From Isoetes taiwanensis (taxonomy: Eukaryota; Streptophyta; Lycopodiopsida; Isoetales; Isoetaceae): a DNA stretch of 64,000 nucleotides. Location: positions 11,028,740 to 11,092,739 of the forward strand of contig JAJEKV010000008.1 in the NCBI GenBank assembly GCA_021234155.1, given 5' to 3'. Below the pieces are notes generated by a model. The model was given only the letters and a program-made list of their open reading frames with translations. It ran no database searches and was not told the origin of the DNA. How positions within the stretch are numbered: position 1 is the stretch's first letter; each line of letters starts with the position of its first letter. The position numbers and the translations under genes were made by a program. Shown here in pieces: positions 1-64,000 of this stretch.

Positions 1-526
1 AATGTAAGTCTTTATCATATTATCAAGTAAACATCAGCATGTCTTGTATCTTAGGTATTAATATTTTAAGGACAGACCTATATCATAATATGTGTCCTTA
101 AACATCAGAGTAAAATAGGGATATGAACATGTATACCCATAACATATCGTATTTTATGCATAGCCTAGCATTTACCAAAATGACATAAATACTAAGTTTG
201 ATAGAAAAAACCCTGTTTTATGTTTTTAGATCCAGTTCCTCTGTCCAGCCATGCTGTAAATAGGTTTCAGAGCAAACCATTCCGCTATGTAATCCATCCG
301 AACTATTTCCATCCTTTAAGCCAAAACGAACATGTAAAGCAAAGGAGACAATGAGAAGAAAACCCCGTACCTGCAGCCAATCAGTACCCTGTTAGCAAAT
401 AAATGGTATCAGGGTAAAGGGCCAAAAGGTACATTGGGGTTTTCAGCTCTTCGCTGATTGCCCATTGTCCCTTTTGCCCTATTAGTAAGTTTTAACTTAA
501 AGAGAGAAATAGTATAAGCTAAATTT

Positions 527-1130
527 ATCTGTAGCATCTTTAAAACTAAAGTGCACAGTTTAAACTATAAAATGCTAGCATGCATTTGAGATATCCATCA
601 TTATAAAAGACTGTATACATTAGTATCAATCATTCTGTTTAAGCATAGTCTATTCATGTAGTAATCATGTAAGTTCAGCAAATTTTGCTACTCCAAATCG
701 TGTAGCTTCAACACAATCTGCAGTGTTACATCCCTGTTATGCCATATATTTTACTAAAATAGTGGGCATGGAAGTCTGCAATACATTGGATCCTCCTGTT
801 AAAATATGAAGAGGTCAACACATAAGGTATACATGTAGATGTACTACAAAGTTGCGCTCATCCTTATCTGAATATATCTGTAGTATCCTTAAAAGATTAA
901 TCTACCAATTTAAACTATGAGATGTTAATCTGTTTCTAAGATATTTATCTTCTTTATGAACTGTATAAACTAGTATCAGTCATCAGCTTATATGCTGCCC
1001 TTTCATGTATTAACATGTTAGTTTAGCAAATTTAGCTAACCCAAATCGTGTAGCTCCAACTCAATCTGCATTATAGAACCTCTGTTTTGCAGCAAGTATC
1101 ACTGATCCCGTGGGCTTGGAGGCCTGCCAT
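527..1130. repeat. Diverged tandem duplication in non-coding DNA
   Basis: Two diverged direct copies about 349 bp apart start near 527 and 876. They share blocks such as ATCTGTAGYATCYTT, TTTAAACTATRARATG and CCAAATCGTGTAGCT in the same order. A weaker third relative may start near 1200. The whole stretch 1-1520 is AT-rich and has no credible coding region; it could be intronic. Confidence 0.6.
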
Positions 1131-1522
1131 ACCATTCATCACTGTATGAAGGCATGAAGGGATAAATGTATAGTGTAGTCATGTAAATATTCTCCAGAAT
1201 TTCGCTGCTCCTTATCTGAGTGCAACCGTTACTTCTCAACATTTCTATGTATTGGCAGTGATAAGTAGTGATCAGTCATTCCTTAAAGGCATTAATCTCT
1301 GAACTCTAATATTATTTAGTGGAATATATCGTCTGCCATTACCACAGCAGATAACATGACTCTTATTCTTAGTTTTTAATTGATTAACCAGCTTAACTCA
1401 TGTTCTTAGAGCATTCAACGAAAAATCTACAGTTATATGTAAGCTTTTATCATATCTTCCATGACAAAAAGTCTGAAATCCGTATCATTCATACGCCTAT
1501 TTCTAGGATACGAAAACTGAAA

Positions 1523-1906
1523 CTAGAATCCAAAAGGAACCTGATCATTGTCCGGCTCTTCATCCATGTCTTGAGTTTCATTGACGCCTTGTGCAACATG
1601 ATAATCATCTTGACGCCTTTTTCCAAACGGTTTTGGTCCTTTGTGATAACCCATTCTATCATCCTTGATAAAGCTGCCCCTTTTCTGGCCATAGCTACCC
1701 CTGGATCCTCTAGAATCCATTGTGCAGCAGAGATGTTGCTCTTCTACAGAGTACGTCTCAAATTCCCGCTCCAAATCTGCTGTGTTAAGTTTTTCTTCAT
1801 CTGAGCCTGAGGTGTCTTCCTTATTAGAATCGTAGCCCATTACTTGGGCTCGGTTTTCCAAAAATCTCCAGTCTTTAGAGATCTGCCACAGATATTTGGT
1901 CAGGTC
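1523..1906 (-). CDS. Unrecognised charged exon
   Basis: An open frame of about 127 codons reads from just downstream of a TAA at 1907-1909 (minus strand) to a stop at 1523. No ATG opens it; the first internal Met lies 20 residues in, so it is more likely an internal or terminal exon than a whole gene. The reading starts DLTKYLWQISKDWRFLENRA, continues with an acidic Ser/Glu stretch, then a Gly/Ser/Arg/Lys-rich part (GSRGSYGQKRGSF, KPFGKRRQDD) and ends in a short acidic tail. I recognise no family. Flanking DNA shows no clear partner exon. The composition fits a nuclear protein tail, which is inference only. Confidence 0.35.
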   Translation of the reverse strand, partial: DLTKYLWQISKDWRFLENRAQVMGYDSNKEDTSGSDEEKLNTADLEREFETYSVEEQHLCCTMDSRGSRGSYGQKRGSFIKDDRMGYHKGPKPFGKRRQDDYHVAQGVNETQDMDEEPDNDQVPFGF

Positions 1907-1949
1907 TTACCTATTTCCGCCGTTCAAGCCTGCCTGGAGTTAAAGCTCG

Positions 1950-2441
1950 AGCATGCCTTAAATTAAAATACATGTCTGCAAGTATTAAGGCTTAAACAAC
2001 CATGTTTTTTTTTTTTAAAAATTCCCATGTATATGCGTAGCCATAGGCTTAGATTTCCCCTAAGACATTTCATGCATTTGTAAGCATATAGTAGGCCATG
2101 GGTAAAAAACACCCATTAATCCTAAGGGACCATGTATAACTTATATGGTAACATCTATGTTTTCTGTAAATTCATAATCATGTTACATTAATGTGGAGAG
2201 AACATAATTATGGTTTAATACAGTAGCCAACATGCACTAATAAAAAAAAAAAAAAAACGAGCGAAGTTTCTACTGCTGCCAATCATATTGAGGATTGCAT
2301 ATTTTCAAGTTAGCATGGGATAAGCTTCAATCAGTGTATCAAAAGAGATGCATGTGGTGAAGCTTACTGGCTACAAAATTGGTGAAGCTTATTGGTGAAG
2401 CTCAATGGGTGAAACACTGATGAGAAATTGTCATCCAATCT
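1950..2441. other. Non-coding stretch with A-tract
   Basis: AT-rich, no credible ORF. It contains an A-tract at about 2240-2257 and, near 2345-2405, three imperfect copies of a GGTGAAGCTTA motif. Nothing else is supported. Confidence 0.4.
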
Positions 2442-2760
2442 CTTGAGCTGCCACCAACACTCGCCAATGTCGTCACTGCAATTGAGTTTTGGGAGACATC
2501 AAACAAGTTGGATCAGCTCCGCTCCATCCTGCTCCAACAAGATCTAGCATTAAGATCACATGTCTGGTTCTACTTTTCTTCTAAAAAAGTGTTCTACTCC
2601 TAGGCAAATTTCCAGATTTCTGTCAAAAATGAAGATTGCTTTTCTTGGGGGAAGACAGGGCACTACTGACTAAAAAACTATCCTTTCCAAATCTGTGCAA
2701 ATTGTGGTCACAAAGACATTGGCTTAAGAAATGCTCCAAACAGTCCAATCTCCAAAAGAT
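2442..2760 (+). pseudogene. Decayed LINE ORF1-like zinc-knuckle protein
   Basis: One reading frame carries about 100 codons interrupted by two stops. The part from 2638 reads CFSWGKTGHY, stop, LKNYPFQICANCGH, which has the spacing of the Cys/His knuckle found at the end of plant LINE ORF1 (DUF4283-type) proteins, with one zinc-ligand Cys changed to Trp and another lost. The upstream part (EFWETSNKLDQLRSILLQQD) is compatible with the helical region before the knuckle. No start codon, no RT nearby on this strand. It is a dead fragment; family assignment is by motif only. Confidence 0.35.
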
Positions 2761-3046
2761 GCCCCTTTTACAGAAGTGCTAATCTCCATATTACCATCGC
2801 TGGGATCATATCATGGTGAAGAGCTTCATGGGTATCTGTTTTAGCAATTAATTTATCGCCGGATATCACAAATACAAATAGATGCAGAGGAGATGTAAGT
2901 TGAGAAGGAGAAAATGCCGACCGACTTGCTAAAACCATTTTTTATTTCCTCAACTCTAGATTCTGACCTGAATACATGCTATCTTTTGAATTGATATTAT
3001 ATTCTTCTTAAATCTTGAGCTAGTGTTAATCTCCTTAAATTCGGCC
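2761..3046. other. Gene-less stretch
   Basis: No coding frame, repeat or regulatory site could be supported here. Confidence 0.4.
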
Positions 3047-3283
3047 AGAAGCAACTTAATGTTCTGTAAGCATGGGTTGGGCAGTGACGTACCTGGATCT
3101 TGTTTGCCATTTCTCATTCCCTGCAGGCTTCGAGCTAGCTTTTGGGTCGTGTGTGTCCAATACGGTAGAGCAGCTATGGTTCTTAACTAAGCAGTTTCGA
3201 ACCAAGATGAGAAGCAACTTAATGTTCTGTAAGCATGAATTGGGCAATGACGTACCTAGATCTTGTTTGCCATTTCAGATCAT
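3047..3283 (+). repeat. Short tandem duplication, 163 bp period
   Basis: The block starting AGAAGCAACTTAATGTTCTG at 3047 recurs at 3210, and about 65 bp downstream of each start are nearly identical (TGGGCARTGACGTACCTRGATC, then TTGTTTGCCATTTC). It lies directly upstream of a primer-binding-site-like sequence, so it may be duplicated LTR sequence. Confidence 0.6.
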
Positions 3284-3315
3284 GGAGCGCCGTATATGTT
3301 CTGGGAGCGTCACAG

Positions 3316-3327
3316 TGGTATCAGAGC
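3316..3327 (+). other. Orphan primer-binding site (initiator Met tRNA)
   Basis: TGGTATCAGAGC is the standard plant LTR-retrotransposon primer-binding site complementary to the 3' end of initiator tRNA-Met. It is preceded by GGAGCGTCACAG, a context typical of the end of a Ty3/gypsy 5' LTR. No intact LTR pair or gag follows on the plus strand, so this is probably the 5' edge of a truncated or rearranged element. Confidence 0.55.
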
Positions 3328-3334
3328 ATGATTT

Positions 3335-3998
3335 TGGTGGACCGGATCATTGCACTGTCCATGTTCTAACCCGATAGAACGTTAAGTTAGAACAAGGCCG
3401 TCCGTCTAACTCGGACCATCCATAAAAGGACGCCCGGGTGAAGGACATGGAGGTGTCATTCGGCCCACGCCTTCAATGGGGCTCCTATGTCGCGGAAGCG
3501 TGCATACAAAGTTAGCATACAGCATAATCATATCATAAATAAATAACCACCATGAAGGGTGGCACATCCATCCAACTGATAATAACAGAGAAGATACATT
3601 TAGTACTAGAGAAAACTCCCCAAACCCAAGGTTCTACCCCGGCTCAGACTCCAGTGAGGATCGACTGACAGCTAGGTCTCAAGAGATCAGCAGACCGAAT
3701 CTTGGCGTGGCGTTGGCTGGCATAGAACATCGGCTAGGGTTGTCCACTCCATCTGCCCCTCCTGTGCACACTTTGCAGATGAGTCGAATCATGCTATGGC
3801 ATCACTATAGCCTTCCGGAGACGCAGACTCAAGGTACCACCCTTCAAGTCTACTCCAGGTTACATCTCCCTAGTCCGATGAGGCAGGTCGGGGAAGGGTC
3901 CCCTTCCAGGATCGCAGCGGTTCCATGGGTGAGCTAGAGAATACGTGCCGCATCAGCGACCCACGAGTTCAGATCATGGAGGCAAACTGCAGGTCTGA
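3335..3998. other. Probable LTR or untranslated retroelement remnant
   Basis: No frame looks protein-coding; the 76-codon plus-strand frame at 3707-3937 has no recognisable domain. GC content rises relative to the left side, fitting retroelement non-coding DNA between the orphan primer-binding site and the gypsy fragment that begins at 3999. Confidence 0.35.
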
Positions 3999-4227
3999 AG
4001 GAACAAACTGGCACTCCATGAGAAGGCAGGTCTGGAGACCGAAGGCACTGACGCTGGCATTCGGATTGCAGTGAAAGATTGGACGCTGCCGATTTAAAGA
4101 GCTGAGCAGGATGCATTTGAGAGCAGCACAGAAACCAGCTTGACGGTGGACTGAAGGGTCTGGTGAGGTGGCAGCATTCTGCAAGAAGGTATCAAGACCA
4201 TGCAAGGCATCAGCAGGCCTTTGCCAG
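3999..4227 (-). pseudogene. Displaced fragment of the gypsy extra gene
   Basis: This 229 bp piece is a diverged second copy of 5062-5297 in the same orientation, that is of the C-terminal half of the extra gene at 4750-7842. It shares the readings WQRPADALHGLDTFLQNAAT and SAFGLQTCLLMECQFVPSD. It abuts the outer end of the gypsy 3' LTR directly, which a simple insertion would not produce. It is best explained by recombination with, or insertion next to, another copy of the same family. Confidence 0.8.
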
Positions 4228-4826
4228 TGTTTGGGGTCTGGGTTCGGGAACTCCTGCAAGACAGCCCTCTGTGAGGACCCGTGGATCTAACAGGAGAATC
4301 CGGGGGACTATGTCACGCGGGATTTGCAAGAAGAAAACAAGAAGAAGAAAACAAAACAAAAGAGAACAATGAGAGGAAAATGATAAGCTTCCTTGATATC
4401 AATGATGAACATACATGAGCTCTCGCAATCGAGAGAAGACTGAAAAGAGACAAGACTCAAAACTCATCTAAAACTCATGTGCTAGCTCTACTCATATATA
4501 TAGTACAATGGCCTTTGGCCCAATATAGACACTCTGACTGATCTCGGTGCCGACTCCTAGAAGGAGGCCTGATTTGCAGGAATGCTGGCGGTGCCTCTTG
4601 AAGTGCCTAGAATCACGCTGACGCTGACACGGGCAGTGACGGGCCGTCACTTGTCTGAGCGGCACCTCTTGGCAGCGTAACCCGTGCTTTGACCGCTGCG
4701 TGTTCGGCCGCTTGGTCTTTATTCGGGCTTTTGACGGCTGACCCGCGGCTCATGCGTGGATCCTTGAGCTTGACCTGGTCCGTCGTATGCATGAATAGTC
4801 CTGTACCAGGAGGCACAGGACTAACA
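4228..4826 (-). repeat. Gypsy 3' LTR
   Basis: Pairs with 25067-25666. Ends are TGTTAGTCCTGTGCC and CCCCAAACA on the minus strand. A TATA box (CTATATATATGAG, minus) lies at about 4492-4503. It differs from its partner by many substitutions and small indels. Confidence 0.93.
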
Positions 4827-7800
4827 CTCCCCCCCACCAAAGGAGGAAGTGCTTCCGAGGGCGGGAAACCAGCAGTCTGAAAGTGATCAAACCAGCAGTC
4901 TGAAAGTGATCCTCACGGGAATGAGGTCGGGCGCCATTATGGTAATGAGCAATGAGGTCCTGGCGTGTTTGAAGAGCGTCAGGGGTGTTGAGCCCAAGGG
5001 CAGGATGGGCCTCAATGAGGAAGTGAGAGCGCACCATGTCTTCCAGGGCAGCATGGGCGTCCGAAGGAACAAACTGGCACTCCATGAGAAGGCAGGTCTG
5101 GAGACCGAAGGCACTGACGCTGGCATTCGGATTGAAAAGGAAAGATTGGACCGCCGATTTAAAGAGCCGAAAGCGTAATGCATTTGAGAGCAAGCACGTA
5201 AAACCATTTTGACGGTGGACTGAAGGGTCTGGTGAGGTGGCAGCATTCTGCAAGAAGGTATCAAGACCATGCAAGGCATCAGCAGGCCTTTGCCAACCAC
5301 GCTCATTACCGATATAAATCCAATTTTCAGTAGTGTCCAAAGTGGCATTATCCTCCCAATTGGAGCGTCTGACAAATCGGGGATCCCACCGGAGATCCGT
5401 GGAGATCTGAGGCGGAGTCGACCCAGCGTGGCCATCCATGACCTTCGTCCAAAAGGGAAGACGCCAGTCAGAAGAAAGGAACCGTGGGCGGGGAGGTACT
5501 CCTAAGGAAGCATATGGAGAGGGAAGCATGCCCGTGTGCGTGGGTTGCAGAGCCATGTCCCTAAATGCTTGAACAAGATTCTGATCAAGAGCACGACACC
5601 AATGGTCCCATTCTGAAGTAGAGAGTAATTGATAGACAGGAGGATTGACCCAACCCGTGGGGATGGTCTTGCTTTCCAGAAGGCCACGGAGTTGATTGTA
5701 GCCTCCCAAGTGCTGCATATAAATCTGGGCAAACTCAAGATCATCAGGGTGCGCCAGATTTTTGTTTACCTGTTCCAACGTTTCAACCTGCCACAGAGGT
5801 AAGTGCTGAGCCAGTTCAGGCATGTACTCCTGTTCAAAAGTTTGAGACTGAGCAGGATCCTTGAAATATTTGTTGGTTGGTAATAACAACCAAGCAGCAT
5901 TGGAGTTGCCTCTAAAAACACGATGGGCCTCATCCCGGAATTTATCATGGAGATCCGCCAGGTAGAAGTCATGAAAAACATAAGCCATTGGCTGAACAAC
6001 TCGGAAGATGACTAATTCAGGATCTTCAACAGTAAGCTGATCAAAGACTAAGAGTGCACAAAATAAACCCTTGTCTTCTATAGAAAGATCCGGCCAGATC
6101 CGAAGGAAGTCCACACTTTTGAGTGGCTGTTGATGAACATTGCCATTGGCCGCGTACCACTTCAAAAGAAAGAGGTGCCGTCGGGCCACCACATAGTCAA
6201 GATAATTTGGAAGGAGTAGAGAAGTCCACCGGGATGTTTGTAGCAATGTCAATATATCCCTCCCCGTTTGTTTTGGGCTTCTTGCCAGATTGAACCGCTT
6301 CTTTGGAGGCGATGTTCAAGGTCACGGATCCGATTCTCCTTTTCTAACAAAAGACGGGACTGATCACGGACCCGTTTACCAGGAAGCGTGGCATGTGAAG
6401 AGGATTGCCCGGGAGTATTGAGGCGAAGCGTTGCAATCTCTGCGTCATCGATGACCTTTTGTTTTCGAGCCTCAAAAGCCGAAGTCGGAGGGATCGTTAA
6501 GCGATTGGTCGGGCGTGGAAAGCTGAGCTTCAAGGGAGGTGAGTCGAGCGTCACGCTCAGTGAGGTTTTGAACTTGAGTGCTGTAATTGTCACAAAGCTC
6601 TGAGTACAAGGTGTCTAGCTTAGCAATGTCTTTCTCCTTGTCACCCAGGAGGGTATCTTTGGACTTGTTCTGTTCCAATAAGTCCTGAATTTTGGTTTGG
6701 AGCTGAGCCTGCTGATCTGTAAGTAGGCGGGTCTGATCCTGAGCACTTTTGAGATCTATACGGGCCTGTAATAGAGCTGCGTGCTTTTCTTGAAGTTGGG
6801 CCTCCAAAGTTTGAACATGGGCAGTGGCAGCTTGAAGGTCTCTTTGAACAGCATCGGAAGCCTCCAGGGACGCCTGAACACCATTCATGAGAGCCTCCTG
6901 TGATGCTTGTAGCTGCATGGCAGCGGCTTGAACATCTTGCTGGAATTTGTACAGGAGCTGTCGAGGATGTGGAGGTGCAGGGCCCTGTTGCTGCCTTGTC
7001 TGAGATTGTTGAGAGGCATGACGGGAATGGGAAGGCGTGGCTTCAGAGGAGGAAGAGGATATGAGAATACGCGGGCTGGTGTTGAACATGATCAGGGGAA
7101 GTCTGGCGTGAAGGTACAGCCTGTTGGGTTTGACGCTGGGAATGCAAAGAGCGCTGAGTGGAGGTATGGGAAGTGGAAGGGCTCTCAAGAACAGGAAGAT
7201 AATGACGAATGAGGGCCTGAAGATGGCCACCCACGGAAATTTCAGAGACAGAGGAGGGGGTAGCCCGAATGCGGTCTACTTCTTGAAGAAGGCGGTAGAA
7301 TAAAAGCTGAGGCCAATCGACATGGAGATTGGAGTGAATGGCAGTGATGACCATATTATAGAACGACTTATTAATATGGGTGTTCTTGATGGAATACCCA
7401 AGCAATTTGCGCCACAGAAACTTCACAAAAGTGTCATGTGACTTTGCAATATTGGTGAGGCGATGCTGGTTAGCTTGATAAGTAGGAGCACCGAACTGAA
7501 TGACGTCCATGTCCTGTAAAGCAGCCCAAGGGACAGAAGGTTTTTGCAAAGGAATACGGAATACCTCAGAAATCAAATGCTGAGTAAGTAAAATGGTGGT
7601 GCCATCGACAACCGTGAGCAAATCCTTAGGGCCGTTGACGATATGAGCGATGAACCGCCTAATTGTCTCGATTTGGGGGGAGCTCCATTTGGCAGAATTC
7701 AGAAGCTTGTATGCTCCGCTACTTCCCGACTCGGACCAAGAAGGGTCTCGCGAAAGGTGGGCATCGAGAAGGACACATACTCGAAAAGAGCCGCATCCTT

Positions 7801-7842
7801 TGGAGCAGAAGCTTGAAGGGTAGGTAATTTGGGTGCAGCCAT
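4750..7842 (-). pseudogene. Extra gene between gypsy integrase and 3' LTR
   Basis: A sense-oriented coding region of about 1,000 codons lies downstream of pol. It probably starts at ATG 7842 (MAAPKLPTLQASAPK), shifts frame near 7790, then continues to about 7043 with a helical domain that resembles plant-transposon proteins of the PF20167 type (resemblance only). From about 7000 to 6500 it is a Gln/Leu-rich coiled coil (QLLYKFQQDVQAAAMQLQ, LEAQLQEKHAALLQARIDLK). A further shift leads into 6252-4750, a 500-codon open frame that runs into the LTR. I see no signal peptide, membrane span or catalytic motif. Athila- and SIRE-type elements carry an env-like gene at this position; without membrane segments I do not call this env. 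Three or more frameshifts make it a pseudogene as read. Confidence 0.65.
4827..4837 (-). other. Polypurine tract of the gypsy element
   Basis: GTGGGGGGGAG on the minus strand lies immediately before the 3' LTR start TGTTAG, the expected position for plus-strand DNA priming. Confidence 0.8.
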
Positions 7843-8329
7843 GGCGAAGAGCATCGAACGTAAGGAACCGTGGTGGCTAAGGCGAGAGCAGAGAACGTGG
7901 GCAGAGATAGACTAAAAAGGTTTTAGGGCGCAAGTGTAGGTGAAGGGGCATGATGAGGGCCTAACCTTCAACCGCTGATGATGCCGTGGTGGCGGATGAT
8001 CTGAAGTGGGTGATTGAAAGGCAAAATTTGGCTAAGTCCCCAAATGGTAAAGGGAGAAGCAATGAACGGTGGAGATGAGACGTGAGAGAATGATCAGATG
8101 TGACAGCTGGCGAAAGGACACATATTAATGTTCGACGGGCGTGAAAAGAAAGAATGTCATTTAATGCTGGCAACTCGAAGTGGGATATCATTAAAACGAA
8201 GGTGTCAGAAGGTACCATGGCTAGATATGCGGCGGGAGAAAAGATTCTCCATTTAGAAACAGCCTTGCATTGCAACCACGTTGGTGAATTTTTGATTGGT
8301 CCACGTCGACAGGGAGTTCCTCGGTTGGC
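7843..8329. other. Spacer between extra gene and antisense TATA
   Basis: A minus-strand open frame covers 7961-8596, but it has no recognisable domain and lies opposite the better candidate antisense ORF. An inverted CCAAT box (ATTGG) at 8294-8298 on the plus strand sits about 33 bp before the TATA box at 8330. Confidence 0.35.
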
Positions 8330-8338
8330 TATATAAGA
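8330..8338 (+). promoter_or_regulatory. Antisense TATA box inside the gypsy element
   Basis: CTATATAAG on the plus strand, opposite to the element's own direction, with an inverted CCAAT (ATTGG) 30-36 bp upstream. It is placed about 75 bp before the plus-strand ORF at 8405. Confidence 0.45.
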
Positions 8339-8404
8339 GAAGCAGAGGTTGAAGCGGAGACACCCGATGGCGCTCAGTATGTCTGCTGCTGGTTTGCATG
8401 ACAA

Positions 8405-8632
8405 ATGCACTGTGCCTTCCAACTGCCTGGAGTGGATTACGTGCAAAATGGATATGCGGACCTCTGGCGGTGCCACAATCGTGGCATTGCTATGGACGGG
8501 TGGTGTGCCGGCATGGCTGAGCATGCCGATCCCCACACCAACGGGATGGAGGTGATTCTGCACCTGCGCTGGAACCCTGAGAACAACTGGTACCACATCC
8601 TGCGTATCACCTCTGCTCCGAACCCGGAGTAG
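8405..8632 (+). CDS. Antisense small ORF, unrecognised
   Basis: A 75-codon plus-strand frame follows the antisense TATA box. It reads MHCAFQLPGVDYVQNGYADL and ends with NNWYHILRITSAPNPE. It is rich in Trp, Tyr, Cys and His, unlike low-complexity noise. The same frame is open further upstream (QYVCCWFA) except for one TGA, so the original protein may have been longer. Downstream lie a GGGCTCTGAGCCC palindrome near 8664 and AT-rich DNA (TATATAATATAAATATG), compatible with a transcript 3' end. Antisense accessory ORFs downstream of pol are known in some plant Ty3/gypsy lineages. A second overlapping frame (8367-8555) cannot be excluded. Function unknown. Confidence 0.35.
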   Translation: MHCAFQLPGVDYVQNGYADLWRCHNRGIAMDGWCAGMAEHADPHTNGMEVILHLRWNPENNWYHILRITSAPNPE

Positions 8633-8771
8633 AGGGTGGCCTCCTTAGGACGTTAGTAGATAGGGCTCTGAGCCCGTTTTTGTAAATAGGGCACTGCCCA
8701 TAGCGGAAATAGCTGGGCTCTGCCCACATTTTGTAAAAATTCCACCTATATAATATAAATATGCCGCTGGT

Positions 8772-9896
8772 TTAGTCACTATCTGTTGTGTTGGTGTCTG
8801 GAACAGCATCTGTGGTATGATTGTCACTTTCTGTTGTATGAAATTGTTTGAGGCGAAAGCCATTAACCAGTGTAGGTAATGGAGTTCCATCTAATTCAGC
8901 CAGTTTGAAAACGCTGGGTTGCACCACGTGAACAATTTGATAAGGGTCAAGCCAGCGAAATTTTAACTTGCCCCGAAAATTTTTGTAACGAGAATCATAA
9001 AGAAGAACCAAATCACCTTCTTTGAATGTTTTTGTCTTAAATCTTTTGTCATGCAATGATTTCTGCAACCGTTGTCCATGAAGAACACGAACATAAGCAT
9101 CACGCCTAAGTTCATCCAACTGTTCCAATTGATAAACCCTTTCTTTGAGTGCAAAGAAGCGGATTATGGGTCAGAGAGGTTGAAAACGGAGAGTTGGAAG
9201 AATGTACTCAAAAGGCATGAGAGCTTCTTGACCATAAACCAATTTGAAAGGAGTGTGACCAGTAGCTATTTTGAAACAAGTATTGTAAGCCCAAAGAACA
9301 GTAGGAAGTTTGTTTTGCCAGTCAGTGCGAGAAGCGTCACAAATTTTCTTGAGAATTGTGATTAGAGTTTTGTTGGTGCTTTCAGCCAAACCGTTCCCTT
9401 GAGGATAGTAAGGTGTGCTCTTGTGATGATGTATCAGTAGATAATCCGTCAGTTCCTTGATGGTATGATTGATAAAATGGACACCGCGATCACTGACCAG
9501 CTCCGTGGGGCAGCCAAAACGCGTGATGATTTGCTGATAGATGACCTTGGCGGTGCTTGCCGCAGTATTGTCTGGAAGTGCGCAAGCTTCCGCCCATTTG
9601 GTAGCATAGTCAGTGAGAACCAGAATGTAGCGGGCACGGGTGTGCCGCGCAGGCGGATCAATGGGTCCCACAAAATCCATCCCCCATTTGCTGAAGGGAA
9701 GGGGCGTGGCGACCGGCGTCAATGGAAGAGCGTCACGGGCCGTGGGCTTTCCCACACGCTGACAAGCATCACACGTGCGGGCGTGGGCGTGAGCGTCTTT
9801 GAAAAGCGTGGGCCAAAAATAACCAGCCAGAAGGATTTTGCGTGCCGTGGTGTCACCATGAAAATGACCACCACCGAGCCCTTCATGGGCTTCTCG
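8772..9896 (-). pseudogene. Gypsy integrase, cut off from the rest of pol
   Basis: Reading begins right at the insertion point with REAHEGLGGGHFHGDTTARK, the HHCC zinc domain (HEG...H, then CDACQR). The catalytic core shows the three acidic residues in WGMDFVGPID, ELVSDRGVHF and GNGLAESTNKTL. After a frame break near 9150 the C-terminal part (8772-9128) gives KFKTKTFKEG-like and KLKFRWLDPYQIVHVV, the usual DNA-binding C-terminal domain; no chromodomain is seen. The first codons of the zinc domain remain joined to the RNase H side at 20193, so the integrase is physically separated from its polyprotein by the 10.3 kb insert. Confidence 0.9.
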
Positions 9897-9899
9897 TAC

Positions 9900-9925
9900 G
9901 GGTGAAAGCATGTTGTAGTGGAACA
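9900..9925 (+). repeat. Left terminal inverted repeat of the 10.3 kb element
   Basis: Perfect inverse of 20167-20192. Outer bases are GGGTGAAAGC; flanked outside by target copy GTAC at 9896-9899. Confidence 0.92.
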
Positions 9926-10235
9926 AAAACGTGCATTTTAGCACCACATTTTTGGGTGCTAAGTGTGGTGGGAACTACCGAATTTGTAGTGGGAGAGGGA
10001 GTTATTTTTTCAAAAATACACATGATTACTTATTCAAAATTTTGTCCTTTCAGTCTTATTCAGGCTTATTCAGCAACGTACACGATCATTTTCCCTCAAA
10101 AACTCTGATCACGCTCCCTTAATCCGGCAAGACCATTTCTGATTCTGAATTTTCATTTTCCCTCAAAACTCGATCACGCTCCCTTAATCCGGCAAGACCA
10201 TTTCGATTTCGGCAAGAAGAAGATCGATCACTTAA

Positions 10236-10591
10236 ATGGCTCTGATCATACCGGACTTGAATGCCACGGGATACACCTACAAGGAAATGTACAGGCAAGA
10301 AAAGCATTACGCCACACAAGAAGAAATCGAGTCTGTTTGGGGACCGAAAGTATTAGGAAAATCCACTTACAGGTGGGTTGCATTCTAGATACGGGGATGC
10401 CCATGATTCTCTGTTGTTTAGAATATTGTTTTGTTTCATCATGCAGGTTGAAGAATATGAGCAAGGAGAGGTATAATGAATATATGTGCCTTTACAAAAA
10501 AATCACAGGCAGGAAGTGTGCCTGGGGAGGCATGGCCTCCTGGACTATGGTCAATTATGCATTATTACCTTCACAAAAGGAAAAGAAATAA
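10236..10591 (+). CDS. Two-exon transposon gene, product unrecognised
   Basis: ATG at 10236 opens MALIIPDLNATGYTYKEMYR. A good donor at 10373 (ACAG|GTGGGT) and acceptor at 10446 (ATGCAG|GTTGAAG) remove 74 bp and keep the frame, giving 93 residues ending at a TAA at 10589-10591. Exon 2 reads LKNMSKERYNEYMCLYKKIT then GRKCAWGGMASW. No known domain. The frame that takes over after the stop (10592-10845) also looks coding, so this TAA may be a mutation, or a further splice may exist. It is the first gene inside the left end of the 10.3 kb element and has the position expected of an element-encoded protein. Confidence 0.5.
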
Positions 10592-10845
10592 ATTGGTTGA
10601 GTTTCTGGCAACAGTTAAGAGAAAAAGGGTCTGAAGCCTCTCCGTCCCAACGTAAGAGGAAGCATGCAATCATTTCAAATAGTGAGGAAGCAGAGCAACC
10701 TGCCACAGATGATGCTTCCTCTCTTGAAATGACTAGGCCACAATTCAAGCCTCCTCAAGCTGTACAGCCTGTAAGAAGAGTCTCGGGGAAAATCACGGAA
10801 AAAATAGGTACTTTTCAACCCTCTTCTTCTGGAACCACCATATGA
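10570..10845 (+). pseudogene. Continuation of the left transposon gene in another frame
   Basis: Overlapping the end of the previous gene, a frame reads KEINWLSFWQQLREKGSEAS, then a basic stretch SQRKRKHAIISNSEE that looks like a nuclear localisation signal, then a Pro/Gln-rich tail ending SSSGTTI at 10845. It has no start of its own. A frameshift or missed splice would join it to the 10236 gene. Function unknown. Confidence 0.4.
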
Positions 10846-11039
10846 TGCAATTTAATATTGAACCTGCATTATTTTCCGGCCAAGGTCTAGCAAGCTTGAA
10901 CAATCGTGTACACCACTTACTTCTTCATTTGGGTGTGTTGTAAGTTATGTGTAGGAAATTTGTCTTTGCTAGTTTCGAGTTGTGGTGGATAATTTCAGTT
11001 CCACGATGAGTATGTAGCTCCAAATGTGTTCTGGTGACG
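10846..11039. other. Short spacer
   Basis: No supported feature; AT-rich DNA before the GTGGTG array. Confidence 0.4.
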
Positions 11040-11575
11040 ATCATATGGTGCAGTTATATGTTAATAATGTAGTTTGTAGCATATGTAGTGTCACATATAG
11101 TACCAAACGTGGTACCTTATCTGAATAGTGAATTGGCTTCCATATGTTTCTATACTTAGTGTCATATGTGATGTTAGATATGGTGATACTTGTGAATGGT
11201 AGATTATGCGCCATATGTGGTGCCAACCGTTATGCGCTAAATATTGCACCACGCTATCCGCCACATATGGGGTGGTGGATGCCACGGATGTGGTGCCTTA
11301 CGTGCATTGTGGTGCCACATGTGGTGTCTAATATGGCACCACTATGGATCCACATTTTGCACCACATGTGGTGTCTTTTGACGCTATTTGTAGTGCGAAG
11401 CAATGGATTGCCATATGTGGTGCCTTGGGTGCATGGTGCCATATGTGGTGTGGCATGTGGCACCGGTTTGGTGCCACATGCCACACCACATGTGGTGAAT
11501 ATGACGCCATTTGTGGTGCAAAGTTTGTCATGATGGAATTTGTGGTGTGTAAAGTGGTGCTGTTGTGTCATGTGG
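11040..11575 (+). repeat. GTGGTGCCA-type degenerate repeat array
   Basis: More than a dozen imperfect copies of motifs such as ATATGTGGTGCC and CACATGTGGTG are packed into about 530 bp. Many copies are partly palindromic (CACATGTG). Open frames on both strands here are by-products of the repeat. The same core recurs at both ends of the element and in the arrays at 15250-16075 and 18740-19200. Confidence 0.75.
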
Positions 11576-11659
11576 TACTAACCTTGGATTACTTTCCGGA
11601 TGAATTCAACGGGACCTTTGGGAGAATGGATCAACTCTACAAGATCGGAAGTGATTCGG

Positions 11660-12360
11660 TGTAAGGCAAGGTTGCAAACTTGTGATCAAAGCCCCAGGTG
11701 CTACAAATGAAGGTTCAAACAACTTGAGTTCGCATCGCCAGAAGATGAATAAAGATTTAAAAAAATGGGAAGGAATGATTAAGGATAAACCAAGTCGCAA
11801 GGCGGTATTCGGGGCTATATGCCAAGATACAGAGGCCGAAATGAAGGAACTATTACCGTAACTTGAGCGGACAAAAATCAAGGAGCTTAATCTGGCATCA
11901 CCCGTGGAAGTGCATACAACAAAGATTGAAAGTCTTTTGGAACCAAGGTTAGAGAGGTTTCGTCTTGCAAGGACCCGTCTTCCTTTATTTGTCTTGGATC
12001 CACTACTTCCGGACCTTGATAAAGGTGAAGATTATGGTAGTGGGCTGTCCATTACGTGGCAAGATCCTCCGGTGGATGGGGAAACCACTACCAACTTTGA
12101 TTCTTTGAATCAAATCACCAATACCATCTTCCATGTCCTTTCGGCCTCTTGAGGTACTTCATAACAAAATTCACGAAGTGCTTAGTATAATTGTATTCTC
12201 ATTGACAAATTTGCGTTCACTTTGCGGATTTGTAATCAACAATTGCATTGAGAATTGCTGTCATGAATTTTCTACAAACATGGGTACAAGCCTTAGGTGT
12301 GAGTAGGGAGGATCAAAAGCAACTTCAAGCCATTGAGGCACTTACGGTGAGCACTTATAG
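11660..12360 (+). pseudogene. Transposon-internal coding debris, unrecognised
   Basis: A frame from about 11666 reads QGCKLVIKAPGATNEGSNNL, continues through KKWEGMIKDKPSRKAVFGAI, hits a TAA at about 11860, and goes on in the same frame (PVEVHTTKIESLLEPRLERF, LDPLLPDLDKGEDYGSG) to a stop at 12152. Another frame then takes over (LEVLHNKIHEVLSIIVFSLT). A last stretch WVQALGVSREDQKQLQAIEA is followed by a GTGAGC donor at about 12348. It looks like one charged, helical protein damaged by a stop and frameshifts. No family recognised. Confidence 0.4.
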
Positions 12361-12414
12361 GTAGCTCGAAAAAGAGAGTAAGCCCGGCTTAGTCTCCTTC
12401 GTTTTTCATTTATT

Positions 12415-12624
12415 GTATCTAATTTGCCCCTAGGATGACATCGCTCACTCGGTGGGCTTAATTAGATACCTCAAGCAGAAACTTCGAAAAGGGAGTAAGC
12501 CCGACATAAAACAAGATCCTGGCTGGCTTAGTCTCTTTTTGCTTCTCTGTTTTGGTATCTAAAGTGCCCCTCAGGATGAGATCGCCGCTCATTTTAGGGG
12601 ACACTTTAGATATATAAAAACAGA
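12415..12624 (+). other. Two related stem-loops with compensatory stem changes
   Basis: Hairpin 1 (12415-12469) pairs GTATCTAATT with AATTAGATAC plus GCCC with GGGC. Hairpin 2 (12556-12612) pairs TATCTAAAGTG with CACTTTAGATA plus CCCCT with AGGGG, and an outer TCTGTTTT (12546-12553) pairs with AAAACAGA (12617-12624). Both loops contain GGATGASATCGC. The two units are about 140 bp apart and share flanking GAGAGTAAGCCCG and GGCTTAGTCTC. Confidence 0.5.
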
Positions 12625-12629
12625 ACATC

Positions 12630-13260
12630 GTAAAGAGAGTAAAAAGTCCGGAACTTAGTTAAAAAACCAAAGCATAGTTACAATCAATTGTGATTCAATT
12701 CCAGGTTTTGCGAGCATGGTGCCGTTTACTAATTCAGGTCTAATCTGTTTCATCTTGGTGGCAATGACTATGTGAGTCCATCTAGCACACCAAAAGGGAA
12801 TTATTTTCTACCCTCAAAGGTAACCAAGTCTTGTTTGATGCAATTGGGATATGTAGCTTACTTCTTCATCCCTACTTTGTAGATATAGATGTACAATGTG
12901 GTGGTTAGGGGGGGACAAGACACTCCCACCCCTTGAAAGCATTAGACTGAGATAGAAACTCGAGCAAATCGGAAGATGCATCAAAGTTACGTGAAGTCGG
13001 ACAAATCGGTAGATGTCAACAAATCAAGAGGGTGCATCAAGTCAAGCTCCGAGAGGGTGCTCCAACCGGACAAGAATCTGCCGGATCAACGGATGCATTA
13101 AGTCATGCTCCACACCAATCGCCAAATCGCCGGATGCATCAGGTTATGATCTGAACAAATCGTTTTCGTGAATGTAAGTCACAAGGTAACTTCCAACCTT
13201 TTGTGCCTGTCTTCTTTTTAATTTGACCCATATAGTTACCGAATCATTAAATTTTTGCAG
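12630..13260. other. Transposon-internal non-coding or intron DNA
   Basis: No convincing exon. Short phrases such as AAATCGS-GATGCATCA are repeated several times at 12960-13140. The stretch ends in a good 3' splice site (TTTTTGCAG at 13252-13260). Confidence 0.4.
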
Positions 13261-14085
13261 GCTGGAAGTGTCTCGGAGAAAAAGCAAGAGCAGAATTCCA
13301 AGCAAAAGACACCTCCAAGACATTACGAGGCGAAGTTTCCATCCCCGCATGCGAATAGATGCCGGGCGAAGTTTCGATACCGCACCAAGAAATTTGAAAG
13401 CGAAGTTTCCAGCCCCGCACCAACTCGTCCATGCGAGAAGACTACAAGGTTAAGCCCAATCACGCTTGTTTTTTACTACAATGGAGTTCGGGTAGAAGCT
13501 ATGACAAGAGTGAGTCCATACCCACTGCCAAAGAAGATGATGTTAAGTTGATCACACTTACGCGGAACCAAGTGGGTAGTAACTAGACCAGGCTGGGCCG
13601 AGTTCATAGATTGGTGCAGTCAGAATTTTCATATAGCACTTTGGTCCAGCCTGCAGGCTCAAAACTTGAGAGTCATAGTTAAGGGAGCATTGATGAAACA
13701 CAAGGACAAATTCAAGTTCATATGGAGTCAGGATCACTGTACCAACACAAATTTATTTAACAGTAAAAAGCCAATTTTTTTGAAGCACCTGAAAAAGGTC
13801 TACGACGAATTTCCAGGTTTCACAAAAGAGAACGTGCTTCTCATTGATGACAGCAGATACAAAGGGTACCTCAATGCGCCAAACACCATGATCTGTCCAA
13901 ACAGCTGGAGCCCTGACAGAGTAGATGGCAATTTCCTCATGAATGATCTAAAGGTTTGGCTTCAGGGGTTGCTGAAGGCAGGGAATGTGCAAAGTTATGT
14001 CGAAAGCAACAAAATGCTGAATATGTTTGACACTGAGAGTCAAATTTGTATTAATATGATGAAAAAACATAGAACTAAAGCCTAG
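13261..14085 (+). CDS. FCP1/SCP1-like HAD phosphatase domain protein
   Basis: An exon opening after the acceptor TTTTTGCAG at 13260 stays in one frame to TAG 14085, broken only by a single TGA at 13549. The domain order matches CTD-type (FCP1/SCP1, NLI-interacting) HAD phosphatases: motif I region LVFYYNGV (13465-13488), VTRPGWAEFIDWC, motif II ALWSSLQ, FIWSQDHCTNT, and motif III LLIDDSRYKGYL. Family members use an aspartate nucleophile in motif I (D-x-D or D-x-N); here that position reads Tyr, so it would be inactive as read. The N-terminal 60 residues are basic and repeat a KFPSP or EVSSPA-like phrase. It lies directly upstream of the Ulp1-like gene in the same orientation and probably belongs to the transposon rather than being a host gene. 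Confidence 0.65.
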
Positions 14086-14246
14086 AAATAGTATTATTGT
14101 GTATATGATGTAACCTCTCTTGACTTTTTAATATAAACAAAGTTTTACTTCAATTGTTCATTTCTTGGCTATTTCAATGTTCCTCAAGGTTTTCAATGAT
14201 CTTCCATTTGCTGAATGTAAACTTACACCACCAGCACGAGGACTGC

Positions 14247-15079
14247 AGTGTTAAGAGCGCACATCCGACCAGAACACTTGCCACTTGAAGTGTTTAAAGG
14301 ACTGCAGGAGCCTCTTGTGCTTGATCAAGAGGCAATCAGAATATTGGAGAAAAGTAGGGATTGGTTCAGTGACAGGATAGTCCATTTCTTCATGAGGTTA
14401 GTAATTTAATATAAACAACTCAGATTTGAAGTCTTCTGTTGTTTCTTAAATCATCTTGTTTTACCAGACCTTGGACTTTGGCAGGTGTATGCACCAATTC
14501 TGCATCAAGCATGACATGGAACAGAGGTTCCATTTCATGGATCCGCTCATTTACACATTACTGTCGAACGAGCTTGCTTCAAAGGACAAACTGTTGCACC
14601 CTCAACTTGCAATTTCGGAATGTACCATTCTGCCAGCATGTTATCAGCAGCCAGTTAAATATCAGCCAGGTGTGTACCATTTTGACAGCCTAGAAATGTA
14701 CAAGGGCTCCGAGCCTGTCATGAGTTTTGTTGAGGATGCAAACACAAAATTCCCAAGCACCATAAAGCTGCGCCACAAGAAAATTACAAGTTCCCCCACT
14801 CAGTCTGATTGCTGGTCGTGTGGTCCTGCTATATGTGTCTTCGTAAAGAAAGTTGTGGCTGCAGTAATGCGAGACTTGGACATACTATCCCAATGCAAGG
14901 TGAGTTCGTAAATTTGAAGGTATTACTCATCCAATGTGAGGCCTGATATGTTTGTTGCAGGTGTACCAATTTCTAGTTGCGGTTTGTTGGACACCTTGAG
15001 AATGATGATTGATGTTGTGAAGCACAGTTGCTGTAGTAATGAAGCTGAGGTTGACAGATCAATAGATCTTTACTTGTAA
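14247..15079 (+). CDS. Ulp1-type (C48) cysteine protease domain
   Basis: Exon 1 (about 14247-14396, AVLRAHIRPEHLPLEVFKGL) joins exon 2 at 14485 by a phase-2 splice (ATGAG|GTTAG ... TTTGGCAG|GTGTATG). Exon 2 carries the C48 signature: a His in LLHPQLAIS, Asp in YHFDSL, and Gln plus Cys in TQSDCWSCGPAICVF. These match the His-Asp-Gln-Cys set of SUMO proteases. A third exon (about 14961-15079) is possible but its frame does not join cleanly (SSCGLLDTLRMMIDVVKH). Ulp1-like domains are carried by several plant DNA transposons (some MULEs and CACTA elements), so an element-borne role is likely. Substrate unknown. Confidence 0.62.
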
Positions 15080-15249
15080 TCACATGTTTGTATTATTGTA
15101 ACCAAAGAGGTTATTCTTGTAACCTATTCTTTCATTGACACTCTAATGTACATTGTTGTATACTATTGTATACAATAGACTTTTTTCGTCTGACGGAGCA
15201 ACACTCGGGTGGAGTTCAAATCTCCGGAAGAAATTGATGTATTCAAAGA

Positions 15250-16075
15250 TTCATGACAATGTGGTGTTACATGTCGTGATGTATGTGGTGATGCAAATGG
15301 TGCATGTGCTGAATCATGTGGTGCATTTGGTGAACCATGTGGTGAATCATGTGGTGAATCGTAGGTGGCATGTTGGAGCTTACGTGGCATGTTTGACTTT
15401 CATTGACCAACATGTTTGGTGATGCAAATGGTGCATGTGGTGAATCATGAGGTGCATTTGGTGAATCATGTGGTGAATCATGTGGTGCATCGTAGGTGGC
15501 ATGTTGGAGCTTTACGTGGCATGTTTGAGCCACCTTGGCATGTTGGAGCCTAGGTGGCATATTTGAGCCACCTTGGCATGCTTGAGCCTTTACATGACCT
15601 TTGTTACATGTTTGACTTTCATTGACCAACATGTTTGGTGATGCAAATGGTGCATGTGGTGAATCATGAGGTGCATTTGGTGAATCATGTGGTGCATCGT
15701 AGGTGGCATGTTGGAGCTTACGTGGCATGTTTGAGCCACCTTGGCATGTTGGAGCCTAGGTGGCATATTTGAGCCACCTTGGCATGCTTGAGCCTTTACA
15801 TGACCTTTGTTACATGTTTGACTTTCATTGACCAACATGTTTGGTGATGCAAATGGTGCATGTGGTGAATCATGAGGTGCATTTGGTGAATCATGTGGTG
15901 AATCATGTGGTGCATCGTAGGTGGCATGTTGGAGCTTACGTGGCATGTTTGAGCCACCTTGGCATGTTGGAGCCTAGGTGGCATATTTGAGCCACCTTGG
16001 CATGCTTGAGCCTTTACATGACCTTGGTGAATCATGTGGTGCATCGTAGGTGGCATGTTGGAGCTATTCATGAAT
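15250..16075 (+). repeat. Higher-order GTGGTG/GGTGGCATGTT satellite
   Basis: The landmark CGTAGGTGGCATGTTGGAGC occurs at 15360, 15491, 15698, 15916 and 16045, with full units of about 207 and 218 bp and truncated units at both edges. Inside each unit, GTGAATCATGTG and GAGCCACCTTGGCATG are themselves repeated. Minus-strand His/Met-rich frames here are artefacts of the repeat. Confidence 0.85.
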
Positions 16076-16297
16076 GGCCAATTCAGGATAGATATATATA
16101 TATATTTTTTTTTAATGTTTTTTAGAAAATAAAATAATGGTCCTTTCGAGGTTATTATTAGTTGCCTACTAAATCTTTAGGAATAAAGATGCTAATGGTA
16201 CAAAATCCTAAAATCGTAGCCTACGAAATTAATTTCACGCCAGCCTTTATAGGCTATGGTCGTGAAGGAGAAGCATCGTCCAATTCCTTCCAACAGA

Positions 16298-16830
16298 ATG
16301 TCGAAGCGCTGCCGCTGCCGCTCTCCCTCCAGCTCTGCCTCTCCCTCTCCCTCTCGCTCTCCCTCCCCTAAGCGCCGGAAACTGCTTTCAATTCCTTTGG
16401 CACAGGTGATGGCCAGTTATGAAATAGGATCTTGGCCAAATTACCATTTGCTGGAGCCCGAACCTGAGAGCCCAGTACCCGAGAGCCCTGAGCCTGAGAG
16501 CTCTGAGTCTCATTCCACCTCTTCTGAAAGCTCTGAAGATCTTTTTGGACTTTTAAGAGGTGGAATCCTCCTCTAATTTCGATTCCTCTGATGAAGCTTC
16601 TTCTGATGATCAATTTGATTCCCAAGATTCTGATAACGAATCGAGCGAAGACCAGACCGAAGAAGAAGAAGAAGAAGAAGAAGAAGAAGAAGAAGAGGTA
16701 GAAGATGAAGAAGAACATGAAGTTTTTTTTGAACTCCAAAATTTTCTACAGAGTAAGTAGCATGCATGCATTAAATTTTTGCTTTCTTTTATGTATTCTA
16801 AACTAATTTTCTTCACTTTTTCTTATAGAT
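16298..16830 (+). CDS. Ser/Arg-rich then acidic transposon protein
   Basis: ATG 16298 opens MSKRCRCRSPSSSASPSPSR and continues to SPKRRKLLSIPLAQ, a basic Ser/Pro/Arg part with a likely nuclear localisation signal, then Glu/Pro/Ser repeats ending at 16576. The next 60 codons in another frame (MESSSNFDSSDEASSDDQFD) are acidic and include a run of about 14 Glu encoded by a GAA microsatellite at 16659-16697. A donor (GAGTAAGT at 16752) and acceptor (TTATAG at 16828) suggest a further exon. A frameshift near 16560 separates the two halves. No family recognised; low complexity limits any functional call. Confidence 0.4.
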
Positions 16831-16849
16831 GAAGCTTGAAGTCCCGGCT

Positions 16850-17340
16850 GTGCCACCTTTTTTTTTTCTTTTGATCAAGTTAGTCTACAGGCCTTTTGTG
16901 CCTTTGTATTTTTTTTGAAAAACAGATGGTATATAGGCCTTAGTGCCTTCATTTGATCTCACCCCCTTGTGAACTCACCCCTTGTGATACAGGCCTTAGT
17001 GCCTCTTTGTAATATATGATGGCCTTAGTGCCTTTTTGAATATATAATGGCCTTGTGCCTTTTTGAACCTTGTGTAAATTTCTAATTCTGAAGTATTCTG
17101 GTATCTTCTCGTTTTAACATATGATGGCCTTGTGCCGACCGTAATCCGTGCCTTGTGCCTTTTGTTTAATCGAGAAAATAGTTTATAATGGCTTTGTGTC
17201 TTGTGTAAATGTGTGCCTTGTGTAAATTTCTAATTCTGTTTTACCACAGGCCCTGTTTCTAAAAAGCAGATACCACAGGCCTTAGTGCCTTTCTTTGATC
17301 TCACCCATATGTCTAACAGGCCTTGTGCAAGTTTAATTCA
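16850..17340 (+). repeat. GGCCTTAGTGCCTTT minisatellite
   Basis: About ten imperfect copies of GGCCTTAGTGCCTTT, spaced 25-70 bp, separated by AT-rich filler and twice by TTTGATCTCACCC. Downstream of the acidic ORF, so possibly in its 3' untranslated region. Confidence 0.65.
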
Positions 17341-17479
17341 GTTTAATTCAGTTTAATCCGGTTATACCTTGGAATTCATTCAACATTCAAGTACAAATTT
17401 ACAGAAGCTGAAGCATAAAAATGAGAATGCAAAAGCGAAACTTCTTTATATTCATAAAAGTTTCTATCAATTACCTTTT

Positions 17480-17720
17480 ACACAATTGCCCGAAAGAAGT
17501 GGATTTTCCTAATACTTTCATATCAATTCGGGGACCTAATTTGGGATCCATATATTTTGTCACCAAAATCAGTCAAGATACTATCAGAATTGAGAGCCAT
17601 TCCATTTTCTCGACCGGGTCAAAAATGGTCAATGCCCCCGGCCGATTATGGTGAAATCTGTGGTGAAAGCCGTGGTGAAAACTGTGGTGAAGGTGTGGTG
17701 ATGCAAACGTTGTTTTTATA
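17480..17720 (+). pseudogene. Exon-like fragment, unrecognised
   Basis: One frame is open from the left through GDLIWDPYILSPKSVKILSE, then RPGQKWSMPPADYGEI and a short Gly-Glu repeat (CGESRGENCGEG). It has no start and no clear splice sites. It lies between the two converging gene sets of the 10.3 kb element. No known domain. Confidence 0.3.
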
Positions 17721-17940
17721 TTTCAAAGGGAGAAAAATACATATGGAAATCTACCATACCCGGTAGAATAGTTCATACTTCTTATGAAATGAAGTATGCG
17801 AGAAAAATCGAGGGAAAACTATAACCCCGAGCTTCTAGTATTATCAAAATGCATTAGAGATGACATACGATTATCGGGCCTCAATCGGATCACGCATTGT
17901 GAGATCAGAACTTCTTCTTCCAAATGCGTTCAAGACTTCA

Positions 17941-19952
17941 TCAAGTGTTTTCTTTGAATAGTTGGTGTAATCCAAGAACACTAAAACATGAGCTTCTCGT
18001 TTTACGCTCCCACTTATGATACAGATTCATAAAGTATTGTCTCAGGTTGTTGTGTCTCCATGCATCTGGCCTGTCGAGCACTTTTTTAATGGCTGAAGCA
18101 TGGATCATTTCCTGCTTTAGTTGGATGAACATATCCGCTTCCTCAAGCCTGGGGAGAGCTGAGAACTCATCCTCAAAAACATACACCACCCCGGAACCCC
18201 CTTTTACCGCATCTAGCTGTTAAGTCTCCCCGCGCATCGTGTAAACAACATCATCGTGTAAAACAACATCTACTACAAAGAAAGGCAACCGCCTATCACT
18301 GCCTTGGCTTCTAATTCTTTAAGCCCATCAGGAATTAACCTATGTTTTAAGCCTAGAATACCTCGGAATTCATGGGTCCTCCGCTCCTCTAATATCCGCC
18401 TCTGCTCCTGGTTTATTTGCTCCAGTATAGGTCCTACCAGATGCGACTGCATTTGAACTGGTGAAATTGTTTGTGCTCGTGTTCTCCTTCTGTTTTCTTC
18501 CGCCATAGCTGGATTGTGATAAGCCAATGTCTGCATGCAAAACTAGATTTATGGTTTTCCCCCAATGCTTCCTGCACAGCCAGCTTTTGAATGATTGACC
18601 TTGCATTTGATGTGTGATTTCCAATGATCCTCTGTCCCATTCTGGCCCATCCTTAATGTAATTTTTTCGTGTGTCACTTTCACTCGGTCAATTAAACAAT
18701 TGAGATTTCTATTAAACATAGCATATATTATGCAGACATTCATCTTACACCCGTTATTCACCACACTAGGCACCACATAGAATATATTACAAAGATTTAT
18801 TTTACACCATATTTTTAACCACACTAGGCACCACACTAGGCACCACACTAGACACCACACCATGTTATTCACGACACTAGGGACCACATAGCATATATTA
18901 CAAAGATTTATTTTACACCATGTTATTCACCACACTAGGCACCACAAAGTTTATATTTAGAGCATTTATTTTACACCATATTTTTTACCACACTAGGCAC
19001 CACATAGCATATATTACAAAGATGTATTTTACACCATGTTATTCACCACACTAGGCACCACAAAGCATATATTGACAAACATTTATTTCACACCACGTGC
19101 CTCACCACACTAGGCAAAGACATATCATATATCACAAAGATTAATAGGCACCACACACCACAAGCAATCACTAACCACAAAGAACCACATATCACAAGCA
19201 ATCACTAACCACATACCACATTAACAATAAAAAATGTGGTGAAGATGAAGAAATGAAATAACACGTGATTCTTCCGGATAGTGAGTGGCATGATCCTCTC
19301 TTACATTTCGTTCCAATCTTCTGAACTTAACATCCTTTGCATTTGAGAGACCCTCTTGTTTTCGGTCCAAAATTCTTTGCACAAGTTCTATGACTCGCTC
19401 TTCTAACTCTTTTGTACAAAACCCATTTCCCCCCTTTACAATCTATCTCTTCCCTCTTCAATTTTGCTTTGGTAAGATTCCTAGGATGAACACCCAAAGA
19501 AGATACCAAAACCCAGAGCATCGGCGGGATTAGCACTTTCGGTATTAATGCTTCCTCTTATGGCCATAGCAAGGCAACTACTCTTGGCTGCTAAACTGTC
19601 ATTGCTGTTAGACTTCTTCACAATCTAGTAAAACCTCTTTCTGCAGATAATCTAGTAAAACCTCTTTCTTATCGCTGTTAGACAAGCCTTTAGTGGTGCT
19701 ATGAAATGAAGATAACAATTTTAATACCATCCGAGCCTTTGGTAGAGGCCGTTCAGTGGATCCTCCCTCTATTTGTTGCAATTTTTGCTAATTCTTCTTT
19801 AGCTTCCCTTTGTCTTTTCCTTTGGTGTCTTTTATGATCCCGTTCTTGTTCTGGAGTTCTCTTTCTCTTACCTGTGGCAGATTTGCTTCCAAATTAAATG
19901 ATTGAAGGTATGAACCGGATTGATCCATAACCGGATTAAGCGCCATAGCCAT
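17941..19952 (-). pseudogene. Multi-exon minus-strand transposon gene, unrecognised
   Basis: ATG 19952 opens MAMALNPVMDQSGSYLQSFN. A shifted frame follows at once with GKRKRTPEQERDHKRHQRKR, a strongly basic, bZIP-basic-region-like stretch, then PLPKARMVLKLLSSFHSTTK and a duplicated KEVLLD phrase. Around 19280-19450 another block reads KELEERVIELVQRILDRKQE. After a 59 bp tandem array, 18536-18273 gives SHLVGPILEQINQEQRRILE, and 18300-17941 gives RLPFFVVDVVLHDDVVYTMR, then VVYVFEDEFSALPRLEEADM and a stop at 17941. Frameshifts and one TAA interrupt it. The consistent strand and helical charged composition suggest one protein from the right end of the element; the basic block could bind DNA. No transposase motif is recognisable. 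Confidence 0.42.
18740..19110 (+). repeat. About 59 bp tandem array with CACCACACTAGGCACCACA
   Basis: Five to six imperfect units of CACCACACTAGGCACCACA followed by ATATATTACAAAGATTTATTTTACACCAT-like filler, with spacings close to 58-60 bp. The core is the inverse of the GTGGTG motif used in the left-hand arrays. Confidence 0.78.
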
Positions 19953-20166
19953 GTGCTTCAGGAAAGGCGCGGGTGGGTCGTGGGTTTAGAAATCGATTCG
20001 GTGGAGATTGGAATGGGACGGGTGGCGTAGGAATCGGGTTGTTGCAGTTCAGGAAATGATTGAATCCGGGCAGTACATCACTAGGCGCCAAACAAACATT
20101 TAAAATCGCACCACAAATTTGATATCTCCCACCACATTTTTAGGAGGACAGGGGGGACACCCAGGG

Positions 20167-20192
20167 TGTTCCACTACAACATGCTTTCACCC
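20167..20192 (-). repeat. Right terminal inverted repeat of the 10.3 kb element
   Basis: Perfect inverse of 9900-9925, followed by the second target copy GTAC at 20193-20196. The internal CACTA string is not at the outer end, so this is not a standard CACTA terminus. Confidence 0.92.
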
Positions 20193-22264
20193 GTACAATA
20201 TCTGGGACCTCATGAGGGAGAACACATCGTCGAAGGACGGTATCCTTACCCTTTTTGTAAAGATGGCCTGCAACCATGGTGTAGTCACGGACCTCGCGGA
20301 GAAATTGGTGTCGACGGGATTGTCGCTTGGCTTGAGAGAGCGTGGCGTCCTCTGGTGGAAGAGCGCCTGTGAGGAGATACTGCTGAAAGTCGTGGAACCA
20401 ATGTGGTGTTGCCGTGACCAGAAAGAGTTGAGCGTCAGGAAAGGCGTTTGAGACTCCAGTGGAGGGATCATCTGTGTGGATGCGTGAAAGATAATCCGGG
20501 ACAACATGAGATTTGCCTGCCTTATGAACAATTTCAAAAGGTGCAAATTCTTGCAGAAGGAGGACCCAACGAGCAATGCGGCCCGTGGGCGTGGATTTGT
20601 TGATCAAATAAAGGAGGGCTTGGTAGTCAACAAAAAATTTGATCTGACTGCCCAAAAGATAGTGACGGAAGCGTTGGACACAGAAAATTAAACCCAAGGC
20701 TTCACGCTCGGTGGCAGAGTAGTTGCACTCAGCAGAATTGAGTTTCTGGCTGGCGTATCTGTTTGGTTTGTCAGTGTGCGCATCATATTCTTGAGAAATA
20801 ACAGCTCCAATAGCAAACGCCGAGACATCTACATGGACGTGAAAGGGCTTGTCCCATTGAGGAGGAACAAGAAGGGGCCCGAGTAAGCAAGAGCTTCAAC
20901 TGTTGAAAAAGCGATCCGCCTGGGAATTCCAAGCCCAGGTGGATTCATCACCCGTGAGTTTATGAATGGGATCTGCAATGGCTGCAAGTCCAGGAATGAA
21001 GGTGGAGTAATAATTGACCTTACCCAGGAAAGAGCGTGTCTCCTTGATATTGGCTGGTGCGTGAGCCTTGAGCACTGGCCCGATTTTGGCGGGATCCGTG
21101 GTGATACCGCTTTATCGACAACGTGTCCTAAAGAACACTGAAGTGGACGCAAAAGGTGCATTTCTCGGGATTGAGACTAATGCTTGGGACTCATCACATT
21201 TTCGAAAAGACGAGTTCCAATTTATCTAAATGGTCAGCCATGGAACTGTAGGCAGAGAAGTCATCTTGAAAAATTTGTAAGAAGGGATTTTCCTTCATAA
21301 CATCATGAAAAACTGAGAGCATGATGCGTTGAAACGTGGATGGAGAGTTAGATAATCCAAAAGGAACCACCTTGTAGGCAAAAAGTGCCTGCAGGGGTGG
21401 TGAAAGTAGTCTTGAGTTGATCAGATTCTTTGATTGAGATCTGATTGTAGCCAGAAAAACCATCTATGAAGGAGTACATCTCATGTCCAGCAACCTCTTC
21501 CAGAACCTGGTCTGTGAAGGGAAGTGGAAAATGATCACGCTCCGTGGCCTGATTGAGTTTTCGGTAGTCCACGCAAACGCGGATCTTTCCATTGTGTTTG
21601 AGTGCAATGACGATGGGGCTCACCCATTCAGAATGTTTGACCTCATAGATCAAACCTGCAGCAAGGAGTTTGTCAATTTCCGCCTTGACGCGATCACGGT
21701 AATTGGGGTTGAGCCGCATCGCCGTTGCTAAACGGGACGTGCATCAGATTTGGTAGGAATGGTGAGTTCCCCCAAGGCTTTGTTGATCCCCCGAAGATCT
21801 CTGTAGCTCCAGGCGAAAATGTGTTTGAACTTTTTGAAGAGCGTGACGGCCCTGTTACGATAGGGTGTTGGAAGATTTGCAGCAATGCGGACAGGCTGAT
21901 TGTTGCCCACGTCCACAATCTCGACTTTAGGAGTTTGAATATGGGGGATAACTTCCGTGTCCTGGACAATATGAGCAGGAGGTTGAAGCATAACAGGATG
22001 CGTGGCACTCTGCGTGGTGAAAAAGAGAGGTTGCTGAGTTTCATCAAGCAGAGGTTGCTTCATGACAGCATGTACATCTACAGGAGCTGCAGGAGGGTTA
22101 GCATCTGAAAAGTGATCAACACGTTGGATTCGATTGCAAGGAGCCAGGTAAGGGTCAAGCAAAGCAGCCACAGCCTGGTCCTGATCAAGAGTCATTTCTC
22201 CCCAAGGATCAAAGCATATTGTGGTAGGATGACAGAGGCGACTCATGCAGTGGAGCCCGAACAT
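20193..22264 (-). pseudogene. Gypsy reverse transcriptase and RNase H
   Basis: Minus-strand pieces in order: FAWSYRDLRGINKALGEL (22264-21728), RT fingers and palm VCVDYRKLNQATERDHFPLP with FIDGFSGYNQI (21719 down), KVVPFGLSNSPSTFQRIM and the active-site box IFQDDFSAYS at about 21265, where most relatives have Tyr/Phe-x-Asp-Asp. RNase H follows (TEREALGLIFCVQRFRHYLL, DYQALLYLINKSTPTGRIAR) and ends with VLPHEVPDIVR exactly at the DNA-transposon junction. Frame changes near 21720, 21400, 21190 and 20700 show it is dead. Confidence 0.9.
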
Positions 22265-23750
22265 GATAGATATTCAGGCGTCCCCTTTAAATGTGGTCGG
22301 AGAGAGAGGGTACAGCATGGTCAACGGAAATGATCTTGCCTGTTTCCAAGTCCATGGTGGCATTGAGGTGACCATCGGTGATGACTAACTGATCCGTGGC
22401 CCAGTAATGGATACTCTTGGCCTGGCGGAGAAAAGGTCTGCCGACCAACATTTCATAATCACCTGGATCTTCTCCAGCCTTCCAAATACCAAATTCCAAG
22501 GGGAATCAGAGATCACCAATGTTGATGTGAAGAAGAGGCGTGACGCCTTGAGGTCGCGTGATATGGCCATTGGCCAATTTGATGTCATATGGAGCACGAT
22601 AGAGCTGTTTGATGCCCATTTGTTTGCGGAGTTTATCCGTGATGAGATTGACCGCACTACCTCCGTCAATTTGAACATGATTGACTTGTTGATTGCCCAC
22701 CGTGGCATGTACCGTGGGTGTAGAGGTAGCAACAGCCCCAACCAAAACAGTCGGGAGTGGTAACTGGTCCTTGAGAGCAGGACAGAGTTTCAAAATTGTT
22801 GCCAAACTTAAAGGAATTTTGATTTTTGCCAGTTCCTCTTGGAGTTCCAGAGGTACATGAGAAAAAGGATCTTTGGATCCACAGTCCGGAGGCGTGGTAA
22901 TGAAGCAAAGAACTTCTTTGAGTAGGTCAACCCTGCGGCCGATATTTGGATATGTCTGAGAGCGTGGAGGTTGAGACGTGGAAGGTGCTTCTTGTCTTTG
23001 TTGAGCTCGAGTGGTGGCATGAACATTAGCCAACGTGCGGCCTTCAGCAGCTTGCATGAGGTTCATAATGCTTTGGCGAACTTTAGGCATGACATGCGGC
23101 ATGAGTTTCTCCAAGTCACGTGCAAAGTGAACCTTTTTTTCTTCTTCATGAGGAATGGTGTCGACTGCAAAGGCAGGTTGCGTGCCATTAGGAATAATGG
23201 TTAAGGGGCGTGACGCCCTGGTCTGGCGTGAAACCAAACCAACCCAATTTGATGGCTGGACTGGAGGATTAAGAGCCTGAAAAATTTCTTCCTGTGCTTG
23301 TTGATCCATCTGAGGTTGATTGGCAGGAGCTGGTTGATAGCGTGATTGCTGAGGCGCGCGAGGTGGCTTCCTAAGAACAGGACGCGGGCCTTGTTTGCCA
23401 TTAGCAATCCAGAGTTGGTAAGCCGTGAGGCGGACCGATGTGGTCTGATTGGTGCCAGGAAGCTGCACCTGAACTTGTGGAAGTTGAGGACACGCCGTGG
23501 TGGTATGACCCCATTCTTGACAGTGATAACACTGAGCTTTAGAAGGATCAAAAGGAGGACGTGTGTTGGGTCCCCGTTGTTGCTCCTGTTGCTGATAGAG
23601 TTGATTGGATTGCGCTGCGGTGGTGGTGGTCGCCGATATTGCGAGCATTGTTGCTGCGTTGTTGTTTGCACTTGATAAACCGGTTTGTTTTGGGGCGGTG
23701 TAGGATGAGTGCGAGTGCACTCTTCCGTGGCATGATTGCACATGTTGCAT
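22265..23750 (-). pseudogene. Gypsy nucleocapsid tail and aspartic protease
   Basis: A 414-codon frame (23750-22506) begins with Gln/Thr-rich sequence, carries a zinc knuckle CYHCQEWGHTTTAC at about 23531-23490, then a long linker and a protease with the VQIDGGSAVNLI active site at about 22667. The DGG variant of the retroviral-type DSG/DTG motif is common in the Athila/Tat group of plant gypsy elements. A frame break at about 22506 separates it from the following linker (FGIWKAGEDPGDYEMLVGRP). Confidence 0.85.
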
Positions 23751-23753
23751 CTT

Positions 23754-24855
23754 TTACAATGAGGCGGCCATTGGTGGAGTTGCACTCATTCGCCAAGTGG
23801 CCTTGATATTTGCAGATATGGCACGGATCCGGACCAGACCGCGGATTGGCGTGTTGAGGTTGTTTCTTGAACCTGCGTGGAACCATGACGGGTGGAATGA
23901 AAGGGAGCTCCCAAGAGCCACGCCACGGGGAGGAAACATTGACTGAGTGATTGACAAGATCGATAGCCTGCTCCAAAGTCTTCGGACGCGGTATTCATCA
24001 TGAGGCGGATATGGAGGAAGTCCTTGGAGAAACCGGACCAAGATCCGCTCTGTGTGGGGTACTCCTTGAGTTTGCCGAAAGCGAGAATGTGAAGACGATC
24101 CGCAAAAATCGAGGCGGACTCGTGGGCTCTTGTTGAAGGTCATTGAGTTGCTTGAGATGAAGTTGATCATCATCCGTGGTCCCATAGTGAGAAAGAAAAG
24201 CAGTTCTCATTTCTGACCAATCTTGTTTCCAGTGGCTTTTGTTGGACATGAGCCATTGATGAGGAGAGCCACGCAGGGTGGTGGAAAAGATGTGGAATTT
24301 CAGTTGAGGTTGTGCATGACCATTCAGGACAGCCAGAGCCTCAAATTCTTCCATGTGGGCCTGAGCACCTTGTTCTAAGGGTTTGCCTTTCGTGTTGCCA
24401 AAGGTGGGATAAGTCAGCTTAAGGGTCTGAAAGGTAGAGGTGAAAGTGCTTGGCTGGACAGGAACTGGATAGGGATTATATTGAGGTGGAGTTGGTGGTG
24501 GCATGGTGCCTGAAAGACCTTGATGACGGGGTGACTGCGGGGGAGGTACTGAAGGTGCCTGAGCATTGGTTTTGAGGTCGGTAAGGTTGTAAACAGGAAG
24601 AGTGGTGGGAAATGTAGGGAAGGGAAATTCCTGGGGAGGCGCAAAAGAGACATGTGGATATCCCTGCCCACCCGGTGGAGATGATGGTTGTGAAGGCAGA
24701 GGCGTATGGCCAGAAGAATGATGGATGTTGGCATGTTCGGGGGTATGAAAGTAAGGTTGAGAAGGTGGAGCCTGATAGGGCTCCTGATAATGATGAGGTG
24801 ACTGAGGCTGTGAGCAATGTTTGCACGCTTGAGGTGGGGAATTTGGACGAGACAT
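23754..24855 (-). pseudogene. Gypsy gag
   Basis: ATG 24855 opens MSRPNSPPQACKHCSQPQSP. About 150 Pro/Gln-rich residues precede a plant retrotransposon gag domain (HMEEFEALAVLNGHAQPQLK, HQWLMSNKSHWKQDWSEMRT). Frame changes follow near 24100 and 24000 (RILVRFLQGLPPYPPHDEYR, then QAIDLVNHSVN). A first zinc knuckle CHICKYQGHLANEC lies at about 23823-23782 and an atypical second, CNMCNHATEEC, at about 23749-23717, so with the next feature there are three knuckle-like motifs. Confidence 0.82.
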
Positions 24856-25046
24856 GACACGAGGGGTGGGTGGCGCCGACTGAGCCCTAGACCGAATGTG
24901 GCCTCCCTCAATGATCCATACATATCACTTAACAACTTCCCCGTCCGCCGATGACGCCCAAGCGCAGACGCCACCGGGAAAGAAGTTCTTCAGCGCGTGA
25001 AGTTTCGGACCGACATGGCGGATGAAGAAAGGAAAAGCGAATCATC

Positions 25047-25066
25047 CCGCATCATCGGGCGCTTAG
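25047..25066 (-). other. Expected primer-binding-site position of the gypsy element
   Basis: Directly after the 5' LTR on the minus strand the sequence is CTAAGCGCCCGATGATGCGG. The GCGCCCG core resembles tRNA 3'-end complements used as primers, but the usual TGG start is not visible, so I do not name the tRNA. Confidence 0.3.
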
Positions 25067-25666
25067 TGTTTGGGGGTCGGATCGGGGAACTCCCCGCAAG
25101 ACAACCCTCTCGCGGAGGACCCGTGGATCTAACAGAGAATCCGGGGACTATGTCACGCGGGATTTGCAAGAAGAAAACAAGAAGAAGAAAACAGTAACAA
25201 AAGAGAACAATGAGAGGAAAATGATAAGCTTCCTTGATATCAATGATGAACATACATGAGCTCTCTTGAATCGAGAGAAGACCGAAAAAGAGACAAGACT
25301 CAAAACTCATCTAAAACTCATGTGCTAGCTCTACTCATATATATAGTACAATGGCCTTTGGCCCAATATAGACACTCGACCGATCGGTGCCCGACTCTCG
25401 GAAGGAGGCCTGATTTGCAGGATTGAATGCTGGCGGTGCCTCTTGAAGTGCCTAGAATCACGCTGACGCTGACACGGGCGGTGACGGGCCGTCACTTGTC
25501 TGAGCGGCGCCTCTTGGTAGCAGACCCAGGCTTTGACTGCGTGGTCTGCTGCTTGGTCTTTTGCTGGGCTTTTGACGGCTGACCCGTGCCTGTCTGTGGA
25601 TCCTTGAGCTTGACCTGGTCCGTCGTATGCATGAATAGTCCTGTACCAGGAGGCACAGGACTAACA
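25067..25666 (-). repeat. Gypsy 5' LTR
   Basis: Partner of 4228-4826, same termini. TATA box (CTATATATATGAG, minus) at about 25335-25347, so this is the copy that would have driven element transcription. Confidence 0.93.
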
Positions 25667-26074
25667 GGGACTTTAACATAGACTCCTCTAGAGCCTTGTA
25701 GTTAGTTGCTTGAGGCCAAGAATGTTGTTAGTAGGTCCTTGTGAAGGAGATTTAGTGGTATAAAGGTAGGCAGTCTGGGTAGTTAGACAGGGCAGGGTCC
25801 CTTATTTTAAAGTGCCATAACTCTCTTCAGGAAGCTCGGAATTGGAAAAGTTTTGTTCTATTGCGTCGGGGACCCCCGAATTAGCTTAGGATACCCTTTG
25901 GTTGGCTAGAAATGGTAAGCAGATGGCCCGAGATCCAAAATCGGTGCATTTGGGTAAAAACAAGTTTCTTTCACGATTTTAAAGGCCAAAATACCCAAGT
26001 CCGCCGGTTTGACCGGACGTTGACCTTTTTTATAAAAAAAAAAAAAATTTAAGAGGCGGGATTTTGGACGCGGA
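25667..26074. other. Gene-less flank
   Basis: Non-coding DNA between the gypsy 5' LTR and the H3-fusion gene. No target duplication of the gypsy element is found here. Confidence 0.4.
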
Positions 26075-26079
26075 CGTTT

Positions 26080-26114
26080 CTAGGGTTTTCTCGCATTTGT
26101 TTTTTTAGGGTTTT
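26080..26114 (+). promoter_or_regulatory. Two telo-box-like motifs
   Basis: CTAGGGTTTTC at 26080-26090 and TTTAGGGTTTTC at 26104-26115 match the plant telo-box (AAACCCTA) seen near transcription starts of histone, ribosomal-protein and proliferation genes. They lie 130-165 bp before the ATG of the H3-fusion gene. Confidence 0.5.
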
Positions 26115-26245
26115 CGCTTACTAAGCTGTCCGCCGACCGCCATAGCCACCGAAGCTGTCCGTACCTCTTCCGCCAACCCCCTTTGTGCTGCCATAGCCGC
26201 CTTGCTTACAGTCTCCGGACGCTTGCACCGCTACATTGTGGAGAG

Positions 26246-27479
26246 ATGGCGAGAACCAAGGGACTAAGAGCTATGCTACCTGTAACATCTCTCAACTCTT
26301 TGTTGCGCTTGGAGACAATATTAGCGACACAGATAAAGGCCCTGAGAAAGTCGAGCTCCTCTTAGAACAGCTCGTCCTAAGGTTCATTGAGGGCGACCGC
26401 ATACCATACCCCATCTTTCACCTTAAAGAGAGATTCCTGTTTAAGCTCAACGCCGAAGGGCAGACTTATACCTTAGTAGAGCAGGAGGATCAAACTTTGA
26501 CTCTAGTCAAGTATTATCCCGCAGACATGGCCCAAGAAGCTGCGGATGCCGAAGCTCAGCAGAAAGCCGCACGGATAATGGGGATGGCTCACGAGGAAGA
26601 TCTCAGACAGACAGCTCGTGCAGACCCGGCTGCTAGAGGTCGGGAATATCAGTATTTGGGACGGGGAAGAGCCATATGTCGGCGCCTTAATTTTGCAATA
26701 CCCCTGTACTATTATGATGAGGACGCCCAGATTTTCATCTGGGAAGATGTTTCCCATCGTTTCCGCAGGAGGTTCTGCAGGAAATTGAGTTTGATATGGC
26801 GGCCCGGCCTGATCGATACGTTGCAGAGATTCGTAGAAGGACAGAAGTGCGCCTCCTACGTGAGCAGCATGCAGAGCTGGAGGCAGCTCGGTTAGCCGAG
26901 GAGCAGGCTCGGAAAGCTGCCGAGGAAGTCGCCAGATCTACTGAAGAGGCAGCGAAACTAGTAGCAGAGGCTGATACTCGGGTTGAGGAGCCCGTTAACC
27001 GTTTCTACCGGCGGAAGAGGAAGACCACCAGCCCGACTCGCTTGGGGCCACAATACAAGACCAGACTCCAGGTGATGGGTGGGGTTGCAAAGAAGAAAGG
27101 GGACACTCGAAGAGACACCTTAGTTGAGCGAGCCCGAGGGGGAAAGTCACTTCCTCTTGTTCCCCCTCCTCGACCGAGGAAGCCCCACCGGTTTAAGGCC
27201 GGGACCGTGGCCTTGCAGGAAATCCGCAAATATCAGAAGTCCGCGGAGCTTCTCATCAGGAAGTTGCTATTTCAGCGCCTTGTTCGGGAGATCGCACAGA
27301 AATTCAAGACCGACCTTAGGTTCCAGACTCATGCCATATTAGCCCTTCAGGAAGCAGTTGAGGATTATCTGGTCGCGCTTCTTGGTGACGCAAACCTTTG
27401 CGCCATACATGCCAAGCATGTGACCATTATGCCCAAGGATTTGGCCTTGGCACGAAGGATACGTGGGGAGAGGCCCTAG
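26246..27479 (+). CDS. Long protein ending in a divergent histone H3 fold
   Basis: ATG 26246 opens MARTKG; a frame change within a few codons leads to an unrecognised domain of about 180 residues ([60 protein letters not shown]). A one-base shift near 26760 then joins an Ala/Glu/Arg coiled coil ([20 protein letters not shown]), a basic Ser/Pro tail ([14 protein letters not shown]), and from 27177 a complete H3 core: [61 protein letters not shown]. By eye about 20 of 98 core residues differ from canonical plant H3. Loop 1 lacks the extra residue typical of CENH3, although EDYLV and the long basic tail are CENH3-like. No introns are seen and an A-rich tract follows at 27608, so a retrogene origin is possible. 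The two frameshifts may mean it is a pseudogene. Confidence 0.72.
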
Positions 27480-27607
27480 ATTTCCCCATTTTTGTAATAT
27501 ATGTTGTATCTTTTGTATATCCAGTTTTGTGATTAATGTAATATGTTTTCTTAACAGGGTGTTTTACTACTTCATCTGCATGCAACCAACACATACAAAA
27601 CTCCAGT

Positions 27608-27645
27608 TCAAAAAAAAAAAAACAACAACAACAACAACTTTTCAA
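27608..27645 (+). other. A-rich tract after the H3-fusion gene
   Basis: Twelve or thirteen A followed by CAACAACAACAACAAC, about 130 bp after the stop codon. It could be the remains of a poly(A) tail of a retroposed gene, or a simple microsatellite. Confidence 0.4.
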
Positions 27646-27736
27646 TAATAGAAATAATAATAAAGTAATTCACTTTAGGGAATATTCCCTTTTAAAGGTC
27701 TCATTTTTTTGAAACGTATCCCTTTCCTTTTAGGGT

Positions 27737-27747
27737 TTCAAATATTG
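27737..27747 (+). promoter_or_regulatory. Telo-box-like motif
   Basis: TTTAGGGTTTC about 50-60 bp before ATG 27796, followed by a CT-rich leader (CTCCTCCTCC). Same motif class as upstream of the H3-fusion gene. Confidence 0.45.
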
Positions 27748-27795
27748 TGCAAAGCTCCTCCCTTTTCTTCTCCTCCTCCTTTTCCCAGAATCACT

Positions 27796-28188
27796 ATGGA
27801 TCATGTCCAGCGCCAGCAATGGTACCACGATGGTGAGCAATGGGATCCTGATGTTCCCTTCGTGCATCTCCATCCCTACTTGTCACAAGAGGTGGATCTC
27901 ATCGCCAATATGGAGGCCCATCCCGTTTATGCCGACTTCTTGGAGTTCTATATCCAAGAGATGGTGCCCCAGTGCACTCCGTATGGCAACCCTCCTCAGC
28001 TTTACCTCCACAGATCCGTCCTTGTGCAGATGCTTGGGGATGACCGCCATGCCGAAGATACACTTAGGGGTATTCGGTGCCGTGCTAGGCATGCTCCTAT
28101 TCTTCAGCTTGGACGACAGCAGACCTATTTTGAGGTCCGCTTTGCATTGACCATTCTTATGGACCAATATGTGGACCATTCTTTATGA
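27796..28188 (+). CDS. Unrecognised 130-residue protein
   Basis: ATG 27796 is chosen because it follows the telo-box and pyrimidine-rich leader; the frame is open further left but that part is low-complexity. The protein reads MDHVQRQQWYHDGEQWDPDV, then PYLSQEVDLIANMEAHPVYA, FLEFYIQEMVPQCTPYG and RQQTYFEVRFALTILMD, ending at 28188. It is compact, mixed-charge, with no signal peptide or membrane span. No family recognised. It shares orientation, promoter motif and GC-rich codon use with the H3-fusion gene 300 bp upstream, so the pair may have arrived together. Confidence 0.5.
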   Translation: MDHVQRQQWYHDGEQWDPDVPFVHLHPYLSQEVDLIANMEAHPVYADFLEFYIQEMVPQCTPYGNPPQLYLHRSVLVQMLGDDRHAEDTLRGIRCRARHAPILQLGRQQTYFEVRFALTILMDQYVDHSL

Positions 28189-28365
28189 CGAATATATCTT
28201 AAGCCATCATTATAAAAAAGAAATCTTCTATTATAGCAAATATATGGCATGATAGCCTCCGAACATATTCATAATAAAGTAGCTAAAACAATAGTGTTTA
28301 AAACATTAATTTCATGACAATGCTTTAATCAACTTAGCTGAACGTAAAATCAGCCCCTAGTACCA

Positions 28366-29932
28366 ATGTACCTTGGGCACAAAGGCCGTTTACAAGAAGT
28401 CAAGGCAATATTGAGTCTGAAACAAGTGCAACAGCTCATCAATGCAATTTTGCCAATATTTATGAACCCCATTTCATTTGAAGATGCTAGACATTCTAAG
28501 GAATGGAAGGGCGCAATGGATGAGGAGTATAAATCCATAGTAGTCAACAATACATGGGAATTGGTGTCAGGACCAAAGGATAGAAACGTCATTGGATGTA
28601 AATGGGTCTATAAGCTAAAGTATAATGCAGATGGGATTGTTCAACGGCACAAAGCCAGGCTGGTGGCAAAAGATTTTGCTCAAGGAGAAGGGGAAGATTA
28701 CTTAGACGCCTATGCTCCAGTAGCCAAAATGGAAATAGTGAGGTTAGCCATATCGCTTGCAGCTCAATTTGGATGGAAGTTGTATCAACTTGATGTAAAA
28801 AGCGCTTTCTTGAACGGAGAGCTCAAGGAGTTGGCCTATTTGGAGCAACCAACCGGATACAGGCACGAAGGTAACAATTTTGTTTGCAAACTGAACAAAG
28901 CATTATATGGGCTAAAACAGTCATCTCGGGCTTGGTATTCCAAGCTTGATAGTTACTTGTTGAACAAAAACTTTGTAAGAAGCAGTGCAGATTCTAGTCT
29001 CTATGTTAACATGATGGGATGATATTACTTTGATCGTAGTATATGTAGATGATCTCATTGTCTCGGCAGTTCTCTCAAATTGATTCAACATGAGATAAAA
29101 CAATTTGGAGAGTTCTTTGACATGACAAATCTTGGAGAGTTACACTACTTCTTGGGCATTGAAGTGCAAAAAGCCGCCAATGGAATCTTTATCTGTCAGA
29201 AAAAGTATGCTCCAGGTTTACTAAGGAAATTTCATATGGGGACTGCTAAACCAGCTTCGCCAATGGAAGTTGGCATTAAACTTTCTTCTCATAAAATAGG
29301 CGCAAAATTATGTGATGCAACACTCTACAGGGAATTAGTAGGAAGCTTGAACTATCTCAGTGAGACCAGACCTGATATATCATTTGTTGTAGGAGTATTG
29401 AGTAGATTTTTGGCTAATCTTACTCAAACACATTGGATTGCTGCTAAGAGAGTGCTAAGATACATCAAGGGAACACATGATTTTGGTATTTTGTATGAAT
29501 CAAATAATCAGCTTGATGTAGTTGGATACACAGACTCTGATATGGCTGGTTGTATGGATACGAGAAGATCCACAAGTGGTTATGCATTCTCAATTGGAAA
29601 CGGTATTGTAACTTGGAAAAATTAGCACTGCTGAAGCAGAATATAAAGGTTGTAGCATTGCAGCATGTGAATCCGTTTGGATTCAAAAATTCATGGAAGC
29701 AATTGGGATCCATGACAACAGGCCCACTTGCATTTTCACTTATAATATGAGCAGCATATGCATTGCAAACAATCCTGTTTTTCATGGCAGAACTAAGCAC
29801 ATTGAGACTACCTACCATTTTGTACGAGAAAAAGTTGAGAATGGAGAAATTGATACCTAATACTGCAGGTCAGAAGATCAAATTGCAGATATTTTCACAA
29901 AGCCATTAGGAAAAGCCATGTTTGAAGCTTAA
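28366..29932 (+). pseudogene. Ty1/copia RT-RNase H fragment
   Basis: The reading SKEWKGAMDEEYKSIVVNNT, CKWVYKLKYNADGIVQRHKA, YQLDVKSAFLNGELKEL, YGLKQSSRAWYSKL is the Ty1/copia RT. A stop at 29020 and a small break precede VVYVDDLIV (about 29037), the RT active site. The next frame gives LGELHYFLGIEVQKAANGIF, and RNase H follows (VGYTDSDMAGCMDTRRSTSG). A stop at 29623 precedes TAEAEYKGCSIAACESVWIQ and DQIADIFTKPLGKAMFEA. Gag, protease, integrase and both LTRs are missing at the left, so it is a 5'-truncated dead copy. Confidence 0.92.
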
Positions 29933-30436
29933 CATTGTAACTTAACTTTGTACCCCATGGGACATTTTATATTAGTCCGTGGGGCCCTCATTTTTTATCT
30001 TTTTCTCTATTTGTCACCCAACATGAGGACGTGGCACATATATATGTACCATCTTATGAGTTAGTGTAACACACAAGTTTCTTGCTCCTCCTTTGTTACT
30101 TGCTGGATCTCCTTCTCTCTCCATAGTATTTTGCTGTTCAGATCATCTTCTCCACTCAACAACCTCTGCTAAGGCCGATAAATTGGCACAGACAATGAAA
30201 TCAACTACATCAGTTACTTGATTTGGTTTTGTGCCTTGTACTTGCATTTGTGGAATAGGTGCAGACCCTTTCTAAGACATATATGATGGGAATGACTGAA
30301 ACCAAAGCTCTCTATGTAACGAATCAAGGAAATGTAACTTCTTTCAGGCTCTTCTTAACATCATCTAAGCTCTTACAATTTAGCCCCCAGTGCAGGATCT
30401 ATTTCAAGCTGGTCGCTTGGGATGGCCGTAAATCTA
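29933..30436. other. Gene-less stretch after the copia fragment
   Basis: Possible decayed 3' LTR of the copia fragment, but no partner LTR is in the window. No coding region supported. Confidence 0.4.
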
Positions 30437-30813
30437 CTTCAGGATGTGGTTAACCTGGAAACATGTCCGGGTTAACCATTGCTACTCAATTTCAAGCTCA
30501 AAAGTCAATGGTTTCTGCATGTTTTTTCACTGATCTTTCTTGATCCGTGCTCAAATCATCTGCTCTCTTGATAGAATGAGGTTTCTAGGGGTTGACAATG
30601 CGATTCCAATGGTGTTTGCACTGGATTAAACCGTTCAAGAAGCTGATTGCAAGCTCTATTCAAAGATCAACATGCCAAAACACAGTCCCACGCTCAGTTC
30701 ACCGCGTGGTTATCCGACGAAAAAAACAGTGGTTAGCTTGGACAAAAGTGTGGTAATCTCGGACATAACAGTGGTTAACCCGGACATATGTCCGGGTTTA
30801 CCACATCCTGGAG
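30437..30813. mobile_element. Stowaway-like MITE, 377 bp
   Basis: The left end CTTCAGGATGTGGTTAACC and the right end (read inverted) CTCCAGGATGTGGTAAACC form inverted repeats of about 40 bp that also share a palindromic ATGTCCGGGTTAACC. TA flanks both ends (30435-30436 and 30814-30815). TA duplication and a CTYC terminus fit Tc1/mariner-type Stowaway MITEs. No coding capacity. Confidence 0.75.
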
Positions 30814-30815
30814 TA

Positions 30816-31918
30816 TACGGCGTTCCAGTAGCTTGCTATAAAGGCATGTAATGATTTACCGTCTTTTAGTGCTTGTAGATAGAACATGCATTAAGGATGG
30901 CCATAAAAATGATCCTCTTTGGCATTATAATGCTCAACTGCATCTGCCAGAAAAGCAGAAGAAGAGCTTTTCTGTATCCTGCAACCATAGCGCCCATAAG
31001 GAAAATACTTCTATGATGTGTCTTATGAAAGATGTGCATGCATCCTCCAAATTGTGGCAGAACCCAATGTTAACTCAAATTCTAAGCCACTAAGACAATG
31101 TGTGCATAATTTTTTGACCATAACAAGCACCTCATATGAAGAAACATAACCATGTCAGGATTTACATTGTCCAGCATTCAAGAGAGCACGGACAGAATTC
31201 ACTCCTTCCAGTTGTATTTGCTCAAATAGCTGAATGGCAATCTTTGAAGAGTGAGCATGGAAGTCCAGACAAGAACACTGGGGGGCAGATGCTGCAAGAA
31301 TAAGGAAGTTGACGGCAAAGAAGCATACAGCAATAGCCACGGTACACTAGTATATAGGAGTTAATGATAAAGTTTAAGTTCCGGTTGAGAGATACATCCA
31401 CAAAAAGATAAGGATATTTTGAATTGAAGAAGCTGAAAGCTCTGATGAAGGAGGCAGGCTATTTCCTTGACATCAGTTCTGTATGATGTTGAGGACGAAC
31501 ATAAGGAACATTTTATTTTTGTATCACTCTGAGAAAATGGCCATTGCATTTGGTATTATTAGCACACCTGATGGAACTCCTTTGCATATTAAAAGATCTA
31601 TATATTTATGAAGACTGCCATAGTGAAATTAAGTGTATTTCCAAGATTATACCCTGAAATCCTGATTCATGATGCCAGGTGTTCGGTTTGAAAGTGGAAT
31701 TTGTGCTTGTGTTTATTACTGTGATAAGTAATCAAATCATTGGAATTGATTCATGATAACAAGTTGTTTAAGCTGCGACATAAAAATTCAACCCAAATAT
31801 GTGCAGCAAAGTCCCATTATTCAGTTTGACAAACTTTGGATGTATCAGCACAGTGCTACTTAGTGTTGTAAACACATGGATCCACATCAGACAGTAGCTA
31901 AAGATTGACTAATGGAGC
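30816..31918. other. Gene-less or weakly coding stretch
   Basis: A plus-strand frame at 30851-31093 (DGHKNDPLWHYNAQLHLPEK) could be exon debris but shows no family. A minus-strand frame at 31155-31340 looks like a signal peptide but has no ATG. Nothing is firm. Confidence 0.3.
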
Positions 31919-32040
31919 CAAGAATACAAGCTCCTCGGGACGAGAATTTGGGCTCTTTAGGGCTGCTTGCACACAACAAATCAGGGCCTATATATGACAT
32001 AAAGAGCCCAAATTCTCGTCCTGAGGAGCTTGTATTCTTG
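31919..32040. other. Near-perfect 41 bp hairpin, candidate small-RNA precursor
   Basis: Arm 31919-31959 is the inverse of arm 32000-32040 over all 41 positions except one, and that one is a G:U pair if the plus strand is transcribed. The loop is 40 nt. The arm contains CAAGCTCCTCGGGACGAG. No target duplication is visible at the base, so it does not look like a MITE. Plant MIRNA precursors and inverted-repeat siRNA loci have this form; very young MIRNA genes are nearly perfect like this. Confidence 0.6.
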
Positions 32041-33142
32041 CCAGTGCAAAAGCTGGTCTTTATGATCATGTTGATAGTAGGCTACAAGGATGAATAACGT
32101 TTTAGTGGATCCATGATTTCTTGGTTCTGTACATTTTCTGTGGTCTAATACGACATGGAAAAGAAACTAATGGTGATTTCTTTTAATATTTTTAAAGACT
32201 TGATATGTTATGCAATACGCATGCATATCTCAGGCATATCTCTGAGCAGAATTCATGTTCTTTTTCACCCTCAAGGATGTTTGCTTGGTTATGCTTCTCC
32301 TTTCCCTTTTCCTCCTCCACTTCCTCTGTTCTTCAAAGTTCAACTGCTATGGCTGAGCAATCCTTCATAGCTAATGTTCATCTAGTATCAGGAAACTACA
32401 TCACTGCTTGTACAAGTGATTTCATTCATATGGAGTTGTCAGCCTTCTAATACTTTTGGAGATTGTTAATCCAGAAGAATATGACGAATTAGTGGAATTC
32501 TGATTCATCCTCTGGCTTTGATGCATGTGATTAGCACCAAAATGGACTGTATTGAAGACCGATTAAAATCAAGTGAACAATCACTTCAAATCCAAATTCA
32601 AAAGGGCATTGCAGGTGTGGAGAATCATTCACTACATGATCTAGCAGAACAGAGGGAGCAACATGAAACCTGTTCCAGCTTTCTGTTCATTTATGAATAC
32701 CAAGTTTAATGACCATTGACGTACAAACAGTTTTGGATAAATAAAAGAGAAGCAATTTAATTTGGACTACATGGGCTTGTGAGCTTGATTATTCAGTTTT
32801 TTTACAAAACCAGATAGAATCTCTTCATTCACTTGCATACGCCAAGAAAAGCCTCCAAAAAGTAAGTAAAGTAAGAAAGTCTCTCATTTGCTTTATTTAC
32901 AAAATGAATTGGCGGCTGGCAGCTGTAAATCACACTTATAAAACGGATATCTACAGATAAATAATTGTATATCAGCGACTTTGGATTGTAAATAACTTAA
33001 TGCATGTGCTATGGCTGCGGCCTTCTATTTCTAGGTAGTGACGTGAAGGCAGGGCAGATCAATGCAACGCAATTGCACAAAAGCCTCCGGTCTTAAGATT
33101 AAAGAAAGATTTACAGAGTCTGAAAAATGAGTTGTTAAATGA
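32041..33142. other. Gene-less stretch; 3' flank of the membrane-protein gene
   Basis: No supported coding region. The part nearest 33143 would hold the 3' untranslated region of the minus-strand gene that follows. Confidence 0.4.
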
Positions 33143-33809
33143 TCAGTGAAGAAAATCATAGATTGCCGAAAGAACAAACACTAGAACTCCAGTTCCGACT
33201 AGTATGATCATGGGGATAATGGTTCTCTCAGACCAAGAATTATGACCGCAACCCATAGATCCAAGTCTGATCTCTACAACACAGATCATGGATAAAACAA
33301 GAAAAACAGTTCCCGCAACTGACCCTATTGCAGAACCCATCATTCCACATCTCAGAAACCTTGCATTTATATTAGTTCCATGTGAACTATCATTCTCATC
33401 CCTGCTATTTGCTATCACAACAAACAGCTTCATCCCATGAGCTACCAGTGTTGATAAAAGAAAGCAACTAAATGAAAGAACTTCAAACATTAGCAGGTAT
33501 TTCTGCGCATCCTTTTTTGTCGAACAGTATGGATTTATAGAAACTGCTTGATTTGGCGCAGTCAGTGAAAGACCTAAAAATACTGCAATTGTGAAGAAGG
33601 AATTCACATTCATAACCGCATCTAATGCTGTTACATGAACTGTGGTTGCCCCTTTTTTAAGATTCCCCTTTAAAGACCTCATCTCTGTCAGCATTCTGCA
33701 GATTCAAATTGGCATTGCTGAGGAACTTGAAGATTTTACAGCAAAATTTTTCTAGGATTTCAAGGTGATCAACGTACCTGTGGTTGTGTTCTGTGCTGCT
33801 CGTAGACAT
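33143..33809 (-). CDS. MEE60-like four-pass membrane protein
   Basis: Exon 1 (33809-33778) starts at ATG 33809, MSTSSTEHNH, and joins exon 2 (33695-33143) through CACAG|GTACGT and ATCTGCAG|AATG; the phase-2 splice restores Arg, giving 194 residues. The conserved stretch MRSLKGNLKKGATTVHVTAL and four hydrophobic segments (around VNSFFTIAVFLGLSLT, YLLMFEVLSFSCFLLSTLVA, AIGSVAGTVFLVLSMICVVE and IIPMIILVGTGVLVFVLSAI) match the plant family annotated as maternal effect embryo arrest 60. Predicted site is a cellular membrane; the biochemical role is not established. The frame is intact, the splice sites are canonical, and a TATA-rich element lies about 50-70 bp upstream. This is the most convincing ordinary gene in the window. 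Confidence 0.85.
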
Positions 33810-33857
33810 TTTGAACCTTTGGCAATTAAAATTAGCATGCCTTCATCAGTGATATCC

Positions 33858-33877
33858 TCCTTGTATATATATATATC
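33858..33877 (-). promoter_or_regulatory. TATA-rich promoter element
   Basis: TATATATATATA run about 50-70 bp upstream of ATG 33809. It reads as a TATA box on either strand; the position fits the minus-strand gene. Confidence 0.5.
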
Positions 33878-33879
33878 CT

Positions 33880-35600
33880 CATTGTATTGTATGGGTCAAA
33901 AGAGATAAACTTTACTTTTCTTTTTTAAACCATTTGATGAAAAGGGTAATGCCAACCTATGCCAGCAGGTAAGCGCCTGACAATGCCTTAATAGCTGTCA
34001 TAGAATTAGAAAATCATTATCCTGCCTCTTATTCCCAGGCATAAACAGGGTTCGAAATTAGAATTTGCCCTAACCATTAAAAATGTCTGCTTACATTTAA
34101 GGCTGCCGGAAATACATGAAATTATAGTGTACTTTCCCGGAAATCCTTAGAAACTTCTCCAGAAATAGCTTGAAAAAACGCCGGGAATATTTTTTGGCTA
34201 TCGGAAATTTTTTGGAATGGCCGGATTTTTAAGGGTCGAACCTCTCCAATTTCGAACCCTGGGCATAAAACAGTTTTATGGGAGCCCTCGAAATATTGGC
34301 CACAAAAAAAAAAAAAAAAAGGGGCCAACTCCCCCAAAAATGTGGTGTATTTTTTGTGGTTCAAAACATGACAATACTACGAATATGCCCATGGATATAC
34401 TGTGAATATCCAATGATTCAATCACGACAGTGCCCAATATATAAGGCGCTCGAGTCCAATTCTTCTGCCCAACATTCCACACATATAGAAGGCCCAATTC
34501 TAAAACCAGTCTATTCTAACGTTGGCAAACCAAGCTCTATATTCTCGATGTAATCTAGAACTTCTCCTTCTTATGTTATAGGGTCCTCATGGATGTTATA
34601 ATAATATCTATCTATCTATACATCCATCCATATAGGGAACCCTCAGCAATCTTCATTTAGCATTGCTAACAGCTTTTGCTTCAACGGGATTTATGATATG
34701 TGGTGCGGCACGGACGACTAACAATTTCCACGTTACACACGGAAGAAAAATTATGACATTCTTGGAATGTCAATTGAGCTCTATGCCAACAGAGTCGCCC
34801 CATTTCCATGCTAAGAATGTCATGTAACTTGCCTTTCCTGCATACATATTATTTATGTTGTGTGGAAATTAGGCCTTTGATTACATGACTCTCTCATCCT
34901 CCTTCCTTCCTTCCTTCCTTCCTTCCTGACAAATGCTTCCTTTTTATCCATTATGTATTTGCCCCTCTCATCTTGACAAATGGGCTTCTTTTTTGTCCAT
35001 TATGGCACTCCTGCTCGAGCACATCCTATTGGGCACCGGGGTTAAACCCCTCACAGTGTAGCCATAAAGAGGATCTTGAAAAAATGTGAGATGCTATTGG
35101 AGTATAGAAGTTGGGGAATCACATATATATTATATTATACGTTATGGTATAATTAACGGAAGAAATCAATGAATCATAAATGTCCAACTTCACACATTTA
35201 TCAAAAGTGTCAATAAATACCTAGACCCCACTTCTTGAAGCAAGTCTTGGCCAAAGTTGACTTCCTAAAAGAGACTTCAACATTGTTGTTGAACTTGTAA
35301 GCAAACAATTGATGTCCCTTTCTCTTGTGCTAACTCATGATGGTATCAATAATCATAATAGACGTTACTGAAACCATCATATTTTATGTTATTAACCATG
35401 GCGGTTTCTTAGTATATTTATATTTTTTTATGTGGGCAATTTCTGTTTACAAACAATAATTATATCTATTTTTCTTAACATATATAAATCTCAAGGGCAA
35501 GATGCTTTAGGCATATTCGGAGTTGATGTTTGCTCCTAAATTCGCCATGTATTTCCAGGGGAAAAAAATAGGGAAAATAAAAAAAGCCACGAAAATAGGG
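33880..35600. other. Gene-less stretch with microsatellites
   Basis: Contains an A17 tract near 34303, a TATC run near 34605 and a CCTT repeat at 34908-34927. A 12 bp inverted repeat (ATGACATTCTTG, about 34752 and 34812) is too short to interpret. No gene supported. Confidence 0.5.
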
Positions 35601-35634
35601 TTGGAAGAAGATGCCTTTGAATCTGGGGTTTGCA

Positions 35635-36222
35635 GGTCTCCGGCGCTCAGCTGAAACCGCCCTCTTTGGAGCGTCAGACCCATCTGCAGCCTAGTAGCAA
35701 CGTCCATAATGCTGTCTCTTCAACTATTCATGTTCGTAAGAAAACCTCTGGAATCCCTCATCTCCGGTAAGATCCTTCAAGCCATAGCTCTGCTTTTTCA
35801 AGGATTCTTTCTGTTATAGAATCATTCTGACTATTTTTTTGAAAAATCAGATATCAAAATCGACAAGGTCGGAGTTGGAGGATTCACTCGGAGTTGTAGG
35901 TCGACAGAAAGGGGCCGTGGAAGTTGTTTACGCTTCAAAAAGACCTCTTTTCTCTTCATAGCCTGACATTTTGCTCATAAAACCTGCTTCAGATCTGCCA
36001 TAGCCAGAGCTTAGCCCCAAAAAAAAAAAATTCTCCTTATTTTTTCGAACTGGTAATGCATCAAATCCGCCATAGCCAGAGCTCGAATGATATGATGGGT
36101 TTTTTTTTACAAATGCTACATTGATAGATTTCCTTCATGCAGATGTGGATGCGGATGCAGATGCTGCTGAAGATGCGGCTTGCTTCTCACAGTTTGAATT
36201 CGATCTCGCTTCTTCCAGTTAA
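35635..36222 (+). CDS. Possible three-exon gene, unrecognised
   Basis: A candidate exon after GGTTTGCAG (35635) reads VSGAQLKPPSLERQTHLQPS then SNVHNAVSSTIHVRKKTSGI up to the donor CTCCG|GTAAG at about 35766. A second could start after GAAAAATCAG at 35850 (RYQNRQGRSWRIHSEL). A last exon after TTCATGCAG at 36140 reads DVDADADAAEDAACFSQFEF and stops at 36222. The splice sites are good but the frames between exons are not unique and no family is recognised. It may be the end of a gene or chance. Confidence 0.25.
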
Positions 36223-37389
36223 TTCTTGGGCTTATGGTACCTTTTGTTTTGCTACCCTAGGTCGGTATGGCATTGATGAAGGCGGTGGCTCGGCATTTGT
36301 GAAAGGGGCTAAGATGTCCCTCTGACTCCAAAGACTAATGCTGCTTCAGTTTGTTATTAGTCAGGTTAGAGCTCTAGGTTATAGCTATGGCCACTTCTTA
36401 CGGCAAAAATGGGTAGGCCTTCTGTAGTCTTCAAAGGAACCGTCCTCTTCAACAGCGATGTGAGCTCCTTTATTATTGTATTTTGTCTTTTGTTTGCTTG
36501 CTCCATAGTCCAAACACCAAATCCCTCAGCAATGGTAAATGGTGAGCTAACAAAGTTCGTTGTGTGCTCAAGGTAATTCAGGCAGATCGTCGTGGTGAGG
36601 CAGTCATACAATATGTGGAAGTCACATGATGAGTTGTAGATGGCAACCACACTACGATGTACCAATTGTAGAGACAATTTGATAAGTCTGCATTGTTTTA
36701 AAATTTTATATCTTTTTCCTGCTTCAAATGCAGGGTTTATGCTTATGTCTTGGTAATGCGGATCATCTGATATCATATAATCAGCTTTGTCAAATGGCAA
36801 ATGGAGAACACCAAGATATATTTGTGTAAGAATCTGCCCTCAATGTTTTCTAGCAGAATGGGACGTTTTTGCCCATGCTCTTATCACTGAGATGAATGGG
36901 CTACTCTATGAAATGCATGGACCAATGTAGGACAACTAAGCCACTCTTAAATTTGACATGTCTTAACTGTTGAAGTCATTTGGTGTAGAAGATGTCAAAC
37001 TTTGAAAAACTATCATTAAGTTTGTGTATGTGATTCAAATTTTAAAAGGTTAGTGATTTATATTCTTTTATATTTCTCTCTAAAAGGGGGCAGCAAAAAT
37101 AAAACACACTATAGTGGTCTAATTTATGCAGTAGAGATTTTAGTTTGTCTGTTGTATGAGATATTGTGAAATAGTTCCTCTGAGGATTCTACGAATATTT
37201 CCTCTTCTGTTCCAAGTTCCAGTTGTTTGATTATTCATGGCTCCTCTACAGGGCTCCTTTGCAGCTAAACGTGGCTTTAACTATTGCATCTATATACCAT
37301 ATTGTTTTTATGGTCTAAGAATGTCACACCAGATAATATAAAGTCATGCATGATTAAATTATCAAAGAGTTGATACCTTACTTTCTAGG
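36223..37389. other. Mostly gene-less; one doubtful minus-strand frame
   Basis: A 144-codon minus-strand frame (36800-36366) contains EGFGVWTMEQANKRQN, and another frame at its end gives HIAVEEDGSFEDYRRPTHFC. Either could be exon debris. No family match and no clear splice pairing. Confidence 0.25.
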
Positions 37390-37727
37390 TTGATCTGTAC
37401 AACAAGTGCAAGAGTCTGGACGAAGCAAGCCAAGTTTTGCATGGGTTACTGAATCAAGGTATGCAATAATAGCAGGTTACGCTTATTTTGGAATTAGTTA
37501 GTTTTTAAATGATGCAGCAGCATGATATACAACCAGATCGGGCAACCTTTTGTGTTGCCTTGCAATCATGTGCAAATGTGAACATGCTACCTTTTGTGTT
37601 GCCTTGAAATCATGTGCAAATGTGAACATGCTAGAGAAAGGTAGGATTCTTTATGATCAAATTATTGAAAGGGTTTCCAATCAGATGTTGTAGTTGGAAG
37701 TGCCCTGGTTGATTTTTACGCAAAGTA
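37390..37727 (+). pseudogene. PPR gene remnant, left part
   Basis: Pieces of a plant PPR protein in order but in different frames: DLYNKCKSLDEASQVL, QPDRATFCVALQSCANVNML, EKGRILYDQIIERG and VVVGSALVDFYAK, the last ending exactly where a MITE begins. A 44 bp direct duplication (CCTTTTGTGTTGCCTTG to GTGAACATGCTA) lies at about 37545-37632. PPR proteins act in organelle RNA editing and processing; this copy cannot. Confidence 0.75.
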
Positions 37728-38178
37728 ACACAAACCATTAACACACAACTAACATTATTAACACAAACCATTGCATTTGACACATTTAAATTAAAATCCC
37801 CCTTAAACCCCCTTTGGTTTGGGTGCATATTCACACGGGGGGTTACGTAGGGCAGCGAGAGCCTCAAAAAATTTAGAATACATGTACAAAATTAACACCA
37901 TTAAGTACATTCTCTCAAACCTTATAGTATTTTGCAAACCTTAATATACAGTATACAAAAATTTGTACATGCATACCCCACAAACGAGGATTGCTATGTA
38001 CGGTCCAGATCTTGGAATAAAGGGAAAATATGCCCATCCGACAGCTCTCGTTGCCCGAAGTAACTCCCTGTGTGAATATGCGCCCAAACCAAAGGGGGTT
38101 TAAGGGGGATTTTAATTTAAATGTGTCAAATGCAATGGTTTGTGTTAATAATGTTAGTTGTGTGTTAATGGTTTGTGT
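37728..38178. mobile_element. Long-TIR MITE, 451 bp
   Basis: Inverted arms of about 130 bp, almost identical over the first 95 bp (ACACAAACCATTAACACACA, then a block with CCCCCTTAAACCCCCTTTGG). TA lies on both sides. The centre of about 190 bp is unrelated to the arms. A truncated relative is at 45797-46147. It interrupts a PPR remnant. Confidence 0.8.
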
Positions 38179-38796
38179 TAACTAAAAATTTTTTTGGCCC
38201 CTTCGGGCCCTTAAGGATGGTGTAGGGATGTAGACATAGACATTACCTAATACTCTAATGATGGATGGTATATCATAGCCTCACAAATCTAACAAACTAG
38301 AGGTGCTCAAATTATGGAAACGAAAACATTGCATAGAATTAGACATGTAATATTATACCAATACCAATATTAATACATGAGGTAGCTGGATATCAGCGGT
38401 TGTCCAAAGATACTTCACTTTCGAGGGTTGAAGTTATCGCTCTCTTATCTGAATACTATTTCATTAGCTGAATATTATTTCATTAGCCATTTATAAGACA
38501 ACGCTCATGAAGCTTCCAGTTTGATAAGGGAATTAGCAGCATGTGATAAATAACATTTATTCCACAACCTAATTGAAATGGATTCCCATGCTACACATGT
38601 CAGCAATGAATGATTAGCTGAACCTTATATATGGATAGAAACTAGCCTTGGACTAACAGACATTTTACATTAAACATGCCAATATCAGCAATCTTTTCAC
38701 GGGACGCATGCATCAGGATAAGAGAAGAAAGTTTTCAAGATCTGAATTCAATATAAAAAAGTAGAAACTTTGCAAAATAAATGATGATTATTGCAT
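38179..38796. other. Gene-less stretch
   Basis: AT-rich; no gene, repeat or regulatory site supported. Confidence 0.4.
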
Positions 38797-39385
38797 ACCC
38801 ATTGCAGCATCCTTGAGGCACGACCTCATAGCCTTTCCAAGGCTTACACATGCTTCAACACACAACTCCAAACCTTCCAAAATCCTTCCAGAAGACTATT
38901 CGCCAGTCATAGTAAGATGAGTAATTTCGTTTCTTGAAGTCATGTGTGCAACTAACAGGCTTCCATCTTCAGATCTCTGCTCATCATCAGTAGGGTCCAA
39001 AAGGATCATATCCCTAATAAAACTTGCAGATATAGCTGACACAAGGTCATACATGGCAATCCCAGCATCTGCAAGCGCAAGTGATGCGCAATTTATAACA
39101 ACACTAATCCCCTCCACCAGATTGTAGAATCAATGCAAAAACATCTACTGTTGTCTTAGGAAATGAATGCAAATCGATAGCCCCTGCCAGAGATTTATAC
39201 AGTGCAGATGAATATTCTGCGGAGTCTAATGACTGATTGGGCTTCCCCCTAACAGCAGTTGCAAAGGTAGTAAATTTTACATGGCAATTGAGCCTACCTG
39301 TATCACTGAATGCTTGGGCTTTGTTTCTGCTTTCTCTCGAAGGAACACAACCCATTATTCTGCTCGCATGTTTTTTGTCAAGCAA
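38797..39385 (-). pseudogene. Exosome subunit MTR3-like (RNase PH fold), dead copy
   Basis: Minus-strand readings match the plant exosome core subunit MTR3: SDTGRLNCHVKFTTFATAVR, FPKTTVDVFALILQSGGGD, then after a frameshift near 39110 SVVINCASLALADAGIAMYD, EDGSLLVAHMTSRNEITHLT, and after an in-frame TAG at about 38894 LEGLELCVEACVSLGKAMRS. MTR3 is one of the six RNase PH-like ring proteins of the RNA exosome. The piece has no introns over about 590 bp, lacks the N-terminal part, and carries a frameshift and a stop, so it is a pseudogene, perhaps processed. Confidence 0.8.
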
Positions 39386-40095
39386 AAGCTTTTACGTTCA
39401 AATCTGAACCTACTCTGATCAGAAAAGAAATTCTACCAGCAGCAATTCATCACAGATATGAGAGCATTAAATGGAACCCAAAAGCCAGCTACAAGCATCA
39501 GATTCAATGCCATAAGGTAATTTCGAACTACCATAGAAATGAAGTGTATGGCATACAGAGATGAATAAAAAAAGAGGTACTCTGAACTCCAGCCCCTACC
39601 TGCTAGCCAAACCAACAGTCCTTTTTGATCCACCTTCAAATTGCAATGTTGGAAGTTTCCAGCTTAGGGCATTCTTCCCCCTTGATTCCCAAGTGGGTTT
39701 GCCAGGATGATGCTGGAAAGGGCTTGGCTCAGGAATCTCCTGCCGGATCTAAATGCTGGTGGCCCAGGCCTGGAAGCAGCTCTTGTGCAGATTATACCAA
39801 CCCGCGATGCACTGCCATAACCGCCAACAGGCCATGCCTGCGGCCAGATATGCCACATGCCAAATCTGGAACCCTAATATTAACCACAAACCTATTCGAA
39901 AACCACAAACCTAATATTAACCTAATATTCGACAAACCTAATATTAACAATAAAAGCCCCACAACCACACGATTTTTCCTCTTCTTTAAAATCAATGGCT
40001 AACAAATGGGTGCACTCTAGAAATACCGTTTAGTACGTCCATGTGAATACGCCCGTGAAATCATATGAAAACCATGCCAAAAACCCCTGTTATAA
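39386..40095. other. Gene-less stretch with short repeats
   Basis: Four copies of ACCTAATATTAAC-like sequence at 39868-39950. The block 39985-40095 recurs, diverged, at 47145-47275 (TGCACTCTAG, TAGTACRTCCATNTGAATAC, CCCCTGTTATNATGCTA). Confidence 0.5.
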
Positions 40096-40096
40096 T

Positions 40097-40279
40097 GCTA
40101 GATATGGGAACATAGTAGAGGCATGTATAGTCTTTGATAAGTTACAACGTAAGAACGTGATATCATGGGCTACAATCATTGCAGCATATGCCCAGCATGA
40201 TGATGGCCTTAAAGCTTTAGAATATTTTCAGAGAATGCAAGTACTAGAAGGTGACAATTTGAAAAATAAAACAACATAG
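40097..40279 (+). pseudogene. PPR gene remnant, right part
   Basis: Reads NARYGNIVEACIVFDKLQRK then NVISWATIIAAYAQHDDGLK and ALEYFQRMQ, two consecutive PPR motifs of the plant PLS type. It stops soon after at 40279. In PPR proteins this part follows a VDFYAK-type motif, which is what the remnant ending at 37727 supplies, so the two may once have been contiguous. Confidence 0.7.
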
Positions 40280-40864
40280 GGAAAATTCGATGTCTATACA
40301 TGTCATTATCTAATTTTTACAATTTGCAATATGTATTTTTGATAGGAACTTTATTTGATTTGCATGTTATAACTTTAGACTAGGGCCTAGATTTTTAGTT
40401 GCTTTCCAAGTTTCACACTATACATAGAATTAAAGTTATAGTTTGACGTTTGCAGAGATGGCCCCGATGAAAGAAGACTACACTATCGAGCTAAATCTAG
40501 ATGAGTTCTAAATACTGATTGCAGGTCCTACTTTTTGTCTCTAAATTTGCAAATCAACCATGCCATTTATTTTTAACATTCAAAGTCTATATGCACAAGG
40601 CTTGGCACACATGAGTTAAGAATAGAATAGAATAGATTAGATTTTTTATCGTCCACAGAGACCAATTGGCCTATGGGACCCAAACAAAAAGAGAGCAGCA
40701 AGCGTATTACTGTCAGGATTAAAAAACCCCGGCCCCGAAGGGTTTTCGAGGGAAAATCTTAGTAGTAATAAGTATGCTGGCACGCTGTACAATTGTATAG
40801 GACAGCTCAATACTATCCCGGAGGACACAACTGAGTCCGTACATCCATAACCTCCTGGAGGTAT
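40280..40864. other. Gene-less stretch
   Basis: Includes an AATAGAATAGAATAGATTAG microsatellite near 40621. The part right of 40650 may be LINE 3' sequence, but no frame supports it. Confidence 0.4.
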
Positions 40865-41947
40865 GACCCCAACAAACCCACTGACGCCGTATTCAATAAC
40901 TCATGCAACGGTTGGCCAGGCATTAGTAATCCAACATACTGCTCTCAGATATGGGCAAACGTTGGGCAGATCTGGAGGGCATGACATTCATCCTCAATGG
41001 CGCCCTGGTGACAACACTGGCAAAGCCTTTCCTCCCATGCTTCCCGAGCCCAACGTCCTATCTCAATGCGGAGACGATGCGCACCTGTACGAATGGAAGC
41101 TATAAATCTGCGCTTCTTCATGGGCAAATGGTTGTACAAGTACTGGTGTGGGCCTCTCGTGAGCCTAGGATTGACTTGCTGTTGATAGTATACCAGCTTA
41201 ACGTGCGTCAGAGCATCTGCATCCCAGAGCTTGCTACGCATCTGTTTGCCTGTACACCCCAGCGTGCTGAGCTTGCTTGTCCTTCCAGCAGGCTTTTGAG
41301 GCATTGGGGACCCATCGTCATGGCCAAAGCAAGGTTGGGCAAACGTGTATCACCCATAGCGACCACCTTCTGGAAGTAAATGATATGGCGTTCCAATGCA
41401 GGGGGTAGAAAACCTGTCTCCTGGAGTAGTATCTGGTATGGAACTGTGGACTTTACCCCAAGGACTCGTGCCAAAAAGGCTTTCTGCACCTGCTCGAGGT
41501 CATTCCAGGTGTTGAGGGATATCATCGGACCTCACACTTTTGCCCCATACAAGAGGACCGACTCGACCAAGGCCCTAAACAAGTGTGATTGGTGGCCCCA
41601 TGCATACAACTCTGCCTTGTGGCTGTTGTTCTGCATGACATATAGTGCTTTCCAACCCGCCTTGACCCGCAACCTGATGGCAGCATCCCAGTGGGTGGTA
41701 GCAGAGAACTCGATCCCCAAAAGGTCGGAGCCACCTGTACATCTTGTCCCTAGTAAGTGAATGAGGGAAGCCTTGGCTGACGGGATGATGAAACTAGCAG
41801 CACTCTAGTTTTGGCCAAGTTAACTCGCATGCCAGTGAATCGGCAAAAAGTGTCAAGAGCATCCAGGTGACGTTGCATGTCCTCTGGAGTATAGGCCATG
41901 AGGTTGACATCGTCAGCATATATGAGTTGCCGAATTGTGTGATGCAT
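40865..41947 (-). pseudogene. LINE reverse transcriptase C-terminal half
   Basis: Minus-strand reading starts with the RT box LIYADDVNLMAYTPEDMQRH and GMRVNLAKTRVLLV, continues HWDAAIRLRVKAGWKALYVM, VQKAFLARVLGVKSTVPYQI and ends with the C-terminal Cys/His region SIRTGAHRLRIEIGRWAREA, CQCCHQGAIEDECHALQICP. This is the order of a plant non-LTR (LINE) ORF2. Frame breaks near 41750, 41530 and 41300 make it non-functional. The endonuclease and the N-terminal RT are absent. Confidence 0.85.
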
Positions 41948-41956
41948 TCAAGGTCC

Positions 41957-42340
41957 TCAAGTTATGGTGAACCTCTTCTGTTTGCACCTGTATGCACTTG
42001 TGCTCCTATGCATTCCATCACACAACTCTGCTTTGTGGTTGTTCTGCATTACATATAGTGCCTTCCAACTGTCACTCACAACTGGATAGAAGTTGTCCCA
42101 GTATATGTGGTAGAAGGGAACTGTACTCTCAAGTACTTGTAAGTGAGTGTTACCTCCACATTTTGTATCTAGTGAATTAAGGAGGCCTTGGCTGACGTAT
42201 GGATGGATAAGAAGCACGTTAGTCTTGGCCAGATTGACACACATATTAGTAGCCCAATACAAAGTGTCCAGGGCATCCGTGTGACACCACATGTCTTCTG
42301 GGGTGTAAGGGTGTAAATTTGATAGTGGTACGCCAAAATG
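41957..42340 (-). pseudogene. Second, diverged LINE RT fragment
   Basis: Reads PYTPEDMWCHTDALDTLYWA, MCVNLAKTNVLL and SWKALYVMQNNHKAEL, a second copy of the same RT stretch as 41600-41947, with more damage and an internal deletion. It lies head-to-tail with the better copy. Confidence 0.7.
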
Positions 42341-42537
42341 CGCGAAAGCACCAAGCACCTAAAGCACCTAAAATTCAGTCATAATTAATTACGGAAGAAC
42401 TGAATTGCCTCCTTTCCCACACGCCCTTTTCTTCTTTCTCTATTTTGATCCCTTCTTTTGAGTCCCCTATTTCCTTACCTTTTGCTACTTCAATTGGGCA
42501 ATTCAGTCATATAATTCTCTGAGCCGATTGTTTAACA

Positions 42538-43838
42538 ATGGCTGAAGCCGTGATTGAGCTGAATTTTATTGAGATTCATGGACTTTCTGGTGAATTTAGG
42601 GAGAGTTATAAGTTGGATCAGTCTGCTTTAAAAGATAACATGGAGTTGATCAAGAAAGCTATAAGTAAGATTGAGAATGAGAAGGCAAACATGGCAGCAG
42701 AGCTTCATGCAATTGAGGTTAGCTTAGCTACAGAGGCTAAGTCAAATGAGAAATTTAGTCTCAAACTTGAAGAGAGCAGGAAGAAAGTTGAAGATTTGAG
42801 AACCTCAATTCTTGAATTGCAGGTAGAAGATGGAGAAGGTGAATTGTTGAAAGAGTTGGAGCATACACTGACAATGGAGACATACTTAGTTAAACGGGCT
42901 CAAAAGCTTTTCATGTCTCCAACTGCAGAAGCAAGTACCATGAGGAAGAGTACCTTAGAAGTTGAGATCAAGGATAAGAATGGTAAAATATCAGGCCTGA
43001 GAGGAATCTTAGTCATCTCACAGAATTGAAGAATGTGATTAGCAATGCATTTTGCATCAACACTATCAAGAGAAGATTACCAAGAATATGCAACTTTGGT
43101 GCTTGCTATGCTTGTGGCCTAATTTTCCATGATAGGTGCAAGTTGTCTTTGGTGCTAAGTTGTGATCATGAGTACCATCTGGCTTATGCAGCCTTGTTGA
43201 ATGAAGATAAGTGCAAGGTATGTGATTCCACTATTCATCCAGATTTATTTCATGAACTTGGCATGAATGTGACAGCAGAGACAAAGTTGATAGATATGCC
43301 TGCACATGAAAAAGATTATGAGCCACCTGCAAAAGTGTTGAAGGATGCAATGGTGAGTCCTAAAAGACTGTTAAGGCAAAGAACAACTAGTGATAAAAAA
43401 GCAGCTGTTGACGACAAGGATTTAGTAGGTGATAATAACTCAGCTGCAGAAAAGGATGAGGGTTCATGCTCTAAAGAAGTTGTTAACAAGGATGAGCTTG
43501 TGGAGAGTACACCAGTGGCAAGGAAGAAAGCAGCTATAAAAAGGTGAAGCTGCAAAAAATAAAAGTAAAATTAATAAGAAGCAAAAGAAGCTTATTGAAG
43601 TGAGGAAGTACAATTTCAAGAGAAAGGCATTGATTGAGAAATGGAAAATGCAAGAGTTGATCGGGAAGAAGTGGCATAGGTGGATAAAGAAAATACAATC
43701 GAAAAAGGGGAGCAGGTCGAACTTGAGAAGGAAGAGGCCTTTGTTGATGCCCAGAATGACATGCCACAGAATGAAACTGACAATGACGCTACATATATTA
43801 AAATAAATGCAATTATGGAGGTCTTAAGAGGCAATTAA
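42538..43838 (+). pseudogene. Coiled-coil protein with degenerate RING-like motif
   Basis: ATG 42538 opens MAEAVIELNFIEIHGLSGEF and a charged coiled coil of about 150 residues (KKAISKIENEKANMAAELHA). After a frameshift near 42990 the next frame (to 43547) has CYACGLIFHDRC, then SCDHEYHLAYAALL and KCKVCDSTIHPDL. The spacing recalls a RING finger, but the Cys expected after HEYH is missing. Then come a KR-rich tail and, in further frames, a Lys-rich and an acidic end (EKEEAFVDAQNDMPQNETDN) to about 43838. It is intronless. RING proteins are usually ubiquitin ligases; with a lost ligand and several frameshifts this copy should be dead. The family is not identified. Confidence 0.5.
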
Positions 43839-43839
43839 C

Positions 43840-45413
43840 TGTGTCTCTAAGAAGTTTGATTAATTAATAATGTTTGAATGTTCAGGTATAGTTGTATTGG
43901 AAGATCAAAATGTTAAACAAGTGGTTCAGAATTTGAATAATGTACAAGAGAGGTTAATATCGTCTTAAGTGTTTCTCAATTCTTTTGTATTGAATTTGGC
44001 AGTTTTTGCACTAATCCAGAACTGCCTTCTTCGATATTTCTAGCATAAAGTGATCTAAACCTTGCTAAAGTTGGAAGTATTTGTCTGTTTATCATAGAAT
44101 ACATTGAGTTTTATGTTCCCATGTTTTCTTGCTATCATCTGACATCGGTGGAACCCGCCAAACCCTATTTTGGTCAAAAAGGCTGCTTGAGGTTCAAGAA
44201 TTATTTCTCTCTTATTATAACAAGTTTTGACATAATTCTTGTGGCCACGAATTGCTAAGTATATGAGCTATAGGTTCATGATTTTTTGTAGTGTTCATAA
44301 GTCATGTTAACCTCAATATTTACTACAAGAATCTCCTATATAGAATTGTGGACAAAAGTATATGTTAAAATGCTCCAATAATAACCATCTATAATGCCAT
44401 GTGGGTAATAAATGATGTGGTCTACTTATATCTACATAGAAGAATACTCTTATCAACTTACATATAGTATAACTAGGGTATAACCATGCAATTTTTGGAA
44501 TTCAAACATGATGTACAACAGCCGGATTAACATATTAGAGCATAAAAAGTTGAGTTAACTCCACAATTATAAATCCAAAACTCCACATTGATTATGGTTA
44601 GTGATGTTTATTGATGAATTCAAGTGGATGTTGTGAAGTTTAGCCATGACAATATGTAAATAGAGCATATAACATTTTATATATGCTTCTTTAGAGAGAT
44701 ATATAGAAATGACATACATAGAGATCTCTTATATATGTTGTATGGTCTTATTGAAAAAAATACTCCATTAAATTCGTTTATTTCTTACTAGCATAAATTT
44801 CATATCTGTGTTATTGCTATAAAGCATTGTCATCCAAGTAGAATAATATTACATATAGGTTATTTTTCATGTCCGTGGATGCAAACCTTTCTTGGCAATA
44901 GAAATCTCTAGTTGCGCAGGTTAAAGTAACATGTTATTTCTAAGATTTTAATTTATATAAGAATGAATTACCATTTATGGTCTATGGAACCAATTGTGTA
45001 GAGCATATATCTCTCACTAGCCTTATTCATTTTGCCCCATAGAATGATACTATGGCTTTTTAGCTTTGATCACATGATTTTTGAAAGTCCATGTGGGTTC
45101 AATTGGCCATAAGTACCCCATAAATTCTCAATTTTTTGTGCTTCAACCTTACCCTTAAATTATGCAAGCTAACCTAATCAATTAATTTTGTCTTATAGAG
45201 AATCATAAAAATAAACTATATGTGAAAGTTGAGATCAAAATTGGTTAATGTGGCACCATTAGTGATTTTTAAACTTTCAGTCATTTGGATCAACGATGGT
45301 CTGCAACTAGACTGCAGATAGCGGTCTATCTTGATTTTTTATAATAAAAGTTCTTCATCTGGGAACTAGTACTGGTTCTTAGAAGGCAGAAGATAGTTTT
45401 GACCCTGTCATGT
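43840..45413. other. Gene-less AT-rich stretch
   Basis: About 1.6 kb without a credible coding frame or clear repeat. Confidence 0.5.
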
Positions 45414-45735
45414 GGGTAAAAGCATGTTAGGGTGTCCCTTAAAAAGTATTATTTAGTGACTAAAAAGGTACCTAAAAAGGTAGCCAGGACTGGGTACTGG
45501 GTACCTGTATAATATCTCAATATAAGGTATGTTTTAGAACTTTTTATATATATATTGGTCTCCGATAGCATTATCTTTATCTTAACTTTGAATATTACCA
45601 CGTCCTTGACTTTTTTTTTGGATTTTTGTATTAGTTTTAATGAAAAGAAAAATGAGAAAGTACCCAGTTCTGAAGTACCTAGTGTATGTACTTTTGCAGG
45701 TTCCAAAAGTGGTACACCCTAACATGCTTTTACCC
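45414..45735. mobile_element. MITE sharing termini with the 10.3 kb element
   Basis: Inverted ends GGGTAAAAGCATGTTAGGGT (22 bp matching) are flanked by ATGT on both sides (45410-45413, 45736-45739), a 4 bp target duplication. The outer 15 bp GGGTRAAAGCATGTT are those of the 10.3 kb element at 9900-20192, whose target duplication is also 4 bp. It is 322 bp and has no coding capacity, so it is a good candidate for a non-autonomous relative. Confidence 0.8.
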
Positions 45736-45796
45736 ATGTTTGAATTCCTCTATCTTCCTTCACAGGCTTCGAATTGACCCCTTATTCCTTAATCTA

Positions 45797-46147
45797 CACC
45801 GTACATAAAGTTCCTCGTTTGTGGGGTATGCAAGTACAAAATTTGCTATACTGTATAACAAGATTCGCAAAATACTATAAGATTTCAAGCGGAATACTAT
45901 ATGGTGTTGATTTTGTACGTGCAAAATACAATTATGAGGGCTCTCGCTGCCCTACGTCACCCCCCCGTGTGAATATGCACCCAAACCAAAGGGGGTTTAA
46001 GGGGGATTTTAATTTGAATGTGTTGGACCCAATGGTTGTGTTAATTAATGTCAATGGTAGTTATGTGTTGGTTGTTAATGTCAATGATTGTTATGTGTTG
46101 GCGGATTTAATTTTTAAATGTTGGATGTTAATGGTTTGTGTTGCAAC
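45797..46147. mobile_element. Truncated copy of the long-TIR MITE family
   Basis: CCGTACATA, CTCGTTTGTGGGGTATGCA and CCAAACCAAAGGGGGTTTAA match the right half and centre of 37728-38178 read in the same direction. The left arm is missing and the outer part of the right arm has been expanded by an imperfect TTAATGTCAATGRTAGTTATGTG-type repeat. Confidence 0.7.
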
Positions 46148-46586
46148 GTCAACAAAGGGTGTGACAAAACATTTAGAATTCAAACCAGAAAAAACTAGAA
46201 TTCATTTGAGGCTTTCATCACCTGTAGCTTTGAATTTCATCACAATAAAACAAATAGAACATAAGTAAAACTTACCATAAAGATAGAGCAGATTGATCCC
46301 ATTATTCTGAAAGTCATAAAGTTTGCAACACCCATACACAAACATTTTTCAACTGGAATTTAACAGCAGCCTTTGGCCTCCATGGATTCTTGTGGTGAGA
46401 AACCAAAGTGGGAAACTTTTCTACTTGTTAGCACAAGGATCTAGAAGCCTTGAAAATTGCTTAATAACTGCCTCAAAATCTAAAAATGCATGGTAATTTT
46501 TTGCAAGCTTCATTCGAAATGAGCCATAAAACAATATCCAATAGCGCAATCCTGTATTAATCAACTGGTAGGATGTGAAAGCCTAC
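46148..46586. other. Gene-less stretch
   Basis: No supported feature between the truncated MITE and the 204 bp tandem duplication. Confidence 0.4.
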
Positions 46587-47010
46587 CAAACCCGGCCGAA
46601 AAATTGCTGTTTTAGCATAGATAACTTAACCAAACATATCCATATCATACACTATCAAAAAGAACTCGGAGAGAGCTTTCCAACGCAATAAAAATCATCT
46701 GAAACAGAGCTCTGGATCAAAAGTTATGATAAGAAATGTGTTGCCGGCGGGGAAACTGCACTACATGCGCTCTTCAAGCCCTTCATATGCCCAACCCGGC
46801 CGAAAAATTGCTGTTTTATCATAGATAACTTAGCCAAACATATCCATATCATACACTATCAAAAAGATCTCGGAGAGAGCTTTCCAAAGCAATAAAAATC
46901 ATCTGAAACAGAGCTCTGGATCAAAAGTTATGATAAGAAATGTGTTGCCGGCGGGGAAACTGCACTACATGCGCCCTTCAAGCCCTTCATGCGCCCTTCA
47001 AGCCCTTCAT
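46587..47010 (+). repeat. 204 bp tandem duplication
   Basis: The unit starting CCCGGCCGAAAAATTGCTGT occurs at 46591 and 46795 with only a few differences over the full 204 bp, and ends with two or three copies of CATGCGCCCTTCAAGCCCTT. Confidence 0.88.
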
Positions 47011-47145
47011 GTGCCCATTATGCACCACACACACAAAAAGAGGGCTTTTGTTGTGAGTCATTGGTTGTTGACCATTATGCACCACACGCACAAAAAAAAA
47101 AGGCTTTTGTTGTGAGCCATTGGTTGTTGACCATTGAAAAAAAAA
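47011..47145 (+). repeat. About 62 bp tandem repeat
   Basis: Two units of CATTATGCACCACACRCACA followed by an A-tract, GGCTTTTGTTGTGAGYCATT and GGTTGTTGAC, then a partial third unit. Confidence 0.75.
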
Positions 47146-47275
47146 AGGCTAAAATCAATGGCTCAGAAATGCTGCACTCTAGATGTACGCATTAGTACAT
47201 CCATTTGAATACATCATAAAATCATAGGAAAACCTTAGTGAATACAAAAACACAAAGAAAACCCCCTGTTATTAT
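47146..47275 (+). repeat. Dispersed repeat, partner at 39985-40095
   Basis: Shares AAATCAATGGCT, TGCACTCTAG, a TAGTACRTCCATNTGAATAC-type block and CCCCTGTTATNATGCTA in the same order with 39985-40095. Confidence 0.55.
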
Positions 47276-49727
47276 GCTACATATTAACAAAAAAAAAAAA
47301 AAAAACTTTTTAATCTGTTGCCAGATTTCCATCCTTAATAATCCTTTCAGGAATATTAAGTCTGCAATTTGCAGCCCTAGACAATTTACAGGTTTTACTG
47401 CCTAGGCCAAGATTAGGTTAAAATATGTTAAACTGTCTACAATTTGTATTTATGCCAGAAATCAGTCAAGAACATTGCTTGAAATATTTGTATTCCAAAT
47501 AAAAAACGAGGTCCTTGTTTTATTTAGCAAGATAATTCCATATTGCCTTTAATCAATAATAATTTCATGATTTCTAGTTTTACATTACTCATATAACTGA
47601 GTTTTCAGATTGCAACTGAGTTTACAACTTTATATACTATGATTCCTATTCTGGAACGTGCTTACTTGAAGTGTTGTTCAACAAACCAAAAGCTAAGAGT
47701 CATACATCAAAGCATGGAGCAAGAAACCTAGTTACCTGCAGTAAACCAGCCAAAAATTAGCCTAAGAAGGGTAATAATGACAGCACTGACAGGTAAGCAT
47801 TAGGTCTCTTGGGTTATCCCCTTCACCATGTCATAAAGATGTATTAATACACAAAGTATGCCAGAGCACCAAAAAGGGTTAGAATAACACAAAAATAATA
47901 ATAAATGCCTCAGAAAATAAATGCTTCTTTTAGTTATATAAGTCTGTAGGACTTCTAGCAATGAGCAGCCTGAAGGACATGGAGATTAGAATTACCATGG
48001 AGATTAGAATTAGTACGTTACATGTCTATCTTATATTCTGTTTTTCAGAACCAGCCCACAGCCTTGCATGCTTCTCAGTATAGAGATCTGGAAATATTAG
48101 TTTAATAACTCATGGAAACAACTCGGAAACAATGTATTGTCATATTGCAGCCTATTTCATACCCCTAGCAGTCACTGTGCCTATGTGCATGATAAACCTT
48201 CTATTATACTCATATTTTGCCATTATTTATACAGTGGTACATGTACCAGATCTGGAACAAAGCCCTTTAAGATCAGATCCCTATGACCACTATTATTTGC
48301 AGTAGGAAATAAATGCTTCTTTCAGTTATGTAAATCTGTAGGACTTCTAACAGTGAGCAGCCTCCAAACAATCAACATATTTCAGTTATCTATCATGCAC
48401 AACCAGCATATCACAGTTTAGATCTGCAGATATTAGAACTATCCAAGAGCTAAAACGTAACCATCCTAAGCTATTTCAAAATGTAAACACATGGATTAAG
48501 CTCAATATTTCATAACATGCTTGTAATAACAAGCCTTTTCTAGTTAACATTCTTGTTGACTTCCAAATGCATAGATCTAGGCATATATTAGTCATAGCCC
48601 TTTTATTTTACTTTCTTTTGTTACTTACAGCAGATGTACTGGTTACACACCAAAGGTCTCCAATACATCACAAGTTCATACCCATATTTGCAATGCCACA
48701 AGATATTCCTGTGCCTTAGGCTATTAATCTACCTCTGAATTTATTACACATCCTAGCTGTGCTATGTTCATTTTTCAGCAATTAGCTCAAAAATTATGCT
48801 TCATAGCACCTACGAATTTTTAATAAGCATCTAAGCTATTCAGTAACCCAAATTGCATTATGAATCCAAAGATAAACCTGAATTTGATGCCCTCCAGGCA
48901 GAATTTTCGTTTGTTGCTTCCTTGTTGCATTTATTGCTTCTTCCTTAGGATCTGCCCCATTTTTTGTTTGCTTTTCCTGAATGTCACTAATTTTTGCATC
49001 TAGCTAATCATGTCCTTCAGCAAATCTAGTCTCTGTCCCCTTCTTCTTGCTTACATCATTCACATCTTTTTCAGCATTGGCTCTATCCTCAGATTTATCT
49101 GCATTTGGCCCTTTTACAGCCCTCCTAAACTCAAAAATCTTCTTGCTCTTGGATGCAGAGCTATTCTTGCAATCTCTTCCTAGTGGCCATGTTTAAGTCT
49201 CCTTTCTTCCTGCTCATTCCTATGAACAGACTAGCATTTTAAACATTACCTCCGCTGCCAACAAAGCCGGAGCTAAAACTAAAGCCCCTTGCATGTTTGC
49301 ATCCGGCCATATTTATGTAGCATAGAAGCTTGCATAAAAAACTCATGCTGCACACTGCACACTAGTGTCCTTAAACCTCCAGCTATTTTTCTAGAATCTT
49401 GAAATAGCATAATACCTTGTATAGCTTTTCCTTTTTGCTATCTTGACGGACTGCTTGTACAAGTGCATCTGCCGCCGTTCTTTGCAAACGCCTCTTGGAT
49501 GGAACCCTAACGTAATAACCGTTTGCTTAAAATTACTGTGTTTTCTGGCTACTTTTATAGAGCGTAACACTTCCTCCACTTTTTGTAGAGCGGCGCCGCT
49601 ATCCCCTGTTTCTTGCTGTGCAGAGCTATCCCTTGTTTCTTCTTTGTCGGCGCCGCTATCCCTTTTTTTGTTTTGTCGTTTGCCGCCAAGCCGACTTCTG
49701 CAATAGGTTTGCAATAGGCTGCACAGA
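47276..49727. other. Gene-less stretch with diverged repeat copies
   Basis: 47690-47830 is a diverged relative of 57290-57420 and 60340-60480 (GCAAGAAAYCNNGTTACCTGCAGTAAACC, CACTGACAGGTAAGCATTAG). A 60 bp phrase with AAATAAATGCTTCTTTYAGT and GTAGGACTTCTARCARTGAG occurs at 47915 and 48305. A minus-strand 107-codon frame at 49391-49714 is charged (GADKEETRDSSAQQETGDSG) but repeated and unrecognised. Confidence 0.5.
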
Positions 49728-49795
49728 AGGATCGAAATGGAAAGAAGGATCGAAATGGATCGAAATGGAAATGGAAATGGATCGAAATGGATTGA
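49728..49795 (+). repeat. ATCGAAATGG microsatellite
   Basis: Several copies of ATCGAAATGG and GGAAATGGAA in a row. Confidence 0.7.
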
Positions 49796-50369
49796 AATAG
49801 GTTTTGGTAAATGGATCAGAATCCGATGGCGGCTTTAATCTGTTTATTTCTTGTTAATCTTTGGCGGGAGCTCTAATCTTCACGGTTGCAAGATCTTCTT
49901 CTCAAATTTCACGAGAATGACAGAGCTCTTCCGCGGCTATGGCAAATGCCCAAAATCCTGGCTAAATCCTCGGCTATGGCGGGGAAGCTCGACTATGGCT
50001 ACTCCTTTTTCAACCTGTAAGGCGGTAAAATGTAGTTTTCACAATATCATTTATTTGTTGCTCGCCAAATGATCCAAGATCATGTGAGCTCGAACGAACC
50101 CTTTCTTTTCATCTGTTATGTTGTTTATTTGTATCTCAAGAATGGTAGAGGGGAATGGCGGAAGGTCGGAAGGGAATGGCAGATCCAGATGCTGGAACTT
50201 GAAGCCTGTTCTTGGAGCTGAATGCCAGACCTTGAAGCCCGTTCTTGAAGGCCCGTGATGCGGACCGCTTCGAATCCCGTGGAAGCCTATTCGGAGCGTA
50301 AAGATGGATTTCCGAGTTCTATTTAGCAACCATAGACGATCTTAATGATACCAAAGGACCTATCTCTTA
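49796..50369. other. Gene-less stretch
   Basis: No supported gene. Short phrases with GGCTATGGC recur and resemble the neighbouring minisatellite unit. Confidence 0.4.
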
Positions 50370-50535
50370 TCTTCATTTTCGCCACAGCTTCTCGCCATAG
50401 CTTCTGCCATAGCTTCTCGCCACAGCTTGCCGCCATAGCTTCTCCTTTCTGCCATACTTCTCGCCATAACTTCTCCTGCCCTGCCATAGCTTCTGCCCTG
50501 CCATAGCTTCTCGCCATCGCTTCTACGCCATCGCC
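50370..50535 (+). repeat. GCCATAGCTTCTC minisatellite
   Basis: About ten imperfect copies of GCCATAGCTTCTC (13-19 bp spacing). The minus-strand Glu-Ala-Met-Ala frame across it is a repeat artefact. Confidence 0.8.
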
Positions 50536-51082
50536 GCTGATACGAATTTTTAAAGTGCCACGTGGCAAATTAGTAATGGACGTAATTTTAGCAAACGGTG
50601 CCGCTCGTGCGCCGCCTCGTTTGGCGGAGCCGCCAGGACTTTACAGGGCGTAATGGCCCTCCTGATGGAAATTACCTAGTACAGAATTCACTTTCGTATA
50701 TCTTTTTTTGTTAGAATACATTTAACATTTACCCTTTTTCCTTAGGCATGTCATCATCCTTAGCCCTCCCTTTTATTCAAGTCGTAACATTGTACAAAAG
50801 CTAAAAATATGCATGCATGTGCATGCAACAAAGCCTTTTAGGCAAATGGCAACGTGCATGTAAGGAGCACATGTTTTTTTCCAAAACGTGAGTATAAATG
50901 CCATAATGCAACCATAAGTCAATTCCAATTTTAGAGTCCAAAAGTGAAATTCTCATTTTCCACATGTTAATGTCAACTTCATCAATTTTGTTTAATCAAA
51001 TGACTATTTGTTATTTTTCTTGAGCACATAACAATTATACTCATATAACCTAGGCTATGATTATCATATATATATAAAAAAA
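50536..51082. other. Gene-less stretch
   Basis: No supported feature. Ends in an A-tract where the duplicated segment begins. Confidence 0.4.
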
Positions 51083-51204
51083 AAAAACCTTTAAACCTGT
51101 TCAAACAGACTTTCTACCTTTCCAAGACCTTTTGCAAAGATCTTTTTAAGGTACAATTAGCAGCCCTACGTTTAAAACAGGTGTATTTCAACTTAGGCCA
51201 TGAC
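51083..51204. repeat. Segmental duplication copy A, left piece
   Basis: Matches 59900-60016 (ACCTTTAAACCTGTTCAAAC to TTAGGCCATGAC). It is cut from the rest of copy A (56990-59236) by the copia insertion. Confidence 0.9.
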
Positions 51205-51931
51205 TGATAATAATTGAGATGATAGCAACCTTGCAAACAAAGATGTCTAGCAAACAAGCTAGTAGAACAAACTGTTCAAACACTCTTGCTTATTTTTATT
51301 TGTCACTCTCAATCTTGGGAGCCAAAATGTGGTCACTAATCCCAAGATTGTTTAAACAAGCAAATATCTCCTCAACTAGCAAAATATTGCAATCACTCTT
51401 CACTTCCACAATCACACAAGTTCACCACTCATAAGTTCACTATAGCTGGGAAACAAAATTGTTAATACAACTCAATAAACCATAGGAACTACTGTAGCAG
51501 AAATACTGTAGCTTCGGTATTGACCGAACTACTGTAGCAATGGTTGACCACGGCTATTCTTCGTTTTAAATCCTTTGAACTTGTTCTCCCATAGCCGATG
51601 TCTACTTTGCTTCTCCCCATTCCTCTTTTTATACTGAATCCGGCGGTGTAGGAGACGATCAACCTGCTAAACTGGGATAGTATTCCATGTGATATATCCC
51701 ACAGGCTTGTTTGACGTTTTCGATCCCTTTTGCATATATCCCACAGGGATATAGACAATTTCGGGCCATTGAACCATTGCAACCATTAGAGTTAGAAATA
51801 ACCAATAATAAAGATGATCATAGGTTTAACATGCTTTCGAGATCACAACTTTACCTTGCACCACAAGTTGAGCCTAGGTCCTGGGGATTCTTCACCATTT
51901 ATGGCAATTATAAGCTGATCAAAAACCAACA
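51205..51931 (-). repeat. Copia 3' LTR
   Basis: Pairs with 56263-56989; differences seen only at about 51596 and 51838. TATA box (TATAAAAAG, minus) at about 51625-51633. Confidence 0.95.
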
Positions 51932-51945
51932 CTCCTCCTTCAGCT
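51932..51945 (-). other. Copia polypurine tract
   Basis: CTGAAGGAGGAG on the minus strand, immediately before the 3' LTR. Confidence 0.8.
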
Positions 51946-51947
51946 TA

Positions 51948-53432
51948 TTAATTGACAACATTTAGATTTTTCCTGAACTGCCTGAATTTATTCTCTGCAA
52001 GAGCCTTTGTAAAAATGTCAGCAGTTTGGTTTGAAGTTTCTACATACCTCATTTGGATATATCCCTTTTCAGCTAGATCTCTGATGAAGTGAATGTTGAG
52101 CTCAATGTGTTTTGTCCTTTCGTGTGCAACTGGGTTCTTGACTATAGCAATACAGCTTTGACTATCTGTCATGATTTCAGTGGCTTCCATTTGTTTACAT
52201 CTGAGCTCATTTAATAACCTTTTCAGCCAAGTGACTTCTTTAGCTGCTAGGGAAGCAGCAGCATATTCTGCCTCAGCAGAACTCATGGCTATAGCTGACT
52301 GTTTCTTACATTTCCAAGCTACTACTCCACCTCCTAGGAACACTGCAAACCCAGAGGTTGACTTTCTACATTCTAAGTCTCCTCCCCAATCAGCATCAGA
52401 GTATGCTAGCAATTTTAAGTTATTTGAATCATAGCAAATTCCATGATTTTGAGTCCCTTTCAAATATTTAAGAACACGTTTTCAGCTTCTTCGGTGCTCC
52501 TTGGTGGGATTTTGACATCTCCTACTTAGTATATTTACTGCATAGGCTATATCAGGCCTTGTATTATTAGCCAAATACAATAAACAACCTACCAGAGCTC
52601 TATAAGGTATATTTTCCATGTCTGCTATCTCCTCCTTAGACTGCTCTAGCACATCTGTTAGCCTGTGTCCTGGAAGCATAGGAACTTTCACACCATTGGC
52701 ATCTTGCAAATTAAATCTGGTTAGCATATTCTCCACATGTTTATTTTGAGTCAACTTGAGGGATTTTCTCATTCTTGTTTACGATTACATCAATCCCCAA
52801 GAACTTCTTTAACTCTCCAAGATCGTCATTTGGAACCGTGACTTTAAAGAGTTCTTGCATTCATTTAATATATTCATAGTATTGGCCACCATAATGCAGT
52901 CATCCACATAAAGCGCAATGATGCAAAAATTATATCCTCTTTCAAATCTGTATAGGTTTCCATCATTTTTCAGTTTTTCAAAACCTTGTTCCTTTAAAAA
53001 CTGATCCATACATAAGTACCACTCTCGTGGTGATTGTTTTAAGCCATAAACAGCCCTATTTAATCTCCAAACCATGTCCTTATTTGTTTCAAACCCAGGG
53101 GGCTGCTTCATATAGGCTTCTTCTTCAAGAGTAGCATTTAGAAAAGCAGTTTTGACATCCATATGATGTAGCTCTAATTCCAAAGCATTTGCCATTGCTA
53201 AAAGAATTCTGATGCTAGTAAGCTTTACAATTGGTGAATATGTCTCTTCATAATCTCTTCCTTTCTTTTGAGTAAAGCCTTGTGCTACTAATCTTGCTTT
53301 GTATTTTTTTGAGCCATCAGGATTTTGTTTGATCCTAAATATCCACTTGCTTCCAATGATATTTTTTCCTTTCTCAGGTTTAACAAGATCATAGGTGTTT
53401 GTATCTTGAAAGGATGTTAATTCATCTTGCAT
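51948..53432 (-). pseudogene. Copia reverse transcriptase and RNase H
   Basis: Reads SKWIFRIKQNPDGSKKYKAR, HHMDVKTAFLNATLEEEAYM, VYGLKQSPREWY and the active site ALYVDDCIMV up to a stop at 52809. A frame change near 52800 leads to MLTRFNLQDANGVKVPM and YLANNTRPDIAYAVNILSRR, another change near 52480 to RNase H (LLAYSDADWGGDLECRKSTS, SAEAEYAAASLAAKEVTWLK), ending FTKALAENKFRQFR with a stop at 51948. All catalytic motifs are preserved; only the frame is broken. Confidence 0.92.
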
Positions 53433-53684
53433 AGCCTTCAGCCATTCACATTTATTTGTACTATTCTGTACCTCTTCAAAGCTTTCGGTATATTAACTCA
53501 TTTTTCGAATGGTCATAATTTGTTCATATGGCATACGTTTTTCCTTTCAATTCTTCTACTCTTACCTTCTTCAGTTCTGCCATATTGAAGCTCTCCTAAC
53601 TTTGCTTCTTCTAATAATCTTTCAGCTTGAGTTTTCCTTCTTTTTACTGCTTTCTCTTTAATATCTTCTACCCCGGATGTGCTC
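53433..53684 (-). pseudogene. Copia integrase-RT linker, shifted frame
   Basis: A frame change at a seven-T run near 53700 moves the linker into another frame (KFESTSGVEDIKEKAVKRRK, then QAERLLEEAKLGELQYGRTE), which stops at 53513 before the RT. Confidence 0.7.
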
Positions 53685-56241
53685 TCAAATTTGGTATCCG
53701 TTTTTTTCAATTGGTTCCATAACAGAGGGAATATTATTATTTTCAGTTTCTTTATCTCTATTCTCCCCATCACTTAAATTTTCCATATCATTTTTTTCAT
53801 CTCCACTCTCCTCATTATCATCCAAATCTAGGCTATTTTCAATTTTTCCATTTAAAGCTGCATCTTGCTCTTTAATCTTCATACCTTGTTTGTATCTGTC
53901 TTTATAGACCACCCTTTCATTAAAAAGAACATCTCGACTGATTATGATAGTTTGAGTTTCAGGAATAAAAATCCTATATCCCTTAGACTCAGAGTCATAT
54001 CCTACAAGAAAACCAATATCTGCCTTGTCATCCAATTTCTTTCTCAGCTCTACTGGTTTGTGAACATAAGATAAGCATCCATAAGTTTTAAATGAGTCAA
54101 GTACCAACTTTTCATGAGGATTCCAGACAAGGTTTGGTATTTTACCTTTTATGCTAGTAGAAGGCAGCATATTTTGAACTCGAATTGCAGTTCTGAGTGC
54201 CTCCTCCCACAGATTTCTTGGTAAGCCACTTTGCTTCAACATTGCTCTTATTGCATCCATTACAGTCCTGTTTTTCCTTTCAGCAACTCCATTTTGTTGA
54301 GGACTATATCTGCAAGTTAATTGTCTCCTAATGCCATGTTTAATGCAAAAGTGTCTAAATTTTTCTGATAGGTACTCTCCTCCTCTATCAGATCTGATAC
54401 ACTTGACCTTTCGACCAGTTTCCCTTTCAACTTCAACTACAAATTGTTTGAAGGCTTGTAAAGCTTGGGATTTCCGTGTTAAACAGTAAACTTTGCATCT
54501 TCTACTATAGTCATCAATGAAAGTAATAAAATATCTGTGATTTGTTCTGCTCCTTACATTTAAAGGGCCACACAAATCCGTATGAACAAGCTCCAAAACT
54601 TGACTTGCTTTTGATTCCCTTTTCTTGAAAGGTAATCTATTTAATTTACCAATTGCACATCCTTCACATATTGGATTTTCCTTTTTTTCATCATTATAAT
54701 TTATGGCACCTAGTTTCCTTAAAGCTTTCAAATTATGAAAGTGTGTATGAGCAAGTCTATTGTGCCATAATTCCAAATTTTCTTCTTGAACTATATTTAC
54801 ATTGGTTGCTACAAGACCATGCATTTGAAAAAGATTGCCAACTCTCTTTGCTCGAAATTTCAGAATTCCATTCATAAGCACATTACATTCTCTTGAATCA
54901 AAAGTGACTTTGTATCCTAAGTCAACAAGCTGACTTACAGAAATCAGATTTTTTATAATTGTTGGCACACATAAAACCTCTTCTATATTAACAATCTTTC
55001 CATCTAAATCTTCAAGTTGTAATAATCCTTTGCCTTGTATCTCAGTTAGATCTCCATTACCAACTTGAATTTGCTTAGACTTTGCAGAAGATAAATTTCT
55101 AAGCATCTCGGCTGATTTTACAACTGATCTTTCAGCTCCAGAATCAACTACAAGCAGATCAGAGTTGTCAGAATGTAATTCATTATGAGAAACAGCAAAA
55201 ACACTTGGTACCTCATCATCTTGGTCACCATTTTCTGCTTTATTTTTCTCCTCAACTTCTCTTGCTAAAAATGTTCTCTCTGTATTTCTTCCTCGACCTC
55301 TGTTTGAACCTCCTCCTCTTCCCCTTCCAGAGCTCTTTGGAGATGGGCATTTTGCAGCCATATGTCCCCTTCCCCCACAATTAAAGCAATTAAACTCTTT
55401 TTCCCTTTTTAATTTTGGACACTCATTTTTATAATGCCCCTGCTCATGACATTGGTAGCATGTGACTTTTTCTTTTTTCTTAATCATTAGAATTTCAGGA
55501 TTCCCTTGAATCTTCTTTTGCTCCCATTCTGTTCTCAGAAGATTTTCAGCTTCTTCTTTAGATCTACAAGTGTTCCTTACAAACAAAGCCAGATTTTCAT
55601 TGTCACTTATAGCCCTAGATATTTGGAGAACCTGACTCCTTTCAGATATGATAGTGCCTGCTCCCTCTAGGTCTGCTATCATATTGTCAAATTTGTTAAA
55701 GAATTCAACCACATCTTCTTCTTCCCTTAGTTTTAGATTTCTCAATTCATTTTCTAGTAAATCCAATTGTGAAGACGTCTTCTCCTCATAATGACTTAAT
55801 AAAAACTTCCACATGTCCTTAGGACTAAGAGATCTAAGTTTCAATCTAATAGTAGGACTGACTTTGCAGGAAATAATACCTTGTGCCTCTTTGAGTTTAG
55901 CTTGAATAGATTTTCCAGCACTGATTGTTCCAGCTAAGCCACTTGTTCTTGCTGAACCTCTGCTTTGTACTCGCATCTCCAAATTGTACCTCCAAATTGT
56001 ACCTCTCTTTTGCACTGCACTGCGGAAGATTGTCCTCCTCCTCCTCGCCATCGATTCGGTGAAGCGGATGACTGCTCGAATCTCCAGTGCTAACAGCAAC
56101 AACACTAGTAGGATTTACTAGTTCCCATAAGTCTTCTACCTCCAAGATATGGATCATGGCATCTTTCCATACTTGAAATCCAGGCCCGCCCTTGTATACC
56201 TCCACCTGATTCAAGAGACTGGCTCCAAACCTGCTAGACAT
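53685..56241 (-). pseudogene. Copia gag, protease and integrase
   Basis: ATG 56241 opens MSSRFGASLLNQVEVYKGGP with the gag WKDAMIHILEVEDLW box; a frame change in a GGAGGAGGAGG tract near 56040-56100 leads into one long frame to 53685. It contains the gag core (LSPKDMWKFLLSHYEEK, LKLREEEDVVEFFNKFDNMI), two zinc knuckles CYQCHEQGHYKNEC and CFNCGGRGHMAAKC, protease VVDSGAERSVV, the pre-integrase HHCC domain (LWHNRLAHTHF to CEGCAIGK), and the integrase core with HTDLCGP, IRSDRGGEYL and NGVAERKNRT. Confidence 0.92.
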
Positions 56242-56248
56242 GTCTATT

Positions 56249-56261
56249 GGCTCTGATACCA
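56249..56261 (-). other. Copia primer-binding site
   Basis: TGGTATCAGAGCC on the minus strand, one base after the 5' LTR; complementary to the 3' end of plant initiator tRNA-Met. Confidence 0.93.
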
Positions 56262-56262
56262 A

Positions 56263-56989
56263 TGATAATAATTGAGATGATAGCAACCTTGCAAACAAAG
56301 ATGTCTAGCAAACAAGCTAGTAGAACAAACTGTTCAAACACTCTTGCTTATTTTTATTTGTCACTCTCAATCTTGGGAGCCAAAATGTGGTCACTAATCC
56401 CAAGATTGTTTAAACAAGCAAATATCTCCTCAACTAGCAAAATATTGCAATCACTCTTCACTTCCACAATCACACAAGTTCACCACTCATAAGTTCACTA
56501 TAGCTGGGAAACAAAATTGTTAATACAACTCAATAAACCATAGGAACTACTGTAGCAGAAATACTGTAGCTTCGGTATTGACCGAACTACTGTAGCAATG
56601 GTTGACCACGGCTATTCTTCGTTTTAAATCCTTTGAACTTGTTCTCTCATAGCCGATGTCTACTTTGCTTCTCCCCATTCCTCTTTTTATACTGAATCCG
56701 GCGGTGTAGGAGACGATCAACCTGCTAAACTGGGATAGTATTCCATGTGATATATCCCACAGGCTTGTTTGACGTTTTCGATCCCTTTTGCATATATCCC
56801 ACAGGGATATAGACAATTTCGGGCCATTGAACCATTGCAACCATTAGAGTTAGAAATAACCAATAATAAAGATGATCATAGGTTTAACATGCTTTTGAGA
56901 TCACAACTTTACCTTGCACCACAAGTTGAGCCTAGGTCCTGGGGATTCTTCACCATTTATGGCAATTATAAGCTGATCAAAAACCAACA
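56263..56989 (-). repeat. Copia 5' LTR
   Basis: TATA box (TATAAAAAG, minus) at about 56683-56691 would drive the element. Same length and termini as the partner. Confidence 0.95.
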
Positions 56990-59236
56990 ATGACATGGTT
57001 ATAATTTCAGCAAACTACAAACTCTTCTCCAATATCTAGAACATTTAACGTATATTACAAGACTTTTAGTCCAAATAATTGAAAGATCCTTGTATTGCAA
57101 ATAATGATAATAGTCAAATGTACCCCAGTACTGTTACATAATCAGCACGTCTATATCCATTGTTACAGCAATTTGAGAATAAATGTATACGTTCAAAGTG
57201 ATCTTTGTTGTTAAACAACCTTGAAATTCGATCTTGAATCATTCTTAGCTTCCATGTCATGTAGACAAATTGAATACTAGGAAAACATACACAGGAGCAA
57301 GAAATCCCGTTAGCTGCAGTAAACCAAAGGACAGTTAGCCTTAGTCAGGGTAAAGTCCTAAGCACTGACAGGCAAGCATTAGATTTCTTGAGCTTATTGC
57401 CCTTCACCTTGCATGTTAACATAAACACAATAGACAGATAAATTTGATCAGCAGAGAATTTCTAAACCTCTACCATAAATATTTAACTTAAATGCGTCTG
57501 TAATTCTCAGAATGCACGTCAATAGAGGCATAAGAAACAGCTAATTCCAAGTTAGGAAGCATGAATCCAGGTAATCCTTAATGTCAACCAGGTTAATGGC
57601 AAGTAGGAGCAACCTGTTGCAGATATGTCATGCTGCATCATCATACAAAAATGTTAACAAGTTGTTTTATACTCTATCCCTAAGGCCAACCATGTTTTTT
57701 CATGATCTGTAGACTATTAAAACATTATGTAGTGGAGCAACTTTTTCATTTATGTAAGACTGTATAGCCAGGGATCATAAGCCTTTATTTGCCATGGCAT
57801 ATTCTCCATATCCTCCATCCTTGTCTTGCAGATGTTGGATCCTTATCTTGCTGATGCAGGTTCCTTATCGGCAGTCTAAAGGCCAACATTATCCAGCAGA
57901 TGCATGGCATCAAAAAGCTTTACAGTCGTGGCCCCTTAGGCATTACACCATAGCATAGTATAAGTCTGGAAACAAAATATTATTCACATACTACAAAGTA
58001 CAAGCAATTCCAGTATGCAGCACAACATGACGTACTTAAATATTTTTTCCGTCTACCACAGGTCGTTCAAGCTATATCTATTAGTTAATATATCTCCATT
58101 CTAAATGCACCACAGCATTTGAAGATCAGTATCAGACCCATGTCATTGGAGACAACTTCCCATGCATTTTTTGAAACATGGAAACTATTATGCTTAAACA
58201 AATGATCAAAGGACAGGAATTGTTGCAGGAAAGCCCAGACTACTTGATTTATCACAAGATCCTATAGATCCAAATTTTAATCATAAACCATCATAGATCT
58301 TGAAAGAGTATAGGTAGACAAATCTATGGAGTTTTATATTCAAGAACTTTAACTAGATTCATGCATCTGCCTTAAACTATTGCATTAATCTCTAAATCAA
58401 CTCATTATCAAGTGATTAATCATTCAAACTTTCAAACCTGATTGGCTCGATTCTTGTTGCCACGTTCTTGTGCACCATTAATGGCATTTATGCTTGGATG
58501 AATAAACTTGATCTTAACTCTACATCCTCCGGCTCTTTCATAGATTTCGAATTTTCAACTGCACCGCTCATGCTGATCTCCAGATTTTTTGAAGTTTCAC
58601 AATGTCGTGTTAACTTGGAGGACAAGAGGCTGGCATCTCCAGTATTATCAAATGCAAGAACAGAACAATCGGCTACCATTTGCAATTTCGTCTTCATCAA
58701 AATCATCCCAGCTCTTCAAACCAGTCGCAGCAATCATATACAGACCGCATGCATCACATTCGACTGCCATATTAGGGTTATATCATAGCATTAACTTAGA
58801 TCACGGTCTTCTGGGCGATTCACATCACCACGAAAACCTAATCTGTGTGAAATGCAGGCCATGCTCAAATAGAGTTTTAGGGTTACGAAAATCTGCCCCT
58901 ATATTTCATTATTCCCATAGTATTTCCTTTTTTATCCAAAGGTACTGTTTACATGTACTAAGGATATTTCTGTCCAAACAACAAACTATGCAATCATGGG
59001 TCTCTGAGGAACATTCAAATGCCATGTGAAAAAGTAGTATACCTCTAAGAAGCCGTCTACCTTAGTAATATGTAAGAAAATCTTCCACGAACTTTTTTGA
59101 GGCATCAATGGAACTATCTCATGCAATTTCTTTATCACTATTTATGGAGGAGACAATTCAATGGTCTTGTAGCGTATCCATTGCTAAATGCTGTAAAAAA
59201 CATGCAAGTTCTGGCCAACGACAGACACATGTGTCA
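56990..59236. repeat. Segmental duplication copy A, main piece
   Basis: Direct duplicate of 60012-62245, offset about 3,019 bp, a few per cent diverged by eye; copy A keeps 16 bp (near 57730) that copy B lacks. A minus-strand exon-like block near 58437-58750 ends at a possible donor (AATCAG|GTTTGA), and a splice-donor-like CTGCAG|GTAAC near 60355 is mutated in copy A (57315). This looks like duplicated gene remnant or intron DNA; no protein family recognised. Confidence 0.92.
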
Positions 59237-59899
59237 CAATAATAAAAAAAGCCTGCCTCCAACCGTAGTTTAGGGGGCCACCTGATTATTCAAACTAGAA
59301 AGGCTTTCTAGAATGGTGTTACAACGAGGAGAGTAGGATCCTGCTGCTGCTGTGACACAGGGGCCCTACCCTCACTATTCTTATTCTACTCATTTCTATT
59401 TATGTAAACATATATTCAAAATAAAATCAAGAGCTCATACCTTAAAAGGAGCCATATTAGAGCCAAATGGTAGTAGAAGATATCCAGCCAAATGGCAATA
59501 GAAGTATCAGGTTTTTATCATTTACAACCATGCTCGGTAAAACTCCAAAAACCCAAGCATAGTCTATACTCCAAGGAGAAGTCATTTCCATGTTTAAGCT
59601 TTCTTTTATCAGATATATTTTTCAATCTCCTATGAGAAGCATCTTCTAAAGATATGAATTTGTTACCTTAGTGAGTATTCCTCCAAATTGATAGAAAGAT
59701 ATTACTGCAGTTACAACTTGTATGGCAGGCTGCATGAGTTAAAGTTCCTCAATGGCTTCAGTAATTATTCCTGTAGTCTCCAATAAATCCACATTGTCAT
59801 TAGTACTCACAGATATTCATTTGATTTTACACTTGAGAAATAAAGTAACCATGATCATGGTCTCTAGTAAAACTAGAGAACTGAGTATTGATAAAAAAA
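59237..59899. other. Spacer between duplicated segments
   Basis: No gene or repeat supported; contains a short CTGCTGCTGCTG run near 59341. Confidence 0.5.
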
Positions 59900-62245
59900 C
59901 CTTTAAACCTGTTCAAACAGACTTTCTACCTTTCCAAGACCTTTTGCAAAGATCTTTTTAAGGTACAGTTAGCAGCCCTAAGTTTAAAACAGGTGTATTT
60001 CAACTTAGGCCATGACATGGTTATAATTTCAGCAAACTACAAACTCTTCTCCAATATCTAGAACATTTAACGTATATTACAAGGCTTTTAGTCCAAATAA
60101 TTGAAAGATCCTTGTATTGCAAATAATGAGAATAGTCAAATGTACCCCAGTACTGTTACATAATCAGCACGTCTATATCCATTGTTACAGCAATTTGAGA
60201 ATAAATGTATACGTTCAAAGTGATCTTTGTTGTTAAACAACCTTGAAATTCGATCTTGAATCATTCTTAGCTTCCATGTCATGTAGACAAATTGAATACT
60301 AGGAAAACATACACAAGAGCAAGAAATCCCGTTACCTGCAGTAAACCAAAGGACAGTTAGCCTTAGTCAGGGTAAAGTCCTAAGCACTGACAGGTAAGCA
60401 TTAGATTTCTTGAGCTTATCGCCCTTCACCTTGCATGTTAACATAAACACAATAGACAGATAAATTTGATCAGCAGAGAATTTCTAAACCTCTACCATAA
60501 ATATTTAACTTAAATGCATCTGTAATTCTCAGAATGCACGTCAATAGAGGCATAAGAAACAGCTAATTCCAAGTTAGAAAGCATGAATCCAGGTAATCCT
60601 TAATGTCAACCAGGTTAATGGCAAGTAGGAGCAACCTGTTGCAGATATGTCATGCTGCATCATCATACAAAAATGTTAACAAGTCGTTTTATACTCTATC
60701 CCTAAGGCCAACCATGTTTTTTCATGATCTGTAGACTATTAAAACACTTTTTCATTTATGTAAGACTGTATAGCCAGGGATCATAAGCCTTTATTTGCCA
60801 TGGCATATTCTCTGTATCCTCCATCATTGTCTTGCAGATGCTAGATCCTTATCTTGCTGATGCAGGTTCCTTATCGGCAGTCTAAAGGCCAACATTATCC
60901 AGCAGATGCATGGCATCAAAAAGCTTTACAGTCGTGGCCCCTTAGGCATTACACCATAGCATAGTATAAGTCTGGAAATGAAATATTATTCACATACTAC
61001 AAAGTACAAGCAATTCCAGTATGCAGCACAACATGACGTACTTAAATATTTTTTCCGTCTACCACAGGTCGTTCAAGCTATATCTATTAGTTAATATATC
61101 TCCATTCTAAATGCACCACAGCATTTGAAGATCAGTATCAGACCCATGTCATTGGAGACAACTTCCCATGCATTTTTTGAAACATGGAAACTATCATGCT
61201 TAAACAAATGATCAAAGGACAGGAATTGTTGCAGGAAAGCCCAGACTACTTGATTTATCACAAGATCCTATAGATCCAAATTTTAATCATAAACCATCAT
61301 AGATCTTGAAAGAGTATAGGTAGACAAATCTATGGAGTTTTATATTCAAGAACTTTAACTAGATTCATGCATCTGCCTTAAACTATTGCATTAATCTCTA
61401 AATCAACTCATTATCAAGTGATTAATCATTCAAACTTTCAAACCTGATTGGCTCGATTCTTGTTGCCACGTTCTTGTGCACTATTAATGGCATTTATGCT
61501 TGGATGAATAAACTTGATCTTAACTCTACATCCTCCGGCTCTTTCATAGATTTCGAATTTTCAACTGCACCGCTCATGCTGATCTCCAGATTTTTTGAAG
61601 TTTCACAATGCCGTGTTAACTTGGAGGACAAGAGGCTGGCATCTCCAGTATTATCAAATGCAAGAACAGAACAATCGGCTACCATTTGCAATTTCGTCTT
61701 CATCAAAATCATCCCGACTCTTCAAAACCGGTCAAGAAGAATCATATCTGCACGCATGCATCACATTCGACTGCCATATTAGGGTTATATCATAGCATTA
61801 ACTTAGATCACGGTCTTCTGCGCGATTCACATCACCACGAAAACCTAATCTGTGTGAAATGCAGGCCATGCTCAAATAGAGTTTTAGGGTTATGAAAATC
61901 TGCCCCTATATTTCATTATTCCCATAGTATTTCCTTTTTTTTCAAAAGGTACTGTTTACATGTACTAAGGATATTTCTGTCCAAAAACAAACTATGCAAT
62001 CATGGGTCTTCTGAGGAACATTCAAATGCCATGTGAAAAAGTAGTATACCTCTAAGAAGCCGTCTACCTTAGTAATATGTAAGAAAATCTTCCACGAACT
62101 TTTTTGAGGCATCAATGGAACTATCTCATGCAATTTCTTTATCACTATTTATGGAGACAATTCAATGGTCTTGTAGCGTATCCATTGCTAAATGCTGTAA
62201 AAAACATGCAAGTTCTGGCCAACGACAGACACATATGTCACAAAA
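59900..62245. repeat. Segmental duplication copy B with empty copia site
   Basis: Partner of copy A. At 60012-60016 the single ATGAC marks the site where copy A received the copia element. Ends in an A-tract near 62243, where copy A has diverged sequence. Confidence 0.92.
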
Positions 62246-62292
62246 AAAAAAAAAAATCATCAAAAAAATCATTTACTTTGTGTGAAGATGAA

Positions 62293-62638
62293 GCTTTTTT
62301 TTTTTTTTTGAAGAACTGTGTCATCAATATATTAAAAGAATGGTAATGTTACAAAGCAAGTGAGGAGGAAGAGAACTGCCCCAAAGAGACAGCGATACCT
62401 CGACACCCCACAACAAACTCACAAAAAAACTGCAACTCTACTGCTGTACAAACCGACCATCACCATCTACAACACCCAAGAAGTCCCGCCAAATGGCAAA
62501 CTTCTGCTCTACTAATCCCAGGAACACCAGAAAGCTTTGAAATAGTTTGTACCTGAGTCGAGGAATCAGAGAGGCTGCAGGCTGCTGAATCCCCTGAAAG
62601 ATCCACAACCGCCGCCGCTTCCAAATCAGCCACACATT
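62293..62638 (-). mobile_element. 5'-truncated LINE 3' end with poly(A)
   Basis: On the minus strand, from 62638: WLIWKRRRLWIFQGIQQPAA and LFQSFLVFLGLVEQKFAIWR, the far C-terminus typical of plant LINE ORF2 (W-x-IW-x-x-R), then about 130 bp of 3' untranslated region and a 15-17 base A-tail at 62309-62293. Truncation at the 5' side is usual for LINE insertions. No clear target duplication found. Confidence 0.65.
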
Positions 62639-62893
62639 ACAAGAGAAATGTACCTATAGTGTCTAGTGTAATGTCAACTTTTTTGACACAAACAGAACCT
62701 GTCAAAACCCAACTATTGTCACAGCTTTGCCACTATACTTGTCGTGATCATTTGTCACAAACATGCCACAATAGCGTCAAATGTTGTGTCAAGCTTGTGG
62801 CTTCAATTTATGACATAATATTGACACAAAATCAATTTGGAACTATATGGCAGTCTAGAAAATGGCGAACTTGTGACAATATTTTAACAACAT
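62639..62893. other. Gene-less stretch rich in TTGTGACA-type phrases
   Basis: Repeated short motifs such as TTGTCACA and TTGACACA in both directions; possibly non-autonomous transposon DNA, but no termini found. Confidence 0.35.
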
Positions 62894-63200
62894 TGTGATA
62901 AATAAATAAAAATCCATATGAATACTATTACATCAACATTATCGCAAAGTAGCTATAATTCATCCACAATAAGACAACCAATAAGAAAATTTGTGACCCG
63001 TTTTGTAGCTAACAAATAGCTAGTGTTGTGACCACACTGTGATAAATAAATAAAGCTTATACCAACTACATAGCATCAACATCATGGCAATGTAGTGACA
63101 ATATAGTAGCTATAATCCCATCCACAATAAGACAACTAATAAGAACTTTTATGACTAGTTTGGTGTCTAAAGAAACACTATTTTTCATTGTTGTGGCCAC
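62894..63200 (+). repeat. About 145 bp tandem duplication
   Basis: GTGATAAATAAATAAA at 62894 and 63039 begins two units sharing CATCAACATYATSGCAA, CCACAATAAGACAACYAATA and TTGTGRCCACA. Confidence 0.75.
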
Positions 63201-63245
63201 ATTATCAACTCATATATAATTCAGTTTCAATTTTTGTTTGAAGGT

Positions 63246-63367
63246 ATTTATTTGAGGTTATTTTTGTTTGAGGCATTGTGGTTGTGACACGTAGCATGCA
63301 AACAATTTTTGTTTGAAGTTATTTCGTTTGAGGCATTACAGTTCTGACACGTAGCATGCAAACAATC
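63246..63367 (+). repeat. 60 bp tandem repeat
   Basis: Two units of GTTTGAGGCATTRYRGTTST then GACACGTAGCATGCAAACAA, exactly 60 bp apart (63285 and 63345). Confidence 0.8.
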
Positions 63368-64000
63368 TTGGAACCTGATGTTTGATCATTTCTGCTCAAA
63401 TGGGGTATAGAAATCTGTGTTTAAAGCCCAAGCTGATGTATGTGAGGGATTAGATCAGCCATTACAGTAGTATGCTTGTGGATTGTTCATTTCTTTGGTG
63501 ACAGTCCCGGAATTTGGGGAAGAACAACAGACTTGGCGGTCTAATTAAGCCCAAATTAGGACGAATCTGATGGGGCTTTTGGCATATTCATGGCCGAATT
63601 TGCCATGTTAGACCAGTGAAGAAGTTTGGGAGGCTAACTCCAAGAGATGGAGAAGCAATCGATGATCTTTTATTCCTCACGTAAAGCTTGATCTTTTCAG
63701 TAATGGGTCCAAAAATATGGCAGATCTGAAGGGGCTTTTTACATGGCTGGTTTAGGAAGCATGGGGCGACCCTAGTGGCCAATTGTAGAAAAATCTGATC
63801 AACTGTCATGGTGTTCTTGGCAGAAAACAAGGGAAAACCTTTAATTCAGCCCAAAGAAAGTGGTATTTGATGGGGCTTTCCTCATGGGTATGATCGATTC
63901 ACTGACCTGACCATGGGGATGAAGTATTGGCCTCTAATTTGAAGATTAAGTGGATCAATTGAAAGCAGGGTCCCGGGTCTGAAACTGTTCTTGGCCTTGA
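63368..64000. other. Gene-less stretch with GATGGGGCTTT repeats
   Basis: TCTGATGGGGCTTTTGG, TCTGAAGGGGCTTTTTAC and TTGATGGGGCTTTCCTC occur about 155 and 140 bp apart with loosely matching surroundings, a very diverged tandem repeat. No gene. Confidence 0.45.

Follow-up and report, generated by a model that had tools for sequence, protein, structure and literature searches.

What kind of DNA transposon carries a HAD phosphatase-like gene beside an Ulp1-like protease gene, and what moves it? The question is raised by an element of 10,293 bp (positions 9900-20192) in the window, i.e. the whole 64,000-nt stretch analyzed here (Isoetes taiwanensis contig JAJEKV010000008.1, 11,028,740-11,092,739). 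Its features are collected in Table 1.

Table 1. Features of the element and of a related MITE, in window coordinates.
Feature	Position	Strand	Basis or remark
Left target site duplication, GTAC	9896..9899	.	flank sequence, comparison with other copies
Left terminal inverted repeat, 26 bp	9900..9925	+	identical to right end
ORF-L1 start region, two frames, probably exons	10236..10585	+	at least 92% covered in 11/12 elements, 28% in C151
NIF gene (HAD phosphatase-like), frame interrupted in places; longest frame 13552-14085	13372..14082	+	PF03031, 4.2e-13
Frame with probable first exon of Ulp1-like gene	14221..14409	+	splice site inferred by eye; same frame in L079, L081, L082
Ulp1-like protease exon	14486..14896	+	window copy lacks 39 bp including the expected catalytic His
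Central tandem array rich in TGTGGTG-like units	15298..16025	.
ORF-R2, accessory gene, frames 17941-18219 and 18273-18542	17941..18542	-	reading frames, 12-element comparison
Deletion point; longer copies have 3.3-4.3 kb extra, with transposase core	18707..18716	.
58-bp tandem array rich in CACCACA (minus-strand TGTGGTG)	18716..19142	.
Decayed N-terminal transposase exon	19224..19733	-	tblastn 1.8e-28 to exon upstream of L052 core
Right terminal inverted repeat, 26 bp	20167..20192	-	identical to left end
Right target site duplication, GTAC	20193..20196	.	flank sequence, comparison with other copies
MITE, 322 bp, related ends (GGGTAAAAGCATGTT), 4-bp duplication ATGT	45414..45735	.

Ends, target sites and copies of the element

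The initial annotation described perfect terminal inverted repeats (TIRs) flanked by GTAC, and both were confirmed: the ends are identical at 26/26 bp, the inverted match reaching 30 bp once the palindromic GTAC is counted. The 26-mer end occurs at just two sites within the window (mean of 0 in 100 shuffles). The element interrupts a gypsy frame on the minus strand between ...PHEVPDIVR and EAHEGLGGG... When the frames were compared by eye, the flanks continued in frame with a single GTAC retained, as expected if excision restores the gypsy junction.

Out of 18 paired-end candidates, 11 further long elements were fetched whole. L001, L003, L005 and L006 duplicate L029, L031, L033 and L034, and each was counted once. 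With the window copy, all 12 long elements display a perfect 4-bp duplication, every one of a different sequence, and no other length was found. Their TIRs measure 24-26 bp and their sizes range from 8.7 to 15.9 kb. Since the sequence of the 4 bp varies freely among the other copies, GTAC is an instance, not a rule: the annotated duplication is present here, with its length of 4 bp, but it is not a fixed target. Two readings that suit the window copy alone, GTAC as a fixed site and a longer end flanked by a TA duplication, are excluded by the 11 other long elements.

Genome-wide, 5,602 end matches and 374 long-type left ends were detected. Short MITEs share their ends with the long elements; among eight distinct short elements sampled, six have a 4-bp duplication, one has none and one lies within a GAA repeat. 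Full copies are about 14 kb long. Their plus strand carries, from the left end, ORF-L1, the NIF/HAD phosphatase-like gene and the Ulp1-like gene; their minus strand carries, from the right end, the transposase (N-terminal exon and core) and then ORF-R2. This inward orientation from both ends, as annotated initially, is seen in the reading frames and in the 12-element comparison, and we infer from the frames that the genes are spliced. Most genes have broken frames in most copies. The assembly matching this genome consists of polished nanopore reads, according to the accessible part of its description (PMC8566536); some of the frame breaks in repeats may therefore be assembly errors. Altogether, we are confident in an explanation in which the window copy is internally deleted and non-autonomous and belongs to a large family of plant cut-and-paste transposons.

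The transposase and its superfamily

That no known transposase is recognizable is true for the window copy. However, 7 of the 12 elements carry a DDD transposase core on the minus strand, at the segment deleted from the window copy. Its three putatively catalytic Asp residues are conserved in 89/90, 89/92 and 76/80 alignment rows, and structural modeling predicts an RNase H-like, integrase/transposase-like fold for this core. A total of 94 homologues were found, the named ones coming from Taxus, Klebsormidium, Calypogeia and a beetle; none of the 94 is named Sola or transposase. Sorting by identity and query range assigned 123 of 138 transposase rows to two families (81 to family A and 42 to family B), the other 15 being fragments or unplaceable.

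Profile and fold searches gave little beyond this. The core frames and nine homologues match no Pfam family (weak rows only), and the NCBIfam search also returned weak rows only. In P0086, the weak Pfam rows over the N-terminal half include helix-turn-helix families. With Foldseek, the PDB yielded 0 matches at E<=0.001 by the program's own count, the best rows being NurA; BFVD yielded one row at 7e-4 with an rmsd of 40, and otherwise weak RNase H-like rows. As regards Ginger elements, which are defined by a Gypsy-type integrase, Pfam scanning of the core frames and nine homologues matched no integrase (rve) family, yet retroviral integrases top the fold-comparison list for the core model.

The Sola superfamily was reportedly introduced by Bao and colleagues in 2009. 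In the accessible parts of two later accounts, Sola elements are large, have a 4-bp duplication and a DDD transposase, and occur in a moss, Physcomitrella (PMC10741241, PMC9033089); their TIRs span 11-1124 bp and their sizes 2-9 kb, some exceeding 15 kb (PMC10741241). The present family resembles them in the 4-bp duplication of all 12 long elements, in the three conserved Asp on the modeled RNase H-like core, and in its TIR length and size. It differs in its NIF and Ulp1 passengers and dense TGTGGTG arrays, which go unmentioned for Sola in those parts of the sources. Sola is on balance the best superfamily name, fitted by description; otherwise the transposase would represent another DDD group absent from Pfam. 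In the latter case, an undescribed eukaryotic DDD superfamily would use the same cut-and-paste chemistry, 4 bp being merely a shared stagger length. The failure to match a Pfam or NCBIfam family and the names of the homologues speak for this possibility, which we take seriously without favoring it, since duplication length, DDD triad, size and early-plant presence all agree with the Sola description, and Pfam may simply lack Sola.

These results modify the first reading, an undescribed or poorly described family of unassigned superfamily. The family is indeed poorly described. On the other hand, a transposase of a named superfamily had been proposed as a refutation, and this has partly come about because the DDD transposase and the 4-bp duplication fit Sola by description. 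The second proposed refutation, copies with a duplication of another length, did not materialize among the long elements.

The proposed distinction from MULE and CACTA elements by duplication length was borne out. CACTA (EnSpm) elements have CACTA-type termini and a 2-3-bp duplication, whereas the ends here are GGGTGAAAGC and the duplication is 4 bp. MULE duplications of 7-12 bp, as given in the accessible part of PMC10741241, do not match either. Ulp1-like passengers are known from MULEs (PMC13317346, in the part available), but the transposase enclosed by these ends is an unrelated one of DDD type and neither domain type appears in the Pfam scans; that the element is a MULE or CACTA with atypical ends, moved by a transposase of either type, is thus highly improbable. 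Among other candidates, Tc1/mariner (TA duplication) was rejected as most of the 12 duplications lack a central TA, and Kolobok and piggyBac, with a TTAA duplication (PMC9587614, accessible part), as TTAA is found in 0/12.

Passenger genes and TGTGGTG arrays

The HAD phosphatase-like and Ulp1-like genes noted at first were both recovered. The NIF gene is present in 11/12 elements at no less than 57% of the query, and its domain matches PF03031 above cut-off (4.2e-13 and 7.3e-13), the profile being covered from positions 30-36 onward. A single homologous protein, P0096, was found, and a PDB sequence search with NIF gave no match. The catalytic Asp of motif I is in line in one of 14 copies (C67), replaced by Tyr in four and frame shifted in nine, possibly through assembly error. 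P0096 reads FDYNGVLGR at this motif. Family-wide catalytic death of NIF was considered and is not claimed, since P0096 retains the Asp and some of the frame breaks may stem from the assembly.

The Ulp1-like gene is present in 10/12 elements. Its joined exons in L081 match PF02902 at 5.6e-4, just below cut-off (20.2 vs 20.7 bits); the window-copy frame alone has no Pfam match. HW, HFD, QSD and SCG motifs, which we take to be the His, Asp, Gln and Cys motifs of a C48 protease, are present in L079-L082, the His part being lost from the window copy. The genome search gave 165 Ulp1 matches; neither the window copy nor additional pieces of one copy entered the proximity count. Among the matches listed, Ulp1 lies near at least 26 of the 81 family-A transposase matches, a minority for which copy decay is partly the cause.

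The pN/pS ratio is 0.43 for Ulp1 (n=13 copies), 0.59 for NIF (n=12) and 0.53 for the transposase (n=35), shorter alignments being left out; the counts are not independent because related copies were all compared to one reference. Both passenger values fall below all 200 shuffles, the NIF signal being weak (shuffle minimum 0.62). NIF and Ulp1 thus belong to the element and show constraint comparable to that on the transposase; they seem to have been retained in the family by selection. They might instead be inert captured cargo without a role, spreading by their position between the ends. Plant transposons are well known to capture host genes, Ulp1 among them (PMC13317346, accessible part), neither gene is intact in the window copy, Ulp1 is absent from C33 and C184, and among the matches listed it lies near just 1 of 42 family-B transposases. 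Nevertheless, we find inert cargo rather unlikely, given that both genes recur, in a constant order, in 10-11 of 12 elements, that their pN/pS is low and near that of the transposase, and that the Ulp1 exon is open in 4/4 further copies fetched.

A mechanism can be proposed for a family of this kind. Transposase supplied by full copies would work in trans on deleted copies and short MITEs through the ends that all of them share, cleaving there and joining these ends to the target with a 4-bp stagger. NIF and Ulp1 may serve the element, perhaps with silencing, SUMO-linked or transcriptional, as their target, and an element protein may bind the TGTGGTG arrays (41-60 motifs per element).

Two known systems offer parallels. 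In amoebozoa, Sola2-Fanzor1 chimeric elements are of Sola type, carry an extra gene, include forms that lack most of the transposase, and have 4-bp duplications; their passenger is Fanzor1 and their duplications are AT-rich, whereas G and C are common here (PMC3627910, accessible part). Vandal/Kaonashi MULEs, with their Ulp1-domain VANC genes, are likewise plant DNA transposons retaining an Ulp1-like domain; there, an element protein recognizes short motifs in the non-coding DNA of relatives (PMC13317346, accessible part). They differ in being MULEs, with no TIR and another transposase and duplication, and for the present element an anti-silencing effect is a proposal. More speculatively, and with little confidence in the whole, the DDD family outside Pfam (streptophyte algae, liverworts, quillwort, yew, insects) could form its own superfamily or a new Sola branch, one quillwort lineage of which would have taken up a selected NIF and Ulp1 module that, with the TGTGGTG sites, works as a regulatory or anti-silencing system like VANC for Vandal.

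Literature searches returned no paper on transposons combining NIF/HAD phosphatase with Ulp1, and among the papers listed none concerns NIF/Ulp1-type elements in Isoetes. The lycophyte harbors a numerous Sola-like family whose transposase is invisible to Pfam-based annotation and whose passenger genes look selected. If confirmed, this would be a non-MULE plant transposon keeping an Ulp1-like protease beside dense short motifs, and as a MULE-independent case it would make the role of such proteases for transposons testable in an unrelated element. As for the accessory genes, ORF-L1 matches no Pfam family, and ORF-R2, NIF and Ulp1 have no match in L084, a 3-kb stretch beside a family-B transposase. 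In L083, an ORF-R2 homologue adjoins the N-terminal transposase exon of the second family.

Ends, target duplication and copy number

The element is bounded by perfect 26-bp inverted ends with GTAC on both sides, which bears out the initial annotation. It interrupts a gypsy polyprotein frame on the minus strand; compared by eye, the two halves of this polyprotein read ...PHEVPDIVR and EAHEGLGGG.... Because GTAC is palindromic, the window copy by itself fits a 4-bp duplication or a TA target with a longer end alike. From 18 candidate end pairs seen in the genome, 11 further two-ended elements were fetched. The duplications of other copies, which the initial annotation had left to be tabulated, proved to be 4 bp long: all 12 long elements, window copy included, have a perfect duplication, differing in sequence each time (GTAC, GTTG, TTCT, CAAC, GATT, TTAC, TGGT, GAAT, AGTG, CATC, ATGA, TTCA). 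Eleven of these elements have ends that agree over 26 bp; in the remaining one, the agreement extends over 24 bp. A 13th element, C46, has AGAT at either side (by eye).

The genome search covered 1,658,258,908 bases in 1110 contigs; the assembly is described as 1658.30 Mb in 204 scaffolds, with a further 909 contigs unplaced (PMC8566536). The 15-bp end core gave 2788+2814 matches at ≤1 mismatch, against 23+30 for the reversed control pattern. For the long-type left end, a 35-bp pattern gave 194+180 matches at ≤3 mismatches (control: 0). Short elements of 269-321 bp accounted for 8 of 20 sampled end stretches; six of these eight are flanked by a 4-bp duplication, a seventh lacks one and the last sits in a GAA repeat. 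The window also holds a 322-bp MITE with ends matching those of the large element and a 4-bp duplication, ATGT.

Location of the features discussed (window positions unless a contig is given)
Feature	Location	Strand	Content
Large element	9900-20192		
Acidic, repeat-rich frame	16454-16760		GAA and GAGCCC-type tandem repeats
ORF-R2	17941-18542	minus	
Point equivalent to extra segment of other copies	18707-18716		
Transposase N-terminal exon	19224-19733		decayed
MITE	45414-45735		
L083, 3-kb stretch	G000:C1066:2386500-2389500		family-B transposase, ORF-R2 homologue, TGTGGTG x21

Transposase and superfamily

Four elements (C88, C151, C300, C306) carry an extra 3.3-4.3 kb segment at the place equivalent to window 18707-18716; its minus strand encodes the core of the transposase. 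By tblastn, the core was present in seven of the 12 elements, these four plus C33, C184 and C30, and absent from the window copy, C64, C67, C118 and C297. Since the latter four align to the window copy unbroken over that place, the five core-less elements look like descendants of one deleted form. The N-terminal exon persists in the window (match 1.8e-28) and matches two proteins of the liverwort Calypogeia (2e-16 and 1e-13), in which the core belongs to the same chain. The initial statement that no known transposase is recognisable holds for the window copy, which has lost its core, and fails for the family.

At L052, L053 and other transposase loci, small indels break the frames of many copies; decay need not account for all of these breaks, some of which could stem from misassembly of repeats. 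A distant 925-aa transposase homologue, P0069, has a weak C-terminal match to an OTU-like cysteine protease (E 0.015, below cut-off).

A plant transposon review describes Sola as having a DDD transposase, a 4-bp duplication and ends of 11-1124 bp, with sizes mostly of 2-9 kb and above 15 kb in some, and as occurring in moss and being uncommon in flowering plants (PMC10741241). Sola1 is listed for Physcomitrella (PMC9033089). The features tested in the quillwort element agree with this description. On balance, we lean slightly towards Sola as the superfamily on the strength of these features, and write 'Sola-like'. Judged on that basis, the element is probably a novel form of Sola-type transposon.

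Passenger genes

In 11 of the 12 elements, the HAD-phosphatase-like gene (NIF; PF03031, 4.2e-13) was matched over 57% or more of the query, and in C33 over 20%. The Ulp1-like gene covered at least 91% in ten and had no match in C33 and C184. Both always lay left of the transposase exons, on the opposite strand. Among the matches listed, Ulp1 occurred within 15 kb of 26 of 81 matches to the element's own transposase family (family A), always on the opposite strand, with 0.24 expected; for the more distant family B (54-61% identity), it was near one of 42 listed matches, on the same strand.

The Ulp1 Pfam match was marginal (5.6e-4; 20.2 bits vs a cut-off of 20.7, joined exons of copy L081), and a Pfam scan of the window frame gave no match. 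The window gene lacks 39 bp that hold the expected His. The Ulp1 exon was open in all four further copies fetched, which do not form a random sample because they were chosen as top matches to the window. The NIF motif-I Asp codon was in line in one of 14 copies, replaced by Tyr in four and frame-shifted in nine; this Asp is kept in P0096, a relative 49% identical.

Counted against one reference copy, pN/pS was 0.43 for Ulp1 (n=13 copies), 0.59 for NIF (n=12) and 0.53 for the transposase (n=35). When the substitution positions were shuffled, pN/pS averaged 0.76, 0.82 and 0.74, respectively, with minima of 0.57, 0.62 and 0.67, so that all three genes fell below 200 of 200 shuffles. The other two frames gave 1.0 and 0.58 (Ulp1), 0.74 and 0.70 (NIF), and 0.67 and 0.78 (transposase). 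Passenger constraint looks about equal to that of the transposase, as estimated from related copies and with a weak NIF signal.

ORF-R2, TGTGGTG motifs and proposed mechanism

The minus-strand gene ORF-R2 has a homologue in L083 (5.7e-16, or 1.6e-35 with the C306 copy as query; 55-60% identity), located between the family-B N-terminal exon and core, where it runs in the opposite direction to the transposase. No ORF-R2 homologue was found in L084, the other family-B stretch. This makes ORF-R2 a candidate core accessory gene.

TGTGGTG occurs 41-60 times per element, both strands summed, in all 12. The window element has 49, against a Markov mean of 1.8 and a largest value of 7 in 300; the remaining 53.7 kb of the window has 13. 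Minus-strand motifs lie mostly in the right half of every element. Plus-strand motifs lie mostly in the left half of the seven core-bearing elements and not of the five deleted ones, in which the position of the central array is beyond the midpoint.

Alongside the ends, duplication and gene content established here, and a predicted core fold, a mechanism may be proposed. The transposase of full copies would bind the ends, cut and join with a 4-bp stagger, possibly assisted by ORF-R2, and deleted copies and MITEs would be mobilised in trans. NIF and Ulp1 could act on host or element proteins, such as SUMO-linked silencing factors, to the element's benefit, and the TGTGGTG arrays might recruit an element protein. 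A possible parallel for the latter roles is offered by Vandal MULEs, in which VANC genes with a Ulp1 domain are described as directing hypomethylation via short motifs (PMC13317346); for the quillwort family, such an effect is hypothetical.

Between the Ulp1 gene and ORF-R2, the acidic, repeat-rich frame may hold a further small gene.
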